This document shows positions 1 through 64,000 of a DNA stretch of 64,000 nt, one piece after another. A program made the translations under genes and the position numbers. This stretch comes from Candidatus Limivivens intestinipullorum (GTDB lineage Bacteria; Bacillota; Clostridia; Lachnospirales; Lachnospiraceae), in contig DVIQ01000110.1 in NCBI GenBank assembly GCA_018711185.1, forward strand, positions 1-64,000, in the 5' to 3' direction. A model generated the notes under the pieces. The model did no database searches. It had not been told where the DNA came from and saw only the letters and a program-made list of their open reading frames with translations. Position 1 is the first letter of the stretch. Every line of letters begins with the position of its first letter.

Positions 1-1473
1 ATATGTTTTGGTAGTCTTCTTCCAGTAAACGTAGTTGATACGGTTACTGCACTAAATAAATTATTTGGCACGGAACAGCATCAAGCCGCTGGCCCAGATG
101 TAATTGATCCGATAATTATTCAAGAAGGAAAAGTTTTAACAAAATATTTGAATGAAATAATTTCACTATATAAGGATTGCAACTTTAGACCAGCCATTAT
201 TATTATTTTAAAAGATAATGACTTTGATCGAGCTAAAAGCCTATTAGCGAATTGTCCAGATGGAATACAAATCAAATTTATTAAAAATAGTGGTGAAACG
301 CAATTTTATAAGGTAGTAAATACTGGCGCAGATAATATTGAAGGATTTATTTCGGCTTTTTCTCATCAGTGTTTTAGTACATGTTCAAAGACGAAGAGAG
401 ATGTTTTGTTGAATGAAGAGTGGGCCAATAATTCTGTTATAAGGAAATATGGTCCACAAATATTAAAAATAAGAACTCATTTACTTTTTGATGAGAAAAA
501 TGAAGTGCATAATTACATAAATGATTTGTTAAATCAAGTAACTGATACAACCAATTATACTTCTTATGAAAAAACAGTTCTTGAAAGCTTTAAATGCATT
601 TTGCTTCTGTTTAAAGTTTTTTGCAATGATCGTGCAGGAAATGACTTAAAAGCAGCATATAGTCTTGCAGTCGATCTAAATAACGATATATTAAAGGCAC
701 ATACTTTTCGATTTGCTTATTTTTGGGATGCTTGTTCATTAACGCAACAGCTAGATATGTTAAATGAGGCTCATACAATCTTTCTAAACAATGATATAGC
801 TGACCATGCAATATATTGCAAGAATAATGCTAACGTAACACAATTTGATACAGGACGGGTTTATGTAAGAGATTTTGATAATTTATTGGAAGAAGCTATT
901 TCAAATGTTCCCGGGTTGGTTGGTATGTCACATATTTTCAATAATACAGGAGTAGCCTATTTAGTTACAGGACAACCTGAAGAAGCAATGGAATATTTCT
1001 CAAAAGGCGTAGATTATGCTCATGGACAGGAGAGAACTGTTCAAAGATTAGCACTACATATTAATAAATTTCTAGCTGATTTTTATTGTGGAGAGATTAT
1101 AAAAGAACAACACTTAAGGAAAGTTTTAAATGAAATATTTGATGGGATGGTGAGAAACAATTTTCTACCATTTATCTCGTCAAGATATGTTCTTAATATT
1201 TTGTCTATATCATTACAGCAAAATTTAGATTTAGGAATGGACTTGCTGTCCTCTTTCCCAATAAGAGATTTATTAAATCAAGGAATAACTTCGAATCCTA
1301 TAGGTGGCGGACAGATTTTGCTCCAGACAAAATATCTGGAGCAAAAATATAAAAATCTGGTTTTGTTGGATAATCCGCCTGCTTATAATACAGTGGAAGC
1401 AATAACAGGAGTGCGAAAAGACTTTATTGTAAAATATGGGATTAATCCGTTTTATTTTTGTACATGGCTATAA
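1..1473 (+). CDS. TPR-like protein, 5' end cut by window
   Basis: The reading frame is open from base 1, so the gene begins outside the window; the first in-window start-like codon (TTG at 148) is unlikely to be the true start. The visible part is about 490 residues. The C-terminal half looks like alpha-helical tetratricopeptide-type repeats, for example the stretch around NNTGVAYLVTGQPEEAMEYF, which has the TPR spacing of small and large residues. I do not recognise the N-terminal part. Composition is very AT-rich compared with the genes after 4 kb, which suggests acquisition. Its last 22 bases overlap the 3' end of the convergent ATP-grasp gene. It could be the sensor half of a larger regulatory or NTPase protein, but no Walker motif is visible here. 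Function unknown. Confidence 0.65.
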   Translation: MCFGSLLPVNVVDTVTALNKLFGTEQHQAAGPDVIDPIIIQEGKVLTKYLNEIISLYKDCNFRPAIIIILKDNDFDRAKSLLANCPDGIQIKFIKNSGETQFYKVVNTGADNIEGFISAFSHQCFSTCSKTKRDVLLNEEWANNSVIRKYGPQILKIRTHLLFDEKNEVHNYINDLLNQVTDTTNYTSYEKTVLESFKCILLLFKVFCNDRAGNDLKAAYSLAVDLNNDILKAHTFRFAYFWDACSLTQQLDMLNEAHTIFLNNDIADHAIYCKNNANVTQFDTGRVYVRDFDNLLEEAISNVPGLVGMSHIFNNTGVAYLVTGQPEEAMEYFSKGVDYAHGQERTVQRLALHINKFLADFYCGEIIKEQHLRKVLNEIFDGMVRNNFLPFISSRYVLNILSISLQQNLDLGMDLLSSFPIRDLLNQGITSNPIGGGQILLQTKYLEQKYKNLVLLDNPPAYNTVEAITGVRKDFIVKYGINPFYFCTWL

Positions 1474-2465
1474 AAGGAGAGAATAGAACTCCATAGAACA
1501 AAAGCATGAACACTGTCCCCTCCGATTATGTTTCTAAACTTATTTATACTCTCATAGATTTGGTCTTGTTCATTTATTGCCGAATAAGAATGAAAAAATG
1601 CGTTTTCAGTCGATACTGTTGGCATTGGATTTATTTCTAAAAAGTAAGTATTTTCTTCTGTTAATTCTAAATCTAAGTCGTAGTGCTCTTTTTTCAGTCG
1701 TGCATCAATCCTGCAGAATGTATTGAGATTTATATCTGCTGCAAGTTTTCTGCAGGATTGAATTAGACCATCAGAAAGATTATGTGCTATATAACGCTGG
1801 AATTTATTATTTGGATTAGCATAATCTTCATCCAAGAACCAGTTAATATCTTTACTTTCTGGAATATAAATTATTGTTGGCATAAAATCCATTTCTTCTT
1901 TTACCGGATTGTATATCATAGGAATAGTTATGTCAAAACCTGGTATAAATTCCTGATAAATTCCTTCTCCATTTAGCTCACTCAGAAATTCTCTATGGAC
2001 ACCTATACTGCTACCTAAGTTTAGAGGTTTATATATTCCATTTTTATCTGAAGGGTTTAAATCAGCAGGGACAAGAAATCCTGCATTTTTGGCAAGAATA
2101 TTAGATGTTTTTTTATTTTCACCAGTGACTATGCCATATGAATCACATGGTATACATGGAATACCAATAAAGCTACATATTGAAGGAACAAGCGGCATGG
2201 AAGATAGTAGTGTACTTCCGCAATTTAAGTTTACTACAAAATCTATTTTAGGCAGAGTATTGGAAATTGCTTTTTCCACAAATGTCCTTACATCCAGGAT
2301 TAATGGTATACAGTGAAGTTGCTGCACGGCAAGTAGCCATGGGGCAATAATATCACTTTCCCATACATGATAGTGTTCAAAACCAATAGCCTCTTCACCT
2401 TCAAAAATATAGACAATTGCAATCGTTTTTCTTTTTGCTTTTTCATAAAAATTATCTGATTTCAT
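1452..2465 (-). CDS. ATP-grasp ligase, D-Ala-D-Ala ligase-like
   Basis: A 337-residue protein with the ATP-grasp hallmarks of the D-alanine-D-alanine ligase branch: an ATP-binding loop KPLNLGSSIGV at residues 146-156 (Ddl-type KPxxxGSSxGV), a RIDARL segment near 252 like the RxDF of Ddl, and the magnesium-binding ExN pair in FLEINPMPT (E277, N279). Known family chemistry is ATP-dependent joining of a carboxylate to an amine through an acyl phosphate. It is too divergent to call a cell-wall Ddl, and its AT-rich island setting argues for a specialised role such as dipeptide or peptide-tag synthesis. It is convergent with the TPR-like gene, overlapping it by 22 bases, so the two may not be co-transcribed. 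The gene starts with ATG at 2463-2465. Confidence 0.75.
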   Translation of the reverse strand: MKSDNFYEKAKRKTIAIVYIFEGEEAIGFEHYHVWESDIIAPWLLAVQQLHCIPLILDVRTFVEKAISNTLPKIDFVVNLNCGSTLLSSMPLVPSICSFIGIPCIPCDSYGIVTGENKKTSNILAKNAGFLVPADLNPSDKNGIYKPLNLGSSIGVHREFLSELNGEGIYQEFIPGFDITIPMIYNPVKEEMDFMPTIIYIPESKDINWFLDEDYANPNNKFQRYIAHNLSDGLIQSCRKLAADINLNTFCRIDARLKKEHYDLDLELTEENTYFLEINPMPTVSTENAFFHSYSAINEQDQIYESINKFRNIIGGDSVHAFVLWSSILSFYSHVQK

Positions 2466-2695
2466 AAATATGAATATTCCCCCATATCTTCGTTACAAAA
2501 TCTTTTTATAGATAATTAAGTATTATCCAGCCTATATATTACTTACAGTATAGCAGATTCCACCATATTTTTCCATTTTTAAAATTAAATTTTATTATTA
2601 ACCCAGATTGCAATATTCCATTTCATATTACGGCATACAAAAAAAACCGCCACTGCTGCCGGCCAATCCTCTGCGCCATTTCCATCTTTATATCA

Positions 2696-3613
2696 TTATG
2701 CTGCTATTTTAATCACCATCTTATTCCTTGGATGTTTCGTCCTTAAAATGTCTGCCTGCTTTCTCGCTGCCACATGAATATAGATCTGCGTTGTCCTGAT
2801 CGAGCTGTGTCCGAGTATACGCTGCAGACAGCTAATGTCTACGTCCTCCTCAATCAGATATGTAGCAAAAGAGTGCCGGAACATATGCGGGGTAATATTC
2901 CGTTCAATCCCTGCCTGCTTGGCATATTTCTTAATCATTCCTCGAATTGACTGCTCTGTGAACCGCTGATTCCTCTGGTTGATAAAGAAATAGCCGCAGG
3001 CTTTGATCTCCTTTTCATTGTCAGTATAGTATTTCTTGAGAAGATTAAGTACCTCCGGCTCTCCGATCTGTATGTAGCGTTCTTTTGCTCCTTTCCCCAT
3101 AATTCGTATCAAGCCTGAATTCAGATCAACACAATCTGCTTTCAGATTGGAAATCTCAGATACGCGCGCACCTGTTGCGAAGAGCATCTCGACAACCGCC
3201 TGATCCCTTCTCCTGCGTTTTACCTCTTTATCTGAAAGATCCGACGGATAAGCATACATAAAATTCAGAAGACGTTCAATTTCTTCCCTTGGTATAATTC
3301 TCGGAAGTATAATGTCCTCCTTGAATTTTACCTTTACTTTTCGGAAAGGATTCTCGCCAATTCTCTCCTCCTCTTCCAGAAAATTATAGTATGCGCGGAT
3401 TGAGGCAATTTTCCTTTTAATCGTTTTCTGTTTATACTTTTTATGCAGATCTGTTATAAATTGATCAATTTCCTCTTTTCCCGGATCGCAACAGGAAACA
3501 GCGTCAAAATATTGTTTTAAATCAATCCGGTATGCCTTCAGTGTTTTCTCATCCAGTTCCTTGCGGTATTTGCAATATTCAAGGTAATAGTCCACTTGTT
3601 CTTTTGCGGTCAT
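2696..3613 (-). CDS. Tyrosine recombinase / integrase (XerC/D-like)
   Basis: A 305-residue protein with an N-terminal SAM-like core-binding domain (about 1-90) and a catalytic domain carrying the full set of active-site residues: R150 in ATGARVSEI, K174 in MGKGAKER, H243 and R246 in HMFRHSFAT, H269 in LGHSS and the nucleophile Y278. It should therefore be an active strand-exchange enzyme. Length and architecture match Xer-like or small mobile-element integrases. It sits exactly where AT-rich DNA on the left gives way to ordinary chromosomal composition, so it may have mobilised the preceding genes. ATG follows a GGAGGAAAAAG ribosome-binding site. No attachment-site duplication could be identified, because the left end of the block is outside the window. 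Confidence 0.88.
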   Translation of the reverse strand: MTAKEQVDYYLEYCKYRKELDEKTLKAYRIDLKQYFDAVSCCDPGKEEIDQFITDLHKKYKQKTIKRKIASIRAYYNFLEEEERIGENPFRKVKVKFKEDIILPRIIPREEIERLLNFMYAYPSDLSDKEVKRRRRDQAVVEMLFATGARVSEISNLKADCVDLNSGLIRIMGKGAKERYIQIGEPEVLNLLKKYYTDNEKEIKACGYFFINQRNQRFTEQSIRGMIKKYAKQAGIERNITPHMFRHSFATYLIEEDVDISCLQRILGHSSIRTTQIYIHVAARKQADILRTKHPRNKMVIKIAA

Positions 3614-3711
3614 GCTTTTTCCTCCTCAATAAACAATCTAAGAACAGTTTAGCATATCCGCATCACATACCGATGGTATAGCATAATTTTAAAAGTTAGG
3701 CTGCTTACAAA

Positions 3712-4089
3712 TTATTTCCAGGAATCCCTCAATCGTTCATAGGATTCTTGAAACCCCTTTTTTCGTTCCTCTAGCTCCTGTTTCTTTACATCAGGCATCC
3801 TCTCGAAAAGCTGACAGTCCGTCAGGTCTTCCAGCCCCAGCTCCTCCTGGAAGGAATCCAGATAGTACCTTTCTACTTCCTCCAATAACCATTCAAATAG
3901 CTCCGGAGCGCTTTCAAAATATTCCTGAAGATCAAACCCTTCCCCTGGTTTAAACCACCGGAGTACAACAAATCCATATGGATATGCGTCCACTCCGCAC
4001 GTTTCTCCTTCTTCCTCAAAATACTCTCGAAAAATGTCCCAGACCTGCCTGCAATGCTCACATTCCATTTTTGATACATATTCTCTCAT
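3712..4089 (-). CDS. Small acidic hypothetical protein
   Basis: A 125-residue acidic protein, rich in Glu, Phe, Tyr and Trp, with an N-terminal CEHC pair (Cys-x-x-Cys, near residues 10-13) that might bind a metal or be redox-active. There is no signal peptide or membrane segment. It resembles small soluble, uncharacterised Clostridia proteins, but I do not recognise the family. It stands alone between the recombinase and the tsf terminator region, on the same strand as both, and AGGAG precedes its ATG. Function unknown. Confidence 0.6.
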   Translation of the reverse strand: MREYVSKMECEHCRQVWDIFREYFEEEGETCGVDAYPYGFVVLRWFKPGEGFDLQEYFESAPELFEWLLEEVERYYLDSFQEELGLEDLTDCQLFERMPDVKKQELEERKKGFQESYERLRDSWK

Positions 4090-4442
4090 ACTATTTTGCT
4101 CCTTTCACAAACCGGCTTTTGACGCAATTCACATCTGGACTGCGTAAAAACAGAATGTCTGATTTTGTCGAAAAAAAAGGGGAACAGCCCCAATTTAGCT
4201 GCTCCCGCTTTACCTTCAGTTTATAAAATTTTCATAGAAATTGCGTACTTTTCGCCGAAGGGAATTTTTTTTAATCTGACGCAATTCGGTACGTAATTTT
4301 GACGCAAAACCCTGTGCAAAAATACACGATTTTCTGTAAGTCTGACGCAGTTACGCAACTTCGGATTTTTCTCGGAAATTTTTGAAAAACCCAGCAAAAT
4401 CAAGGCTTTCGCGCCTTTCAAACCGGAACTTCGCCGATGTAC
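4090..4442. other. Gap with repeated GACGCA motifs
   Basis: No convincing gene lies here. The stretch contains several related sequences: TTTTGACGCAATTCACAT, TCTGACGCAATTCGGTACG, TTTTGACGCAAAACC and TCTGACGCAGTTACGCA, spaced 30-150 bases apart. A 66-codon frame on the minus strand reads through them with repeated NCVRL peptides, but it looks like a by-product of the repeats. The tsf terminator lies inside the gap. Confidence 0.6.
4171..4207 (-). terminator. Intrinsic terminator of rpsB-tsf
   Basis: On the minus strand GGGAGCAGC pairs with GCTGTTCCC (one G-U pair) around a 9-base loop and is followed by eight T. It lies about 235 bases after the tsf stop, with no other gene in between. Confidence 0.8.
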
Positions 4443-5375
4443 TTACATTCCCATCTGCTTCGCAACTTCCTCCGCGAAGTTCTCTTCCTTCTTCTCGATA
4501 CCTTCGCCGGTCTCGTAACGAACGAAGCCTTTGATCACAATCTTCGCATTCTGAGCCTTTGCTACGGAATCCACATACTGCTGTACGGTCTGCTTTCCGT
4601 CCTCTGCCTTTACATAAACCTGATCTACCAGGCAGATTTCCTTCAGTTCTTTATTGATACGGCCCATTACCATGCCATTAAGGATCTTCTCATTGGCATC
4701 CGGCTTTTCGTTTTTAGCCTGAACCATGAGGATCTCCTTCTCATGCTCGATGTAGTCCGCAGAAACCTCGCTGCGGTTCGTATAAAGAGGCTTCAGGGCA
4801 GCGGTCTGCATTGCTACGTTCTTTGCCATCTCTTTGATCTCGTCGTTTACAACATCGGTCTCAACATCGATGAGAACGCCGATCTTTCCACCCATATGCG
4901 TATAGGAAGCTACGAAACCGTTCTCTTCCTTTACCTGAGCGAAACGGCGGATGTTCATGTTCTCTCCGATGGTAGCGATCTGATGAGCCAGTTCCTCGCC
5001 TACGGTCTCTGTCGTATCGAACTTCCAGGGCTCCTGAAGGAAAGCTTCTACGTCCGCAGCGGAGGTTTCCATAGCCTGCTCAGCTACCTGGGCAACATAT
5101 CCCTGGAACTTATCGTTCTTTGCAACGAAGTCGGTCTCTGCGTTTACTTCTACGGCTACAGCTTTCTTTCCATCCTCGGAAACCTGAACCATAACAATAC
5201 CTTCGGCTGCGATTCTGCCGGCCTTCTTCTGAGCGGTGGCAAGTCCTTTTTCTCTCAGAAACTCAACTGCCTTGTCCATATCGCCGTCTGTTGCGGTCAG
5301 CGCCTTTTTGCAGTCCATCATACCTGCGCCGGTCATCTCTCTTAACTCTTTTACCATTGCTGCTGTGATAGCCAT
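4443..5375 (-). CDS. tsf: Elongation factor Ts
   Basis: EF-Ts is the guanine-nucleotide exchange factor that regenerates EF-Tu-GTP during translation. The 310-residue protein starts with the UBA-like N-terminal domain (VKELREMTGAGMMDCKKAL, residues about 9-27) and carries the conserved TDFVAKND motif near residue 80 that contacts EF-Tu. Length is normal for Bacillota. It follows rpsB by 72 bases, the standard rpsB-tsf order, and shares its promoter. ATG is preceded by GGAGGAATAAAAA. The terminator at 4171-4207 ends the operon. Confidence 0.97.
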   Translation of the reverse strand: MAITAAMVKELREMTGAGMMDCKKALTATDGDMDKAVEFLREKGLATAQKKAGRIAAEGIVMVQVSEDGKKAVAVEVNAETDFVAKNDKFQGYVAQVAEQAMETSAADVEAFLQEPWKFDTTETVGEELAHQIATIGENMNIRRFAQVKEENGFVASYTHMGGKIGVLIDVETDVVNDEIKEMAKNVAMQTAALKPLYTNRSEVSADYIEHEKEILMVQAKNEKPDANEKILNGMVMGRINKELKEICLVDQVYVKAEDGKQTVQQYVDSVAKAQNAKIVIKGFVRYETGEGIEKKEENFAEEVAKQMGM

Positions 5376-5447
5376 TTTTTATTCCTCCATCTTAAACATG
5401 CTTTGGCCGCAGGGCCATTTTGGTTCTGCGGCCGGGCATTTCCATTA

Positions 5448-6206
5448 TTATTCTTCGGCAGCGGTTTCCTCTGCTGCTTCTTCCGCGAACTCTTCCTCGG
5501 TAACAACCGGCACTTCGTTCTCAGCGCCCTGGTTTGCCTCGATAACCGCGTCTGCCATCTTTGAAACGATCAGCTTTACGGCACGGATTGCGTCATCGTT
5601 TCCGGGGATTACATAATCCAGCTCTTCCGGGTCACAGTTTGTATCCGCAATACCGATCAGCGGAATGCCCAGAGTATGCGCTTCCTGAACGCAGATTCTC
5701 TCCTTCTTCGGGTCAACAACAAAAATAGCGTCCGGCAGTCTCTTCATTTCCTTAATACCGCCCAGGTTCTTCTGAAGCTTTTCCATTTCCTTCTTCAGGG
5801 CGATTACTTCCTTCTTCGGAAGTACGTCAAAGGTGCCGTCCTGCTCCATGGTCTCGATCTCTTTCAGACGAGTGATACGGCTCTGGATAGTCTTAAAGTT
5901 GGTCAGCATACCGCCAAGCCATCTCTCATTTACATAGAACATTCCGCAGCGCTCAGCCTCCGTCTTCACGGCATCCTGGGCCTGCTTCTTTGTACCTACG
6001 AACAGAATGCTTCCGCCGTCAGCCACAATATCAAATACAGCCTTATACGCGGTATCTACCATGCCTACAGACTTCTGAAGGTCGATGATGTAAATGCCGT
6101 TTCTCTCGGTATAGATGTACGGAGCCATTTTCGGGTTCCATCTTCTGGTCTGATGGCCGAAATGTACGCCTGCTTCCAGTAACTGTTTCATTGAAATAAC
6201 GCTCAT
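5448..6206 (-). CDS. rpsB: 30S ribosomal protein S2
   Basis: Ribosomal protein S2 of the small subunit. I place the start at the ATG at 6204-6206 ([17 protein letters not shown]), behind an AAGGAG site six bases upstream; the frame is open further upstream, but that extension is not S2-like. The 252-residue protein has the family signatures [14 protein letters not shown] and the conserved [16 protein letters not shown], and ends in an acidic, Ala/Glu-rich tail. First gene of the rpsB-tsf operon, with a sigma-70-type promoter about 110 bases upstream. Confidence 0.96.
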
Positions 6207-6309
6207 GATTCTTCTCCTTTTGGTTAAATTCTTCCGCATGCCTTTGCTCCCTCCAAGACCGTTTCCGGCACCGTTTTCGGGATATGCATACGTGTTTTTT
6301 GCCTGAAGT

Positions 6310-6338
6310 AGTATACCACAGGAACCTGGTAAAATCAA
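6310..6338 (-). promoter_or_regulatory. Promoter of rpsB-tsf
   Basis: Minus-strand TTGATT (6333-6338), a 17-base spacer and TATACT (6310-6315), about 105 bases before the rpsB ATG. The leader in between could host S2 autoregulation, but I see no clear structure. Confidence 0.75.
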
Positions 6339-6363
6339 GTTCTTTTTCAATTTACTTTTCAGC

Positions 6364-6388
6364 GAAAAGGGAGCGCGCTGCGCTCCCT
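6364..6388 (-). terminator. Intrinsic terminator of the exporter operon
   Basis: Minus-strand GGGAGCG-CAGCG-CGCTCCC followed by TTTTC, 17-40 bases after the permease stop at 6405. Confidence 0.7.
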
Positions 6389-6404
6389 CTGCCTTTTTCT
6401 GTTC

Positions 6405-7661
6405 TTATTCATGACGCAGCGCGTCGATGGGATTTAAGTTCGCCGCCTTTACGGAGGGCAGCAGTCCGAAGATAATTCCAATAAGCATGGAAAAAACTAC
6501 GGATATAATAATCGCAGTCACATTAATCCCCACCGGTGTCCCGGACATCCGGGATACCGTCTGAGCCAGGACAATGCCCGCTACAACGCCGATGATTCCT
6601 CCCATACTGGTCAGCACCACGGCCTCCGTCAAAAACTGCCCCAAAATGCTGCGCTTTTTGGCTCCGATTGCCTTTTTCAGGCCAATCTCACTGATACGCT
6701 CCGTTACGGACACCAGCATGATGTTCATAACACCGATTCCGCCTACCAGAAGAGAAATGCTGGCAATCCAGATCAACTGGTTGTTCATTGCCTCGCTTGA
6801 GCTTTGGAGCTGTTCCAGAGTTTCCAGAACGTCCCTTGCCCGGTAACGGACATCTGAGTCTCCGGTTATGTAGCCATTCAGAATATCCGCGCATTTGGAA
6901 CCGGCTGACGCCATATCGTCTGTGGTTTGTGCTTTGATTACAACATTCTGCGGCTCATCGTACATATAAGCGATGCACCAGGAAGCGGAGGGCATATATA
7001 CGATTCCGCTGTCCTCGTCGCCGATATAGGTATCGTAATCCTCTTCCGAGTTAATGACTGGCTCAAAACCCGCTTTCTGCTGGGCGACTCCTACCACCAC
7101 ATAAGGCTGCGAGTCGATTTCAATGGTTTTCCCCAGGGGATTTTCTTCCTGAAAAAGACTGCTGGCCGCAGTCTGATCCAGAATCACGACTTTCCGGTAC
7201 TGCTCATAGTCTTCGTCCAGGAATTCCCGGCCCGTTCGGACAATGTATCCGCAGGTGTTAAAATAATGCTGATCGATCCCATAGACCTGGGCGCCCTGAA
7301 GGGTACTGTTCTGATAATAGATTCCTTCCGCATAGGTTCGCACATTATAAAGGGATGCGTCTTCCACTCCATCCACATTCAGGAGCTCCTGCCGGATGCT
7401 CTCTGTAATTACCGGGATGCCATCCGGTACAGGGTTCCATTCCGATATCTCATAGTTTGTCTGTCCCTGGGACAGATTAATTTCCACCGCATTGTTTCCA
7501 GCGCCGATCAGGTTCTGACGGATCTGATCATTGGTCCCCTGAATCGTGGATACAATGGAAATAATCGACGCAATACCGATAATAATACCCAGCATGGTCA
7601 AAAAGGAACGCATTTTATGCGACCAGATTCCCTGGAAAGATAAACGGACATTTTCTAACAT
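6405..7661 (-). CDS. MacB/FtsX-family ABC transporter permease
   Basis: A 418-residue permease with the MacB architecture: one N-terminal membrane segment (about residues 18-42), a large extracytoplasmic core domain (about 45-285) and three C-terminal segments of the FtsX fold (about 290-418), including SVTERISEIGLKKAIGA, the cytoplasmic coupling helix typical of the family. Such permeases work with a separate LolD/MacB-type ATPase and a membrane fusion protein as a mechanotransmission exporter; the Bacillus YknXYZ system is the nearest Gram-positive precedent. It is the last gene of a four-gene operon and starts 14 bases after the large fusion-protein gene. Substrate unknown; peptides, bacteriocins or antibiotics are plausible from the family. 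Confidence 0.9.
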   Translation of the reverse strand: MLENVRLSFQGIWSHKMRSFLTMLGIIIGIASIISIVSTIQGTNDQIRQNLIGAGNNAVEINLSQGQTNYEISEWNPVPDGIPVITESIRQELLNVDGVEDASLYNVRTYAEGIYYQNSTLQGAQVYGIDQHYFNTCGYIVRTGREFLDEDYEQYRKVVILDQTAASSLFQEENPLGKTIEIDSQPYVVVGVAQQKAGFEPVINSEEDYDTYIGDEDSGIVYMPSASWCIAYMYDEPQNVVIKAQTTDDMASAGSKCADILNGYITGDSDVRYRARDVLETLEQLQSSSEAMNNQLIWIASISLLVGGIGVMNIMLVSVTERISEIGLKKAIGAKKRSILGQFLTEAVVLTSMGGIIGVVAGIVLAQTVSRMSGTPVGINVTAIIISVVFSMLIGIIFGLLPSVKAANLNPIDALRHE

Positions 7662-7675
7662 TGCTCTACCTCCCG

Positions 7676-10600
7676 TCAGCCTACGAAGATTTCCTCAACA
7701 CCCATGTCCATTCCGTCCAGGCTGTCTATATTCTCGTAGTCTTCCTCTAAATATTCTGTATCCGTCTCGTCCAAGCTCTCTGTATCGTCCCAGGTCTCCG
7801 TATCCGTCCAGCTCTCCGTATCGCTGCCGGTATCGTCTTCAGAGGCAATGGGCGCGCCCTCATAAACATTCTTTCCGTAAGGAAACGCAATACTGTCCGT
7901 AAGGCTCAATCCCTGAAGAACTTCCACATAGGTGGAGTAAACGGTTTCTCCGGTACGGACATACTGTTTCTCCAAGGTATTGTCGCTTCCAGCCTTATAG
8001 ACATAACTCTGGCCATTCTCTGACCGGATATAGCGCTTGTCTATATAAATGCTGTCGCTGGTATCTTCCGTGGCCCCGTCAATGTTCATTTCAGCCTGTT
8101 CGTATACCATGAGCCCATCCGCCTGATCAATATATGCCGTAAAGGAATAATAGGAGGCATTGGGATTTCCGCTGCCGTCATAATAGTAATCGGAACTGGT
8201 TGGGTAATCCGAGATCTCCGTAATCTCCGCTTCGAAATACGTGCCGGATTCCAGCGCGGTTCCCTGCAGGGTGGAACCGGTAGATACCTTGGATAAATCC
8301 ATCTCGCTGATGGTTCCCGTTACATAAAGCCCCGCGTCGCTGGTAACAGTAATAAACGCTTCTCCGTCCACTTCGCCAACCGCCGGATCTCCCACGGATT
8401 TCACGACGCCGTTTAAAGTGGCTTTGACCTGCGCCGCGTCCATATTGCGCTCCGCTTTTTCCAGATTCAGATTCGCAGTCCGGATATCAAGCTGGATCTC
8501 ACGGATGCTTTCTTCCTTTTCCGCAATGGCGTCTTTGAGTTCGGAGACAGTGTAGACATCCTCGCCCCAGTCATCTCCCCAATCGTCTCCCCAGTCTCCC
8601 CAATCGCCCCAGTCATCCCAGTTGGTTTCGGATTCGGATTCTGTCTCCGTGGTCGGCTGCTCGATTTCTTCGTCAACTCTGGTCAGACCCTCGCTGTTGA
8701 AAATCCAGCTTGTAGAAGGATCGTAGGATGTATCATTTTTTCTGGTACCGTTAATTTGAATTCCTTTCACGAATCCGCTGTTGATGTCATCGCCTTCCCG
8801 GATTTCCAGAATGACGTAACTGCCGGTTCCGTCCTTTCGGAAGCCGCCCCCGTCCTTCGTGGTGCCATCACTGGTAAAGCCCAGTACCGTATTCATGAAG
8901 GATGCGCGGATCAGTACTCCGTCCATACAAAAGAATACATAAGGATTTTCTTTGGTTCCATCGCCTTTATAAGGTCTTGAATTATACGTCAGCACACTGT
9001 GCGGACGTATCTTTCCGAGGGGCGAGGTTTCCGATTCCGTCTCGGAATCGGTCTCTGTCTCAGTTTCCGTCACCGGTTCCGTCTCTAGTCCGGTATCCGT
9101 TTCAGTGGCCGGTTCTGTCTCGGTTCCAGGATTTGTCTCTCCTGCCGGTGTTTCTGTCTCCGTTCCAGGATTTGTCTCTCCTGCCGGCGTTTCTGTCTCC
9201 GTTCCTGGATTGCTTTCGCTTACTGGTTCCGTCTCAGCTCCGGATGTACTTTCGCTTACCGGTTCCGTCTCGCTTCCGGATGTACTCTCGCTTATCGGCT
9301 CTGTCTCGCTGCCCGCATTGGTTTCGCTTGGCGCTTCCGTTCCGCTTTCCGTGCTTGTTTCGCTTGACACTTCCGTCCCGCTTTCTGTGCCCGGTTCGCT
9401 TGACGCTTCCGTTCCGCTTTCCGTGCCTGTTTCGCTTGACGCTTCCGTCCCGCTTTCCGTGCCCGGTTCGCTTGACGCTTCCGTCCCGCTTTCCGTGCCT
9501 GTTTCGCTTGGCACTTCCGTCCCGCTTTCTGTGCCCGGTTCGCTTGACGCTTCCGTTCCGCTTTCCGTGCCTGTTTCGCTTGGCACTTCCGTTCCGCTGC
9601 CTGTATCAGTTTCACTGATCGGATCCGTTTCACTGCCCGTATCAGACCCGCCGCTGCTCTCGCCTGTGCTATCTGAATCAGACCCGCTGTCTTGGGTTCC
9701 TTCTTCTACAAATTCCAGTGTTGTACTTGGATCCGCATAGAAGATCAGCTTCTGATCGGCAGGAAACGGCGTTTCGTTGTTCTCTGTCCCGTTGATCTGG
9801 ATTTTATGCTGTGTTCCGCTGTTCACATCGTCATTTACATGAATTTCAAGAATAATATAGCTTCCGCTGCCGTCTCCCCGAAATCCTCCATTCTCCTTGG
9901 TGCTTCCGTCGGGAGTAAATCCTTTAACTTTGTTCATAAAAGAAGGATTTATAATGGTTTCGTCTTTGCAAAGAAAAACATAGGGTTTTTCCCGCGTCCC
10001 CTCGCCCGTATATGGCTCGGACTTTTCGTTCAGCTCATCCAGCGCCACTACATTCTCATACCGAACGGTTTCGCTTTCTTTCGAGCTATTGCTATTTTTA
10101 TTTCCTCCAAGGTCGCTCGCGTCTACTTCCTCGATTTTCTCCGAGTTATCAGATGCCTGGCTGCCCTTTGCACTTTTCTTCGCCGCCTCACTCTCTGCCG
10201 CTGCCTTCGCCGCTGCTTCGCTCTCCGCTGCCGCTTTCGCCGCTGCCTCACTCTCCGCTGCTGCCTTCGCCGCCGCTTCGCTCTCCGCTGCCGCTTTCGC
10301 CGCTGCCTCACTCTCCGCTGCCGCTTTCGCCGCCGCTTCGCTCTCAGCTGCCGCTTTCGCCGCTGCCTCGCTCTCCGCTGCCGCTTTCGCCGCTGCCTCA
10401 CTCTCTGCCGCTGCCTTCGCCGCCGCCTCACTCTCCGCTGCCGCTTTCGCCGCTGCCTCACTCTCTGCCGCTGCCTTCGCCGCCGCCTCACTCTCCGCCG
10501 CCGCTTTCGCTGCCGCATCCTCTGTGGTACCCTCCGCGGCTGCCATCAGGGAAACCTCATTATCCTGGAGCGCAGCCGTCTCAGCCACGCCGGCTACGAT

Positions 10601-11035
10601 TTCCGCTCCGCTGCTTCCGTCATCCACCGGATCCGCAATGGGCGTGATGTTATTAAGCCTCTCCAGCTCTTTTTGCTCGGACAAAAGCTGCAGCTCAAGG
10701 GTTTTGCAGTTAAGCTGGGCTGATTCCAGTTCAAGCTCAAGCATTGTCGTATCATAGGACATCAGGACATCACCTACGGAAACTCTGTCGCCCTCCTGGA
10801 CATTTATATTCGCAATTGTCTGGTCGCTGGAAAGGTAAACCTCCTGGGTGGCGTTTGCCGTAATCGTTCCGTAGCTGGGCATGGAATAATCCCAGCTTCC
10901 CGTATTCAGATAGGCAACGGGAGTCACCGTAACCGGCGACCCGTTTCCGGCAACGAGGCGATAAGCGCCGTAAACTCCGCCGCCTACCAGGGCCGTCACC
11001 AATAAACCGATCAAAACTACCGTACGTTTTTTCAC
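7676..11035 (-). CDS. Giant repeat-bearing HlyD/MacA-type membrane fusion protein
   Basis: A 1119-residue protein that begins and ends like a MacA/YknX adaptor: membrane anchor (about residues 5-28), lipoyl-type half (about 60-95, INVQEGDRVSVGDVLMSYD), first helix (about 98-128), then much later the second helix (about 832-865), the returning lipoyl half (ATLNGVVKSVGD) and beta-barrel domains. Between the helices lies roughly 700 residues of insert: about 11 copies of the ten-residue unit AAAKAAAESE (about 171-283), a domain of some 105 residues (about 342-445), a Thr/Glu/Ser/Gly-rich repeat region (about 459-660), a second copy of the domain (about 675-785), and a Trp/Asp/Gly-rich segment. 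The C-terminus is acidic. The gene overlaps the ATPase stop by four bases. Usual adaptors have 350-450 residues. Confidence 0.85.
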   Translation of the reverse strand: MKKRTVVLIGLLVTALVGGGVYGAYRLVAGNGSPVTVTPVAYLNTGSWDYSMPSYGTITANATQEVYLSSDQTIANINVQEGDRVSVGDVLMSYDTTMLELELESAQLNCKTLELQLLSEQKELERLNNITPIADPVDDGSSGAEIVAGVAETAALQDNEVSLMAAAEGTTEDAAAKAAAESEAAAKAAAESEAAAKAAAESEAAAKAAAESEAAAKAAAESEAAAKAAAESEAAAKAAAESEAAAKAAAESEAAAKAAAESEAAAKAAAESEAAAKAAAESEAAKKSAKGSQASDNSEKIEEVDASDLGGNKNSNSSKESETVRYENVVALDELNEKSEPYTGEGTREKPYVFLCKDETIINPSFMNKVKGFTPDGSTKENGGFRGDGSGSYIILEIHVNDDVNSGTQHKIQINGTENNETPFPADQKLIFYADPSTTLEFVEEGTQDSGSDSDSTGESSGGSDTGSETDPISETDTGSGTEVPSETGTESGTEASSEPGTESGTEVPSETGTESGTEASSEPGTESGTEASSETGTESGTEASSEPGTESGTEVSSETSTESGTEAPSETNAGSETEPISESTSGSETEPVSESTSGAETEPVSESNPGTETETPAGETNPGTETETPAGETNPGTETEPATETDTGLETEPVTETETETDSETESETSPLGKIRPHSVLTYNSRPYKGDGTKENPYVFFCMDGVLIRASFMNTVLGFTSDGTTKDGGGFRKDGTGSYVILEIREGDDINSGFVKGIQINGTRKNDTSYDPSTSWIFNSEGLTRVDEEIEQPTTETESESETNWDDWGDWGDWGDDWGDDWGEDVYTVSELKDAIAEKEESIREIQLDIRTANLNLEKAERNMDAAQVKATLNGVVKSVGDPAVGEVDGEAFITVTSDAGLYVTGTISEMDLSKVSTGSTLQGTALESGTYFEAEITEISDYPTSSDYYYDGSGNPNASYYSFTAYIDQADGLMVYEQAEMNIDGATEDTSDSIYIDKRYIRSENGQSYVYKAGSDNTLEKQYVRTGETVYSTYVEVLQGLSLTDSIAFPYGKNVYEGAPIASEDDTGSDTESWTDTETWDDTESLDETDTEYLEEDYENIDSLDGMDMGVEEIFVG
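9060..9660 (-). repeat. Degenerate Thr/Glu/Ser/Gly coding repeats
   Basis: Imperfect repeats of about 36 bases, encoding variants of GTESGTEASSEP and GTESGTEVPSET, then related ETNPGTETETPAG and STSGSETEPVSE units. The region is low-complexity, acidic and probably disordered, like cell-wall-spanning stalks of surface proteins. It separates the two copies of the unknown domain in the giant adaptor. Confidence 0.85.
10186..10523 (-). repeat. Tandem 30-bp coding repeat, about 11 copies
   Basis: Near-identical 30-base units encode AAAKAAAESE within the giant adaptor. Copies differ mainly at synonymous positions, for example GCC/GCT and GAG/GAA. The peptide has the composition of a long alpha-helix. 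Copy number is easily changed by replication slippage or recombination without frameshift, because the unit is a multiple of three. Confidence 0.9.
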
Positions 11036-11721
11036 TGGGACACCTCCTGTCTGCTGCGCTCCGAAATCTCACCGTCAAAAATATCCACAATCCGCCTCGC
11101 CGACTTCGCCACATTGCTGTCGTGGGTAATCATAATAACCGTAACTCCTTCGGCGTTCAGCTGCCCAAACAGCTCCAAAATCGCTTTGCTTGATTTGGAA
11201 TCCAAAGCTCCTGTGGGTTCATCCGCCAAAAGAATCTTTGGATTATTTACCATGGCCCGGGCAATGGCCACACGCTGCTTCTGGCCTCCGGAAAGCTGAT
11301 TAGGCTGAAAATGCAGCCTCTCCGCCAGGCCGACTCTTTCCAGCGCAGCCGCCGCGCGCTTCATTCGTTCTCTTTTGGGCACTCCCGCGTAAATCAATGG
11401 AAGCGCCACATTGTCAATCGCCGATTCCTTGGGAAGAAGCTGGAAATTCTGAAAGACAAAGCCCAGACTGTGCAGGCGCACATCCGCCATATGGGAATCC
11501 TTTACCTTCAGCATATCCCGGCCATCCAGCTTAAAACTCCCCTTTGTGGGCTTATCCAGACATCCGATAATATTCATCAGCGTAGACTTTCCGGAACCGG
11601 AGGGGCCCATGATAGCCAGATATTCTCCCTCCTCCACATGGAGGGTAACGTCCTTCAGCGCCGGAACCGTCATGCTGCCCTGCAGATAATCTTTATAAAT
11701 ATGATCAAGCTCCAGTAACAC
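11032..11721 (-). CDS. LolD/MacB-type ABC exporter ATPase
   Basis: A 229-residue nucleotide-binding protein with Walker A GPSGSGKST (39-47), signature LSGGQKQR (143-150), Walker B ILLADEP (163-169) followed by the TGALD that marks the LolD/MacB/FtsE subfamily, and H-loop H200 in MITHD. It should power the FtsX-type permease encoded downstream. The start codon directly abuts the stop of the first adaptor gene, and its own stop overlaps the second adaptor gene, so all four genes are translationally coupled. Confidence 0.95.
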   Translation of the reverse strand: MLLELDHIYKDYLQGSMTVPALKDVTLHVEEGEYLAIMGPSGSGKSTLMNIIGCLDKPTKGSFKLDGRDMLKVKDSHMADVRLHSLGFVFQNFQLLPKESAIDNVALPLIYAGVPKRERMKRAAAALERVGLAERLHFQPNQLSGGQKQRVAIARAMVNNPKILLADEPTGALDSKSSKAILELFGQLNAEGVTVIMITHDSNVAKSARRIVDIFDGEISERSRQEVSQ

Positions 11722-13224
11722 TTATTCAGCCTCCGTTTCTTCACTGACCGGTCCGATAGCCTCCGTATACTCCTGAATATCCAATTCATCAGCTATACCG
11801 CCCGGAGCGTCCACCTCGCTGGCATCCTCCCAGATCTCAGTATCGGTCTCTGTCTCATCATAATAAAGATCTCCTGTTTCACCCTCCCAGTAGCCTTCAT
11901 CCATCTCCGCGTCATCGAAAAAGGTGTCCGTTCCAGTCTCATCTTCATAGTATATGGCATCTGTCTCGCTGTCCCAGGTGAAATCGCTGCTTTCCTCGTC
12001 CAGATAACTGTCTTCCACATTCGCGTCAAAATAATTGCTGGTCTGGTCTACGTTCAGCTCCACAGCATCTCCCTCTGAAATGCTGTCATTGGGAAACGCG
12101 ATATAGTCGTCCGCGCTCAGTCCGCTTAAAATCTCGTACTTTTCCTGGTCCTCATCATACTCGCCAAGGGTAACCGTTCTTTTTTCGATCTGGTTTCTGC
12201 TGTTTGCGGCCCATACATACGGATCCCCGTCATCCTGAACAATATAATATTCGTTCAGCCACATGCCATCCCGGCCATCCGCCTGACCATAATCCATCTC
12301 TATGTATACATGCTGTCCCATCATCAGTCCGTCGATGCTGTCCAGTTCCACATAGAAGGGGTAATTGCTGGACTGGGTCATGCTGTCGCTGCTGCTCATA
12401 GAATAACTATTCGTTTCTTCGATGGGATTATCATAATCGATCTGTGACAGAGTTCCTTTCCAGTACTCGTTTTCATTCGCCCTGGAATACACGATCACCG
12501 GAGATCCCTCCACCAGGCTGTCGCGGTTCTGCTCATTGATCGTGCCCCGAATCCGGTAATCCCCCACAGCAATGATCGTCATGTAGGCGTTGGACTCATC
12601 CCCGTAGGAATAGGAAGCGCTGTCAGAGTCGTTAATTGACTGCACAAGTCCATCGATTTCGCTTGTAACCGTAGAATTCGCAATCGTCTCTTCCAGATTC
12701 GCGTTTGTTACCTGCTGTTTCTGGAGATCGTACTGAGCGCGTCGAAGCTGATTCTGGATCGTCTGGATCTGTGTCTCAATGTCCAGCTGATCCGCCGCTG
12801 CCGCCTTGGCCTTATCCGCCTGCAGCGTCTCAATCTGAGACTGGTATCCGGCAATATCCCCGTTCAGGCGGTCGATCTCGATCTCACCCTCGATGAGGCT
12901 GTCTTCCGCTTCCGTGGTATCATAGGTAAAAAGCTGATCTCCAGCTTTTACGGTATCGCCTACCTTTACATAAACCTCCGCAATGGTCCGGTCCGAAGAA
13001 TTTTCCACATTCCAGGTTTCCTGGGGCTCCACAACCCCCGCGAACTTCTGGATCACTCCGGTGCTGCCAAGTCCTGTCAGCGCGGAAACAGAATCAACGA
13101 ATACAGTATTCGTTTCTGCGTTCCCTGTATCCTGATTTCTGACCGACCAAACAATAAAGCCCACCGCCCCTATCAGTAAAAGGACGACGAGCACAATCAG
13201 AAAGCCCTTTTTACGTCTTTTCAT
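11722..13224 (-). CDS. HlyD/MacA-type membrane fusion protein with acidic tail
   Basis: A 500-residue adaptor with an N-terminal membrane anchor (about residues 7-28), a lipoyl-type half (EVYVKVGDTVKAGDQLFTYD, about 83-102), a coiled-coil hairpin (about 105-185) and then the second lipoyl half and beta-barrel (EIDGLVQSIND onward). Residues after about 405 form an acidic Asp/Glu/Thr/Tyr-rich tail with no recognisable domain. It is the first gene of the exporter operon and a distant paralogue of the giant adaptor two genes down; here the coiled coil is of ordinary size. Having two adaptors for one ATPase and permease suggests a mixed assembly or alternative partners. Confidence 0.9.
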   Translation of the reverse strand: MKRRKKGFLIVLVVLLLIGAVGFIVWSVRNQDTGNAETNTVFVDSVSALTGLGSTGVIQKFAGVVEPQETWNVENSSDRTIAEVYVKVGDTVKAGDQLFTYDTTEAEDSLIEGEIEIDRLNGDIAGYQSQIETLQADKAKAAAADQLDIETQIQTIQNQLRRAQYDLQKQQVTNANLEETIANSTVTSEIDGLVQSINDSDSASYSYGDESNAYMTIIAVGDYRIRGTINEQNRDSLVEGSPVIVYSRANENEYWKGTLSQIDYDNPIEETNSYSMSSSDSMTQSSNYPFYVELDSIDGLMMGQHVYIEMDYGQADGRDGMWLNEYYIVQDDGDPYVWAANSRNQIEKRTVTLGEYDEDQEKYEILSGLSADDYIAFPNDSISEGDAVELNVDQTSNYFDANVEDSYLDEESSDFTWDSETDAIYYEDETGTDTFFDDAEMDEGYWEGETGDLYYDETETDTEIWEDASEVDAPGGIADELDIQEYTEAIGPVSEETEAE

Positions 13225-13401
13225 ACTGCTCCTCCGATTTACTCATCATACTTGTGTGCCATCCAGGCCGCTTATACGGCTCTTCAAAGCGAAAAGCCAG
13301 CCTCTTCGCGCATCGCCGCTATACTCCCCTGCGGCTGCTTTCCGGCAGGACTGCCGGAAGCCCTGCTGCGCAGATGCTTAGACGCTGACTTGTCTGGGCT
13401 A

Positions 13402-13430
13402 ATTATAGCACGCATGTAGATTTCTTGCCT
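13402..13430 (-). promoter_or_regulatory. Likely promoter of the two-adaptor exporter operon
   Basis: Minus-strand extended -10 TGCTATAAT (TATAAT at 13402-13407) with only a weak -35 (AGGCAA, 17-base spacer). It leaves a leader of about 170 bases before the first adaptor gene. Confidence 0.5.
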
Positions 13431-13534
13431 ACTTAATTTTACCTTAATATTGTGAAATTATGTTCACAAGTATTACGGCTCTGCGTAAGCGGTTCCAGTT
13501 TTCAATGAATCCGCGTTCTGATTTTATCCCGCAG

Positions 13535-13562
13535 AAAAGGGACGTTTTGAAACGTCCCTTTA
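13535..13562 (-). terminator. Intrinsic terminator of glyA
   Basis: AAAGGGACGTT-ttg-AACGTCCCTTT hairpin followed on the minus strand by TTTTC, about 20 bases after the glyA stop. Confidence 0.8.
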
Positions 13563-13581
13563 TTATTCCGCCTTTTTGTTG

Positions 13582-14817
13582 TCAGATGAGAGGATATTTG
13601 TCTGTGAGCTCTTTCACCATTGCCACCGCCTTCTCGCGATTTCCCTCGTCCTTGAGCATCATAGCGATGATCTCGGCAATCCGGTCCATATCCGTCTCGT
13701 TCATGCCTCTGGATGTCACTGCCGGCGTTCCAAGGCGAACTCCGCTGGTAACGAACGCGGACTTGGGATCGTTCGGAATCGTGTTTTTATTACAGGTGAT
13801 GTTTACGCTGTCCAGCAGCTTCTCAACCTCTTTTCCTGACTTGTCCACGCTGGTCAGATCCACCAGCATCAGGTGGTTGTCCGTGCCGCCGGATACGATG
13901 CGAATGCCTCTGTCCATAAGACCTTTGCAGAGAGCCTTGGCGTTTTTCACCACATTCTCCTGATAAACGCGGAAATCCTCGCTGAGAGCTTCTTTAAAGC
14001 AGACTGCCTTCGCCGCGATCACATGCATCAGCGGGCCGCCCTGGATTCCCGGGAAAACGGCTTTGTTGAAATTATACTTGGCTGCCGTCTCCTCACTGGA
14101 GAGAATCATGCCTCCTCTGGGACCTCTGAGGGTTTTGTGGGTCGTAGTGGTGGTCACATCCGCATAGGGAATGGGGCTTGGATGCAGTCCCGCGGCCACA
14201 AGACCCGCGATATGGGCCATATCTACCATCAAAAGGGAACCTGCCTCATCGGCAATCTCCCGGAACTTTTTGAAATCAATGATCCTGGCGTAGGCACTGG
14301 CTCCCGCCACGATCAGTTTCGGACGGCACTCCAGGGCAATTCTGCGCACCTCCGCATAGTCGATGACGCCGTCGTCATTCACGCCGTAAGGTACGATGTT
14401 GAAATAAGCTCCCGAAAAATTCGCGGGGCTTCCATGTGTCAGGTGTCCCCCATGTGCAAGATTCATCCCCATTACCGTATCGCCCGGCTTCAGCATAGCA
14501 AAGAAAACGGCCATGTTTGCCTGGGCTCCGGAGTGGGGCTGTACATTCGCGTAGGTGCAGTGAAACAGCTCTTTCGCCCGTTCCTTGGCCAGCTCCTCTA
14601 CAATATCCACGCATTCGCAGCCGCCATAATAACGCTTTCCGGGATACCCTTCCGCGTATTTGTTCGTCAAGGGACTTCCCATGGCCGCCATAACGGCTTT
14701 GCTGACCCAGTTCTCAGAGGCGATCAGCTCAATATGGCTGTTCTGCCGCTCCTGCTCCTTCTGAATGGCCTCCGCCACTTCTTTATCAACCGAAAACACT
14801 TCGTCCAGTGAATACAT
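13582..14817 (-). CDS. glyA: Serine hydroxymethyltransferase
   Basis: PLP-dependent cytosolic enzyme that interconverts serine plus tetrahydrofolate with glycine plus 5,10-methylene-tetrahydrofolate, the main one-carbon source of the cell. The 411-residue length is typical. The PLP lysine is K228 in [16 protein letters not shown], and the conserved SASENxxS-type start ([12 protein letters not shown], about 31-42) and the YGGCECVD segment are present. A monocistronic gene with its own promoter and terminator. ATG is preceded by AGGAGGAAAGACAA. Confidence 0.97.
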
Positions 14818-14847
14818 TTGTCTTTCCTCCTAACACATAGTAAGGCT

Positions 14848-14876
14848 AATATAATAGAAAACGCCTTTGTTGTCAA
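14848..14876 (-). promoter_or_regulatory. Promoter of glyA
   Basis: Minus-strand TTGACA (14871-14876), 17-base spacer, TATATT (14848-14853), about 30 bases before the glyA start. Confidence 0.8.
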
Positions 14877-14923
14877 GCAGAAATTCACGCAGCGGCGGCC
14901 TGGAAAACTGTAACGCTCGCATT

Positions 14924-14987
14924 ACTATTCACGTCAGCCGCAAACACCCGCTGTTTGCGGCGTAAGAAGATAATTCAGGCGTGAGCA
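14924..14987 (+). repeat. Dispersed intergenic repeat, copy 1
   Basis: Carries a perfect 9-bp hairpin GCCGCAAAC-acccgct-GTTTGCGGC (14937-14961) followed by CGTAAGAAGATAATTCAGGC. Closely matching copies occur at 25212-25279 (minus) and, shortened, at 60391-60429 (plus). Confidence 0.8.
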
Positions 14988-15161
14988 CAACAAAAAATCA
15001 GTTACCGTTTGACAAGACACGCTTTTTCATATACACTGAATAAAGTTTGTTGCAGTTCAGCCTCGCCAAACTGTAGCTGAAAAATTGTTACGGTCTGCGC
15101 GAACCTGGGCTGAACTATTACGAAAAATTTCATTGCAAAGCCAATTAAAAAGGAGAAGCTT

Positions 15162-16280
15162 ATGAAACCAACCCTGTTGCCTCGCCTGTGTCTTTTGTTT
15201 CTGGCGGCGGCCCTTTTTCTCACCGGCTGCGGAAAAAGCAAGGCAGAGCAGGCTGTGATCGAGGAGCTCGATCTGATAAAGGAACTGGATGAAGAAACCA
15301 TTACTTCTTTTGTCTCTTATGAGGACATGGTACACAGCGGCACTTCCGTCTCAGAAATCGGGCCGGAGACCACGGAAGCCGTGCAGCTTTTTTTCAAAAA
15401 TTTCGATTATAAAATTCTTTCCTGCGAGATAGAAAACGATATCGCGGAAGTGACGGTCCGCATCACAAATCTGGACATGCAGTCTCTTGCCAAAGACCTG
15501 TGCCTGGAGCTCACTCGCCGAAGCGCGAATCCACTGGAAGAAACGTCGGATCTGTCCATGAACGATTATTTTTCCCTTCTTGGGAAGGTAATCAAGGAAA
15601 ACAGCTATAAGATCCTGTCAACAGACGCGGTATTCGAAACCGCCAAACTTCCGGACGGTTCCTGGACCATCCAGAATACGGATTCCCTGGAAGACAGTCT
15701 TGTAAGCGGCTTTCTCACCTACCTCCATGACCCCTATCTGCTTACACCTGAGGAGGTTTTAACCGCCACATTTGACTATTTTCTGGATTTCACTCCGGAA
15801 AATTGGATTACCTACCTTGATATGAACGATATTTTTTCCACCGGAAGCTCCATCAGCGACGAGATCGATCTGGAACTGGCAAATCAGATCGCCGGTTTTT
15901 TTCAGTATGAAATCGAAGGTTCTTCTGTACAAGGAGACAGTGCCCAGGTGACCGTATCCATTACCAGCCTGGATCTGTCCTCCGTACTGGAAAGCTATCG
16001 TAAAAAACTTTTGGAATATGCATCCACCACCGAGGCTGTCCGGGCTACGGACTCAGAGCTGGCGGAAAAGACGGCCCAGATCCTCTACACCTGTCTTCAA
16101 GAGAACGACGCCTCTGCCTCCCACAGCCTGACGCTCTCCTTTGACAACAACGGCTCCTCCTGGGAAATGTCCCTGGATTCCGCCTTTACAAACGCCATCC
16201 TCGGAGACCTAGTCGGCGCCGTAGAGGTTTTTTCCGGCGAAAACGAAACGGAGACAGATACCGATCTTACGGAAACCTGA
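15162..16280 (+). CDS. Lipoprotein with two tandem copies of an unknown domain
   Basis: A 372-residue secreted lipoprotein: signal peptide residues 1-22 and lipobox LTGC with the lipidated Cys at 23. The mature part consists of two related halves of about 150-170 residues. Compare TSFVSYEDM...GTSVSEIG...AEVTVRITNLDM in the first with ITYLDM...GSSISDEI...AQVTVSITSLDL in the second. Each has the alpha+beta pattern of small NTF2-like lipoprotein domains (DUF5105/DUF4878 type), which is an inference. The tail is Glu/Thr-rich. GGAGAAGC precedes the ATG. It stands alone on the plus strand between two minus-strand units and shares a bidirectional terminator with aspS. Function unknown. Confidence 0.85.
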   Translation: MKPTLLPRLCLLFLAAALFLTGCGKSKAEQAVIEELDLIKELDEETITSFVSYEDMVHSGTSVSEIGPETTEAVQLFFKNFDYKILSCEIENDIAEVTVRITNLDMQSLAKDLCLELTRRSANPLEETSDLSMNDYFSLLGKVIKENSYKILSTDAVFETAKLPDGSWTIQNTDSLEDSLVSGFLTYLHDPYLLTPEEVLTATFDYFLDFTPENWITYLDMNDIFSTGSSISDEIDLELANQIAGFFQYEIEGSSVQGDSAQVTVSITSLDLSSVLESYRKKLLEYASTTEAVRATDSELAEKTAQILYTCLQENDASASHSLTLSFDNNGSSWEMSLDSAFTNAILGDLVGAVEVFSGENETETDTDLTET

Positions 16281-16333
16281 GCCAAAATGCCTGCTCGCGC
16301 AAGCACGGCAGACGCCTGTCGGTTTTATGCCGC

Positions 16334-16396
16334 AAAAAGAGCTGCCGCTCCATAGATGATACGCAGTCATCTGTGAAGCGGCAGCTCTTTTTCTTT
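16334..16396. terminator. Bidirectional terminator between lipoprotein gene and aspS
   Basis: AAAAAGAGCTGCCGCT pairs with AGCGGCAGCTCTTTTT around a 30-base loop, with A and T runs on both flanks. It serves the lipoprotein gene on the plus strand and the aspS operon on the minus strand. Confidence 0.85.
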
Positions 16397-16436
16397 TACG
16401 GTCTGCGCACAAGCCGCGCAGACCCAACCCAAACCG

Positions 16437-18233
16437 TTACTCTTTTTTCTCCTGGCACGCAAGCCTGAGTCCAAGCTCCTCAAGCTGCTTTGTGTCCACC
16501 TCGCCCGGCGCTCCGGTGAGGAGACAGGAGGCATCCTTTACCTTCGGGAAGGCGATCACCTCACGGATATTGTCCTCCTGGGCCATCAGCATAACCAGGC
16601 GGTCAAGGCCGTACGCGAGACCAGCGTGGGGCGGAACACCGTAGCGGAAAGCGTCCAGCAGGAAGCCAAACCGCTCCTGGGCCTGTTCCTTCGTAAAGCC
16701 CAGCATCTCAAACATCTTTTCCTGAATGTCGTTCTGGTGAATCCGGACGCTGCCGCCTCCCAGCTCGTTTCCGTTCAGGGTAATGTCGTAGGCCTTGGCA
16801 CGCACCGCTCCCGGATCGGTATCCAGTTTGTCCAGATCCTCGTCCATGGGCATGGTAAAGGGATGGTGCATGGCCACGAAACGGTTCTCTTCCTCTGACC
16901 ACTCAAGCAGCGGAAATTCGGTAATCCAGAGGAATTTGTACTCGTCCTTGTGAAGCAGCCCCATGTTTTTCGCAAGCTCCAGGCGCAGGGCTCCCAGAAC
17001 GGAATATACGATCTTGTTCTTGTCCGCGGCGAACAAAAGCAGATCGCCGGGCTTGCCATCCAAAGCCTTCACAATGCCGTCCAGCTCTTCCGGCGTCATA
17101 AATTTCGCAAAGGAGGATTTGTAGCTCCCGTCCTCCTGAATCGTCAGATAAGCCAGCCCCTTTGCCCCGTAGCCCTTGGCGAAATCCACCAGGGCGTCGA
17201 TCTTCTTTCTGGGCATAGAGCCCTGTCCCGGGGCGTTGATGCCGCGAACGCTTCCGCCGGCTGCCAGCGCGTTGGAGAATACGCCGAAGCCACAGTTTCT
17301 CACAATATCGGACACATCCTTCAGTTCCATCCCAAAACGGATGTCCGGCTTGTCGGATCCGTAGCGGTCCATAGCCTCCTGCCAGGTCATCCGCGGAATT
17401 GGAAGGGGAACCTCCACGCCGATGGTCTCCTTAAAGACATAGGCCAGCAGCCGCTCGTTTACGTCGATGACATCGTCGATGTCCGCGAAAGACAGCTCCA
17501 TGTCCACCTGAGTAAATTCCGGCTGACGGTCCGCCCGCAAATCCTCATCCCGGAAGCACTTGGCGATCTGGAAATACCGGTCATAGCCGGAGCACATCAA
17601 AAGCTGCTTGAAAAGCTGAGGAGACTGGGGCAGGGCGTAAAAATGTCCCTGGTGAATCCGGCTTGGCACCAGATAGTCTCTGGCTCCCTCCGGGGTGCTT
17701 TTGATCAGAATGGGAGTCTCAATTTCCAAAAAGCCCTCCGCGTCCATAAAGCGCCGCACCGCGGCAGCCACCTTGCTGCGCAGCATCAGATTCCGCTGAA
17801 GATTCGGCCGGCGCAGATCCAGATAGCGGTATTTCAGGCGAAGCTCGTCCTTCGTCTGGATATGCTCCTCGATGGGGAAGGGCGGTGTCTCGGACTCTGA
17901 AAGAATCCGAAGGCCGGTTGCCCGGATCTCCAATTCGCCTGTTTTCAGGCTCTCATTCACAGCGCCTCCGCGCTTTTCCACCCGGCCCACAACAGCCAGC
18001 ACATACTCGCTGCGGATTTTTCCTGCTTTTTCAAACCCTTCCGGGCCGATGTCGTTCTCATCGAAGACCACCTGCATGATCCCGGAGCGGTCCCGCAGAT
18101 CCACAAAAATCAGGCTTCCCAGATTTCTTCGTTTCTGGGCCCAGCCCATCAGGGTTACTTCTGTTCCGATGTCGGACTTTGTCACCTCCGTACATCTGTG
18201 GGTACGGTGAAGTCCTTTCATTGCTTCTGCCAT
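16437..18233 (-). CDS. aspS: Aspartyl-tRNA synthetase
   Basis: Class II synthetase that charges tRNA-Asp. The 598-residue length is the long bacterial form: N-terminal OB-fold anticodon domain (about 1-115), catalytic core with motif 2 near FRDEDLRADRQPEFTQ, the bacterial GAD insertion (about 290-420) and motif 3 GLAYGLDRLVMLM near 560. Whether it is discriminating or also makes Asp-tRNA-Asn cannot be decided here. Last gene of the apt-rel-hisS-aspS operon, 45 bases after hisS. Confidence 0.97.
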   Translation of the reverse strand: MAEAMKGLHRTHRCTEVTKSDIGTEVTLMGWAQKRRNLGSLIFVDLRDRSGIMQVVFDENDIGPEGFEKAGKIRSEYVLAVVGRVEKRGGAVNESLKTGELEIRATGLRILSESETPPFPIEEHIQTKDELRLKYRYLDLRRPNLQRNLMLRSKVAAAVRRFMDAEGFLEIETPILIKSTPEGARDYLVPSRIHQGHFYALPQSPQLFKQLLMCSGYDRYFQIAKCFRDEDLRADRQPEFTQVDMELSFADIDDVIDVNERLLAYVFKETIGVEVPLPIPRMTWQEAMDRYGSDKPDIRFGMELKDVSDIVRNCGFGVFSNALAAGGSVRGINAPGQGSMPRKKIDALVDFAKGYGAKGLAYLTIQEDGSYKSSFAKFMTPEELDGIVKALDGKPGDLLLFAADKNKIVYSVLGALRLELAKNMGLLHKDEYKFLWITEFPLLEWSEEENRFVAMHHPFTMPMDEDLDKLDTDPGAVRAKAYDITLNGNELGGGSVRIHQNDIQEKMFEMLGFTKEQAQERFGFLLDAFRYGVPPHAGLAYGLDRLVMLMAQEDNIREVIAFPKVKDASCLLTGAPGEVDTKQLEELGLRLACQEKKE

Positions 18234-18278
18234 TTCCTCTATCTCCTATCCTCTATGGTTATATCATTGTCCGGGTAT

Positions 18279-19526
18279 TTACCGGAAAAACTCCCGGATC
18301 TGGGCATATCCCTCCGCTGCGAGCTGTTCCTTCTGGAACTTTTTGTTCTTTTTCATCATGTTCATGGAAACCTGCCGTCCCTGGGCGCGCTCGCTCTCCG
18401 CCTCCCGGAAGGCCTCCAGCATTTTCTCCCGGGAAATCCCTTTTTCCAGAAGATATGCGATCTTTTCACCTGCCCCTGGCACCTGGAAATCCTTTTCCAT
18501 AAGCAGCATGACAATGCGCTCAAAGCCGATGGAGAAACCGCAGGCGCAGGTCTGGGTTCCGGTAAAACGGCCGATCATCTCATCGTACCTTCCGCCTCCT
18601 CCCACGGAACCCGAAAAACCGTCGATACTGATCTCAAAAATCGGTCCTGTATAGTAGGACATCCCCCGCACAAGGGTGGGATCAAAGACAAGACGGAAGT
18701 TTGCCGTCTTCACCGCGTCCACGCTCTCGATAATCGTCACCAGATCCTGGGCGATCTTCTCGTCCAGGAAGCCGGACAGCTTTTCGCCAAGGTAACGGAT
18801 ACCGGCAAGATCCGGGGTAACATTCCGGAAAAGCTCCATATACGCGTCGATGCCCGCCTGGTCAAAGCCTTCTTCGGCCAGCTCTTTTGCTACGCCGTCC
18901 GGGCCGATTTTGTCCATCTTGTCCAGGATGATAAAGACCGTGTCAAAGCTCTCCTCGGGAAAGCCGCAGGATGCCGCCATGGCCTTTAAAATCCGGCGGT
19001 CGTTAATGCGGATCGTAAAGTCGGAGAACTTCAGCTTTCCCACCAGAGTGGAGGTAGCCAGAATCAGCTCGATCTCCGCCAGAATCGAGGGTTCTCCCAG
19101 AATATCAATATCGCACTGCATAAACTGACGGAAACGTCCCCGTTGAGGGCGGTCCGCCCTCCAGACATTTCCCATCTGCAGCGCCTTGAAAGGCGACGGC
19201 AGATTATTGGCATTATTGGCGTAGTACCGCGACAGAGGAACCGTCAGGTCATAGCGCAGACCGCCGTCCACCAGATCCGCCTCGCTTTCGGCCTCGGAAA
19301 GCTTCAGCTTTTCCCCGCGCTTTAAGATCTTAAAGATCAGCTTTTCATTTTCTCCGCCCTGCTTGCTGGAAAGATTTTCGATGTGCTCCACACCAGGGGT
19401 CTCGATGGACGAAAAGCCGAAGGAGGCGTAAGTCTCCTTAATCAGCCGGATCACATAATCCCGGATCTCCATCTCCCTGGGCAGAATATCCTTCATGCCG
19501 GTCACGGGCTTTTTCTTTAAATTCAT
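18279..19526 (-). CDS. hisS: Histidyl-tRNA synthetase
   Basis: Class II synthetase for tRNA-His. I choose the ATG at 19524-19526 (MNLKKKPVTGMKDILP), because it follows a GAGGACTTATA site and overlaps the upstream stop as TAATG; an in-frame upstream extension lacks homology. The 415 residues include motif 2 (VWRADRPQRGRFRQFMQCDID), the histidine-A signature LVRGMSYYTGPIFEI and the C-terminal motif 3 GFSIGFERI. The C-terminal anticodon-binding domain appears short and atypical. Lies between an HD-domain gene and aspS in one operon. Confidence 0.95.
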   Translation of the reverse strand: MNLKKKPVTGMKDILPREMEIRDYVIRLIKETYASFGFSSIETPGVEHIENLSSKQGGENEKLIFKILKRGEKLKLSEAESEADLVDGGLRYDLTVPLSRYYANNANNLPSPFKALQMGNVWRADRPQRGRFRQFMQCDIDILGEPSILAEIELILATSTLVGKLKFSDFTIRINDRRILKAMAASCGFPEESFDTVFIILDKMDKIGPDGVAKELAEEGFDQAGIDAYMELFRNVTPDLAGIRYLGEKLSGFLDEKIAQDLVTIIESVDAVKTANFRLVFDPTLVRGMSYYTGPIFEISIDGFSGSVGGGGRYDEMIGRFTGTQTCACGFSIGFERIVMLLMEKDFQVPGAGEKIAYLLEKGISREKMLEAFREAESERAQGRQVSMNMMKKNKKFQKEQLAAEGYAQIREFFR

Positions 19527-20128
19527 TATAAGTCCTCCTCTGAAATCTCTAAATCCTCCTGCCACGCCTTCAGCTGCTCTTCAAACCCATCCTCGTGAAT
19601 CACTCTAAGAAACGCCAGGAAAATCAGCATGTCAAAATTCTTGGCCTCGTCGATCATCAGCTCCACAGCTGTATCCACGTCAAAAGCCTCCCGGTACGGG
19701 CGCTTTGAGGTCAGGGCCGCAAAGGTATCACAGACCCTCAAAATCCTGGCCCCAAAGGGAATATCCTCCTGATAAAGGTTCGAGGGATAGCCGCTCCCAT
19801 CGTAGTTTTCATGATGATACAGGACGCTCTCCGTGATGAATTTATCATAACCGGCCTGATTCAGTATCGCGTAGCCTGTAGTGGCATGGGTGCGGACATA
19901 CTTCATTTCCTCAATGGTCAGAGGATCGCCCTTGGCGTAGATGTATTTGGCAACCTCCAGCTTTCCGATGTCATGGAGAAGCCCCGCCACCGACAAATCA
20001 TAGCAGAGCCTATCCGACAGAGCCAGTTCCTTTGCGACAAGATTGGCAAGCCTGCTGACGCAGACACCGTGAGCCAGCTCTTTTGAAAGGCTTAACTGAA
20101 GGATCTGTACTTTTTCCTTATTTCCCAT
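19526..20128 (-). CDS. HD-GYP-like phosphohydrolase
   Basis: A 200-residue single-domain protein. It has the metal-binding HD pair in GLLHDIGKLEVAKY (about 50-63), then THATTGYAIL, HHENYDGSGYP and RILRVCDTFAALTSKRPYR, the pattern of the HD-GYP branch known for cyclic di-GMP hydrolysis. The GYP element appears as GSGYP. There is no receiver or membrane domain, so the signal input is unclear. It sits in a translation/stringent-response operon between hemZ and hisS, overlapping hemZ by 11 bases and hisS by one. A role in cyclic di-GMP turnover is an inference from family; other HD substrates are possible. Confidence 0.85.
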   Translation of the reverse strand: MGNKEKVQILQLSLSKELAHGVCVSRLANLVAKELALSDRLCYDLSVAGLLHDIGKLEVAKYIYAKGDPLTIEEMKYVRTHATTGYAILNQAGYDKFITESVLYHHENYDGSGYPSNLYQEDIPFGARILRVCDTFAALTSKRPYREAFDVDTAVELMIDEAKNFDMLIFLAFLRVIHEDGFEEQLKAWQEDLEISEEDL

Positions 20129-21581
20129 ATTTCTGTAATCCCTGTCTCTTCCGTTCGATCATCTCATCAATGCGCTCAATATAGCTTTTGATGTCCTTTA
20201 CGTTTTCTATCCGGTCGATCCGGTCCGCGGCAGCAACGATTTTTGTGGAAGCGCCGGCTCCCAGGGCCAGGATGGACTGTTTTTCCTCCATAATCAGAAT
20301 ATTGTAAAGTCCTTCCTTTCCCGGCGCGGCATAGCCCACATTTTCAAAATTTCCGGCCATGTTTTTCTGCCGGTAGAGATAATAGGGAAACATTCCCGCC
20401 CGGCGGGCGTATTCCGCCGTCATATCCATAATCTGGGAGCTGTTTACAAAGGACAGCTCCCGGTACTGATCTTTGAACAGATTCAATCTCGTGGCGCGCT
20501 TCAGAGCCAGAGAGTGGACAGTCAGACTGTCCGGTCCCAGCGCCGCAATTTCCTGCATGGTGCGCTCAACCTGGGGATACGCCTCCCCCGGCAGTCCCAC
20601 GATCAGATCCATGTTTATATTGTCAAATCCAAGCTCCCTGGCAAGCAGAAAGGCTTCTTTTGTCTGTTCCACCGTATGCCGTCGGCCGATCAGGTCCAGA
20701 GTCTCCTGATTCATGGTCTGAGGATTTACGGAGATCCGGGTAACCGGATGACGTCTGAGCACTTCCAGCTTTTCCCTTGTGATACTGTCCGGACGGCCTG
20801 CTTCCACCGTGTACTCTTTCACATTTTCCAGCGGAAAATGGCCCTCGATTTCCGACAGAAGACGCTCAAGCTGCGCGGGATTTAAGGTTGTGGGAGTCCC
20901 GCCGCCAATGTAAATGGTACTCAAAGTCCTTCCCGCATACTCCTCCGCCCCGAAGGCGATTTCCTGGCACAGAGCGTCCAGATACGCGTCCACCCGGTCC
21001 TCCCATACAGAAATGGGGCTGGAACTGAAGGAACAGTACAGGCAGATGCTTGGGCAGAAAGGAATGCCCACATAAAGGCTGTAGCCGTTTTCATAGGGAA
21101 TATCCTTCAAAATCTCCCGCTCCCGGACGGCGATGGATATACCAAGGGCAGTCTTTTCCGGGCTGGTCAGATAGGTTTCCCGCATATACTGGGCAATCCA
21201 GGCAGGCTTTTTCCCCTCCTCCAAAAACGCCATGGGAATTTTGGTGGGACGGATTCCGGTCAGCGTCCCCCATGGAAGGGACTGCCCCGTACAGCGTTCC
21301 AGCATCCGGTAAAGCCGGTACTTCAGGCGATTTTTCGTTTCCTTTCGGTCCCCCGGATAATCCACCGCTTCCGTTTCCTCACTGATAAGCTGCCTGTCCC
21401 CGTTCTCCATGCGGATACGGATGGCATCGTCGCTGTAAGCCAACTGGATCCGCAGTGTATAGGTATCCTCCGTCTCCTCTTCACCGTACAGAACGGTTAC
21501 TTCTGTCCCCGGATAAAAGGCCCGGATCAGCGAATAAAGGTCATATTCAAAATCTTTTTTGTTCAGCTGTAAAATAATCAT
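20118..21581 (-). CDS. hemZ: HemZ-family radical SAM protein
   Basis: A 487-residue radical SAM enzyme of the coproporphyrinogen III dehydrogenase-like HemZ group found in Bacillota. The [4Fe-4S] ligands are C176, C180 and C183 in IPFCPSICLYCSF, followed by the YIGGGTPTTL glycine-rich SAM motif. The N-terminal about 160 residues are the HemZ-specific extension, and LPWGTLTGIRPTKIP is typical of the family. Its true substrate is uncertain in anaerobes without a haem pathway, and no other haem gene is seen in the window. Conserved neighbour of the MBL hydrolase gene and hisS. Confidence 0.93.
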   Translation of the reverse strand: MIILQLNKKDFEYDLYSLIRAFYPGTEVTVLYGEEETEDTYTLRIQLAYSDDAIRIRMENGDRQLISEETEAVDYPGDRKETKNRLKYRLYRMLERCTGQSLPWGTLTGIRPTKIPMAFLEEGKKPAWIAQYMRETYLTSPEKTALGISIAVREREILKDIPYENGYSLYVGIPFCPSICLYCSFSSSPISVWEDRVDAYLDALCQEIAFGAEEYAGRTLSTIYIGGGTPTTLNPAQLERLLSEIEGHFPLENVKEYTVEAGRPDSITREKLEVLRRHPVTRISVNPQTMNQETLDLIGRRHTVEQTKEAFLLARELGFDNINMDLIVGLPGEAYPQVERTMQEIAALGPDSLTVHSLALKRATRLNLFKDQYRELSFVNSSQIMDMTAEYARRAGMFPYYLYRQKNMAGNFENVGYAAPGKEGLYNILIMEEKQSILALGAGASTKIVAAADRIDRIENVKDIKSYIERIDEMIERKRQGLQKYGK

Positions 21582-21598
21582 TGTATTGTCCCGGATTT

Positions 21599-22228
21599 CT
21601 ATGCAAAAGGATTATAGTGCTTTTCATGGGCAATGTCCGTTTCCCCTTCGTGACCCGGATAGACGCGGGTTTCCTCCGGAATCCCGGCCAGCAGAAGCTT
21701 CACGGATCTGGAAAGGGCTCCGCCGCTGCCTGTGGGAAAGTCGCTCCGTCCCACGGATTCCCGAAACAATGTATCTCCTGAAAACAAAAGCTTCTGCTCC
21801 GGCAAATAATAACAGACGCTGCCTTTGGTGTGTCCCGGCGTGCGGATCACCCGGATCGCAAAGCCGGCCAGACTCAGAACGCTTCCGTCCTCCAAAAGTT
21901 TATCCGCCGTCAGCGTCAGCGACGAACCCCAGATACCGGAAAGGTTTTTCATGGGATCCTGCGCCACATCCTCCTCGTCTTTCCCAAGGTACACCGGAAT
22001 CTTCCAGCGTCTGCGGACGCTGTCGGCCGCTCCCATATGGTCGAAATGGCCGTGGGTCAAAAGCACGGCCACCGGTTTTCGGCCTTCCTCCAGAAGCTTC
22101 CCGGCAATCCGCTCCGAACCGGCGGCCGGATCGATGATCAGCGTTTCGCCGGTTTCCGTATTTGTCAATAAATAGCAGTTGGTGCGAAGCATCCCCAGCA
22201 CCAGACTGTCAACCTTCCAATTTTCCAT
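21599..22228 (-). CDS. MBL-fold metallo-hydrolase (glyoxalase II-like)
   Basis: A 209-residue metallo-beta-lactamase-fold hydrolase with the zinc signature THGHFDHMG, later ligands in TPGHTKGSVCYY, FSGDTLFRESVGRSD and VYPGHEGETDIAHEK. This resembles the YcbL/glyoxalase II-like thioester hydrolases. I choose the ATG at 22226-22228, because a GGAGG site lies six bases upstream; the ATG two codons earlier would almost touch that site. It lies between rel and hemZ, its usual place in Clostridia operons. Physiological substrate unknown. Confidence 0.9.
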   Translation of the reverse strand: MENWKVDSLVLGMLRTNCYLLTNTETGETLIIDPAAGSERIAGKLLEEGRKPVAVLLTHGHFDHMGAADSVRRRWKIPVYLGKDEEDVAQDPMKNLSGIWGSSLTLTADKLLEDGSVLSLAGFAIRVIRTPGHTKGSVCYYLPEQKLLFSGDTLFRESVGRSDFPTGSGGALSRSVKLLLAGIPEETRVYPGHEGETDIAHEKHYNPFA

Positions 22229-22250
22229 ATCCATCCTCCGGGTTCCCGAT

Positions 22251-24551
22251 TCAGCCGGTGGTGCGCTCAATATCCACCACGCTCTCCACCTGCCGTATTT
22301 TTTCAATGAGCTGATTCAGTTCTTCCCTTCCCTGCACCTCGAAGGAAAGGGAAATCGTGGCCATCCCCTGCTTGTTCGTGCGGGTATTCACGCTTGCCAC
22401 ATCGATTTTCTTTTCGGTAAGAATTTTGACCACATCCACCAGAAGGCCTGTGCGGTTATGGCCGAAAATTTTAATCTCCGCCGTATACCGGGCGTTGGAT
22501 TCCACAGTGTCCGGCTGCTGCCACTCGGCGTCGATGAGCCGCACCCGCTCCTCATCGCTTAAATGAATAATGTTTACGCAGTCCGTCCGATGTATGGAGA
22601 CGCCTCTTCCTCTGGTAACATAGCCCACGATCTCGTCCCCCGGCACCGGCGAGCAGCACTTGGAGAACCGAACAGCCACATCGTGGATGCCTTTCACAAC
22701 AATTCCGCCTTTGGACTTGGAGATCCGGACCTTATCGTTGGCATTCGCCGCTTCGATGATCGTCTCGTCGGTGATCTCCTTCTTTTCGTGCTTATTGTAG
22801 AGCTCCAGGAGCTTGTTTACCACCTGGCCTTCCTTGAGACCGCCGTGGCCGATGGCCGCCAATGCGGCGTCCCAGTCCCGGAAACCGTACTTTCTGGTAA
22901 CGCCTTCCATGTATTCCGGCTTCAAAAGATTGCTCAGGGTAATGTTCTTTGTCTTACAGTAATTGTTCAAAAGCTCCTTGCCTTTGATGATGTTGTCTTC
23001 CTTGCGCTCGTTTTTGAACCACTGGTTGATCTTGTTCTTCGCCTGGGTACTCTTTACGATCTTCAGCCAGTCCCTGCTGGGACCTTTGGAGTTCTGAGAA
23101 GTTAAGATCTCAATCCGGTCGCCATTCTGAATCACGTAGTCGATGTTCACCAGCTTGCCGTTTACCCTGGCGCCGATCATTTTATTTCCCACGGCGCTGT
23201 GGATGCTGTAGGCGAAATCCACCGGGGTAGAACCGTTTGGCAGATTCTTTACATCCCCCGCGGGGGTAAAGCAGTATACGCTCTCCGCGAACAGATCCAG
23301 GTCGCTCTTTAGCAGGCTCATAAACTCCCGGTTATCCGACATATCCCGCTGCCACTCAAGGATCTGGCGCAGCCAGCTCAGCTTCTCCTCCTCCTGCTGG
23401 GAAACCGGCTTCTTCCCGTCCGAGGCCTCCTTATACTTCCAGTGGGCCGCGATACCGTACTCTGCCGTCCTGTGCATCTCGAAGGTCCGGATCTGAATCT
23501 CAAAGGGCTGGCCGTTGGGCCCGATCAAGGTGGTGTGCAGAGACTGGTACATATTGGGCTTTGGCATAGCGATGTAGTCTTTAAAACGCCCCGGAATGGG
23601 CTTATACATCTCGTGGATCACACCCAGGGCCGCATAGCAGTCCTTTACCGTGTCCACGATAATCCGCACCGCGAACAGGTCGTAAATCTGGTCCAGCGTC
23701 TTTTCCTGGTTTACCATTTTCTTGTAGATGCTGAAAAAATGCTTTACCCTTCCGTCGATCTGGGCTTTGATTCCGGCCTCGGCGATATGAGCCCCCACTT
23801 CCTTTACAATCTCCTGGACAAAGGCTTCCCTGGCGCTCTTGCGCAGCGCGATCTTCTCCACCAGGTCATAGTAGACCTCCGGCTCCAGATACTTCAGCGC
23901 CAGATCGTCCAGCTCCACCTTGATCTTTGAGATACCAAGCCGCTGGGCAATGGGCGCGTAGATGTCCATGGTTTCTCTGGCCTTTTCCTTCTGCTTTTCC
24001 GGCTTCATATATTTCAGCGTCCGCATGTTGTGCAGCCGGTCCGCCAGCTTAATCAGAATAACCCGGATGTCCTTTGCCATAGCCAGGAACATCTTCCTAA
24101 GGTTCTCCGCCTGAACCTCCACTTTGTCGGCGGAATAGTTCAACTGGCCCAGCTTTGTAACGCCGTCCACCAAAAGCTCGACTTCGTCCCCAAACTCCTG
24201 GCGGATCTCCTCGGAGGTCATCACCGTATCCTCCACCACGTCATGAAGAAGCCCTGCCACGATGGTTTCCTTATCCAGCTCCAAATCCGCCAGAATCAGA
24301 GCCACGCTTAAAGGATGAATGATATAAGGCTCTCCGGATTTCCGAAGCTGTCCCTCGTGGGCGTCTCTGGCAATCCGGTACGCTTTTTCAATCATGCTGA
24401 TATCCGTGGACGGATGATATTTTAAAACGCTGGAAATCAGCTCATTATACAGCACATCCGGACTGGTGAAATCCGCCATGGATTTCACGCTCGCGTCGGC
24501 CTTTTTAATTTCATTGATTTTATCGAGTTTTGCTTTTTCGTCTTTCGCCAT
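22251..24551 (-). CDS. rel: Bifunctional (p)ppGpp synthetase/hydrolase Rel
   Basis: A 766-residue long RSH enzyme controlling the stringent response. Order of parts: HD hydrolase domain (VAGLLHDVVEDT near 85 and LADRLHNMRTL near 150), synthetase domain (GRVKHFFSIYKKM, YQSLHTTLIGP, about 240-390), TGS domain (VYCFTPAGDVKNLPNGSTPVDFAYSIHS, about 415-475), helical/zinc-finger region (RFSKCCSPVPGDEI, about 635) and C-terminal ACT domain. Both catalytic domains look intact, so it should make and degrade the alarmone. It follows apt by 48 bases. Confidence 0.97.
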   Translation of the reverse strand: MAKDEKAKLDKINEIKKADASVKSMADFTSPDVLYNELISSVLKYHPSTDISMIEKAYRIARDAHEGQLRKSGEPYIIHPLSVALILADLELDKETIVAGLLHDVVEDTVMTSEEIRQEFGDEVELLVDGVTKLGQLNYSADKVEVQAENLRKMFLAMAKDIRVILIKLADRLHNMRTLKYMKPEKQKEKARETMDIYAPIAQRLGISKIKVELDDLALKYLEPEVYYDLVEKIALRKSAREAFVQEIVKEVGAHIAEAGIKAQIDGRVKHFFSIYKKMVNQEKTLDQIYDLFAVRIIVDTVKDCYAALGVIHEMYKPIPGRFKDYIAMPKPNMYQSLHTTLIGPNGQPFEIQIRTFEMHRTAEYGIAAHWKYKEASDGKKPVSQQEEEKLSWLRQILEWQRDMSDNREFMSLLKSDLDLFAESVYCFTPAGDVKNLPNGSTPVDFAYSIHSAVGNKMIGARVNGKLVNIDYVIQNGDRIEILTSQNSKGPSRDWLKIVKSTQAKNKINQWFKNERKEDNIIKGKELLNNYCKTKNITLSNLLKPEYMEGVTRKYGFRDWDAALAAIGHGGLKEGQVVNKLLELYNKHEKKEITDETIIEAANANDKVRISKSKGGIVVKGIHDVAVRFSKCCSPVPGDEIVGYVTRGRGVSIHRTDCVNIIHLSDEERVRLIDAEWQQPDTVESNARYTAEIKIFGHNRTGLLVDVVKILTEKKIDVASVNTRTNKQGMATISLSFEVQGREELNQLIEKIRQVESVVDIERTTG

Positions 24552-24598
24552 AGAATCACCGCTCCAAACTTCTGTGCAGTTATGCTGAACCGTTACCT

Positions 24599-25123
24599 CT
24601 ATTTTCCCTCGTAGCAGATCACGCTTTCCACATCATGGCCTGCCAGCGCCTTTCTGCCTTCCAGACCCGCAAGCTCCATCAGAAATACACATTTGATCAC
24701 CTTGCCGCCCAGGGTCTCCACCAGCTTCACAGCCGCCGCGGCAGTTCCTCCGGTGGCGATCAGATCGTCTACGATCACGACTTTCTGTCCCGGTTTAATC
24801 GCGTCTTTATGAATCTCCACCGTAGATGTGCCGTACTCCAGATCGTAGCTCTGGGAAATCGTCTCGCAGGGAAGCTTTCCGGGCTTCCGTACAGGAACAA
24901 ATGCCTTGTGCAGATTATATGCAAGAGGTACGCCAAACATGAAACCGCGGGACTCCGTTCCTGCAATCACATCGAAATCCAGATCCTTCACCAGATCCTG
25001 CAGGGAATCGATGGCCAGGCGAAGGCCGTCCGCATCCTGGAGAATGCTCGTCACATCACGAAAAATAACACCCGGCTCCGGAAAGTCGGGGATACTTCTT
25101 ACATACTCTTCTAATCTCTTCAT
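24599..25123 (-). CDS. apt: Adenine phosphoribosyltransferase
   Basis: Salvages adenine to AMP using PRPP. The 174-residue protein has the APRT signatures FRDVTSIL, GTESRGFMFG and the PRPP-binding loop VVIVDDLIATGGTAAAA (about 115-131). First gene of the operon that continues with rel, an arrangement common in Bacillota. ATG is preceded by GGAGGACCAAAG. Confidence 0.97.
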   Translation of the reverse strand: MKRLEEYVRSIPDFPEPGVIFRDVTSILQDADGLRLAIDSLQDLVKDLDFDVIAGTESRGFMFGVPLAYNLHKAFVPVRKPGKLPCETISQSYDLEYGTSTVEIHKDAIKPGQKVVIVDDLIATGGTAAAAVKLVETLGGKVIKCVFLMELAGLEGRKALAGHDVESVICYEGK

Positions 25124-25211
25124 CTTTGGTCCTCCATATCGTTTCTCTGCGGCCAGATAGTTTACCGCAACCTCGCGGATTCATTGAAAATTCGCTTCGC
25201 GAATGGAATCC

Positions 25212-25279
25212 GCTCACTCCTGAATCATCTTCTGACGCCCCAAACAGCAGGTGTTTGCGGCTGCTGTGAAGAATAGCCA
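25212..25279 (-). repeat. Dispersed intergenic repeat, copy 2
   Basis: Minus strand reads ...CAGCCGCAAACACCTGCT-GTTTGGGGCGTCAGAAGATGATTCAGGAGTGAGC, nearly matching 14924-14987, including the flanking GTGAGC. Hairpin arms are GCCGCAAAC and GTTTGGGGC, with one C-to-G change, so pairing is weaker than in copy 1. Confidence 0.8.
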
Positions 25280-25430
25280 AACTTTCTAAATATTCTCCCG
25301 TTTAGTATAGCATTCGAAAAACATTATTGCAATCCAAAAATACGCGCTTCCGGGCGGCGTAAGCCGTCGTTTTGCCTGATTTCCGGTAACCGTTCAGCCA
25401 AGCTGAACCGCTTCTGTTTTTTGCGAATAC

Positions 25431-25462
25431 AAAAACAGATCTGCTTACTAAACAGATCTGTC
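25431..25462 (-). terminator. Intrinsic terminator of the tRNA-Leu cluster
   Basis: Minus-strand ACAGATCTG, 9-base loop, CAGATCTGT, then TTTTTGT, just after the last tRNA. Confidence 0.85.
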
Positions 25463-25470
25463 CCTTTTAT

Positions 25471-25553
25471 GCGGAAGGCGGGACTTGAACCCGCACGATA
25501 TTGCTACCACAGGCACCTGAAGCCTGCGCGTCTGCCAATTCCGCCACTTCCGC
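25471..25553 (-). tRNA. tRNA-Leu (anticodon CAG), copy 2
   Basis: An 83-base cloverleaf with acceptor stem GCGGAAG/CTTCCGC, D-arm GAATTGGCAGAC, anticodon stem CAGGC/GCCTG around loop TTCAGGT (anticodon CAG), a long variable arm as expected for leucine, and GGTTCAAGTCC T-arm. No encoded CCA. Identical to the copy at 25610-25692. Confidence 0.95.
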
Positions 25554-25609
25554 GTTTGCTGTACTGAAACAGCTATGTAATTTTTGCACCGCACTGCTTT
25601 TCTTTGAGT

Positions 25610-25692
25610 GCGGAAGGCGGGACTTGAACCCGCACGATATTGCTACCACAGGCACCTGAAGCCTGCGCGTCTGCCAATTCCGCCACTTCCGC
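25610..25692 (-). tRNA. tRNA-Leu (anticodon CAG), copy 1
   Basis: Identical in sequence to 25471-25553, separated from it by 56 bases. Class II tRNA with long variable arm; reads CUG codons. Confidence 0.95.
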
Positions 25693-25747
25693 ATTCTCTG
25701 TACTGCAGTCAGTACCTTGCTGTTCCGCAGGTCTTTTTGAAAGACCT

Positions 25748-25830
25748 GCGGGAGATGGGACTTGAACCCACACGATTTTGCAATCACTAGATCCTTAGTC
25801 TAGCCTGTCTGCCAATTCCAGCACTCCCGC
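25748..25830 (-). tRNA. tRNA-Leu (anticodon AAG)
   Basis: An 83-base class II cloverleaf: acceptor GCGGGAG/CTCCCGC, D-arm GAATTGGCAGAC, anticodon stem CTAGA/TCTAG with loop CTAAGGA, giving AAG at positions 34-36. An A34 leucine tRNA is unusual in bacteria and would normally need deamination to inosine to read CUU, CUC and CUA. Aligns position for position with the CAG tRNAs. First gene of the three-tRNA transcript. Confidence 0.9.
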
Positions 25831-25850
25831 ATTGCTTAACAACAAAATGA

Positions 25851-25879
25851 ATTATAGCACCCTATTGTAGATATGTCAA
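25851..25879 (-). promoter_or_regulatory. Promoter of the tRNA-Leu cluster
   Basis: Consensus minus-strand TTGACA (25874-25879), 17-base spacer, TATAAT (25851-25856), about 20 bases before the first tRNA. Confidence 0.9.
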
Positions 25880-26001
25880 CAACTTTTTTAAAATTTTCTA
25901 CAATTTATTTTTGCGAGCAGCGAGCCAAACATACATGCTTGCATGTCCATCTGCCGACTGCCTGCTTAAACGTCCCAAAATTGCCGCAGAGGGCAAATAA
26001 C

Positions 26002-26022
26002 GCCGCGCCACAGGGGCGCGGC
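26002..26022 (-). terminator. Hairpin after RNase P RNA
   Basis: GCCGCGCC-cctgt-GGCGCGGC, followed on the minus strand by GTTATTTG. The T-run is weak, but its position, just after the RNase P RNA 3' end, fits termination. Confidence 0.6.
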
Positions 26023-26035
26023 ATTCATTTTCAGC

Positions 26036-26357
26036 AAAACGATAAGCCGGGTTATGTCGTGAATGGTCATCTATCTAGGCCTGCCGTTGCCGACAGGCTC
26101 AAGCGACCTACCTGAAGCTGACGGGCCGCCATACGCTTCGTTTCGGTCTTGCTTCGGATGGGGTTTACATATGCCCTCTCTGTTGCCAGAAAGGCGGTAG
26201 TCTCTTACACTGCCCTTCCACCCTTACCCGGCGCAGCCGGGCGGTATATTTCTGTTGCACTGTCCTTAGAGTCGCCTCCACCGGACGTTATCCGGCATCC
26301 TGCCCTGTGAAGCCCGGACTTTCCTCGCGCAGCGCGAAGCTGCCCGCGACCATTTGT
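26036..26357 (-). ncRNA. rnpB: RNase P RNA (class A)
   Basis: The catalytic RNA of ribonuclease P, which matures tRNA 5' ends. The minus strand carries the universal GAGGAAAGTCCGGGCT near the 5' end (about 26310-26325), the conserved CAGGGCAGGATGCCGG, and near the 3' end GACCATTCACGACATAACCCGGCTTAT. The stems at 26230-26245 and 26330-26345 fit P3 and P12-type hairpins. Ends are estimated to within about 10 bases. It lies between rplT and the tRNA cluster on the same strand. Confidence 0.93.
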
Positions 26358-26374
26358 TTTACTGAAAAATTGAA

Positions 26375-26731
26375 TTATGCCAGCTTGCTCTTTGCCAGCT
26401 CAGCCAGGGTAGCGAAGCCCTGAGCATCGTTTACTGCCATATCAGCCAGGATCTTGCGGTTGATCTGCACATCCGCAAGCTTCAGGCCGTACATAAACCT
26501 GCTGTAGGAAAGACCGTTCATACGGGCTGCCGCATTGATACGGGCGATCCAAAGCTGTCTGAACTGACGCTTTCTCTCTTTTCTTCCTGCATAAGAGCTG
26601 GTCAGAGCTCTCATAACAGACTGCTTTGCTACTCTATACTGCTTGGAACGGGCGCCTCTGTAGCCCTTCGCCAGCTTTAATACTCTGTTATGTTTCTTCT
26701 TTGCGTTCAGGCCGCCTTTGATTCTTGCCAT
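26375..26731 (-). CDS. rplT: 50S ribosomal protein L20
   Basis: A 118-residue, very basic protein of the large subunit, needed for early assembly and, in Bacillota, the repressor of its own operon through a leader mRNA structure. Has the family pattern [23 protein letters not shown] at the start and the C-terminal RNA-binding half ([20 protein letters not shown]). Third gene of infC-rpmI-rplT. Confidence 0.97.
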
Positions 26732-26757
26732 TTCTTATTTCCTCCTTCAGCTTCTTC

Positions 26758-26955
26758 TTATAAATACGGTAAAATCTTCTTCATATTCTTGAAGTTCGCG
26801 GCATCCACGATGGTTGCCTTTCTGAGGTTTCTCTTTCTCTTCGTGGACTTCTTCGTTAAGATATGGCTCTTGTATGCTTTATTTCTTTTCAGCTTTCCTG
26901 AACCTGTCAGTTTAAAGCGTTTTGCTGCAGACTTGCTTGTTTTTGTTTTCGGCAT
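26758..26955 (-). CDS. rpmI: 50S ribosomal protein L35
   Basis: A 65-residue Lys/Arg-rich protein of the large subunit, starting [21 protein letters not shown], the family signature. It lies 26 bases upstream of rplT and about 108 bases after infC. AAGGAGGAACATAAAA precedes the ATG. Confidence 0.97.
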
Positions 26956-27063
26956 TTTTATGTTCCTCCTTATTCCATCATTCTTTTTAACGAATCAGGG
27001 AAGTCCCTGCTTCCTGCTGCGCGCAGCGATAAACCGGAGCGCGGACTTACCTGTCTCAGGTGA

Positions 27064-27570
27064 TCAGCGTTTTTCTGTCAAAAACATGGTCATGCTTCTT
27101 CCTTCGACCTTCGGAGCCTTGTCAACCACCGCGATATCCGCAAGTTCTTTTGCGAAATCATCCAGAATGTGCTTGCTGGCCTGCATATGGGCCATCTCTC
27201 TGCCGCGGAAACGGAGGGTCACTTTAACCTTGTTTCCCTTCTGGATAAATTTTCTGGCGGAACCGATTTTCGTATTCAGATCGTTCACATCAATGTTCGG
27301 TGAAAGGCGAACTTCTTTTATCTCAATGATTCTCTGCTTCTTCTTGGCTTCCTTTTCCTTACGGGCCAGCTCGTAGCGGTATTTGCCGTAATCGATAATC
27401 TTGCACACCGGCGGTTTGGCCGTGGGGGCAATCTTCACCAGATCCAGCTCAGCCTCTCTCGCAATCTTCATAGCGTCCCTGGCGGACATAATGCCCAGTT
27501 GTTCTCCGTTTTCGCCGATCAGGCGAATCTCTTTGTCACGAATCTGCTCGTTAATCATTAATTCGCTAAT
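27064..27570 (-). CDS. infC: Translation initiation factor IF-3 with ATT start
   Basis: IF-3 binds the 30S subunit and proofreads the start codon. The protein has the two-domain form: N-domain MINEQIRDKEIRLIGENGEQ..., then lysine-rich linker (KEKEAKKKQRIIEIKEVRLSP) and C-domain (GNKVKVTLRFRGREMAHM). I choose the ATT at 27568-27570, because a strong GGAGGTG site lies seven bases upstream, while the GTG at 27592-27594 and the later ATG have no well-placed site. A rare AUU start is the classic autoregulatory device of infC, since IF-3 discriminates against it. That gives 168 residues. Part of infC-rpmI-rplT. Confidence 0.93.
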   Translation of the reverse strand: MSELMINEQIRDKEIRLIGENGEQLGIMSARDAMKIAREAELDLVKIAPTAKPPVCKIIDYGKYRYELARKEKEAKKKQRIIEIKEVRLSPNIDVNDLNTKIGSARKFIQKGNKVKVTLRFRGREMAHMQASKHILDDFAKELADIAVVDKAPKVEGRSMTMFLTEKR

Positions 27571-27594
27571 TGTAGTACACCTCCAAACATTCAC

Positions 27595-27806
27595 TTCTCT
27601 CTAAAACTTCTTGATCAGATCCACCGAAGCGCCGGCATCCCGGCACACTCCAATCGTAAGGAACTATCGCGCAAAAAAAGAGTCGACAGAAGCTTTCTGT
27701 CCACCCACGCAAAAAACCCTCATAAATGGGAACCTATGAACCAGTAGTCACTCAGGCGTGCTATGGTGAGAGCGGACACTCTGCTTTCTTTTCCTTAACC
27801 TGAGTT
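27595..27806 (-). promoter_or_regulatory. infC leader, probable L20-type attenuator
   Basis: A transcribed leader of about 230 bases between the promoter and infC, with several hairpins and an intrinsic terminator in the middle. Bacillota infC operons are known to be controlled by L20 binding in such a leader, causing premature termination. I infer the same here from position and layout; I did not match the Rfam L20 leader structure. Confidence 0.6.
27673..27704 (-). terminator. Attenuator terminator in the infC leader
   Basis: Minus-strand GTGGACAGAA-agc-TTCTGTCGAC, with one internal mismatch, then TCTTTTTTT. It lies between the promoter and infC, so it can only act as a conditional terminator. 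Confidence 0.75.
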
Positions 27807-27835
27807 AGAATAACATAGATTCCCGCGATTGTCAA
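27807..27835 (-). promoter_or_regulatory. Promoter of infC-rpmI-rplT
   Basis: Minus-strand TTGACA (27830-27835), 17-base spacer, TATTCT (27807-27812). The -35 box directly follows the stop of the ABC ATPase remnant. Confidence 0.85.
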
Positions 27836-28204
27836 TTACTTTTTCTTCAATTCCCCGTCTATCAAATGGACAATTCTCCCGGCGTTCCGGGCTACAGAGA
27901 GGTCATGAGTAATCATAACGATGGTATTTCCCAATTCGTTCAGCCTTCTGAAAAGCTTCAGTACCTCCTGGCCGGAGCTCTGATCCAGCGCTCCGGTGGG
28001 TTCATCCGCCAGCAGAATTGCCGGCTCTCCCACAAGCGCTCTGGCTATGGCCACACGCTGCTGCTGCCCTCCGGACAGTTCCCGGGGCCGGTGACGGATG
28101 CGCTCCGCCAGCCCCAGAAACTGAATGGTGTCCATGCTGGCCTCTCTGGCCTCTTCCAGAGACATTCCCCGCATCAAAAGGGACGTAATAAATTGTTTTT
28201 TTGC
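27836..28204 (-). pseudogene. ABC ATPase remnant lacking Walker A
   Basis: Only the C-terminal half of a LolD/MacB-type exporter ATPase remains. The minus-strand frame is closed by a TGA just upstream (about 28203-28205) and begins, without a good ribosome-binding site, near LLMRGMS. It still has the signature LSGGQQQR, Walker B ILLADEP followed by TGALD, and the H-loop MITHD. The Walker A loop, needed to bind ATP phosphates, and the Q-loop are missing. The upstream DNA is the terminator of the DUF1540 gene, so the front half was deleted rather than split by a frameshift. It resembles the ATPase at 11032-11721. No cognate permease is adjacent. Most likely a decaying relic. Confidence 0.8.
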
Positions 28205-28212
28205 GTGTCACA

Positions 28213-28258
28213 CAAAAAAAACGCCGAAACCTTCAACATTTGAAGGCTCCGACGCTTT
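28213..28258 (-). terminator. Intrinsic terminator of the DUF1540 gene
   Basis: Minus-strand CGTCGGAGCCTTCAA-atg-TTGAAGGTTTCGGCG, with G-U pairs and one mismatch, then eight T. About 16 bases after the stop. Confidence 0.85.
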
Positions 28259-28273
28259 TCTCTTCCCGTTCTA

Positions 28274-28600
28274 CTATCTTTCAGGCTGCTTCATCTGGAA
28301 GGTCGCGCATTCTGTCTGCTGGCAGCTGCAGGCGCTTGCTCCGGAAATTCCGATCTGCCCCGCCGCGCACTTGGAATTTTCATTAAACTGACAATGACAG
28401 GCCTTACATCCAACATCAATCGTCTGGCTGGGCGTGCCCATGGAATTCATACCGCCCATCTCCGTTCTGGCCTTAAAGCTTTCGCAGCAGGTCTCGCGGG
28501 CGTTCTGGGCCTCCTGGCCGCCCACCATAATATCGCCCTTGCTGCAGTACTGCCCATTGTTGTAGACACAGGTCATTGCGGAACATACTAAATATGGCAT
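28274..28600 (-). CDS. Cysteine-rich DUF1540-type protein
   Basis: A 108-residue protein with two Cys-rich modules of the DUF1540 kind: CSAMTCVYNNGQYCSKGDI near the start, and CKACHCQFNENSKCAAGQI near residue 70, each followed by more cysteines (ETCCESF and CSCQQTECATF). The pattern suggests metal binding. The ATG at 28598-28600 is preceded by AAGGAGGCAGTATT; the frame is open upstream but that part is not protein-like. Monocistronic. The family is widespread in spore-forming Clostridia and its function is not established. Confidence 0.88.
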   Translation of the reverse strand: MPYLVCSAMTCVYNNGQYCSKGDIMVGGQEAQNARETCCESFKARTEMGGMNSMGTPSQTIDVGCKACHCQFNENSKCAAGQIGISGASACSCQQTECATFQMKQPER

Positions 28601-28718
28601 AATACTGCCTCCTTTCTTCAAGGCCGGAATCCCGCCGTCAGGACAGGCTGTCCGGCTCTTATCCACAGTATCTGCCGTTTTTTTATTTTTTATTCGTAAT
28701 TGTTCCGTATCTTCACAG

Positions 28719-30803
28719 TTACGATTCGAAGGCCCGGCGGATGCAGTCCGGAAGCTCCTCCTCAATCAGATAAAAGCTGCTGAACTGCTGAAAATTATCA
28801 AAAGAAACATATACGCTGTAGTATTTATTCTGAGATGTTCTCACCGAATAATCCACAACGGTACTTTTTGAAAAATCCAGAGACGCCGCGATTTCCTCAA
28901 TATCCGTTCTTGCCGTAAAAAGCTTATTTCCCTGATACGTTTCCTCGATCATATAGACATCCTGGGAATCCCCATAAGAAGTGGAATCGAGAACACCGTA
29001 AACCTCTATGCTCTCTATCTGGGAAGCGTCAATGCTCTCCGGGAACTGAATGCCGATCTCCGCCAAAATCGCCTGTGTCCTGGTAAAGCTCTTTAAAACA
29101 GGGTACGGACCGTCCAGCATCAGATTCCGGTCTTCCATTGACTCGCCGCAGTAGAAGGTCAGCATCCCCACCAGATCCTCCCCTGAAATATCGCTGAAGC
29201 TGACGCTTTTGAGTTCTTCCTTGTACGCTTCCAGCAGTCTTTCTCTCAGATCCGCCTGCATTCGGATCATAGAGCCATAGCCATACAGCCCGCAGCTCTC
29301 AACGCCAAAATAGATTTCCTCGGGCATATCGTAAATAGCGAATAAGCTTTCTTTGTATGTCTCATTGTCAAAGAGCTGGTCCATCTGCTCCGTATAAACG
29401 TCTGCGTCCACTACATAGGTGCGGTATACTCTTCTGCCGTCCTCAAGGGAGAGCAAAAGATCCACGGAGACGCCCTCAGAATGAACGCTGTCCGCATTCT
29501 CCACCCCGCTTTGGGCCATGGCGTAAATAGGCGCCGCATCTTCGAGCAGATGTTCATCTAAATACTCCTTCTGGTCTCCGATCCATGTAAGCTCACCGTT
29601 TTCACAGAGCGCGCGGCTGTTCAGTTCCTGCTGATACAAGCTTGCGGAAACCACCTGATCCTCCGCGGGAAGATAGGCATCATATCCAATCCAATCAAAC
29701 CGGAACATGCATCCCAGCAAAAGAGATCCGGCCAAAACGCCCAGGAGGGGCATCTTTCTTCTGAAAATCTCCCGAATATCCAGATAATAAATAAAATCCA
29801 GCACTGCGCACACAATCACCGCGCACAGAGCGATTCCGCAGAAAAACCAAATATCCTGCTGCGTTTTAGCCAGTTCCATGACAAAAAGACCAATCCCCAG
29901 GGACGCCGGTATCCCGATCAGAAATTTCAAAGGAATCTCCAGCAGAGGAAAGGCAATGGAATGACCAGCCATTTCTGTTTTTCTTTTTTTATACAGGTAC
30001 AGATCCAGCAGAAGCAGAGCGGCAATCACAACCAGCAGCAGAAGCAGCCGGAAGCCTGGAAAGCCTTCCCCTGCAAAATAGTCTGCCATGCCGTTTTCCA
30101 CATCCAGACAGATACCCGCCGGAGAAGTGCGCAGGCCCCATTCTTCCGACCACGCGTCAATTCCATAGGTGGTAAAGAAGTTTCTTGACAGTCCTGTTTT
30201 TAAAAGCGTACAGAGGGGGCCCAGAAACATCAGTACAGGAAATGCCAGCATGGATACAATTAATTTCCCCGTCAGCATCACCCCGAGTACCGCCACTCCG
30301 TAAAATACCACGTAATACAGCATATGGACCACATACGCTTCCATGATCCGTCCCGTATCCCCTGCCCGCGCAAGCCCTGCCATATGACCGATGGCCGTAC
30401 ACAAGAAAGTGCTGAGCAGATATGGAACGCCCGCCGTCAGCACGCCGGAAAAAAACTGAATGGCAAACATCCGTCCTCTCTTCACCGGCAGGCTGTGAAA
30501 AAAATCCAGCTTTTCCGTGGAGTGCACATAGTAAAAACCGGAAAGTCCCGCCAGAAACGCGATGACGCACAGCACCAGAATCGGCAGGCCCTGTGGGTCA
30601 AAGCTGACGTTCTGAATATAGACCTCCCGAAGCGTCTCCTCCGTAATCTGTTCCAGCGCTAAAAGCTCTCTCTGGGCATCCAGCCTTAAAAGGAGCTGGA
30701 CCGGAAGCAGCAGAAAAAGCCCTAGAAAGCTTAACGCTACCAGCCAGCTTCTCCATTTGATGTCTTCCTTCAGAAGTCTAACCCATGAAATCTTTGATCC
30801 CAT
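28719..30803 (-). CDS. ABC transporter permease of a YtrA-regulated operon
   Basis: A 694-residue membrane protein. The N-terminal half has about six or more hydrophobic segments (for example near residues 22-42, 75-95, 120-145, 160-185, 240-265 and 285-360), followed by a large extracytoplasmic domain of about 300 residues. This resembles the ABC-2-type permeases paired with YtrB/BcrA-like ATPases. I choose the ATG at 30801-30803 (MGSKISWVRLLKEDIKW), eight bases after GGAGGT; it overlaps the ATPase gene by 26 bases. Probable role: export or sensing of a cell-wall-active compound, by analogy with YtrABCDEF. The substrate is not evident. Confidence 0.82.
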   Translation of the reverse strand: MGSKISWVRLLKEDIKWRSWLVALSFLGLFLLLPVQLLLRLDAQRELLALEQITEETLREVYIQNVSFDPQGLPILVLCVIAFLAGLSGFYYVHSTEKLDFFHSLPVKRGRMFAIQFFSGVLTAGVPYLLSTFLCTAIGHMAGLARAGDTGRIMEAYVVHMLYYVVFYGVAVLGVMLTGKLIVSMLAFPVLMFLGPLCTLLKTGLSRNFFTTYGIDAWSEEWGLRTSPAGICLDVENGMADYFAGEGFPGFRLLLLLVVIAALLLLDLYLYKKRKTEMAGHSIAFPLLEIPLKFLIGIPASLGIGLFVMELAKTQQDIWFFCGIALCAVIVCAVLDFIYYLDIREIFRRKMPLLGVLAGSLLLGCMFRFDWIGYDAYLPAEDQVVSASLYQQELNSRALCENGELTWIGDQKEYLDEHLLEDAAPIYAMAQSGVENADSVHSEGVSVDLLLSLEDGRRVYRTYVVDADVYTEQMDQLFDNETYKESLFAIYDMPEEIYFGVESCGLYGYGSMIRMQADLRERLLEAYKEELKSVSFSDISGEDLVGMLTFYCGESMEDRNLMLDGPYPVLKSFTRTQAILAEIGIQFPESIDASQIESIEVYGVLDSTSYGDSQDVYMIEETYQGNKLFTARTDIEEIAASLDFSKSTVVDYSVRTSQNKYYSVYVSFDNFQQFSSFYLIEEELPDCIRRAFES

Positions 30804-31680
30804 AGCCGGCCACCTCCATTTCACTGATAAAAATTTCTTCCAGAGACAGCGGAAGAATCTCGGAAAAGATCGGTTTTTTATCTTCAATGCACATATAAAT
30901 TTCCTGCCGCGTTCCTCTGGCGATCACCGTCAGAAGCGAACCTCTCTTTTCCCATCGGACAATATCCAGTTCCTTTTGCACCGCTGCCTCCTTCACCGGA
31001 TCCTGAAATACGCATTGGATCTTATGGATATGAAATTTCATATCCTCGATTTCCTTTGACAGCAGAATACCGCCCTTATGGAGAAGACCGATGTGGTCAC
31101 AGATATCATCCAGTTCCCTGAGATTGTGAGAGGCAATGACCGGCGTAAATTTCCGGTTCTGAATCTCCTCGGCAAAAATGCGCTTTACCGCCTGACGCAC
31201 CACCGGATCCAGCCCGTCGAAGGTCTCGTCGCAGAACAGATACTTGGTTCCCGTGCAGATGCCAAGCAAAATCGAAATCTGTTTTTTCATGCCCTTGGAA
31301 AAAGCGGAGATTTTCCTCCTCCGTTCAAGATGAAATTTGTCCAAAAGCTGATAAAACCGTTCAAAATCAAATCCCGGATAGACCACTCCGTAGTACTCCG
31401 CCATAGTCTTGGCTGTGGCGTTTGGAAAAAAATAAGCGGTGTCCGACAGGAAACAAAGCTTTGCCTTCGCGGAAGGATTCTCATAGACGGATTCCCCGTC
31501 GATCAGCACCTGGCCGCTGTCAGCCTCCAAAACGCCGCTCAGAATACGCAGGAGCGTACTTTTTCCGGCGCCGTTTGTCCCGACCAGGCCAAAGATGCTT
31601 CTCTCCTGAATCGTCGCCACAATATTGTCCAGCGCTTTTTTCCCATGGAAATATTTGTTTACATTGTTTATTTCGATCAC
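30778..31680 (-). CDS. YtrB/BcrA-like ABC transporter ATPase
   Basis: A 300-residue ATPase with Walker A GTNGAGKST (34-42), an atypical signature FSKGMKKQ in place of LSGGQ, and Walker B YLFCDETFDGLD. These variants are characteristic of the ABC-2 ATPases that accompany GntR/YtrA regulators. The C-terminal about 80 residues form the extra domain common in this group. It lies between the regulator gene (three bases) and the permease gene (overlapping), so the three form one operon. Confidence 0.92.
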   Translation of the reverse strand: MIEINNVNKYFHGKKALDNIVATIQERSIFGLVGTNGAGKSTLLRILSGVLEADSGQVLIDGESVYENPSAKAKLCFLSDTAYFFPNATAKTMAEYYGVVYPGFDFERFYQLLDKFHLERRRKISAFSKGMKKQISILLGICTGTKYLFCDETFDGLDPVVRQAVKRIFAEEIQNRKFTPVIASHNLRELDDICDHIGLLHKGGILLSKEIEDMKFHIHKIQCVFQDPVKEAAVQKELDIVRWEKRGSLLTVIARGTRQEIYMCIEDKKPIFSEILPLSLEEIFISEMEVAGYGIKDFMG

Positions 31681-31683
31681 CGT

Positions 31684-32049
31684 TCATCCCCCCCCATAAA
31701 GGTGCCTGACATAGTCCACCATCTCTTCTCTGGTTATGCCAAGCTGCTTTCCCTCTTCCACAAGGTTCTTCAGCATTTTGTAGCAGGCATCCCTGCGCCG
31801 CTCTTCCATATCCGAAAGCTGGCAGACAAAGTTCCCCCTGCCTTTCACTGGATAGATCAGGCCCTCCTGTTCCAGACAGGCATAAGCCTTTTGAATCGTG
31901 TTCGGATTAATGGAAAGCTCAACGGCCAGGGAACGGACGGAGGGAAGCTGCGTCTGCGGCTTTACCGCCCCGCTTAAAATCATAGCTTCCACGCGATCCG
32001 CGATCTGTTCATATATGGGCTTCCGGTTTTGATAATCAATGGTTATCAT
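31684..32049 (-). CDS. GntR-family regulator, YtrA subfamily
   Basis: A 121-residue transcription factor: winged-helix DNA-binding domain (about 10-77, QLPSVRSLAVELSINPNTIQKAY as the recognition helix region) followed by only a short two-helix tail for dimerisation, the length and layout of the YtrA subfamily. Such regulators repress their own ABC-transporter operon. A perfect operator of the known YtrA form lies 42-70 bases upstream, next to a promoter, which supports autoregulation. First gene of the three-gene operon. Confidence 0.93.
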   Translation of the reverse strand: MITIDYQNRKPIYEQIADRVEAMILSGAVKPQTQLPSVRSLAVELSINPNTIQKAYACLEQEGLIYPVKGRGNFVCQLSDMEERRRDACYKMLKNLVEEGKQLGITREEMVDYVRHLYGGG

Positions 32050-32090
32050 TTCGGTTTCCTTTCCGAAAGTAATTTTCGAGCGAATAAAAC

Positions 32091-32119
32091 AGAGTGTATT
32101 ATTCCAGATAATACACTCT
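32091..32119 (-). promoter_or_regulatory. YtrA-type operator, perfect palindrome
   Basis: AGAGTGTATTAT-tccag-ATAATACACTCT: 12-bp arms around five bases. It contains AGTGTA, 13 bases, TACACT, the arrangement reported for Bacillus YtrA. It starts immediately downstream of the -10 box, so bound repressor would block initiation. Confidence 0.85.
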
Positions 32120-32120
32120 A

Positions 32121-32149
32121 TTTATAGCACAGGCCTGTTTCCCAGGCAA
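32121..32149 (-). promoter_or_regulatory. Promoter of the YtrA-type operon
   Basis: Minus-strand TTGCCT (32144-32149), 17-base spacer, TATAAA (32121-32126), with the operator directly after the -10 box. Confidence 0.65.
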
Positions 32150-32211
32150 GCGGATTAAGCGGATCTTAAGAAACTACCGTAATAATTTACCTTTTCCCTG
32201 TTCCTTCCGCA

Positions 32212-33162
32212 TCAAAGGGTAATCGGATCCCGCAGAAAAATCGGGTTGCTCCAGGCAACTCTTCCTTTGTGGTCAACCACCTCTGCCCGCACGTATTTCT
32301 CTTCTCCGCAAAGCTTCATCTCACCGCGGCAAAAGGTTTCGTCCCCTCTGGCCACGATGGAATGGCCGAACGTTTCATAGGTTACGAAATGAATTTCCCG
32401 CGCCTCGGAACACGCGATCTTCGCAAGGCCGTCCTCCACATAGAATTCATAGATTTCCGGCCCGCTGGAAGAATAGAAGTTTCCTTCTTTCAGCGCCGCG
32501 GTAATCGCCTCAATGGTCAGTTCGCCCGCGTTGACCATAACCCAGCCGCCGCAGTAATCATCCTGACCAAAGTGGGCGTCGTCGGTAGCTACTCCCCAGA
32601 CCTTTCTTCCCCGCCTGAGCAGGGAATCCCAATAGTCGATGGACAGACCGGTACGGCTGTCCACATCCCCGCTGTAGTTGTAGATCTCCATCGCGCAGAA
32701 CCCCTCTAAGTCCACAAAGTCGGAAAGCTCCATCCGTGACCAGTTGGGGTGGTTAAAGATTACCAGGTTGTTGGCCGCCAGGGCCTCGTCAATAATAGAC
32801 TGAACCGAAGCCAGTCCTTCCCATTTTTTTACCGGGAAATGCTGCTGATGGCAAAATCCGTTCTCTCTTGTGGCCTCTTCTCCTGCCCCATGCTGTCCGA
32901 TCCCCAATAAGTGATAAATCCGGAGAGGTTCCGGTTTTTCGCAGGAAAACTCCACTCCGGGAAGGATCAGGAAATTCTCACGGTTCAGTTCCTGGTTATC
33001 GGTATAGTACTCATGTTCAGTAAAAGAGACGAACTGATAACCGTGATCCGCATAGACCTTTGCCGTCTCTGTCGGGGATTTTCTCCCGTCCGAATTGGTG
33101 GAATGGAGATGAAGATTCCCCTTATACCAATTTCCATCTGTCTTTAAGCCCAGTCGTTTCAT
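32212..33162 (-). CDS. PHP-domain phosphoesterase-like protein
   Basis: A 316-residue protein of the polymerase-and-histidinol-phosphatase superfamily. Metal ligands are visible in NLHLHSTNSDG (about 16-26) and FTEHEYY (about 45-51), with further histidines in FNHPNWSRM and ATDDAHFG. Family members hydrolyse phosphoesters with a trinuclear metal centre. The C-terminal about 80 residues form a beta-rich addition. I choose the ATG at 33160-33162, behind GAGGAGAATACTT. It stands alone. Substrate unknown. Confidence 0.85.
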   Translation of the reverse strand: MKRLGLKTDGNWYKGNLHLHSTNSDGRKSPTETAKVYADHGYQFVSFTEHEYYTDNQELNRENFLILPGVEFSCEKPEPLRIYHLLGIGQHGAGEEATRENGFCHQQHFPVKKWEGLASVQSIIDEALAANNLVIFNHPNWSRMELSDFVDLEGFCAMEIYNYSGDVDSRTGLSIDYWDSLLRRGRKVWGVATDDAHFGQDDYCGGWVMVNAGELTIEAITAALKEGNFYSSSGPEIYEFYVEDGLAKIACSEAREIHFVTYETFGHSIVARGDETFCRGEMKLCGEEKYVRAEVVDHKGRVAWSNPIFLRDPITL

Positions 33163-33554
33163 AAGTATTCTCCTCGTTTTCTCTTTCTTAACTCTGAAAG
33201 TCCGCCGCCGAATAGGCGGCATATATTCAGGGATGCCAAATACGCCCGCCGGATTTTTTTCGGAACGGCGGTACGTTTACCCCGCGGGCGTATGCAGGTT
33301 TCCTCTGTATTTCCAATTTCTTTAGAAATTTTTAGATTTTCTTTTGTTAATGGACACAAAGTACTCACAGACTCCTGATAGGATAAGAGTTACAAAGCGA
33401 TACCGCTTTTTTACATATATTTCTCTCTTTCCTGGAGATATTGCGATAAAGGCTCTGCACCGGCCGAATCCGCGTATCTCCTTTTTTATTCCCGTGAGCA
33501 ACGAGCCAAGCGCGCCGCTTAGGCGCATACATTCAGGGATGGCTTGCGCGGCTT
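33163..33554. other. Gap with inverted and partial repeats
   Basis: No gene supported. It contains a 10-bp inverted repeat ATACGCCCGC/GCGGGCGTAT (33240-33249 and 33283-33292). Two related segments, CGCCGAATAGGCGGCATA-TATTCAGGGATG (from about 33208) and CGCCGCTTAGGCGCATA-CATTCAGGGATG (from about 33513), lie about 300 bases apart, bracketing the gap. GTGAGCAACGAGCCAAG near 33494 resembles GCGAGCAGCGAGCCAAA at 25913. Confidence 0.55.
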
Positions 33555-34670
33555 CTACTCCGGATCCGATATCAGCGCTTCCAGGATTTTCGCCACCTGC
33601 TCCATTTCCTCCCCGGTCGTATATTCCTGAAGGGAATGGGCTCTGTGCATGGCGGAAGCCAGGACCACTCCCGTAATCCCATGTTCCGAAAGTCTGTGCT
33701 GATCGCTTCCTCCCAGGGTATTTGAAAGGACGCAGGGAACGTTTGCCGCGGCGCAGGCTCTCTGGTAGCGCCGCACCACCGGATGCGCTTCCGGCGTCTC
33801 ATACGCGCGGAATAAAAGCTCTTCCCGGAACTGGGCGCTTCCGCCCGCTTCCTCCGCCTCTTTTGCGAACAGCTCCCGGATTTTCCCAATCTCCGCTTCC
33901 AGGGACTCATGCTTTAAGCTGCGCACCTCTCCCTGAAGGACGCAGGTATCCGGCACCACATTGGTGGCGAAGTCCGCCCGTATGCTCCCCACATTCACTG
34001 TCGTATCCGCATCCGCGTGCCCCAGCTTCAGCTTCGCCACTCCTCTGGCGGCGATCTGCACGGCGTGAATGCCCAGTTCCGGAGAAAAGCCCGCGTGGGC
34101 CGCTCTTCCGTGTATGGTCACGGTAAAAACCGCCAGGGACGGAGCTTTCAGGGCCGCCGTGCCCACAGGACCGCTCAGATCCGGCACATAGGACTGGCGG
34201 GCGCGCAGTTTTTCAAAGGCAAAGGCCCTGCTCCCCATAAGATGGCGCTCCTCAGCAATGGTAAAGAGAAGCTCCAGATCCCGGACGGGCCGTTCCTCTT
34301 CCTGCGCTCTGGTCAGCGCCTCCAAAAGAGCCGCCACCGCCGCCAGATCATCCGCTCCAAGCACCGTATCCCCGGCGCCGGTAATCCTTCCATCCTCGTG
34401 AAACACTGCCCGTTTTCCCATTGCCGGGTCCACGGTATCCATGTGCATGGAAAACAAAAGAGGCTCTCCGGGCAGGCTGCCGCTGCGGCGGGCCAGCAGA
34501 TTCCCGCAGTTTCCTCCCGTCTTTTCTCCCGCGTCGTCCTCCTCCACCGAAAAGCCCAGGCCAAGAAGTCGCTCTTTCAGATAATCGGCCACCTGCCGCT
34601 CTCCATAGGAAGGAGAGTCGATGGCCACCAGCCTGGCAAATTCCTGTGTCATTCTCTCTGTGCTCATCAT
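33555..34670 (-). CDS. M20-family metallopeptidase
   Basis: A 371-residue cytosolic zinc hydrolase of the M20 (PepT/ArgE/carboxypeptidase G2) group. Expected metal and catalytic residues: H76 and D78 in FSMHMDTVDP, bridging D107 in VLGADDLAA, catalytic E140 and E141 in TIAEERHLMGS, and a C-terminal His in SAMHRAHSLQEY. The dimerisation lid is about residues 185-290 (FTVTIHGRAAHAGFSPE). It is closest to tripeptidase-like members, but substrate is not certain. It lies eight bases after the YwlG-type gene, so the two are probably co-transcribed. Confidence 0.9.
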   Translation of the reverse strand: MMSTERMTQEFARLVAIDSPSYGERQVADYLKERLLGLGFSVEEDDAGEKTGGNCGNLLARRSGSLPGEPLLFSMHMDTVDPAMGKRAVFHEDGRITGAGDTVLGADDLAAVAALLEALTRAQEEERPVRDLELLFTIAEERHLMGSRAFAFEKLRARQSYVPDLSGPVGTAALKAPSLAVFTVTIHGRAAHAGFSPELGIHAVQIAARGVAKLKLGHADADTTVNVGSIRADFATNVVPDTCVLQGEVRSLKHESLEAEIGKIRELFAKEAEEAGGSAQFREELLFRAYETPEAHPVVRRYQRACAAANVPCVLSNTLGGSDQHRLSEHGITGVVLASAMHRAHSLQEYTTGEEMEQVAKILEALISDPE

Positions 34671-34678
34671 CTCTCCTC

Positions 34679-35266
34679 CTACAGCAGCGCTTCGTTGTAG
34701 CGGGCCCGTTCCCCGCCCACAAATTTCGGTCTGGTCCTGGCGCAGACCACCCTGGCCGCGCCCACGTTTTTCTGGGCCGTGCGCACCGGAACCGCCACCC
34801 TGCGCAGATGCATCCCGATCAGGGTATCCCCAATGTCGATCCCGGCCGCCGCCTGGACGCGCTCCACCGCCACAGGGTCCTCAAATCCCTGGTATGCCGC
34901 CGTGGCAAAGGAACCGCCTCCTTTCAGCCAGGGGATTACGTTGACCTCCTCAAGGCCGTATTTTTCTGCCGCTTCCCGCTCCACAATCAGCGCCCTGTTC
35001 AGGTGTTCACAGCACTGGGCCGCCAGATACAGGCCATGCTCCTTCAGCACGCCCCATATTCCCAAAAAAACCGCCTGTCCGATCTCCCCGCTGGAATGGG
35101 TGCCGATTTTCTCCGCACCGATCTCGCTGCTGGAGCATCCCACAACCACCAGGCTTCCCCTTGTAAGCCGCGCCTGCTCCAAAAGCTGCTCCGCTGCCAG
35201 AGCCGCCTCCTGACGGATTGTTGCAAGCGCTTCTGTTTCCCTGTATTCCATCATTTCCGCCTCCAC
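34679..35266 (-). CDS. YwlG/UPF0340-family protein
   Basis: A 195-residue protein of the conserved Bacillota family UPF0340 (YwlG, TIGR01440), with the signature VVGCSSSEIGAEKIGTHSS (about 41-59) and QCCEHLNRAL. No biochemical function is established. It is translated just upstream of the M20 peptidase gene. Starts other than the first ATG, for example the ATG a few codons later, are possible. Confidence 0.88.
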   Translation of the reverse strand: MEAEMMEYRETEALATIRQEAALAAEQLLEQARLTRGSLVVVGCSSSEIGAEKIGTHSSGEIGQAVFLGIWGVLKEHGLYLAAQCCEHLNRALIVEREAAEKYGLEEVNVIPWLKGGGSFATAAYQGFEDPVAVERVQAAAGIDIGDTLIGMHLRRVAVPVRTAQKNVGAARVVCARTRPKFVGGERARYNEALL

Positions 35267-35303
35267 GCGTCATCCCGGCCGGCTTGTCCGTCCAGTCTGG
35301 CGT

Positions 35304-36041
35304 CTATATATTTTTCTTTATTTTTTCTTTGATCAACGCGAAAAATTCCCGCACCAGATAATGAACCTGATACCTTGGATCAGAGGGCGCCGAAATCCCC
35401 CTGGGATTCTCATAGCCAAGCTGTCTGGCCAGCAGAAGGCTCCGCCAGATGTGAAAATTATTGGTGACAAGGCCCACATCCCTGGTATGCCCTCTTAGAA
35501 TGTTCCGGGAAAAGCGCAGGTTCTCCAATGTACTGGTGGAACGGTCCTCCAAAATCAGCCGGCTTCCCTCGATTCCAAAGTCTGTCAGCCAGCGGTACAT
35601 GGCAAGCGCCTCCGTGATATCCTCACCGCTTCCCTTTCCTCCGGACAAAACCGCCTTGGTTTTGGGGTTTTCCCGCAGATAAGCGCCCGCCTTTTCCAGC
35701 CTTCTGGTCAGTGCCCTGCTTGGAACCGTCCCCATCACGTGCGCTCCCAGGACGATCAGGTACGCAAGCCCCGCCGGCTCTGGCCGGAACATTTCCCGGA
35801 TAATCCGCCCTTCCACCGCCGCGAACAGCAAAACGCCGCAGAGGACTGCCGCCGCGAGCGCCGCCAAAAGCCATGGAGGAATCCACGCGTACCCGAAACG
35901 CCCCAGGCAAAGCCCCGCCCCCGCCAGCAGAACGCCCGCCAAAAGCCAGATCATCCGAAAATCCATAGCCACCCGGACCAGGCAGATATAATAAACCAGG
36001 CAAAGAGTCCCGGCGGCCGTCAGAAAATATTCCATAGGCAT
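35304..36041 (-). CDS. YdcF/ElyC-family membrane protein (DUF218)
   Basis: A 245-residue protein with two or three N-terminal membrane segments (about residues 4-21, 28-50 and 55-75) and a C-terminal DUF218 domain. The domain shows LIVLGAHVMGTVPSRAL, SGGKGSGEDITEA and EDRSTSTLENLRFS, the conserved pattern of the SanA/YdcF/ElyC group, whose members affect cell-envelope integrity. It lies about 37 bases upstream of the YwlG-type gene on the same strand. Function is unproven. Confidence 0.88.
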   Translation of the reverse strand: MPMEYFLTAAGTLCLVYYICLVRVAMDFRMIWLLAGVLLAGAGLCLGRFGYAWIPPWLLAALAAAVLCGVLLFAAVEGRIIREMFRPEPAGLAYLIVLGAHVMGTVPSRALTRRLEKAGAYLRENPKTKAVLSGGKGSGEDITEALAMYRWLTDFGIEGSRLILEDRSTSTLENLRFSRNILRGHTRDVGLVTNNFHIWRSLLLARQLGYENPRGISAPSDPRYQVHYLVREFFALIKEKIKKNI

Positions 36042-36133
36042 CCTCCGAAAAAAGTAAGAGCGGACGCATCCAGCCTCCTGGTTGCAGCCCGCCCTCGTTA
36101 CTGTTCATAAGGTGAACAGCAATCCTCCTGCCC

Positions 36134-36652
36134 TTACGCGTTACGTCCGCAGCAGTATTTGTATTTTTTCCCGCTTCCGCACGGGCAAGGATCGTTGCGC
36201 CCGATCTTCGGCCCCTTGATAATGGTGTTGGCCTTCTTTGCCTCACGGTAAAGGGTCTTTTTCTTTTCCTCGTCGAAAATCTTGTCCCACATGGGAAGGT
36301 TGTACAGCCAATCGGCCTTCGCATCCACCATGTTCTTATACAGCAGCTCTTTATCAAAAGCCAGGGTCACCTCGGTGTTCTCATCCATGGTGTCGATGGG
36401 GTTTTTCACCTTCAGGCTGTCGTCGATGCCGTCCAGAAATCCTGCCATGGTCAGCACAGGGATCTCATATTTTTCCGCCAGCTCCTTAACGGTTCCCTTT
36501 ACTACCTCGTCCGGATTCGACAGAAGCTTTTCGTAGATTCCCTTCTCGATCAGGAAATAGTCCGTCCAGAATTTCTGAAGCTGTTTTTTATCCGTTTTCT
36601 GAGAGTATGCGATGTCTCTCCACTCCTGTAATAATGCCATTTTCCTTACCAT
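36134..36652 (-). CDS. SEC-C motif protein
   Basis: A 172-residue soluble protein ending in a SEC-C zinc-binding motif: [18 protein letters not shown], the same module found at the SecA C-terminus. The N-terminal about 145 residues are helical and resemble an uncharacterised Clostridia family. No neighbour suggests a pathway. ATG follows GGAAGGATGGTAAGGAAA. Confidence 0.85.
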
Positions 36653-36966
36653 CCTTCATACACAAATTCGGTTAAAACGCGGCACGGTCCTTTTGCCGCC
36701 TGCCTATCATTATATAACACATTCCCGTATTTGTGAACTTATTTCAAAATAATTTTTCGCAGATTTGTATATTTCATATTTCCGCGGGCATACTATGATT
36801 AATCTCACAGAGATGAACGGCAAAAGGCCGGACACTTTGTAAGATTTCCAAGCGTCCGGGACGAAATTCCCCCCTTCGGCCCGGGCGCGATACAAAAGAG
36901 AAAATAAATACTTATCCTCCCCTTAATGTTTCCCGCGGACATGCGAACTGTCAAGTCCGCGGGATT
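36653..36966. other. Gap with hairpin after the arabinofuranosidase gene
   Basis: No gene supported. CCCGCGGAC-atgcgaactgtcaa-GTCCGCGGG (36932-36963) lies directly after the arabinofuranosidase stop. It is followed by ATTTTAT on the plus strand but by no T-run on the minus strand, so its role as minus-strand terminator is uncertain. Confidence 0.55.
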
Positions 36967-38484
<1,518 letters not shown>

Positions 38485-38527
38485 TCAAACCTCTCCTTTC
38501 TTTGCGCGTACACGTTCGTTACCGTTT

Positions 38528-38556
38528 ATTATAGCGGCTTACACTTCCTTTTGCAA
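38528..38556 (-). promoter_or_regulatory. Promoter of the arabinofuranosidase gene
   Basis: Minus-strand TTGCAA (38551-38556), 17-base spacer, TATAAT (38528-38533), about 44 bases before the ATG. Confidence 0.8.
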
Positions 38557-38569
38557 TAAAATTGTCGGA

Positions 38570-38598
38570 TGGACATTTTCCCTAAAAGCCGTTATAAT
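38570..38598 (+). promoter_or_regulatory. Promoter of the KdpDE-like pair
   Basis: Plus-strand TGGACA (38570-38575), 17-base spacer, TATAAT (38593-38598). It is divergent from the arabinofuranosidase promoter, with only about 14 bases between the two -35 boxes, so one factor could affect both. Confidence 0.75.
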
Positions 38599-38662
38599 AA
38601 GTCATACTGCCGGGCGCTGATGCCTCGTTGGGCGCCTGCGCCGCCTTGAAAGGAGCCTTTTC

Positions 38663-39814
38663 ATGATCCAAAACCTGCAGCGTGTTCAAAACAAATACCG
38701 CCGTCTCATGCACAAGCACCATATTCTGATGAATCTGGCAGTTACCGCCTTCTTTCTGTGCACGGCGACTCTGATCGCTCTGGTGCTGTTTCATTTTGTC
38801 CAGGAAGATTCCCCGGGAATCGTTATGCTGTATATGCTCGCCCAGGTACTCATCGCCAGATACACGGACGGATACTGGCCGGGGGTCATGGCGGCGCTGA
38901 TCAGCGTTCTCTATACAAACTACTATTTTACCGTCCCCTATAAAGCCCTGGATTTTACCAGAGCGGGATACCCTGTCACCTTCTTCTGCATGCTGGTCAT
39001 CACGATCCTGACCAGCGCCACAGCCACGAATATCAAAAAGCAGGCAGATATTATATCGAAGCACGACAAGCTCCTGCTTGAGGCGGACAAAGAGAAAACC
39101 CGGGCGAACCTGCTGCGGGCTGTCTCTCATGACCTGCGCACGCCCCTGACCAGCATCATCGGTTCCAGCGCTTCCTATCTGGAAAACGCGGATTCCCTGA
39201 GCGAGTCGGAAAAGCGCGTTCTGATTCAGCACATTTATGAGGACTCCAACTGGCTTCTGCATATGGTGGAAAATCTCCTCAGCATCACGCGCATCCACGA
39301 GGGCGGCGCCAGAGTCACGAAATCCCTGGAGCCCTTTGAAGAAGTGCTCTCAGAGGCCGTCCAGCGCCTGAAAAAACGGATTCCGGACGCGCAGATCAAC
39401 GTATCCTTTCCGGATGAATTTTATATGATTCCCATGGATCCGCTTCTCATCGAGCAGGTAATCATCAACCTTCTGGAAAACGCGGTTCGCCATTCCCAGA
39501 GCACGCATCCCGTAGACTGTTTTCTGACCTCGGATAAGGATTCCCTGACCTTCCATGTGCGGGATTACGGGGTAGGCATCGACCCGGAACGGCTTCCCCA
39601 TATTTTTGACGGCGAAAACTGCAGAAGAGGGAAGGATTCCTCCCCCGACAGCCGCCGTGGCATGGGCATTGGCCTTTCCATCTGCAAAACCATTATTACG
39701 GCCCACGGAGGCTCAATCACCGCATGCAACCACGGAAACGGCGCCGAAGTATCCTTTACACTGCCCAAGGAGGAGCACAACAATGGAAAACAAAGTAAAA
39801 GTTCTTCTGATTGA
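38663..39814 (+). CDS. KdpD-like sensor histidine kinase (short form)
   Basis: A 383-residue membrane kinase: three or four closely packed transmembrane segments of the DUF4118/KdpD type (about residues 25-120), a HisKA domain with phosphoacceptor H156 in AVSHDLRTPLTSIIG, and an HATPase domain with N-box NLLENAVRHS, DYGVGID and GMGIGLSICKTI. The N-terminal KdpD and Usp domains of full KdpD are absent. The 3' end overlaps the response-regulator gene by 32 bases. No kdpFABC genes are in the window, so a potassium role is not supported by context. Confidence 0.92.
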   Translation: MIQNLQRVQNKYRRLMHKHHILMNLAVTAFFLCTATLIALVLFHFVQEDSPGIVMLYMLAQVLIARYTDGYWPGVMAALISVLYTNYYFTVPYKALDFTRAGYPVTFFCMLVITILTSATATNIKKQADIISKHDKLLLEADKEKTRANLLRAVSHDLRTPLTSIIGSSASYLENADSLSESEKRVLIQHIYEDSNWLLHMVENLLSITRIHEGGARVTKSLEPFEEVLSEAVQRLKKRIPDAQINVSFPDEFYMIPMDPLLIEQVIINLLENAVRHSQSTHPVDCFLTSDKDSLTFHVRDYGVGIDPERLPHIFDGENCRRGKDSSPDSRRGMGIGLSICKTIITAHGGSITACNHGNGAEVSFTLPKEEHNNGKQSKSSSD

Positions 39815-40490
39815 GGACGAGAAAAATATCTGCGGATTTATCTCAAAGGCCCTGGAAGCGCAGAACTATCAGGTACGCACCGCATACACCGGAAAGGACG
39901 GCCTTTCCCAGGCCACCTCTCTGTGCCCGGACATTCTGCTTTTGGACCTCGGGCTGCCGGACATCGACGGGCTGGAGATCATCACAAAAATACGCGCCTG
40001 GTCCGCCATGCCCATTATCGTCCTGTCCGCCCGTACCAGGGAGGATGAAAAAGTCAAAGCCCTGGATCTTGGCGCCGATGACTACATCACCAAGCCCTTT
40101 GGCACCTCCGAGCTTCTGGCCCGTATCCGCACGGCCCTGCGCCACAGCCCCCTTATCCAAAGCAGGAAAACAGAGCCCGTTTATCAGGCCAAAGATCTGA
40201 AAATCGATTTTCTCCGCCGTCTGGTCACAAGAAAAGGCCAGGAGATCCATCTTACACAGAACGAGTATAAGATCCTTTCTCTCCTGGCCGCGAATTCCGG
40301 AAAAGTCATCACCTACGACACCATCATGTCCCATGTATGGGGTCCGTATACAGACGGCAACAACCGGATTCTCCGGGTCAATATGGCAAACATCCGGCGA
40401 AAGCTGGAAACCAACCCCGCCGCCCCGGAATACATTTTCACAGAGGTAGGCATCGGCTATCGGATGCTTGAGGACGAAAGCGCGTGGTAA
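39783..40490 (+). CDS. KdpE/OmpR-family response regulator
   Basis: A 235-residue regulator: receiver domain with phosphoacceptor D55 in LLLDLGLPD, acidic pocket E11-D12 and K104 in YITKPF, then an OmpR-type winged helix (about 130-230, ending FTEVGIGYRM). The start is the ATG at 39783-39785 (MENKVKVLLIEDE), inside the end of the kinase gene; upstream in-frame codons belong to the kinase overlap. The pair is probably translationally coupled. Its 3' end overlaps the convergent hydrolase gene by 34 bases. Confidence 0.93.
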   Translation: MENKVKVLLIEDEKNICGFISKALEAQNYQVRTAYTGKDGLSQATSLCPDILLLDLGLPDIDGLEIITKIRAWSAMPIIVLSARTREDEKVKALDLGADDYITKPFGTSELLARIRTALRHSPLIQSRKTEPVYQAKDLKIDFLRRLVTRKGQEIHLTQNEYKILSLLAANSGKVITYDTIMSHVWGPYTDGNNRILRVNMANIRRKLETNPAAPEYIFTEVGIGYRMLEDESAW

Positions 40491-41278
40491 CTGGCGTACA
40501 GATCCTCTCTCCGGTCCTGGCGAACGGGAAACGCTTCCCGGCACAGAGCCGCCTTGTCTCCAATTTCGGCGTATCCCACGGCCTCGCCTTCCAGGAAGCC
40601 GCACAGCGGCTCTCCCTCCGGATCAAAGGCAGCGCTGTCCCCCGCGTAAAAAACTCCCTCCTGCTCTCCGCAGCAGTTGACGCCGCACACATACGCCTGG
40701 GTCTCAATGGCTCTGGCCCGAAGAAGCGTTTTCCAGTGCTCCCGGCGCTTTCCCGGCCAGTTTGCCGCCACCAGAATCACATCGCAGGTGTCCGCCAGTA
40801 TTTGAAAAACCTCAGGGAAGCGCAGGTCATAGCAGATCAGCGTCCCGATCCGGTGTCCGGCGAGGTTAAAATACGAAAGCTGGTTTCCTCCTGTGAAATA
40901 CCGGTCCTCGCCGGCATAGGAAAAGGGATGGATTTTCACATAATCACTTAAAAGCCTTCCGCTGGCATCCACCACAGTATAGTGATTTTCCGCTTTCCCG
41001 GCGTTTTCTTCTCCTCTTCCCCCTTCCGGAGCGCTCACCCAGCCAAAGCCCAGAGCCGCGCCGTATTTTTCCGCCAGTCTGCGCATTTTCCACGGCGTAT
41101 CCGAAAACTGCTCCCCTGTTTTCGCTGTATTCATAGAAAATCCGGTAAAGCTCATCTCCGGAAACAGAAAAAGATCCGCGCCCTTTCCCCGCTCTCTATC
41201 CAGCAGCCTTTCGGCGTCCGCCAGATTCTCCTGCCGGTTCTCAAACGCAATCTTTGTCTGACACAGCGCTATACGCAT
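40457..41278 (-). CDS. Carbon-nitrogen hydrolase (nitrilase superfamily)
   Basis: A 273-residue member of the nitrilase superfamily with the E-K-C triad: E41 in FPEMSFTGF, K115 in YVKIHPF and the nucleophile C149 in LICYDLRFPEV. Sequence around the cysteine is like the omega-amidase/NIT2 branch, which hydrolyses alpha-keto amides of glutamine or asparagine metabolism, but other amide substrates are possible. It lies 15 bases after a small gene on the same strand. Confidence 0.9.
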   Translation of the reverse strand: MRIALCQTKIAFENRQENLADAERLLDRERGKGADLFLFPEMSFTGFSMNTAKTGEQFSDTPWKMRRLAEKYGAALGFGWVSAPEGGRGEENAGKAENHYTVVDASGRLLSDYVKIHPFSYAGEDRYFTGGNQLSYFNLAGHRIGTLICYDLRFPEVFQILADTCDVILVAANWPGKRREHWKTLLRARAIETQAYVCGVNCCGEQEGVFYAGDSAAFDPEGEPLCGFLEGEAVGYAEIGDKAALCREAFPVRQDRREDLYASYHALSSSSIR

Positions 41279-41293
41279 AAACTCTCACCCTTT

Positions 41294-41581
41294 TCATTCC
41301 TCGCGGGAAGCCGCGTCTTGCATGGCCTTGTTGATCAGATGCCTGGCCCTTTCCTCTTCCTTTTCGGAGACCTTGATTTCGTATTCATAGGCATGTTCCA
41401 GGCTCATCCCCAGGCTGCCGGTCCTTCCCCGGATGGTTCCTCTCCCAAGGCCGAAAAACTGGCCCTGATGGTTCCGCACATGATACTTGTAAGGCACCTT
41501 TTCCGCCTCCAGAGTGTCCCGCACCAGGTTAAAAAGCTTCAAATCATTTCCAAGATAGACGGAGCGATCCTTCCATTCCAT
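41294..41581 (-). CDS. Small conserved-looking protein of unknown function
   Basis: A 95-residue protein. I use the ATG at 41579-41581, behind GGAAGGAGGAAAAGT; upstream in-frame codons overlap another gene and are not protein-like. The opening YLGNDLKLFNLVRDTLEAEKVPYKY looks like the DUF2007 alpha/beta fold (putative signal transducer), an uncertain match. The C-terminus is a charged helix. It precedes the nitrilase-family gene by 15 bases. Confidence 0.65.
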   Translation of the reverse strand: MEWKDRSVYLGNDLKLFNLVRDTLEAEKVPYKYHVRNHQGQFFGLGRGTIRGRTGSLGMSLEHAYEYEIKVSEKEEERARHLINKAMQDAASREE

Positions 41582-41672
41582 ATACTTTTCCTCCCTTCCC
41601 TGTCCGGGCTTATCTCTAAAAAAGCAGAGGGGCCGCAAGCATCTGGCTTTCCTTTGCGGCGCCCTCTGTCTC

Positions 41673-41924
41673 TTATTCGCTCTGATTCTCGTCCGCGGCA
41701 GTCTTCTCCACGCCCAAAATACCAAGCACCTCATCCACCGTTTTCCCGGATTTCAGCATCGCCTCATACAGAGTTTCCTTGTCCTTCTGAGCGGCTTCTT
41801 TCTCAAGCTCTTTTTTCTTTTTTCTCAGTTCTTTGACTCTGTTCTCGCACTCTGTCAGCTCCGCATCCACAGCCGCGATCTTTTCTTCAAGTGTTCTGGG
41901 ATCTTTTTTGCGTCCTCTTGCCAT
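41673..41924 (-). CDS. Small coiled-coil hypothetical protein
   Basis: An 83-residue, highly charged protein: basic start (ARGRKKDPRTLEEK), a predicted coiled coil (about 15-50, ENRVKELRKKKKELEKEA) and a C-terminal helix KSGKTVDEVLGIL. The ATG at 41922-41924 has a good site (GGAGGATGGCTTT). Similar short coiled-coil proteins are common in Clostridia and unassigned. Lies upstream of the 95-residue gene. Confidence 0.65.
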   Translation of the reverse strand: MARGRKKDPRTLEEKIAAVDAELTECENRVKELRKKKKELEKEAAQKDKETLYEAMLKSGKTVDEVLGILGVEKTAADENQSE

Positions 41925-42031
41925 AAAGCCATCCTCCAAAAATATATTCTTTCTGATCCGTTTTCTCCCAGTCGGTGCCGGAAAAATCTGGTATCTTTTT
42001 TTATTGTAGCATATAAATTTCCGTCATACAA

Positions 42032-43453
42032 TCAGAAATTCAGATAAATAAAGGGACTGTACGAACCTTTGACCACATAAGCCACCGATGCCAGAAAAAG
42101 CAGGACAAGCGCTGCCGCGTATACCGTCTGCATCCCCTTTTTCTGTCCGAGCCTCTGAAGAAGGGTTCCGCTTACAAGGACGCCCGCGATCAGCTCCGGG
42201 GCGTATTCCCGCAGGTAAAACCAGGCTTTCGCTCCCATACTCACGCCATTTGCCCCAAACATGGCGGCAAAATACTGCCACGCCTGTCCAAGGCTGTCCG
42301 CCCGGAAAATCACCCAGCCCAGAATCACGAACAGCATCGTATAAAGATGCCCCGCCGCGGATACAGCCCGCCCGGGCTTCGGACCTTTTCCCGCCCCCAG
42401 CTTTTTCGCCAGGCCGGTCTCTTTTTCCACAGCCAGAATCACGAAATAGAACAGGCCCCAGACGATGAAAGTCCAGTTGGCCCCATGCCAGATTCCGGTG
42501 GCAAGCCACACCACGAACATATTGAAAAGATGGCGTCCCCGGCTTACCCGGTTTCCTCCCAGGGGAATGTACAGGTAATCCCGAAACCAGCTTCCCATGG
42601 AAATATGCCACCGTCTCCAGAACTCCGTGACGGATCTGGAGATATACGGCCGGTCAAAGTTTTCCAGAAAATGAAAGCCGAACATCCGTCCAAGTCCGAT
42701 GGCCATGTCCGAATACCCGGAAAAGTCAAAGTAAATCTGGAAGGTGTAGGCGACGGCCCCAAGCCAGGCCAGCCCCATGGTCAGATCCGCCGTGCCCGTA
42801 AGGCCAAAGGCGTAATCGGCCACATTCGCCATGGTATTGGAGATCAGAACCTTTTTGCACATACCCTCCAGGAACCGGCGGGCGCCCCAGGAAAAGTCCT
42901 CCCAGGTCTCCCTGCGGCCGTCGATCTCCCCCTCCACGGTAGTGTACCGGACAATGGGTCCTGCCACCAGTTCCGGGAAAAAGGCCACGTAAAGGGCCAG
43001 CTTCGCCGGGTTTTTCTGGCAGCCCGCCGTACCCCGGTACACATCCACCACATAGGAAATCTCCCGGAAGATAAAAAACGAAATCCCGATGGGAAGGGCA
43101 ATCTGAGGCACCTGTACCATTCCGGGAAAAATCTGATTCAGAATCCCGGCGCTAAAGCCAAGATACTTAAACACAAACAAAAAGCCGATGTCTGCCGCGG
43201 CCGTCAGGGCCACAATCCCTTTGGCGAGCCCCTTCCGCTCCCGGAAGCGGTCCACAAGAAGGCCGAAAATCCAGTTCGCCAGAATCGTCCCGATCAGGGC
43301 AAATACAAACTTGGGTTCTCCCCAGGCATAAAACAGCAGAGACATCACCAGCAGTACCGCGTTCTGGATAGCCCGCCACGGCTTTACCAGATAATAGAGC
43401 AGAAGCACCGCCGGAAGAAACAAAAATAAAAATTCCGCAGATGAAAACAGCAT
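42032..43453 (-). CDS. MBOAT-family O-acyltransferase (AlgI/DltB-like)
   Basis: A 473-residue polytopic membrane enzyme of the MBOAT family, with the invariant histidine in TGIWHGANWTFIVWG and a second conserved segment FWRRWHISMGSWFRDYLYIPLGG that is diagnostic of the AlgI/PatA group. About ten or more membrane segments. It should transfer acyl groups, probably acetyl, to an extracellular polysaccharide or wall polymer. I take the ATG at 43451-43453 behind GGAGGAAAGAG. The usual partner (an SGNH/AlgJ-like protein) is not adjacent: the genes on either side are a coiled-coil protein and an S8 protease. Confidence 0.88.
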   Translation of the reverse strand: MLFSSAEFLFLFLPAVLLLYYLVKPWRAIQNAVLLVMSLLFYAWGEPKFVFALIGTILANWIFGLLVDRFRERKGLAKGIVALTAAADIGFLFVFKYLGFSAGILNQIFPGMVQVPQIALPIGISFFIFREISYVVDVYRGTAGCQKNPAKLALYVAFFPELVAGPIVRYTTVEGEIDGRRETWEDFSWGARRFLEGMCKKVLISNTMANVADYAFGLTGTADLTMGLAWLGAVAYTFQIYFDFSGYSDMAIGLGRMFGFHFLENFDRPYISRSVTEFWRRWHISMGSWFRDYLYIPLGGNRVSRGRHLFNMFVVWLATGIWHGANWTFIVWGLFYFVILAVEKETGLAKKLGAGKGPKPGRAVSAAGHLYTMLFVILGWVIFRADSLGQAWQYFAAMFGANGVSMGAKAWFYLREYAPELIAGVLVSGTLLQRLGQKKGMQTVYAAALVLLFLASVAYVVKGSYSPFIYLNF

Positions 43454-43524
43454 CTCTCTTTCCTCCATCGGCGGCGCCTGGCCGCCTGTACTGGGTCTAT
43501 TGTATATGGAATGCCTCTGCTTTG

Positions 43525-45249
43525 TCAAGCTGGCAGGCTGTCTTTTACACACAGCACGCCCCATCCCAGCCGCTCATTGGGATACGTCCGCTCCGCCGAA
43601 AGGTGTCTTGCCCCGCGGATCAGATAAGCCCGTATTTTTTCCCCGTAGAGGTATGGGTCGTTTCCCTCCGTTATTCCCCACTGCATCAGCATGGCCGCCG
43701 CCCCGGTCACAAAGGGCGTGGCGAAGGAGGTCCCGGTGGCCGGACCGTACCCGCCCCCCGGCGTTGTAGTGACGATCTCCACCCCTGGGGCGGCAAGATC
43801 CGGCTTCACCTGCCCGTTTCTGGTAAAGCCCCTGCCGGAAAAAGGCGCGTAGGTCATTCTCCTGGAATCGTAGGCACCTACAGCGATGATTTTTCCCGCT
43901 GTAGAGGGAATGGTCAGCGTTGTCTCCGGATCTGGACCGTAAAAACGGGTTCCCGTACCCGCCGTTCCCGTACCTGGCAGCCATATGTCAAAACGACCGT
44001 CCACAATCCTTTTGGGAGTCAGACGCACGGTCCACCGCCCGCTGTCGATGTAATCCACCGCCGGCAGAAAATCCAGAAAAATTTCCTGGGCCGTACTGTA
44101 AGGCCCAGGTTCCCCGTAGTAGGCCAGAATCTCCGTTTTTCCCGCCGCGAAGCGCTGGGCTCCCAGCCGCTCCCGCAGAGGGCCTATCGACTCCCCGTTT
44201 GGATGAATCAGCTCAATGTCAAATTCATCCACGTATTCTTTCCAGATCTGAATATTCAGGGATGGCTCATACTCCGCCACGGCCAGCTCCGTGTTTGCCG
44301 TCTGCCCCTCACGCAGTATACCGGAAGCGTGACGTCCCGCGCTCCCCTCGTTTCCTGTGCCGATGCAGATCACGCTTTTCCCTGTCCCGGCAATCCCGGA
44401 AAGGAAGGTAGCCACCAAGGATGTGCCGTCGTGGGAACCGTAGACATTCCCGAAGCTTAAATTCACGGCCACGGGCATTCCCAGAGAAATCCCTTTTTTC
44501 ACGGCGTAATCCACCGCCTGCATAAGCTCCGTGGTTCTTGGAAACCCGTTTTCCCTTGGGACTCCAAGCTTTACCGCCAGCAGTGAGCAAAGCGGCGCCA
44601 TTCCCCGGTAGACGCCCCCGGATGCCTGGCCGTTTCCCGCCGCGATTCCGGCCACCTGGGTTCCGTGGCCGGAGAAATCCGCAGAGGGCTCCAGACCGGA
44701 TTCCAACCGCTCTCCTCTCAGAAGGCGGTTTAAATCTTCCCTTGAAAACTCCGTCCCGATCCGGTATCCCACAGGCGGGCTTCCCGCCACCGTCTGATCC
44801 CAGAGCGCCTCGATCCGGGTGTTTCCATCCCCATCGCGAAAGTCCGGGTGCCGGAAGTCGATTCCGGAATCGATCACCGCCACCAGAATCCCCTTCCCGA
44901 ACAGGGCCGTCTTCTCCGTCTGGACCGCGCTGACACAAGAGGCCGCTTTTCCCTGGTTCACAGCGAAAAACAGCCTCTTTGGTTTCTCGATATATTCAAT
45001 TTCCGGACGCCCGGAGAGCTCCTGGATACGGGATTCCGGCAAAGTGACAATGGCGTATCCTCCCGTAAGGGGCGTAATGGAAATGCTCTCCTCCTCCAGA
45101 GCCCGGATGTCTCCGGTATAGCGCACAATCAAGTCCCAGACCTGTTCCTCCGGAACATACCCCACATCCAGCACCAGGGAGTCCTCCCTCTCCCTCTGGG
45201 TGGCTTCCAGAGCCAGGTTCAGAAGATTGTCAATTTTCTGATCGTTCAT
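43525..45249 (-). CDS. Subtilisin-like serine protease (S8)
   Basis: A 574-residue protease with the S8 triad: Asp about 127 in AVIDSGIDFRHPDF, His about 195 in FSGHGTQVAGI, and Ser in TGTSFATPFVTG near the C-terminus. The first about 100 residues look like a propeptide-type domain, and a beta-rich insertion separates His and Ser. The overall layout resembles the CspB-like proteases of Clostridia that activate spore germination, an inference from architecture. There is no obvious signal peptide, as in Csp proteins. The ATG at 45247-45249 follows AAGGAGCGCCAT. A perfect palindrome sits just upstream of that site. Confidence 0.88.
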   Translation of the reverse strand: MNDQKIDNLLNLALEATQREREDSLVLDVGYVPEEQVWDLIVRYTGDIRALEEESISITPLTGGYAIVTLPESRIQELSGRPEIEYIEKPKRLFFAVNQGKAASCVSAVQTEKTALFGKGILVAVIDSGIDFRHPDFRDGDGNTRIEALWDQTVAGSPPVGYRIGTEFSREDLNRLLRGERLESGLEPSADFSGHGTQVAGIAAGNGQASGGVYRGMAPLCSLLAVKLGVPRENGFPRTTELMQAVDYAVKKGISLGMPVAVNLSFGNVYGSHDGTSLVATFLSGIAGTGKSVICIGTGNEGSAGRHASGILREGQTANTELAVAEYEPSLNIQIWKEYVDEFDIELIHPNGESIGPLRERLGAQRFAAGKTEILAYYGEPGPYSTAQEIFLDFLPAVDYIDSGRWTVRLTPKRIVDGRFDIWLPGTGTAGTGTRFYGPDPETTLTIPSTAGKIIAVGAYDSRRMTYAPFSGRGFTRNGQVKPDLAAPGVEIVTTTPGGGYGPATGTSFATPFVTGAAAMLMQWGITEGNDPYLYGEKIRAYLIRGARHLSAERTYPNERLGWGVLCVKDSLPA

Positions 45250-45263
45250 ATGGCGCTCCTTCC

Positions 45264-45292
45264 GTAACGGTTCAACCATGCTGAACCGTTAC
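45264..45292. repeat. Palindrome GTAACGGTTCA / TGAACCGTTAC
   Basis: Perfect 11-bp arms around ACCATGC, immediately upstream of the ribosome-binding site of the S8 protease gene. Partial versions occur in other intergenic places of the window. Confidence 0.85.
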
Positions 45293-45552
45293 TGGCTCAC
45301 AGCACTGCTGCCCGCGTTCCGCTGCCCGGCAAATCCCTGTCCGCGGCAAGGCATGGCAGACTCAGCTTACCGCGCAAGCTTTTGGTTCACGCCTCCCGCA
45401 TGGGACGCGGTTTCGCCATCTACGTTTTTTATCAGCCTATGCGTTTTCTCCCGCGTTCTTTCCTTCTTTTTCAAAAAGGCTGCCTTTTCCCGGGAACACG
45501 CCGGCCGGATGCTCTGCGGGGTGTCCGCGGATCTGCAGACGAACCCGCCGCG

Positions 45553-46257
45553 TCACGCTCCCAGATACGCCTTTTTCACGTCCGCGTTGTTTAAAAGCTC
45601 ACGCCCGGTTCCCGTCATGACGATTCTTCCCGTCTCCAGAACATAAGCCCGGTCCGCGATGGACAGAGCCATTTTCGCGTTCTGTTCCACAAGAAGCACG
45701 GTGATGCCCTGCTTATGTACCTCTTTAATGATATCGAAAATTTCCCGGATGAGAATGGGAGAAAGACCCATAGAGGGCTCATCCATCAGCAGGATTCCGG
45801 GCCGGCTCATAAGGGCCCGGCCCACGGCCAGCATCTGCTGCTCCCCTCCTGAAAGGGTTCCCGCAAGCTGCTTTTTCCGCTCCTCAAGCCTTGGAAAGCG
45901 CTGAAAAATTTCTTTTATGCTCTCCTTAATCCGCTCCCGGTCCTTTCCCATATAAGCTCCCATTTCCAGGTTTTCTTCCACAGTCATAGTGGGAAATACA
46001 TGGCGGCCCTCCGGCACATGAGCCACCCCCAGGGTGACGATTCTGCTTGGCAGGGTTTTTAAAAGATCCTGGCCGTTGTACTCCACCGAGCCGGATTTTG
46101 CCTGATGCAGACCGGTAATACTCCGCAGAATCGTGGTCTTTCCGGCCCCGTTGGCGCCGATCAGAGAAACGATTTCGCCATCCTTTACCTCAAGACTTAC
46201 GTCGTGGATTGCATGGATTGCTCCGTAACACACGTTTAAATTCGAAAGCTTCAGCAT
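45553..46257 (-). CDS. livF: Branched-chain amino acid-type ABC ATPase LivF (system 1)
   Basis: A 234-residue ATPase of the HAAT import family: Walker A GANGAGKTT (about 33-41), signature LSGGEQQM, Walker B ILLMDEPSMGLSP, the SMGL being typical of LivF. It couples ATP hydrolysis to import with LivG. Last gene of system 1 and overlapping livG by seven bases. Substrate of the system is not determined by the ATPase. Confidence 0.94.
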   Translation of the reverse strand: MLKLSNLNVCYGAIHAIHDVSLEVKDGEIVSLIGANGAGKTTILRSITGLHQAKSGSVEYNGQDLLKTLPSRIVTLGVAHVPEGRHVFPTMTVEENLEMGAYMGKDRERIKESIKEIFQRFPRLEERKKQLAGTLSGGEQQMLAVGRALMSRPGILLMDEPSMGLSPILIREIFDIIKEVHKQGITVLLVEQNAKMALSIADRAYVLETGRIVMTGTGRELLNNADVKKAYLGA

Positions 46258-47057
46258 GCGTCCTCCTCCTCCTCGTCTTTTCCAAGATAGGCCTCGATGA
46301 CCCTTGGATTGTCGGCGATTTCCTCCGGCGTGCCGGAGGCGATGGTTACGCCATAGTCGATGACCTGAATCCTCTCGCAGATCTTCATGACCAGGCTCAT
46401 ATCGTGTTCGATCAGGAGTACCGAGATATTCAGTTTTTCCCGGATCAGGCGGATAATATCCAGAAGCTGGGCCGTCTCCGTAGGGTTCATACCCGCCGCC
46501 GGCTCATCCAGCAGAAGCACCTTCATCCCTGTGGCCAGGGCTCTGGCGATTTCCAGCCTTCTCTGCTGGCCGTAGGGCAGGTTCTCGGCCGTCACATCCG
46601 CCTTATCCCCCAGGCGGACCAGCTCAAGGAGCTCCAGCGCCTTCCCCTGTATCTCCTTTTCCTCTTCCCAGTAGCCTTTTCTCCGGAACAGGGCAGAAAA
46701 CAGGCCGTATTTCATGTGCATATTCATGGCGGCTTTTACATTCTCCGCCGCTGTCAGCTTCTTAAACAGACGGATATTCTGGAACGTCCTGGCAATGCCC
46801 GCCTCCACCACCTGATGGGGCTTTTTCCCGTTCATCTTTTCTCCGTCCAGGAAAAAGCTTCCCTCCGTGGGCTGGTAAACCCCGGTCAGCATGTTAAACA
46901 CCGTGGTCTTCCCGGCGCCGTTTGGTCCGATGAGGCCCACCAGCTCGCCCCGGTAAATCGCCATATTAAAATCCTGCACCGCTTTCAGTCCGCCAAACTG
47001 GATCCCAAGACTTTTTGCCTCCAGAATCGGCATAGCGGTTTCCGCTGTCTTACTCAT
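46251..47057 (-). CDS. livG: Branched-chain amino acid-type ABC ATPase LivG (system 1)
   Basis: A 268-residue ATPase with Walker A GPNGAGKTT, the LivG-type signature LPYGQQRRLEIARAL in place of LSGGQ, and Walker B VLLLDEPAAGMNP, followed by SVLLIEHDM with the H-loop. AAGMNPTET is diagnostic of LivG. It overlaps livM by eight bases and livF by seven. Confidence 0.94.
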   Translation of the reverse strand: MSKTAETAMPILEAKSLGIQFGGLKAVQDFNMAIYRGELVGLIGPNGAGKTTVFNMLTGVYQPTEGSFFLDGEKMNGKKPHQVVEAGIARTFQNIRLFKKLTAAENVKAAMNMHMKYGLFSALFRRKGYWEEEKEIQGKALELLELVRLGDKADVTAENLPYGQQRRLEIARALATGMKVLLLDEPAAGMNPTETAQLLDIIRLIREKLNISVLLIEHDMSLVMKICERIQVIDYGVTIASGTPEEIADNPRVIEAYLGKDEEEEDAC

Positions 47058-48051
47058 GTACCACGCCTCCCGTCCGTTTCTTTTTTTGCGGCCCCTTCTT
47101 CAAAAGCCTGGCAAGGGAAAATTCCCAGGTTCCGAAGATTCCGCCGGGCCGGAAGATCATCACCAGAATCAGAACCACCGAGTACATCAGCATCCGGTAG
47201 GTGGAGAACTGGCGCATCAGCTCCGGCAGGGCGGAGAGGAAGGCCGCGCCGATGACCGACCCCGTCAGTGAGCCCGTACCGCCGATAATGACTTCTGTCA
47301 GAAATTCCGATGAATACATAAAGCTGAAATTCGTGGGAATCATCGCCGTCATGTAGTGAGCGTATATGGCCCCGGCCACCCCGGCGAAAAAGGCGGAAAA
47401 GGTAAACGTCAGCACCTTGTAGTAGGTGACGTTGATGCCGCTGGCCGAGGCCGCTATGTAGTCCTCCCGGATGGCCGTCACCGTTCTGCCGAACCTGGAC
47501 CGCACATACATATACATGAGCGCGACGCAGACCACCATCACCCAGAAGCACCAGTAAAAATTCGACAGGGAGCGGATGCCGCTTAGAGTCCGGCCCCCTC
47601 CGGTGATGTCAAAATTACAGAAGGCCACCCGGATGATCTCCGCGAAAGCCACCGTGACGATGCACAGGTAATCCCCCCGCAGGCGGAGGGCCGGAATCCC
47701 CACCAGAACCCCCGCCACCGCGGCTGCGATGCCGCCGATGATGAGCGCCATCAGAAACACCAGAAAGTCCGGTATTCCCGTTTCCGGCAAAAATCCGGTG
47801 AAGATGGCCGAGGCGTAGGCGCCTACGGACATAAAGCCCGCGTGGCCTAGGGAGAACTCCCCCATGAAGCCTGTGAGGAGATTCAGGGAGGCTACCATGA
47901 TAATGGTATAGCAGGCCGTGGTGCAGATTCCCTTTACATAATTCGTCCTGGAACCCAGAATATTGGACTCAAACAGCGCCGCCAGCAAAAGAAACACCGC
48001 CAAAACCCCCACGAAATTGATAAAATAAGATTTTTTCTTTTCCCTTGGCAT
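47050..48051 (-). CDS. livM: Branched-chain amino acid-type permease LivM (system 1)
   Basis: A 333-residue polytopic permease of the LivM branch, with about eight or nine membrane segments and the family pattern GHAGFMSVGAYASA and LRLRGDYLCIVTVAFAEIIR. It forms the translocation channel with LivH. N-terminus basic and cytoplasmic. Lies 12 bases after livH. Confidence 0.94.
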   Translation of the reverse strand: MPREKKKSYFINFVGVLAVFLLLAALFESNILGSRTNYVKGICTTACYTIIMVASLNLLTGFMGEFSLGHAGFMSVGAYASAIFTGFLPETGIPDFLVFLMALIIGGIAAAVAGVLVGIPALRLRGDYLCIVTVAFAEIIRVAFCNFDITGGGRTLSGIRSLSNFYWCFWVMVVCVALMYMYVRSRFGRTVTAIREDYIAASASGINVTYYKVLTFTFSAFFAGVAGAIYAHYMTAMIPTNFSFMYSSEFLTEVIIGGTGSLTGSVIGAAFLSALPELMRQFSTYRMLMYSVVLILVMIFRPGGIFGTWEFSLARLLKKGPQKKKRTGGVVHE

Positions 48052-48063
48052 AGCCAGACCTCC

Positions 48064-48957
48064 TTATACCTTTTCCCCCACATTCTTTCCCAGAATACCG
48101 GCAGGCTTAACCAGCAGCACTACAATGAGGATGCCGTAGGTAATGGCCTCATACCAGCCCGGGGCGATGTAGACCTTCACAAAAATCTCGATCAGGCCCA
48201 CCACCAGGCCTCCAAGCATGGCCCCCGGAATGATGCCGATGCCGCCCAGAACGGCCGCAATAAAAGCCTTCAGTCCCATCATAGATCCCATGTCCATGGT
48301 AGCTCTGGGATAGGTCGCGCAGTACATCAGGGCCGCCACCGCCGCCAGGCCGGAGCCGATGGCGAAGGTGATGGTGATAATCTTGTTCACATGAATCCCC
48401 ACAAGCACCGAGGCCTCTTTATCCTGGGGAACCGCCCGCATGGCTTTTCCAAGCCTCGTCTTTTTTACAAAAAGCTGCAGGGCAATCATCATGGCAATTC
48501 CGATTCCCAGGGTCAGCAGGTATTTCAGCTGCAGGGTCGCTCCCAAAAACTGGAAGGTTGGCAGCGTAAAGATGGTCGCTATAGACTTGGGACTGGCGCC
48601 GAAAAGCACCATCGCCAGATTTTCCAGAAAAACGCTCATGGCCAGAGCCGTAATCAGAGCGGACATACTCCCGGCGTTTCTCACCGGACGGTAGGCGATC
48701 ACTTCCACCGCCACACCCACGGCCACACATACCGCGATGGCCGCGAACACAGCCAGGAACGCCGGCATTCCGGCATTTATCATCAGCGGAACCGTATAAA
48801 ACAAGGTGTAGCTGCCCACCATGATGAAATCGCCGTGGGCAAAATTAATCATGCGGATAATTCCATAGACCATTGTGTATCCCAGGGCAATCAGCGCGTA
48901 GATGGCTCCCTGGTTCAAGCCGTTTACCAGGCTTTGCAGAAATAACGATAATGCCAC
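48064..48957 (-). CDS. livH: Branched-chain amino acid-type permease LivH (system 1)
   Basis: A 297-residue permease of the LivH branch with the conserved GAIYALIALGYTMVYGIIRMINFAHGD near the N-terminus and AVLGGIGIIPGAMLGG near residue 225. About eight membrane segments. It follows the binding-protein gene by 28 bases. Confidence 0.95.
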   Translation of the reverse strand: MALSLFLQSLVNGLNQGAIYALIALGYTMVYGIIRMINFAHGDFIMVGSYTLFYTVPLMINAGMPAFLAVFAAIAVCVAVGVAVEVIAYRPVRNAGSMSALITALAMSVFLENLAMVLFGASPKSIATIFTLPTFQFLGATLQLKYLLTLGIGIAMMIALQLFVKKTRLGKAMRAVPQDKEASVLVGIHVNKIITITFAIGSGLAAVAALMYCATYPRATMDMGSMMGLKAFIAAVLGGIGIIPGAMLGGLVVGLIEIFVKVYIAPGWYEAITYGILIVVLLVKPAGILGKNVGEKV

Positions 48958-48985
48958 GCTCTCATCCTCCTAACCATTTCGGCCT

Positions 48986-50128
48986 TTATTCCTCCGGACT
49001 GATGGTCATATACCATTTGCAGGCCCCGTCCTCAAAAGTGTTCACCACTACGTCCTTTACAGGATCTCCGGTATCGTTTAAGGTAAAGCTTCCGGTAACG
49101 CCGGAAAATTCCAGGTTCGTCATGCCGGTCTTAATGGATTCCGTATCCGTTCCTCCGCCCTTCTGCGCCGCCTCGTAAACCATGTAGATGGCGTCGTAGT
49201 ACAGAGCCGCGCAGGCCGTCAGAGAATCGCTTCCGTACTGCTCCGTAAATTTCGTCACGTAATTCTGAACGGTTTCCGAGGTATCCTCATAGGAAAAATG
49301 ATTGGTGTAAAAAGCATTGTTAAAGGCCGTCTCCAGGCCTGTAGTGCTGCAGCCGTCCCAGGCGTCGCCGCCTACGATGGCTCCCGTAAAGCCCGCGTCC
49401 CTGGCCTGCTGCACCAGAAGGGGCACCGTGTCAAGGAAGCAGGGATAAAACAGCATATCCGCTCCCGAAGCCACCGCCTGGGATACCTGGGCCGTAAAGT
49501 CCGTGTCCTTCGTAGTACACTGGCCCTCATAGACGATCTCAATGCCGTTCTCCTGGGCCGCCTCCTTGAAGGCCTCATACAGCCCGTTGGAATAGTCATC
49601 ATCGTTGGCGAAAATCACCGCCGCCGTAGCATAGCCCTGCTCCTTAGCGAACTGAGCCGCCATGGTTCCCTGATAGGGATCGATAAAGCAGGTCCGGAAA
49701 ATGTAATCGCCCACTTCCGTAACCTCATAATTCGTAGATCCCGGAGAGATCATGACGATCTGATCCTGCTGGGCCAGCTCCGCCATGGGGATGGAGCAGG
49801 AAGAATTATAGGTTCCCACAATCACATCCGGGTCGTCTGCCATCAAAGAATTGTAGGCATTAATGGCCTGCTTGGAATCCGAGGCATCGTCCACCGGCTC
49901 GCCGCCGTTTACAATCTCGATCTGATAGCCCCCCAGAGCGTTGATCTCCTCCACTGCCATCTCCACCGAATGAGCGGAGCCCTCGCCCAGCACCGCCAAA
50001 GCCCCGGTCATGGGGGCGCACACGCCGATGCGGATTACATTGTCCTCCTCTTCTCCGAAAGCCGTCTGGCCGATTCCCAGAGAGGCCAGCATGGAAACGC
50101 TCAAAAGAATACTCATCGCTTTTTTCAT
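48986..50128 (-). CDS. HAAT-family solute-binding protein (system 1), no lipobox
   Basis: A 380-residue periplasmic-binding-protein-fold receptor of the Leu/Ile/Val type (VIRIGVCAPMTGALAVLGEGS, VVGTYNSSCSIPMAELAQ, ALYYDAIYMVYEAA). The N-terminus is a normal signal peptide (MKKAMSILLSVSMLASLGIG...AFG) with no lipobox cysteine, so it is not predicted to be lipid-anchored, unlike most Gram-positive binding proteins. The start at 50126-50128 follows GAGGAAGATTATT. Ligand contacts cannot be assigned; amino acids, amides and other small amines are all known for the family. Confidence 0.9.
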   Translation of the reverse strand: MKKAMSILLSVSMLASLGIGQTAFGEEEDNVIRIGVCAPMTGALAVLGEGSAHSVEMAVEEINALGGYQIEIVNGGEPVDDASDSKQAINAYNSLMADDPDVIVGTYNSSCSIPMAELAQQDQIVMISPGSTNYEVTEVGDYIFRTCFIDPYQGTMAAQFAKEQGYATAAVIFANDDDYSNGLYEAFKEAAQENGIEIVYEGQCTTKDTDFTAQVSQAVASGADMLFYPCFLDTVPLLVQQARDAGFTGAIVGGDAWDGCSTTGLETAFNNAFYTNHFSYEDTSETVQNYVTKFTEQYGSDSLTACAALYYDAIYMVYEAAQKGGGTDTESIKTGMTNLEFSGVTGSFTLNDTGDPVKDVVVNTFEDGACKWYMTISPEE

Positions 50129-50189
50129 AATAATCTTCCTCCTCATTCTCTATTCAAAATCCTGTTGGCGAACCCTCCGGCACAGCCCT

Positions 50190-50822
50190 CTAGGGCATGG
50201 GAACCCCAAACCGCTCGTACACCTGGTATTCGATTACTCTGGCGCACTGTTCATAGGTCAGCCCCTCTGTATTCAGGCACAAGTCGTAATTATACGGGTC
50301 CTCCCACTCCCTTCCCGTGTGGTATTTATAATAGGCCCTCCGGTATTTGTCCGTCTTGGCAATGTATTTTTCCGCCTCCCGCTCGGTGATCCCCTGGCGC
50401 TTCGCCTCCTTTCGCACACAGGTTTTCAGGGGCGCGTACAGAAATACCTTCAGCACATTTGGGTAATCCTGAAGAATGTAGTCGCAGGCGCGGCCGATGC
50501 AGATATAGGATTCCCGCTCTGCCAGGCCTTTCAGAACCTTGGCCTGATAGTTGAACAAATTTTCATCCGACGTAAAGTTTCCGCTCTCCGGAGGGATCAG
50601 CTCTCCGTTGTAAACCTTCCTGGAAATCCGGTACAGAAGGCTGTTTTTCATATGTTCATCCACCTTGGAAAACAGGGCCTCGCTGATGCCGCTCTCCTCT
50701 GAAGCCAGCTGCAGAAGCTTCCTGTCGTACATATCGATGCCGTAGGCGTCCGCCAGGATTTTGCTGACGGAGGTAGCCCCGCTGCCGCAGGTTCTCGTGA
50801 CGGCGATCACAAATCGTTCCAT
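50190..50822 (-). CDS. Cytidylate-kinase-like P-loop protein (system 1)
   Basis: A 210-residue protein of the cytidylate-kinase-like family (Cytidylate_kin2). The P-loop is degenerate: TRTCGSGATSVSK, with no lysine directly before Ser/Thr. Further family segments are YDRKLLQLASEESGI, NLFNYQAKVLKGLAERESYICIGRACDYIL and YKYHTGREWEDPYNYDLCLNT. The substrate of this family is not established. It lies between the alcohol dehydrogenase gene and the system 1 binding-protein gene, and is a paralogue of the protein at 54860-55489. Confidence 0.85.
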   Translation of the reverse strand: MERFVIAVTRTCGSGATSVSKILADAYGIDMYDRKLLQLASEESGISEALFSKVDEHMKNSLLYRISRKVYNGELIPPESGNFTSDENLFNYQAKVLKGLAERESYICIGRACDYILQDYPNVLKVFLYAPLKTCVRKEAKRQGITEREAEKYIAKTDKYRRAYYKYHTGREWEDPYNYDLCLNTEGLTYEQCARVIEYQVYERFGVPMP

Positions 50823-50839
50823 TTTCTCTCACATCCTTT

Positions 50840-51994
50840 CTACTCCCAAAGTCCTCTGTACAGCGAAAGAATGACGTCTTTGTCTACAGATTTTCTCGTA
50901 TTCTGCGGGCTGCCGCTTGCAAGGGCATCCTCTGCCATCTTTTCCATGGATCCGAAAAACCGTTCCTTATCCACCCCAAACTCCTCCAGGGTGGGGATCC
51001 GGCAATGGAGGATCAGTCCCCGGATGCCCTCCAAAAAGTTTTTGGCGGCCTCTTCGTCGCTGTCCCTGGAATCCGCAAGCCCGGCCGCCCTTGCCATGTC
51101 CGCGAATCGAACGCAGGCTCCGCCCAGAGCGTACGCGAAGCAGTCCGGCAAAAGCATGGCGTTGGATACTCCGTGGGGTACATGGAACAGGGCGCCGATG
51201 GGGCGGCTCATTCCGTGAATCAGCGTCACGGAGGAATTGTTAAATGCCGCGCCCGCTTCAAAGGCCGCCAGCGCCATCTCCTCTCTGGCTTTGTCGTTTC
51301 CGGGATTTTCGTAGGCTTCCGGCAGGAAAGCAAAAATCCGTTTCACCGCCGACAGCGCCAGGGTGTCCGCCAATGGCTGAGCCTTTTTAGATGTATACGC
51401 CTCCGCGGCATGAGTCAGAGCGTCCAGCCCCGTGGCCGCCGTCACGGACGGCGGGGCGCTTTCGGAAAGGGCCGGATCCAGAACCGCCAGATCCGGCATC
51501 AGGCAAGGCCCCTTCAGGAGCATCTTTATCCCTTTTTCCGTATCCGTGATAATGGTAAACTGGGTCGTCTCCGATCCGGTGCCCGCCGTTGTGGGGATGG
51601 CCGCCATGGGCGGGAGCGCTTCCTCAATCACCTTTCCGTAATACTCCGCCGCCCTTTTTCCTCCCGCTGCCTGCACCGCGATGGCCTTCATAGAATCCAG
51701 GGGGCTTCCGCCACCGAAGCCAATGAGGAAATCGCATGCCTCTTTTTTGTAGGCTTCCGTGCCCCGATCGATCATCCAGTCCTCTGGTTCCCCGGTAATT
51801 CCGGCAAAAACGGACGAGGAAACGCCTCTCTTCTCCAGTTCTCTCTGAAGAGCTTCCACGCCTCCCAGGGCCGCCACATGGGGGCCGGTGACAATCAGGG
51901 CTTTTTTCCCCATCCGTCTTATATATTCCGCGGATGCCCCCAGCGCCTCTTTTCCCCAGATAACCCGGGGCGGAACCAAAAATTCTCTTGCCAT
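50840..51994 (-). CDS. Iron-containing (type III) alcohol dehydrogenase
   Basis: A 384-residue NAD(P)-dependent dehydrogenase. It shows the nucleotide-binding GFGGGSPLDSMKAIA and PTTAGTGSETT, and the metal ligands Asp and His in TGLDALTHAAEAY, then His in LIHGMSRPIGALFHVPHG. The family reduces aldehydes or oxidises alcohols. The ATG at 51992-51994 sits behind AAGGAGGAGGCC. It lies 10 bases after the aminotransferase gene, so the pair probably work in sequence: amine to aldehyde, then aldehyde to alcohol. Sulfoacetaldehyde reductases of gut anaerobes belong to this class, but so do many others. Confidence 0.92.
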   Translation of the reverse strand: MAREFLVPPRVIWGKEALGASAEYIRRMGKKALIVTGPHVAALGGVEALQRELEKRGVSSSVFAGITGEPEDWMIDRGTEAYKKEACDFLIGFGGGSPLDSMKAIAVQAAGGKRAAEYYGKVIEEALPPMAAIPTTAGTGSETTQFTIITDTEKGIKMLLKGPCLMPDLAVLDPALSESAPPSVTAATGLDALTHAAEAYTSKKAQPLADTLALSAVKRIFAFLPEAYENPGNDKAREEMALAAFEAGAAFNNSSVTLIHGMSRPIGALFHVPHGVSNAMLLPDCFAYALGGACVRFADMARAAGLADSRDSDEEAAKNFLEGIRGLILHCRIPTLEEFGVDKERFFGSMEKMAEDALASGSPQNTRKSVDKDVILSLYRGLWE

Positions 51995-52004
51995 GGCCTC
52001 CTCC

Positions 52005-53330
52005 TTATAAGAATTCCTTGTCAACAATATCCAGGACTTCCTTCATTTTTTCCATTTCCTCCCTAAGCTGCCCCTCTGTGATGATAAGCGGCGGCGCCAC
52101 GATAATCATGTTTTCATGGGAGTAGGTCATAAAGCCCCTCTGTGCCAGCATGCCGATGATCTTTCCCATGATTCCCTGCGGATCTTTTCCGTAGGGTACC
52201 AGCGCCTCCTTTGTCTCTTTGTCCTTCACAAGCTCCACAGCGGAAAACAGCCCGATGTACCGCACGTCGCCCACGCAGGCGAAACGTTTTTTGCATTCCT
52301 CAAGCTCTTCGCCCAGGACGGCTCCCACAGCCCGCACATGAGCCGCGATGTCATGCTCCAGGTAATAATTCACACAGGCGACTCCCGCCGCGCAGGCCAG
52401 CGGGTGACCGCTGTAGGTCAGGCCGCAGAGAAGCGCATGGTCGTCAAAGTAGGACGCGATCCGCTTGCTCACCGCCACGCCGCCCAGGGGAACGTAGCCG
52501 CAGGTGACGCCTTTCGCGAAGGTCACCAGATCAGGCTTTACGCCGAAATTCTCAAAGGCGAACATTTTTCCGGTTCTGCACCATCCGGTCATCACCTCGT
52601 CGCAGATCATCAGGATGCCATATTCGTCGCAGAGCTTCCGCACGCCGGGGAGATACCCCTTTGGAGGAATGATCACGCCGTTGGAACCGGTGATGGTCTC
52701 CATAACGATGGCCGCCACATTGTCCGCTCCCTCATAGAGAATCTGTTCTCTGAGTTTCTCCACATAGAACCGGGAGGCTTCTTCCTCGCTTTCGAAGGTG
52801 ATCTTTTCCCGGTACACATACGGATCGAAGAAATGGACGAAGCCGGGAATGCCGGGTTCCGAAGGGTATCTCCTGGGCTCTCCCGTCAGGTTCGCCGCTC
52901 CGTAGGTAGAACCGTGGTAGCTCCGGTAGCGGCTGAAAATCTTCTGCCGCCCGGTGTACATCCTGGCGATTTTAATGGCGTTTTCATTGGCGTCCGCTCC
53001 GGCGTTGGTAAAGAATACCTTTCCCATATTGTCCGGCATCAGCTTGATAATCAGCTCCGCCAGGTTTCCGCGGCTCTCCACCGCGTAGCTGGGTGCCATG
53101 TAGCAGAATTTTCCGGCCTGTTCCCGGATGGCCTCGACGATCTCCTTGTTCCCATGTCCCAGATTCATATTCACAAGCTGAGAGGACATATCACTGTATC
53201 TCTGTCCGTCGTAATCATAGAGATAGATTCCCTCCGCCTTTTTGATGGCCTTTGGATTGATTTTCCCCTGTACTGACCAGGACTGCAGATTATACATTTT
53301 ATGCTTTCTTACAACTTCTTCTCTTGTCAT
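52005..53330 (-). CDS. Class III aminotransferase, omega-amino acid type
   Basis: A 441-residue PLP enzyme. PLP lysine K273 in LVTFAKGVTCGYVPLGG, D244 in LMICDEVMTGW and the phosphate-binding FFTNAGADANENAIK. The opening MTREEVVRKHKMYNLQSWS... with KAEGIYLYDYDGQRYSDMSSQL resembles taurine:2-oxoglutarate and related aminotransferases from anaerobes; this is from memory, not a search. The pairing with an iron-type alcohol dehydrogenase fits nitrogen scavenging from taurine, GABA, beta-alanine or a similar amine. Read after a leader with a terminator-like hairpin. GGAGATTGTT precedes the ATG. Confidence 0.88.
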   Translation of the reverse strand: MTREEVVRKHKMYNLQSWSVQGKINPKAIKKAEGIYLYDYDGQRYSDMSSQLVNMNLGHGNKEIVEAIREQAGKFCYMAPSYAVESRGNLAELIIKLMPDNMGKVFFTNAGADANENAIKIARMYTGRQKIFSRYRSYHGSTYGAANLTGEPRRYPSEPGIPGFVHFFDPYVYREKITFESEEEASRFYVEKLREQILYEGADNVAAIVMETITGSNGVIIPPKGYLPGVRKLCDEYGILMICDEVMTGWCRTGKMFAFENFGVKPDLVTFAKGVTCGYVPLGGVAVSKRIASYFDDHALLCGLTYSGHPLACAAGVACVNYYLEHDIAAHVRAVGAVLGEELEECKKRFACVGDVRYIGLFSAVELVKDKETKEALVPYGKDPQGIMGKIIGMLAQRGFMTYSHENMIIVAPPLIITEGQLREEMEKMKEVLDIVDKEFL

Positions 53331-53393
53331 AACAATCTCCTTCCCCTATCCTCTGCAAGCCGCTCCAGCACCGTTTTGTCCTTGTGCTGGAAC

Positions 53394-53426
53394 GAAAAAA
53401 GACGCCCTGGTTTTTACCGGGCGCCT
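53394..53426 (-). terminator. Terminator or attenuator before the aminotransferase gene
   Basis: Minus-strand GGCGCCCGGT-aaaa-ACCAGGGCGTC (one mismatch), then TTTTTT. It may end the PucR-type transcript. Because a promoter-like sequence (53455-53483) lies upstream of it, it could also be a conditional terminator in the aminotransferase leader. A second hairpin, GTTCCAGCAC...GTGCTGGAGC (about 53361-53393), follows. Confidence 0.65.
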
Positions 53427-53454
53427 TTGCTCGCTTTTTGTTTTGGATGGGGAA

Positions 53455-53483
53455 ATTATAGCACCTGCCTTTTGGGGTTTCCA
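53455..53483 (-). promoter_or_regulatory. Possible promoter of aminotransferase-dehydrogenase operon
   Basis: Minus-strand -10 TATAAT (53455-53460), extended by TGC just before it, a 17-base spacer and a weak -35 TGGAAA (53478-53483). It starts transcription about 125 bases before the aminotransferase ATG. Confidence 0.5.
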
Positions 53484-53531
53484 GCCCTTTCCGGCACAAA
53501 GATTTCTATAAATTTTTGTGCCATAGCACAA

Positions 53532-54671
53532 TCACAGGCAGTCTAGAATCTGAAAAGCCAGAAGAATTTCCGAACGTTTTACCATATCGTCCAGATCCAC
53601 CGGCAGAAGCTCCCGGATTTTCTGGAGCTTGTAGTGAATGGTGTTCCGGTGACAGAACCGGTTCTGGGCCATCTCCCGGACGCTGCCCCCTGTCTCCACG
53701 TACTCCCGGAGTATCTGGGCGTAGTCTGTCTGCTTTTTCTGATCGTAGTCCAGGACAGGGCCCAGCATCTCCCGGCAGTACCGGTCCAGCATCTTCCGGT
53801 CCTGAACGTCCATAATGATCTTGTAAATGCCAAAGTCTTCATAATTCAGCAGTTTTTCCCCTTTGCGCTTCGCCAGGTTCAGAGCCCCCACGGCGTGCTC
53901 ATAGCTGCGGGGCAGACAGGGAAGAGTCGTTACCACTGGGCCGACCCCGGCCTGGAAGCCCAGATGCCGGTCCCTGCCCATCTGCATGATCCGCTCCATT
54001 CGCTCCCTGCAGAGGGGCACGCTGTCCTGTCCGAACAAAAGCAGCAGCCGTTCCTCCTGCCAGAATACGACCACAGGAAACGGCATTCCCTGGAGCTCCT
54101 CCCGCACATTCCACAGGATCCGCCGGCTCTGGCTGCAGTCCTTCCGTATCCGCTCCACATCGATTACCGCGATCTGATAGTTTGCCTCCTCCGGATAGCC
54201 GCAGCGCATCATGTACGGAAGGTAAAGCTCCGGCACAGCGCTGCGGAAAATGGCGTTTTCCACAGCCTGATTCAGGGTTTTCTCCGTTTGCTCGTACTCG
54301 TTCAGGCGGGTGGTCAGGGCCCGTGTCACGTCCACCAGACGGATTTCCCAGGGTATCGTAAAAATCGGAAACCCCTTTTTATCCCCAAACTCCAGCAGCT
54401 CCTCAGGCACCCGGCCGATATACGGGCCCAGGTTGACGGCCAGCCCGCAGGCCTCCTTTTTCCACAGCCTTTTTCCAAGCTCCAGCAGATATTCCTCCCG
54501 GCCCACGATTCCGGTTGTAAACACCAGCTCCCCGCCCCGGAGAAATTCCGCCACCTGCACATCCTCGATAATATGCACCCAGTCGATCTGCCTCTCAAGA
54601 CCCTTCCGCCCGGCTGCCAGGCGCATCTGGTATTTATTTTTAACCTCCATCCAGATTCTTTTCAGCTCCAT
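53532..54671 (-). CDS. PucR/CdaR-family transcription regulator
   Basis: A 379-residue regulator: N-terminal PucR-type domain (about 1-125, RQIDWVHIIEDVQVAEFLRGGELVFTTG), a central degenerate GGDEF-like/CdaR segment (about 140-290), and a C-terminal HTH_30 domain (VREMAQNRFCHRNTIHYKLQKIRELL, about 333-358). Such regulators usually activate catabolism of nitrogen compounds (purines, GABA, sugar acids) in response to the substrate. It is placed between the system 2 kinase-like gene and the aminotransferase gene, all on the minus strand, so it probably controls this cluster. Confidence 0.93.
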   Translation of the reverse strand: MELKRIWMEVKNKYQMRLAAGRKGLERQIDWVHIIEDVQVAEFLRGGELVFTTGIVGREEYLLELGKRLWKKEACGLAVNLGPYIGRVPEELLEFGDKKGFPIFTIPWEIRLVDVTRALTTRLNEYEQTEKTLNQAVENAIFRSAVPELYLPYMMRCGYPEEANYQIAVIDVERIRKDCSQSRRILWNVREELQGMPFPVVVFWQEERLLLLFGQDSVPLCRERMERIMQMGRDRHLGFQAGVGPVVTTLPCLPRSYEHAVGALNLAKRKGEKLLNYEDFGIYKIIMDVQDRKMLDRYCREMLGPVLDYDQKKQTDYAQILREYVETGGSVREMAQNRFCHRNTIHYKLQKIRELLPVDLDDMVKRSEILLAFQILDCL

Positions 54672-54748
54672 AAACGCATCCCCCCTGTCCGCTGCCCGTT
54701 GGATGACCGCCTGTCCAGACGCGTTCTCCGCCCTCAGGGCTTATCCAA

Positions 54749-54784
54749 CAAAAGGAGGCTCCCGCAATCCGCGGCAGCCTCCTT
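54749..54784 (-). terminator. Intrinsic terminator after the system 2 cluster
   Basis: Minus-strand AAGGAGGCT, loop, AGCCTCCTTTTGTT, about 75 bases after the stop of the kinase-like gene and before the PucR-type gene. Confidence 0.8.
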
Positions 54785-54859
54785 GTCTGTTCTGCTTATT
54801 CTATCTAATTTTTAAGTCATGCGCGCGCTTTGGCCCACACGCCTCTCAATCCCGCTCCC

Positions 54860-55489
54860 TTAGCGGAACCGGATATCGATATAAGAGCAAATCATATCCA
54901 CGCACTTGTCGAAACCCAGTCTGCTGCTGTTTAAACAGAGGTCATAGTTCCGGGCGTCATCCCATGTGCGGCCTGTGTAATAGTAATAATAGTCTCCTCT
55001 GTGCTTATCCGTGCGCTGGATGTATCGCTCCATCTCCTTTTCGTTTTTTATGGCGGAAGCGGAGAGCTCCAGGCTTCTGGCAATCCGGTAATCCATGGGA
55101 GCGTGGACGAACACGCTCACCACATCCGGCCGGTCCCGGAGGATGAAATCCGCGCAGCGTCCCACGATAACACAGGATTCCTGGGCGGCAAGCTCCTTTA
55201 TGATCTTCGCCTGATAGTTGAACAGATTCTGGTCAGAGACAAAATCGTCGCTCTCCGGCGGAATCAGCCCGCCCTTGTACACCTTCTTCGCCAGTCCGAA
55301 CAGTCCGGCTCCCTTCAGGCGTTCATCTGTTCTGTGAAAAAGAAGCTCATTAATGCCGCTGTCATCTGATGCCATCCTCAGAATCTCTCTTCCGTAGCAG
55401 TTAATTCCAAGCTTCTCGGCCAGCATATGGCCGATGGTCTTTCCTCCGCTGCCATACTGTCTGGCAATGGTCACAATTACTTTTTCCAC
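54860..55489 (-). CDS. Cytidylate-kinase-like P-loop protein (system 2)
   Basis: A 209-residue paralogue of 50190-50822. The P-loop ARQYGSGGKTIG here is closer to canonical, with GKT present. Shared blocks are YGREILRMASDDSGI, GGLIPPESDDFVSDQNLFNYQAKII, VIVGRCADFIL and YYYYTGRTWDDARNYDLCLNS. It follows livF of system 2 by 48 bases. Its repeated presence beside a Liv importer suggests a role linked to the imported compound or to control of uptake, but the activity is unknown. Confidence 0.87.
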   Translation of the reverse strand: MEKVIVTIARQYGSGGKTIGHMLAEKLGINCYGREILRMASDDSGINELLFHRTDERLKGAGLFGLAKKVYKGGLIPPESDDFVSDQNLFNYQAKIIKELAAQESCVIVGRCADFILRDRPDVVSVFVHAPMDYRIARSLELSASAIKNEKEMERYIQRTDKHRGDYYYYYTGRTWDDARNYDLCLNSSRLGFDKCVDMICSYIDIRFR

Positions 55490-55537
55490 ACCAACCCCTC
55501 CTTATTTCATAGCTTTCCGCGCAGCCGTTCGAAAACC

Positions 55538-56248
55538 TTATTCGCCCAGATACGCCTTCTTGATGGAATCGTTGTTCATGAGCTCGTCCGCCGGCGCGTC
55601 CAGGGTAATCTTTCCGGTCTCCAGAACATACGCCCTGTCCGCGATGGCCAGCGCTTTTTTGGCGTTCTGCTCCACCAGAAGCACCGTGGTTCCTCCGGCG
55701 CTGACTTCCTTGATAATGTCAAAAATCTCGTTTACAAAAATCGGAGAAAGTCCCATGGAGGGCTCGTCCATCAGGATAATCTTTGGATGGGACATCAGGG
55801 CCCGTCCCATGGCAAGCATCTGCTGCTCGCCTCCGGAAAGGGTTCCCGCAAGCTGCGTTTTGCGCTCCTCAAGCCTTGGGAAGCGCTTGTATACCATCTT
55901 CAGGGTATTGGCGATTTCCTCTTTGTCCTTCCGGCTGTAGGCTCCCATCAGAAGGTTCTCATAAACCGTCAGATCTGAGAAAACCCGGCGTCCTTCCGGC
56001 ACATGGGCCATTCCCAGATAAACAATCTCATGGGCCGGCATCTTCGTAATATCCCTGCCCTCAAACTCGATTTTTCCAGACTTGGCGGCAAGCAGACCGG
56101 TAACCGTATGGAGAATCGTGGTTTTCCCCGCGCCGTTGGCGCCGATCAGCGCGATAACCTCACCCTGGTTGACCTCAAAGGAAACGCCCTTGATCGCCTG
56201 GATGACGCCGTAGTTTACCTTCAGATCCGTAACCTTTAACATTGCCAT
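55538..56248 (-). CDS. livF: Branched-chain amino acid-type ABC ATPase LivF (system 2)
   Basis: A 236-residue ATPase, clearly paralogous to 45553-46257: Walker A GANGAGKTT, signature LSGGEQQM, Walker B IILMDEPSMGLSP. It follows livG of system 2 by 14 bases. Confidence 0.94.
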   Translation of the reverse strand: MAMLKVTDLKVNYGVIQAIKGVSFEVNQGEVIALIGANGAGKTTILHTVTGLLAAKSGKIEFEGRDITKMPAHEIVYLGMAHVPEGRRVFSDLTVYENLLMGAYSRKDKEEIANTLKMVYKRFPRLEERKTQLAGTLSGGEQQMLAMGRALMSHPKIILMDEPSMGLSPIFVNEIFDIIKEVSAGGTTVLLVEQNAKKALAIADRAYVLETGKITLDAPADELMNNDSIKKAYLGE

Positions 56249-56262
56249 CTTCTCGTTTCCTC

Positions 56263-57021
56263 CTATTCTCCAAGGTACGCGGTGATTACCTGGGGATTGT
56301 TCAGCACGTCCTCTGGCTTGCCATGGGCAAGCTCGGTGCCGAAGTTCAGCACGTACAGGTACTCACAGATACCGGATACCAGTTTCATATCATGTTCGAT
56401 CAATAAAATTGTAACACCAAATTTCTCCCGGATCAACTCAATGGTTTCCATCAGCTCCGCCGTCTCGTTGGGATTCATGCCGGCTGCCGGCTCATCCAGC
56501 AGAAGAAGCTTCGGATCCGTGGCCAGAGCTCTGGCGATCTCCAGCTTGCGCTGTTTTCCGTAGGGCAGATTGGACGCGAGGAAGTCCTTATAAATGTCCA
56601 GTCCGAAAACATTCAGGATTTTCTCCGCGCGCTCGTCCATCTCCCGCTCTTTTTTCCGGTAGCCCGGCGTGTGGACGATGCTGCCGAACAGACTGTATCT
56701 GACTTCGTTGTGAAGGGCCGCCTTTACGTTGTCCAGAACACTCATCTGGGAAAACAGGCGAATGTTCTGGAAGGTGCGGGCTACTCCGGCCTGGCAGATC
56801 TGAGCGGGCTTTTTCCCCACCAGATTCACGCCGTCCAGCAAAATCGATCCGTCCGTGGGCATGTATACCCCGGTCAGGAGATTGAAGGCCGTGGTCTTTC
56901 CCGCTCCGTTGGGGCCGATCAGCCCCACCAGGGCGCCCTTCTCAATGCTCATATTCAGGTTATCCACGGCGCGCAGACCGCCGAAGGATATTCCGAGATT
57001 CTTCACTTCAAGCAGTGCCAT
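56263..57021 (-). CDS. livG: Branched-chain amino acid-type ABC ATPase LivG (system 2)
   Basis: A 252-residue ATPase with Walker A GPNGAGKTT, signature variant LPYGKQRKLEIARAL, Walker B LLLLDEPAAGMNP and H-loop ILLIEHDM. Starts three bases after livM. Confidence 0.94.
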   Translation of the reverse strand: MALLEVKNLGISFGGLRAVDNLNMSIEKGALVGLIGPNGAGKTTAFNLLTGVYMPTDGSILLDGVNLVGKKPAQICQAGVARTFQNIRLFSQMSVLDNVKAALHNEVRYSLFGSIVHTPGYRKKEREMDERAEKILNVFGLDIYKDFLASNLPYGKQRKLEIARALATDPKLLLLDEPAAGMNPNETAELMETIELIREKFGVTILLIEHDMKLVSGICEYLYVLNFGTELAHGKPEDVLNNPQVITAYLGE

Positions 57022-57024
57022 GGA

Positions 57025-57996
57025 TCATCCCTCCTTCTGTATCTTTTCCGCCTGGCGCAGATTCCGCTTTTCCACAAGGGTGCGCTTAAACGAAGAGTTG
57101 TTGAAAAGCATCATGGCGATCAGGGCGATGGCGTAAATCAGCATCCGGTAATTGGACACGTTTCGCAGAAGCTCCGGAAGAATCCGAAGGATCAGCGCCG
57201 CGGCCACGGTTCCGCCGATATTTCCCATACCGCCCAGCACCACCATAACCAGGATCTCGATGGACGTATTGTAGTCGAAGTTCGTGGGCTTTAAGATACC
57301 GATGTTTCCGGCGTATACCACGCCCGCCATTCCGGCCAGCACGGCCGCCACCACAAAGGCGAGGATCTTGTAACGGCTCACGGGAATACCCACAGCCTCT
57401 GCCGCGATATAATTATCCCGGATCGCGCAGACCGCCCGTCCGTGTCTGGAATTTACCAGATGCGCTACCACCAGGATGGTCAGCACCGTCAGAATGTACA
57501 CCGGCGTAAAATTCCGGTAAGTGGTCACCAGGGGGATCTGGGACAGTCCTTTGGCGCCTCCCGTGATGGGTGTCATGGCGTTAAAGACGGACTTGATGAT
57601 CTCCCCAAAGCCCAGGGTCACGATTGCCAGATAGTCTCCCCGCAGACGAAGCACGGGCATACCGATAATCACGCCCAGAATGCCCGCCGCGGCTCCGCCA
57701 ACCAAAAGCGCCGCCGGAAGACCGATCCAGATGGGCAGCTCCAGCTTCAGCACCAGGGCCCCGGCGTAGGCTCCGATGGATAAAAAGGCCGCGTGTCCGA
57801 GGCTTAACTCCCCTAAGAATCCAACCACAAGGCTTAACGAAACAGCCAGCATCGTATAGGTACAGCATGGAATAATCAGGGACATGAGCTGTCTCGTGAG
57901 CATACCGGTATTTACCAGAACCATCACCAGCACATAGACGGCGACTGCCAAAACCCCGTTGATAATAAGCTTTCTGTTCTTTTTCATCTGGGCCAC
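57025..57996 (-). CDS. livM: Branched-chain amino acid-type permease LivM (system 2)
   Basis: A 323-residue LivM-type permease with the family blocks LSLGHAAFLSIGAYAGALV and LRLRGDYLAIVTLGFGEIIK, and about nine membrane segments. Its start abuts the livH stop with no gap, so translation is coupled. Confidence 0.94.
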   Translation of the reverse strand: MAQMKKNRKLIINGVLAVAVYVLVMVLVNTGMLTRQLMSLIIPCCTYTMLAVSLSLVVGFLGELSLGHAAFLSIGAYAGALVLKLELPIWIGLPAALLVGGAAAGILGVIIGMPVLRLRGDYLAIVTLGFGEIIKSVFNAMTPITGGAKGLSQIPLVTTYRNFTPVYILTVLTILVVAHLVNSRHGRAVCAIRDNYIAAEAVGIPVSRYKILAFVVAAVLAGMAGVVYAGNIGILKPTNFDYNTSIEILVMVVLGGMGNIGGTVAAALILRILPELLRNVSNYRMLIYAIALIAMMLFNNSSFKRTLVEKRNLRQAEKIQKEG

Positions 57997-58884
57997 CTAC
58001 ACTTTCTCAATCTTCATCTTGCCAAGAAGTCCCGAAGGTCTCGCGAGAAGCACGATAACCAGCGTACTGAATACAATGGCGTCCGACAACTGGGTGGAAA
58101 TGTACGCCTTGGAAAGGCTCTCAATGATGCCGAGGATAATACCTCCAAGCATGGCCCCCGGAATGCTTCCGATGCCGCCAAGGACAGCGGCCACAAAGGC
58201 CTTGATGCCCGGCAGCGCGCCCAGGGTCGGCTGCAGGGACTGGTACTGGCAGATAAACAGAATGCCTGCCACCGCCGCCAGACCGGAGCCGATGGCAAAG
58301 GTAATGGAGATCGTTTTATTTACATTGATGCCCATGAGCTCCGCCGCTCCCTTGTCCTCGGAAACCGCCCGCATGGCGCGGCCTGTTTTTGTGTTATTGA
58401 TAAAGGATGTCAGAGCGATCATGGAGATCGTAGTCACCACCAGGGTCACAATGGTAATGCCGGAGATGGTCACACTGCCAAGGCGCAGGGACGGCACGCT
58501 GATGATGGACGCGAAGGGAATCGGAGTCGCCTTGAAAATCAGCAGAGCAACGTTCTGGAGCAGGTAGCTCATACCAATGGCCGTAATCAGCACTGCCAGG
58601 GAGGGCGCGTTTCGCAGGGGCTTATACGCCACCTTCTCAATCACAATACCCAGGACGGAGCATACCACAATCGTCAGGATTACGGCGATCACCGGATGCA
58701 GGCCCAGCAATACGGTAAATACATACAGGGAATAGGCGCCCACCATGATAATATCGCCATGGGCAAAGTTGATCATCTTCGCGATACCGTAAACCATCGT
58801 ATAGCCCAGCGCGATCAGGGCGTATATGCTTCCGGTGCGCAGCCCGTTAAGCAACTGTTCGAAAATACTGTTAATCAGGCTCAT
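57997..58884 (-). CDS. livH: Branched-chain amino acid-type permease LivH (system 2)
   Basis: A 295-residue LivH-type permease with GSIYALIALGYTMVYGIAKMINFAHGD and AVLGGIGSIPGAMLGG. I choose the ATG at 58882-58884 (MSLINSIFEQLLNGL), behind GAAAGGTGGAAAGAC. It is separated from the binding-protein gene by 233 bases of highly structured DNA. Confidence 0.93.
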   Translation of the reverse strand: MSLINSIFEQLLNGLRTGSIYALIALGYTMVYGIAKMINFAHGDIIMVGAYSLYVFTVLLGLHPVIAVILTIVVCSVLGIVIEKVAYKPLRNAPSLAVLITAIGMSYLLQNVALLIFKATPIPFASIISVPSLRLGSVTISGITIVTLVVTTISMIALTSFINNTKTGRAMRAVSEDKGAAELMGINVNKTISITFAIGSGLAAVAGILFICQYQSLQPTLGALPGIKAFVAAVLGGIGSIPGAMLGGIILGIIESLSKAYISTQLSDAIVFSTLVIVLLARPSGLLGKMKIEKV

Positions 58885-58952
58885 GTCTTTCCACCTTTCT
58901 GTGTGTGTTTCTCTTTTCACTCTGCGGCTGCCGTGAATAGCAACGTTCCATT

Positions 58953-59007
58953 CAGGATATATACAAGCCCTGCGTACCTGCTTTCGGCAGGAATTGTATA
59001 TATCCTG
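58953..59007. repeat. Long inverted repeat between binding-protein and permease genes
   Basis: CAGGATATATACAA (58953-58966) pairs perfectly with TTGTATATATCCTG (58994-59007), with an inner CCTGC-tttcg-GCAGG hairpin. In the transcript this is a long stem between livK and livH of system 2. Likely role, by analogy, is to stabilise the upstream binding-protein mRNA. Confidence 0.8.
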
Positions 59008-59063
59008 GCGCGCTGCCGCGTTTCCCCGCCGGAAGAAAGCAGCCTATTCTTTCACTGGAAAGG

Positions 59064-59095
59064 GGATGCCGCCATTCGCCGCATCCCCTTCTCCA
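59064..59095 (-). terminator. Stem-loop just after the system 2 binding-protein gene
   Basis: Minus-strand GGGGATGC...GCATCCCC followed by TTTCC, 22-50 bases after the stop. Possibly partial termination, giving more binding protein than permease. Confidence 0.6.
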
Positions 59096-59117
59096 TTGAA
59101 TGGATATGTTTGATTTC

Positions 59118-60254
59118 CTATTCTTCTACGTAAGCGTAAGCGCCGTCCTTAACCGTTACGAAACGGATATCCTTTACAGGGGCGCCGGATTCGTCAAAGG
59201 TAATGGAATCGCCGGTAAGACCTTCTACCGTGATCTCAGTCATAGCTGCGATCATATCCGCGCTCTCAATGCTGCCGGCCTGCTCCATGGCTGCTTTGAA
59301 GGTATATACGGTATCGTACGCGTCTGCCGCGAACTGGTCCGGGGTAGAACCATAAGCCTCCTCGTAGGCATCCACGAAAGCGACAACCTTGGGATCGTCA
59401 ACGGACGCGCAGAAGGGGCTGGTGAAGATGCAGCCTTCTACGTTCGCAACGTCGGTGGCGGTGGCGATTACACCGTCCCATCCGTCAGAACCGAAGAACG
59501 GAAGCTCCATACCCATGTCCGCAGCCTGGCTGGTAATATATGTAGCATCCTGGTAGTAAGCCGGTACGTAGATGGCCTCTGCGTCCGTGCCGCGGATGGT
59601 GGTAAGCTGGGTGTTAAAGTCCACATCTCCGGTCTGGAAAGCCTCGCTGGCAACGATCTCGCCGCCATTCGCCGCTACCTGCTCTTCGAAAGCTGCCTGA
59701 ATACCGGTGCTGTACTCGTCCGCAGCGTTGTAGATCACAGCAATCTTGGTAATGCCCATGGTGTTTACCATATAGTCCGCCATCGCAGTTCCCTGCTCCG
59801 GATCTGAGAAGCAGATACGGAAAGCGTTGTCATTCGCGATACAGCCCTCGGCGGAACCGGAGGGAGTGATCTGAAGAATGCCGTCCGCGTAGGTCTGATC
59901 TACAATGGCGATGCAGGCGCCGCTGGTAACGCAGCCCATAACAACGTTGATCCCCTGGTCCATCAGGGAGTTGTAAGCCTGGGGAGCCATCTCCTCGCTG
60001 GCCTCGTCATCGGCAAACTCCATGGCAAACTCATAGGTAGTGTCGCCTACCGTCACGCCGCCGGCGGCGTTGATCTCGTCGATGGCAATCTGCGCGCCCT
60101 GCATAACAGAGGTTCCGTAGGATGCCGCGGAGCCGGTCAGAGGTCCGATACCTCCGATCAGGAAGGTTTCAGCCGCGAAAGCGCTTGAAGAAACCATAGC
60201 CGCAGCCGCCAGAACAGAAGCCGCAGTTCCAACTACTTTTTTCACTTTTTTCAT
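59118..60254 (-). CDS. HAAT-family solute-binding protein (system 2), no lipobox
   Basis: A 378-residue binding protein of the Leu/Ile/Val type (FLIGGIGPLTGSAASYGTS, NVVMGCVTSGACIAIVDQ, DQFAADAYDTVYTFKAAM). The signal peptide MKKVKKVVGTAASVLAAAAM...AFA ends in a signal peptidase I site and lacks a lipobox cysteine. I choose the ATG at 60252-60254, behind AAAGGAGGAGAACATT; the long upstream frame has no coding signal. First gene of system 2 with a strong promoter. Confidence 0.92.
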   Translation of the reverse strand: MKKVKKVVGTAASVLAAAAMVSSSAFAAETFLIGGIGPLTGSAASYGTSVMQGAQIAIDEINAAGGVTVGDTTYEFAMEFADDEASEEMAPQAYNSLMDQGINVVMGCVTSGACIAIVDQTYADGILQITPSGSAEGCIANDNAFRICFSDPEQGTAMADYMVNTMGITKIAVIYNAADEYSTGIQAAFEEQVAANGGEIVASEAFQTGDVDFNTQLTTIRGTDAEAIYVPAYYQDATYITSQAADMGMELPFFGSDGWDGVIATATDVANVEGCIFTSPFCASVDDPKVVAFVDAYEEAYGSTPDQFAADAYDTVYTFKAAMEQAGSIESADMIAAMTEITVEGLTGDSITFDESGAPVKDIRFVTVKDGAYAYVEE

Positions 60255-60285
60255 AATGTTCTCCTCCTTTAAATAATTTAGGTTT

Positions 60286-60314
60286 ATCATAAGCCCCGCC
60301 GCCTGTTTTGTCAA
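60286..60314 (-). promoter_or_regulatory. Promoter of Liv system 2
   Basis: Minus-strand TTGACA (60309-60314), 17-base spacer, TATGAT (60286-60291), about 30 bases before the binding-protein ATG. Confidence 0.85.
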
Positions 60315-60390
60315 GAATTTTGTTGTGTGCGTGAGGTTAACATTTGTCTTTGCAGTCCGGCACAAACCCGCGCTGTACCGCGCAGTCGTA

Positions 60391-60429
60391 AGCACCTGTT
60401 GTTTGGCGGCGCAAGAAGATAATTCAGGC
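60391..60429 (+). repeat. Dispersed intergenic repeat, shortened copy 3
   Basis: AGCACCTGTTGTTTGGCGGCGCAAGAAGATAATTCAGGC matches the right half of the elements at 14924-14987 and 25212-25279. It lacks the left arm of the hairpin. Its end abuts the proS stop. Confidence 0.7.
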
Positions 60430-60431
60430 TT

Positions 60432-61871
60432 TTAATATGCCTTGCCCCAGTAAACCAAATGCTTCGCGGGCTTGCCGCAGTAAATGCAGGTATCGGAAAT
60501 GTGCTCCTGCGCAAAGGGCATGCATCTGGATGTAACGCCCGCCTCTTCCTTTAACGCGTCCTCGCACTCCTGGCAGCCGCACCACATGGCTTTGATAAAG
60601 CCCGGCTTTTCATCGGCAATCCGCTTAAACTCCGCGAGTTCTCTGGCTTCGTAGGTGTGGGCATCTCTGTGGGCTCTGGCCCGCTCCAGCATGTCCGTAT
60701 GGATTGCATCCAGCAGTTCCTTTATCGTCTCCGGCAGCTTCTCAATGGCTACGATCTGCTTTTCCCTGGTATCTCTGCGCACAACCACCGCCTGGCCGGC
60801 TTCGATGTCCTTGGGTCCGAGCTCGATTCTTACCGGAATGCCTCTCATCTCCTGCTCTGAGAACTTCCATCCCGGACTCTTGTCCGTGTCGTCCAGCTTC
60901 GCCCGGATACCGGCATGGATCAGGGCCTCCTTCACTTCCTGCGCCTTATCCATAACGCCTTCCAGATTCTGCCGGATGGGGATAACGCATACCTGAACGG
61001 GCGCGATTCTAGGCGGCAGCACAAGGCCGCTGTTGTCTCCGTGGACCATGATAATCGCGCCGATCATGCGGGTGGTCATGCCCCAGGAGGTTCCATGGGG
61101 ATATTTCAGGGTATTGTCTTTGTCCGTAAACTGGATATTAAAGGCTTTAGAGAACAGATCTCCGAAGTAATGGCTGGTTCCCGACTGGAGCGCCTTTCCG
61201 TCGTGCATCAGCGCCTCAATGGTGTAGGTCTCCTCCGCGCCGGAGAATTTCTCCTTGTCTGTTTTCTTTCCCTTGATGACCGGAATCGCCAGAACTTCCT
61301 CACAGAAATCCGCGTAAATATTCAGCATCTGGATGGTCCGCTCCCTGGCTTCCTCCGCCGTGGCGTGCACCGTATGGCCCTCCTGCCACAAGAATTCTCG
61401 GGATCGAAGGAAGGGTCTCGTAGTTTTTTCCCAGCGCACCACGGAGCACCACTGATTGTAAACCCTGGGAAGATCCCGGTAGGAATGCACATCGTTTGCG
61501 TAAAAATCGCAGAACAGGGTTTCGGATGTGGGACGGACACAAAGCCGCTCCTGAAGAGGTTCCAGGCCGCCGTGGGTTACCCAGGCCACCTCCGGAGCGA
61601 ATCCCTCCACATGGTCCTTTTCCTTCTGAAGAAGGCTTTCCGGGATAAACAGGGGAAGATACACATTTTCCACCCCGGTCTCCTTAAACCTTCTGTCCAG
61701 CTCATGCTGGATGTTCTCCCAGATCGCGTAGCCCGCAGGCTTGATTACCATGCAGCCCTTTACGCTGGTGTAGTCGATGAGTTCCGCTTTTTTCACTACG
61801 TCCGTATACCACTGGGCAAAATCCTCATCCATGGACGTAATCGCTTCCACAAGCTTCTTTTCTTTTGCCAT
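60432..61871 (-). CDS. proS: Prolyl-tRNA synthetase (archaeal/eukaryotic-type)
   Basis: Charges tRNA-Pro. At 479 residues it is the short ProS type: class II core with motif 2 ([30 protein letters not shown]), then anticodon domain (VCVIPIRQN onward) and a C-terminal zinc-like extension ([12 protein letters not shown]...CIYCGKPA). It lacks the editing insertion of the long bacterial type. It begins [25 protein letters not shown]. Preceded by a T-box, so expression responds to uncharged tRNA-Pro. Confidence 0.96.
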
Positions 61872-61941
61872 CGTTTTCTCTCCTTTTTCTTTACGGCTGG
61901 CACTTCGCCCGGCCCGGCAGGGAAGTCAAAACTCCTGGAAT

Positions 61942-62188
61942 AAAAAATCCCTTATGCAAACGTTTGCATAAGGGACCGACAGTATCCTCTACCTCGGCGG
62001 TACCACCCTGATTAATGGCCGTGCCATTCTCTTTTTTCATCCGATAACGCCGGAAATGCGCGTACTTTCATACGAAGCTCCGGGGGCCGGTTCAAACTGT
62101 CTCCATGCGAAAGCCTTTCAGCCGCGGGCCTTCTCTCTGGGGCTGAAAAACAGCTCTACTATTCCCCATCACCGCTTATCATCCCGCA
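61942..62188 (-). promoter_or_regulatory. T-box leader of proS
   Basis: The minus strand carries the T-box motif AGGGTGGTACCGCCG (about 61997-62012) that pairs with the tRNA acceptor end, a GA-rich AGAGAGAAGG element in stem I, and a terminator CCCTTATGCAAA-cg-TTTGCATAAGGG followed by ATTTTTTA (61942-61975). Proline specificity is inferred from the downstream gene; I could not fix the specifier codon with confidence. Confidence 0.9.
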
Positions 62189-62189
62189 T

Positions 62190-62218
62190 ATTGTATCCGA
62201 AATTCGGCGAAATGTCAA
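62190..62218 (-). promoter_or_regulatory. Promoter of proS
   Basis: Minus-strand TTGACA (62213-62218), 17-base spacer, TACAAT (62190-62195), directly before the T-box leader. Confidence 0.85.
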
Positions 62219-62283
62219 GCAAGAACGTGATTCAGGAGTGCAAAATCCCATCACCGAAGGCGATTTTAAATGGATTTTTGCAG

Positions 62284-63072
62284 TTACGGTTCAACAAGGC
62301 CAAACTGCAACAGCCCCTTTACCACTCCGTCCTCCCAGATGGGAGCCGTCACGTAATCCGCGGCCTCCTTTAAGGCGGGAACCGCATTGCCCATGGCGAT
62401 CCCAAGGCCCGCGGCCCGCACCATCTCAAGATCGTTCATGCTGTCGCCAAAGGCCACCACATCCTGCCATCCCATCCCGTAATACTCCAAAAGGACTTCA
62501 ATTCCCTCTGCCTTCGAGGCCTCACGGCGAATCACGTCCGCCCCTTCCTTTGCCGCGAAAAGAGGCAGCTTTACCTCCGGGAACGCCTCCTCGATCCTTT
62601 TCGCCTGCCAGGGCTCTCCAAAGAAGGCCAGGGCATACAGGTCATGGTTCAGAAGCTCCCCAGGATCCCTGTATTCGCGTCCGCGGATGCCGAAGACCCG
62701 TTCCTCCCGCTCGATCACCCGCTCCCTGTGGGTAAAGCAGCCCACAGGTCCCAGGTTGCTGCCGATGGAAAAACCCGCCTTCTCCGCGTAGTCCAGCAGA
62801 CGCTTTATCAGATCCTTTTCCAGAAAGCGCTCCCGTATTTTCTGATCTCCCACCGTAACCTTTTCCCCGTTGCAATGGACAATGGCGTCTGGCCTGACGA
62901 TTTCCGCCAGGGGACGGCTGAAGTCATTGTCCATATCTCTGCCGGTGGCCACCGCCACCAGATGGCCCTCCCTTTGGAGCCTTCGGACCGCGTCCAGCGC
63001 CGAAGGCGTAATCGTCAGGGATTTGTGGTCATAGAGGGTCATATCCATATCGAAGCAGATCAGCTTTCTCAT
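62284..63072 (-). CDS. Cof-type HAD-family phosphatase
   Basis: A 262-residue haloacid-dehalogenase-superfamily hydrolase of the Cof/YbiV type. Motif I DMDMTLYDH (D8, D10), motif II near VAVATGRDMD, cap domain of class IIB (about 90-190) and motif IV VAFGDSMNDLEMVRAAG. Family members dephosphorylate sugar phosphates or other small metabolites. It overlaps the trigger-factor-like gene as ATGA, so the two are coupled. The last codons read through a copy of the GTTACGG-type repeat (LQFGLVEP then stop). Confidence 0.92.
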   Translation of the reverse strand: MRKLICFDMDMTLYDHKSLTITPSALDAVRRLQREGHLVAVATGRDMDNDFSRPLAEIVRPDAIVHCNGEKVTVGDQKIRERFLEKDLIKRLLDYAEKAGFSIGSNLGPVGCFTHRERVIEREERVFGIRGREYRDPGELLNHDLYALAFFGEPWQAKRIEEAFPEVKLPLFAAKEGADVIRREASKAEGIEVLLEYYGMGWQDVVAFGDSMNDLEMVRAAGLGIAMGNAVPALKEAADYVTAPIWEDGVVKGLLQFGLVEP

Positions 63073-64000
63073 GACTGCGCTTCTGTCTGAGCCTCCGTGC
63101 CGCTCTCTGTCTCAGAGGCTTGTGCGGTATCCTCCGCGCTCTCTGTCTCAGAGACTTGTGCGGTATCCTCCGCGCTTTCTGTTTCAGTCTCTGCGGCTGC
63201 GGTTTCCTCAGATGTCTCAGTGTCGGCTTCCGTCTGGGCTTCGGAAGCGTCCGCCTGCGCTTCCGCGGCTTCCGTTTCTGTCCCGGCAGCCGTTTCCGCT
63301 TCCGTATCTTCCTCCTCAACCTGGTCTTCCGGATTTGTGATCACGCAGTGATCCACTACGAAATTCATGGCCATATCCATGCGCATGGTCTCCCTGAGTG
63401 TCTCTTCTCCGTAGGTGCTCACCAGGGTTTCCCTGCTGTCGGCGCCCGTCATCTCCACATAGGAATCAATATTCTCCTCATAGTAGGTGTCATCCACCTC
63501 AAGTTTTTCCTGCTCCGCGATGGCGTTCATCAGAAGCTCCTGAGCCATGCTGGCCTGTACGATAGCCGTAGCCTGACTGTTAAAATCGTCTTCCGTCATG
63601 GAGAGATACTGAGAAAGGAAATCCACGAACTCCATATCGGATTCTTCCGCCATGCTCTCATAGTAGGCTCTCATCTGAGCGGTCCGGAAGCTCACCACAT
63701 CCTCCGGGTAGCTGTTGATGGTGCTTCCCGTATAAATCTGGGTGTAGAGGTCATTCAGCATCTGGCCGTACTGGTTTTCCCGTTTGCTGGTCAGAATGCT
63801 CTCCCTCACATACTCCCGGTACGCGTCCGCGGTATCGCAGTCTTCGTTCAGCTCCGCGGCCAACCCGTCCGTGAGCTCCGGCACTCTCTGGATTTCATTT
63901 ACCGTAACGGTAAATACCACGTCCTGCCCCGCCAGCTCAGAATTGCTGTAACCCTCCGGGAAAGTCAGGTTCAGATCCACCGTTTCGCCGACGTCTACGC
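63069..64000 (-). CDS. Trigger-factor-like protein, 5' end cut by window
   Basis: The frame is open to the right edge, so only the C-terminal part (about 310 residues) is visible. It starts within the trigger factor PPIase domain (VDVGETVDLNLTFPEGYSNSELAGQDVVFTVTV, the characteristic end of that domain) and continues into the helical C-terminal chaperone domain. The last about 75 residues are an acidic Thr/Glu/Ala/Ser tail with near-repeats of ESAEDTAQVSET. Ordinary Tig lacks such a tail, so this may be a paralogue rather than the main ribosome-bound chaperone; without the N-terminus the ribosome-binding domain, or a signal peptide, cannot be checked. Confidence 0.8.
   Translation of the reverse strand, partial: VDVGETVDLNLTFPEGYSNSELAGQDVVFTVTVNEIQRVPELTDGLAAELNEDCDTADAYREYVRESILTSKRENQYGQMLNDLYTQIYTGSTINSYPEDVVSFRTAQMRAYYESMAEESDMEFVDFLSQYLSMTEDDFNSQATAIVQASMAQELLMNAIAEQEKLEVDDTYYEENIDSYVEMTGADSRETLVSTYGEETLRETMRMDMAMNFVVDHCVITNPEDQVEEEDTEAETAAGTETEAAEAQADASEAQTEADTETSEETAAAETETESAEDTAQVSETESAEDTAQASETESGTEAQTEAQS

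Follow-up and report, generated by a model that had tools for sequence, protein, structure and literature searches.

The main known targets of phase variation by DNA inversion are surface structures, flagella and the specificity of restriction-modification systems. In the Mu G segment, the P1 C segment and the E. coli P segment, two gene sets face each other, and inversion brings either set to a fixed promoter. These segments are turned by serine invertases and carry alternate versions of related tail-fibre genes. The P1 and P segments are named in the part of PMC12529663 that lists its references. According to PMC5903667, clostridial tyrosine-recombinase switches, such as RecV of Clostridioides difficile, invert mainly short intergenic or 5′-untranslated segments.

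The window analysed here is a 64,000-nucleotide stretch of Candidatus Limivivens intestinipullorum (contig DVIQ01000110.1). The features at its left end, which very probably include an invertible gene cassette, are listed in Table 1. The TPR-like ORF is open at its 5′-end because the window starts with the first base of contig C69, and the full-length protein in the copy of Blautia sp. An81 has 561 aa.

Table 1. Features at the left end of the window.
Feature	Position	Strand	Remark
TPR-like protein gene	1..1473	+	distal cassette arm in the window's orientation; 5′-truncated by contig end
Ddl-like ATP-grasp enzyme gene, 337 aa	1452..2465	-	int-adjoining arm in the window's orientation
int-proximal recombination site	2511..2530	.	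17-base core 2511-2527; inverted partner left of base 1
Candidate promoter TGGAAA - 17 - TATACT, TG before -10	2547..2575	-	reads into cassette; not above chance in generic scan
Xer-like tyrosine recombinase (int), 305 aa	2696..3613	-	intact; proposed invertase
orf125, 125-aa ORF without family match	3712..4089	-	part of the same transferred block as int and cassette

The ORF coordinates confirmed two claims of the sequence-only reading of this DNA, namely that the two genes are convergent with an overlap of 22 bases (1452–1473) and that an intact tyrosine recombinase lies beside them. The abrupt composition change that it placed near 3.6 kb was not found. The G+C content instead climbs stepwise, from approximately 0.30–0.34 over 1–2750 to 0.36–0.46 over int and orf125 and approximately 0.50 from 4.5 kb on, with the first step at approximately 2.5 kb near the cassette edge. 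An Rfam scan of 1–4500 gave nothing at gathering score.

The TPR label of the first gene holds by predicted fold and is weak by sequence, which showed a single weak repeat (E = 0.005) below the cut-off; the N-terminal 180–200 aa or so are not TPR and were barely covered by the fold comparison. Residues 182–538 of the predicted structure aligned with the Rap/NprR peptide receptors (Z approximately 18–20) and MalT (Z = 19), in a tie with the unrelated APPBP2 (Z = 20.5). The TPR family profile showed TPR-only similarity to the second cassette of locus L029 (E = 4 × 10−4, probability 36%) and no similarity to the big arms of L060 and L038 in profile comparison. The protein had no plasmid match in a protein-mode search, and its alignment had no match in IMG/VR.

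The Ddl-like label of the second gene is weak by sequence, with a D-alanine--D-alanine ligase NCBIfam score of 22.2 against a cut-off of 245.65, but is backed by the predicted fold. The model shares its fold with D-Ala-D-Ala ligases, VanG and PylC (TM approximately 0.5–0.65), whereas identity to them is 11–15% and scores lie far under the NCBIfam cut-offs. K118, D254, E277 and N279 are invariant in 10/10. The ATP-grasp profile matched no solved chain at E ≤ 0.1, and a protein-mode search of plasmids and phages gave no match for the ATP-grasp protein. The int protein scored below the equivalog cut-offs of the housekeeping recombinases (XerD, 244.5 vs. 329.6; XerC, 237.7 vs. 335.15). None of the four proteins (TPR, ATP-grasp, int and orf125) matched a PADLOC-DB family at E ≤ 1.

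An exact inverted repeat encloses the TPR/ATP-grasp pair in 10/10 relatives with both ends, and the window shows one arm of it. The site core is GATAAT-n5-RTTATC with locus-specific spacers. The DNA left of base 1 was not found in the window's own assembly; the left inverted copy is visible in the 99.9% identical Blautia copy. The flanking direct repeat for which the sequence-only reading suggested a search was not found, and no direct-repeat-bounded segment containing int was seen in the window, which starts inside the cassette without its left flank. The element is bounded, but by an inverted repeat with int outside, which argues for a cassette that inverts and against cargo brought in by integration. 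A site-like sequence at 32031–32047 was considered as a second site and judged a chance occurrence; it lies within an apparent GntR-type regulator gene with no recombinase of int's family nearby.

The comparison with the same locus of Candidatus Choladousia intestinigallinarum (L032) showed that 1578 of 1579 bases were identical through orf125, int and the site. Past the site, L032 enters the TPR gene, whereas the window enters the ATP-grasp gene, and the join lies inside the site. The match of the L032 stretch to the window contig stops there; the 196 bases beyond the site in L032 are the TPR side of the Blautia copy, and the remainder of the cassette had no match in the L032 genome. The left flank of the Blautia copy had no match in assembly G000, and a search for an empty site in the same genus gave just a fragment of 81% where a contig of G204 ends.

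The pairing itself recurs, which the sequence-only reading had named as support. The TPR-like gene was found in 5/299 genomes of the bacterial family, each time beside a convergent ATP-grasp gene (5/5), and a species-wide scan showed the convergent pairing in all 10 loci with both genes. With the window included, a Xer-like recombinase is adjacent in 11/12 loci (the contig of L024 ends at the arm), and int adjoins the ATP-grasp side in 7 and the TPR side in 4 of 11 assignable loci. The recombinase of L029 is frameshifted and that of L031 is just 28% identical; L031 also has a second inverted-repeat segment, which departs in part from the convergent layout. Both orientations were observed between species (window vs. 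L032), not within a single population. Orientation relative to int was identical in 6/6 pairs of related cassettes, which counts against fast unbiased flipping; the genera of G255 and G104 gave one genome each and were uninformative. On these alignments, the TPR/ATP-grasp segment with its sites is very probably invertible.

The orf125–int–cassette block is 99.9–100% identical across species, despite identity of only approximately 83% in the rpsB stretch of the same species, which indicates a recent transfer of the block between species. The proposal of mobile DNA is borne out by the near-identical block of different species and is very improbable in the sense of integrated cargo, as int lies outside the inverted repeat.

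We propose that int acts on the inverted palindromic sites and would flip the segment of approximately 2.8 kb, although the acting enzyme is itself presumed. A promoter fixed outside the cassette would read inward across one site, so that inversion would select which convergent arm is transcribed, the ATP-grasp arm in the window and the TPR arm in Candidatus Choladousia intestinigallinarum. The generic promoter scan found 2 vs. 2.7 expected, which leaves the window's own candidate at chance level. In an ad hoc scoring, the inward promoter score was significant on one side in 10/26 cassettes, on both sides in 0/26 and on neither side in 16/26. Alternate expression of the arms from a single outside promoter is likely, and there is a good chance that invertible cassette and alternate expression hold jointly.

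The recombinase family of int was found at E ≤ 10−60 in 42/299 genomes of the bacterial family and also reaches five further families of its class. Within the bacterial family, 18/40 additional loci have a motif-bearing inverted pair 2.3–6.7 kb apart beside int, and such cassettes were also present at 4/11 loci outside it; the control gave such a repeat in 0/4846 random intervals. The site near int was absent in 11/40 family recombinase loci, and a contig end lay within approximately 105 bases of the site in 9/22 family loci without a full cassette and in 3/11 outside the family. The inverted arms were exact in 26/26 cassettes with 24 distinct spacers, a tally that includes one locus whose core the search pattern missed. 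Convergent genes, often overlapping, were found in 26/26 cassettes of the bacterial family and 4/4 outside it.

One arm usually encodes an enzyme (ATP-grasp, radical SAM, SHMT-like, carbamoyl- or glycosyltransferase, also epimerase and IspD), and the opposite arm a STAND/AAA (NB-ARC/nSTAND, Mrr-AAA), TIR, SIR2 (SIR2-STALD) or pentapeptide-repeat protein. Judged by these annotations, relatives of int in other gut bacteria often appear to pair an enzyme arm with an immune-type arm. PADLOC gave no match for most big arms of the class. By analogy with the wider class only, both arms here may form one conflict or immunity-type module of a peptide- or small-molecule enzyme and an intracellular sensor or effector, in which case a clonal population would contain cells in both states; we give such a role of the cassette an even chance.

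The strongest competitor is a non-immune module, in which the enzyme would tailor a surface polymer or metabolite and its partner would be a sensor or regulator, as in ordinary surface or metabolic phase variation. The glycosyltransferase, epimerase, IspD and carbamoyltransferase arms agree with it, as do the Rap/NprR and MalT alignments of the predicted TPR part and the polysaccharide-type genes near L020 and L026 (a reading of translations). The TIR, SIR2-STALD, NB-ARC/nSTAND and Mrr-AAA arms speak against it, as do the defence-type neighbours of class cassettes (CBASS, HamB/PDC-M23, type IIG, AbiE), and the APPBP2 tie weakens the TPR alignments. We regard this reading as possible but short of probable.

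It is rather unlikely that both arms are required together and that inversion merely sets their ratio, with one arm strong and the other weak through read-through or internal promoters. The same enzyme and partner recur with recombinases that are 47–70% identical, so the arms seem functionally coupled, which is a point for this explanation. The arms of L065 are another: they form a Thoeris-like ThsA|ThsB pair, with a SIR2-STALD protein (E = 10−60) and a TIR protein with ThsB similarity (E = 2 × 10−12), and in Thoeris ThsA and ThsB act in one cell. However, convergent arms between inverted sites in 30/30 cassettes look made for either/or expression, and in none of the flank pairs did the inward promoter score reach significance on the two sides at once.

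A sender/receiver immunity switch, with a signal-making enzyme phase and a receptor or effector phase that split the halves of a circuit between clonal cells, is improbable. Its candidate senders would be ATP-grasp, radical SAM and PLP enzymes and the ThsB-like TIR, and its candidate receivers TPR/STAND proteins and the ThsA-like SIR2. An integrative element, with int as integrase, the pair as cargo and opposite orientations as separate insertions, would suit the near-identical block in different species and the AT-rich composition but is very improbable, as int lies outside a repeat that is inverted rather than direct, random intervals lack such repeats, and the window and L032 are alike outside the site, including int, and reversed only inside it.

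We therefore return to the switch between convergent arms, in which one recombinase family appears to toggle an enzyme against any of various immune-type proteins. If this is true, a defence inventory from a single genome captures one phase only, isolates may carry a system that is silent in them, and the system is hidden where assemblies break at the sites. With the site motif and recombinase profile, such modules can be sought directly, and the recurring pairs suggest partners, open to testing, for those STAND, TIR and pentapeptide-repeat proteins that have no known trigger. No description of such cassettes was recognised in the literature searched (titles and abstract starts; preprints and most subscription journals were outside its scope).

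RRNPP receptors (Rap/NprR) are TPR superhelices that bind a signal peptide, and the predicted fold of the TPR-like protein aligns with them no better than with APPBP2. Thoeris resembles only L065 in the class and nothing in the window pair, and L065 differs from Thoeris in that its genes are convergent within an inverted-repeat pair beside a recombinase. The Mu G, P1 C and P segments have the same invertible convergent layout, whereas the recombinase here is of the tyrosine type and the two proteins of the cassette are unrelated to each other. The clostridial switches such as RecV (PMC5903667) likewise combine a tyrosine recombinase with inverted repeats in Clostridia; unlike them, the cassettes here would invert whole convergent genes of 2–7 kb.

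The window pair and its sites are well supported, on sequence comparison, as an invertible cassette. The simplest reading of the anatomy is that inversion alternates the two arms, each being the gene or genes on one side of the cassette. The TPR-like ORF is truncated, because base 1 of the window is also the first base of its contig. A copy in Blautia sp. An81, identical to the window at 3871/3875 bases, supplied the missing 5′ part and gave a 561-aa protein with a TTG start. The convergent overlap with the ATP-grasp gene and the intact tyrosine recombinase (int) proposed by the sequence-only reading were borne out by the ORFs (see the table), whereas the composition change it had placed at 3.6 kb proved to be steps at about 2.5 kb and about 4.3 kb.

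Coordinates of features in the window and in loci of relatives
Feature	Sequence	Positions	Strand	Remarks
TPR-like ORF	window	1-1473	+	5′ truncated
ATP-grasp ORF	window	1452-2465	-	overlaps TPR-like ORF convergently by 22 bases
Site copy	window	2511-2527
Candidate promoter	window	2547-2575	-	would drive ATP-grasp gene
Tyrosine recombinase (int)	window	2696-3613	-	305 aa
orf125	window	3712-4089	-	125 aa
ABC permease-like gene	window	6405-7661		beside the following gene
Secretion-accessory-like protein	window	7676-11035	-	1119 aa; long AAAKAAAESEA and Gly-Thr-Glu-Ser type repeats
tRNA-Leu, three in tandem	window	25470-25831		anticodon CAG in two, AAG in one
Second exact site core	window	32031-32047		no recombinase of same family nearby
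Second convergent cassette	L029	2430-5763		ATP-grasp facing TPR protein
Second inverted-repeat segment	L031	702-4527		not purely convergent
Tandem site-like sequences	L043	10592-10681
Tandem site-like sequences	L052	10591-10716
Tandem site-like sequences	L067	110-188
SIR2-STALD and TIR cassette	L065	7257-9611		on G149:C1

The ATP-grasp protein showed a Ddl/VanG/PylC fold in fold comparison, and residues K118, D254, E277 and N279, whose roles we presume from Ddl, were kept in 10/10 relatives. Because of this fold and the four invariant residues, the protein probably works as a ligase of amino acids or peptides. In the predicted structure of the TPR protein, an alpha/beta part at the N terminus is followed by a superhelix at the C terminus (pLDDT 79.9). 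The superhelix matched the peptide receptors Rap and NprR at Z 18-20, MalT at 19.0 and APPBP2 at 20.5, and it may plausibly sense a ligand.

The TPR-like gene was found in 5 of the 299 Lachnospiraceae genomes. The ATP-grasp gene adjoined it convergently in all five, which confirmed the recurring pairing that had earlier been put forward as a check, and a related recombinase adjoined the pair in 5/5. Three further genomes had weak ATP-grasp matches only. The TPR-alignment scan, with one genome per species, gave 11 loci, four of them the same as those of family genomes G028, G136, G181 and G184. Either strand can carry the recombinase, and either gene can adjoin it (ATP-grasp in 7 and TPR in 4 of the 11 loci that reveal the arrangement).

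In Blautia, a 19-base inverted repeat, the longest of the region, immediately flanks both genes. Repeats with different letters occupy the equivalent place in G136, G184 and G181, the last also having a longer unrelated 42-base repeat. An inverted repeat of 17 to 64 bases flanks the pair in 10/10 loci with both ends, and metagenome contigs L024 and L027 start at a repeat arm. The site core, GATAAT-n5-RTTATC, is nearly palindromic; its middle bases vary between loci and match within a locus. A tyrosine recombinase would need such matching middle bases in both sites in order to exchange strands. The second exact core in the window probably resembles the site by chance. Two or more site-like sequences stand in a row within arms of L043, L052 and L067, which may permit crossover in more than one register.

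Locus L032 of Candidatus Choladousia intestinigallinarum has the same gene order as the window, rpsB-tsf-orf125-int. From orf125 to the site end, 1578/1579 bases were identical (by segment 377/378, 98/98, 918/918, 165/165 and 20/20). Identity breaks inside the site, after which the ATP-grasp gene follows in the window and the TPR gene in L032; the 196 available TPR-side bases of L032 equal those of Blautia, and no further part of the cassette was found in the L032 genome assembly. Because the rpsB-side stretch is only 83% identical against a near-identical block, the comparison indicates that the orf125-int-cassette block was transferred between species and is present in both orientations. Orientation relative to int was equal in 6/6 related-cassette pairs, which argues against fast and unbiased flipping, whereas loci with the window's pair show both orientations.

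Inward promoters were scored with an ad hoc matrix over the 100 bases outside each arm of 26 cassettes. The score was significant on one side only in 10/26 and on both sides in 0/26, and the better inward side exceeded the outward controls (Wilcoxon p = 0.002). A generic promoter scan lists the window candidate, yet its sites were no more numerous than in shuffles.

The recombinase profile (E ≤ 1e-60) gave 45 matches in 42/299 genomes. Among all 40 family loci other than those with the window's pair, 18 had an inverted repeat that carries the motif, is spaced 2.3-6.7 kb and has an arm ≤900 bases from the recombinase. As a control, repeats of ≥17 bases spaced 2-7 kb apart were counted: 19/40 loci had one near int (these 18, plus one lacking the motif), and 0/4846 random intervals had one nearby. 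A site with ≤1 mismatch lay within 700 bases of int in 29/40 loci, and in 9/22 family loci without a full cassette a contig end and a site were no more than about 105 bases apart. The arms were convergent in 26/26 family cassettes (the 18 and 8 with the window's pair). The finding was also tested beyond the family, on every one of the 11 loci in the class's other families: four had a cassette (convergent in 4/4), three further loci had a contig end at a site, one beginning exactly there, and four had neither.

In 15/18 family cassettes, enzymes occupy one arm and NTPase, TIR, SIR2 or pentapeptide-repeat proteins the other. This count includes L065 (TIR protein taken as enzyme), L066 (TIR protein also a weak GNAT match) and L036 (NTPase arm also holding a hexapeptide transferase). 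One arm had no Pfam match in L045, L060 and L064. The enzymes comprise ATP-grasp proteins (L038, L043, L056, L060), ATP-grasp-radical SAM fusions (L051, L067), radical SAM (L056, L066, L067), SHMT-like PLP enzymes (L045, L053, L055, L073), alcohol dehydrogenase (L053, L055), carbamoyltransferase (L052, L054) and glycosyltransferases (L036, L050, L062). Outside the family, 10 of the 12 ORFs of ≥100 aa in the four cassettes were scanned: TIR faces radical SAM in L100, ATP-grasp and methyltransferase face AAA-TPR in L107, SHMT and a nicotianamine-synthase-like protein face AAA in L108, and L104 gave no domain match among the ORFs scanned. The same partner proteins recur alongside recombinases 47-70% identical, which indicates that both arms belong together. 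The second cassette of L029 and the second inverted-repeat segment of L031 adjoin cassettes with the window's pair; translations of the L031 segment read as PLP aminotransferase-like, pentapeptide-repeat and decarboxylase-like.

Among its neighbours in relatives, the pair has a CBASS operon in G136, a HamB/PDC-M23-like helicase in L026, a type IIG enzyme in L028 and AbiEi/AbiEii in L029. Because the relatives keep such immune-type company, we infer that the module may serve immunity. No description of such cassettes was found in the literature searched, though one may exist elsewhere. In L065, with an inverted-repeat pair and an adjoining recombinase, a ThsA-like SIR2-STALD gene (E = 1e-60) is convergent with that of a TIR protein resembling ThsB, and this cassette is likened to Thoeris.
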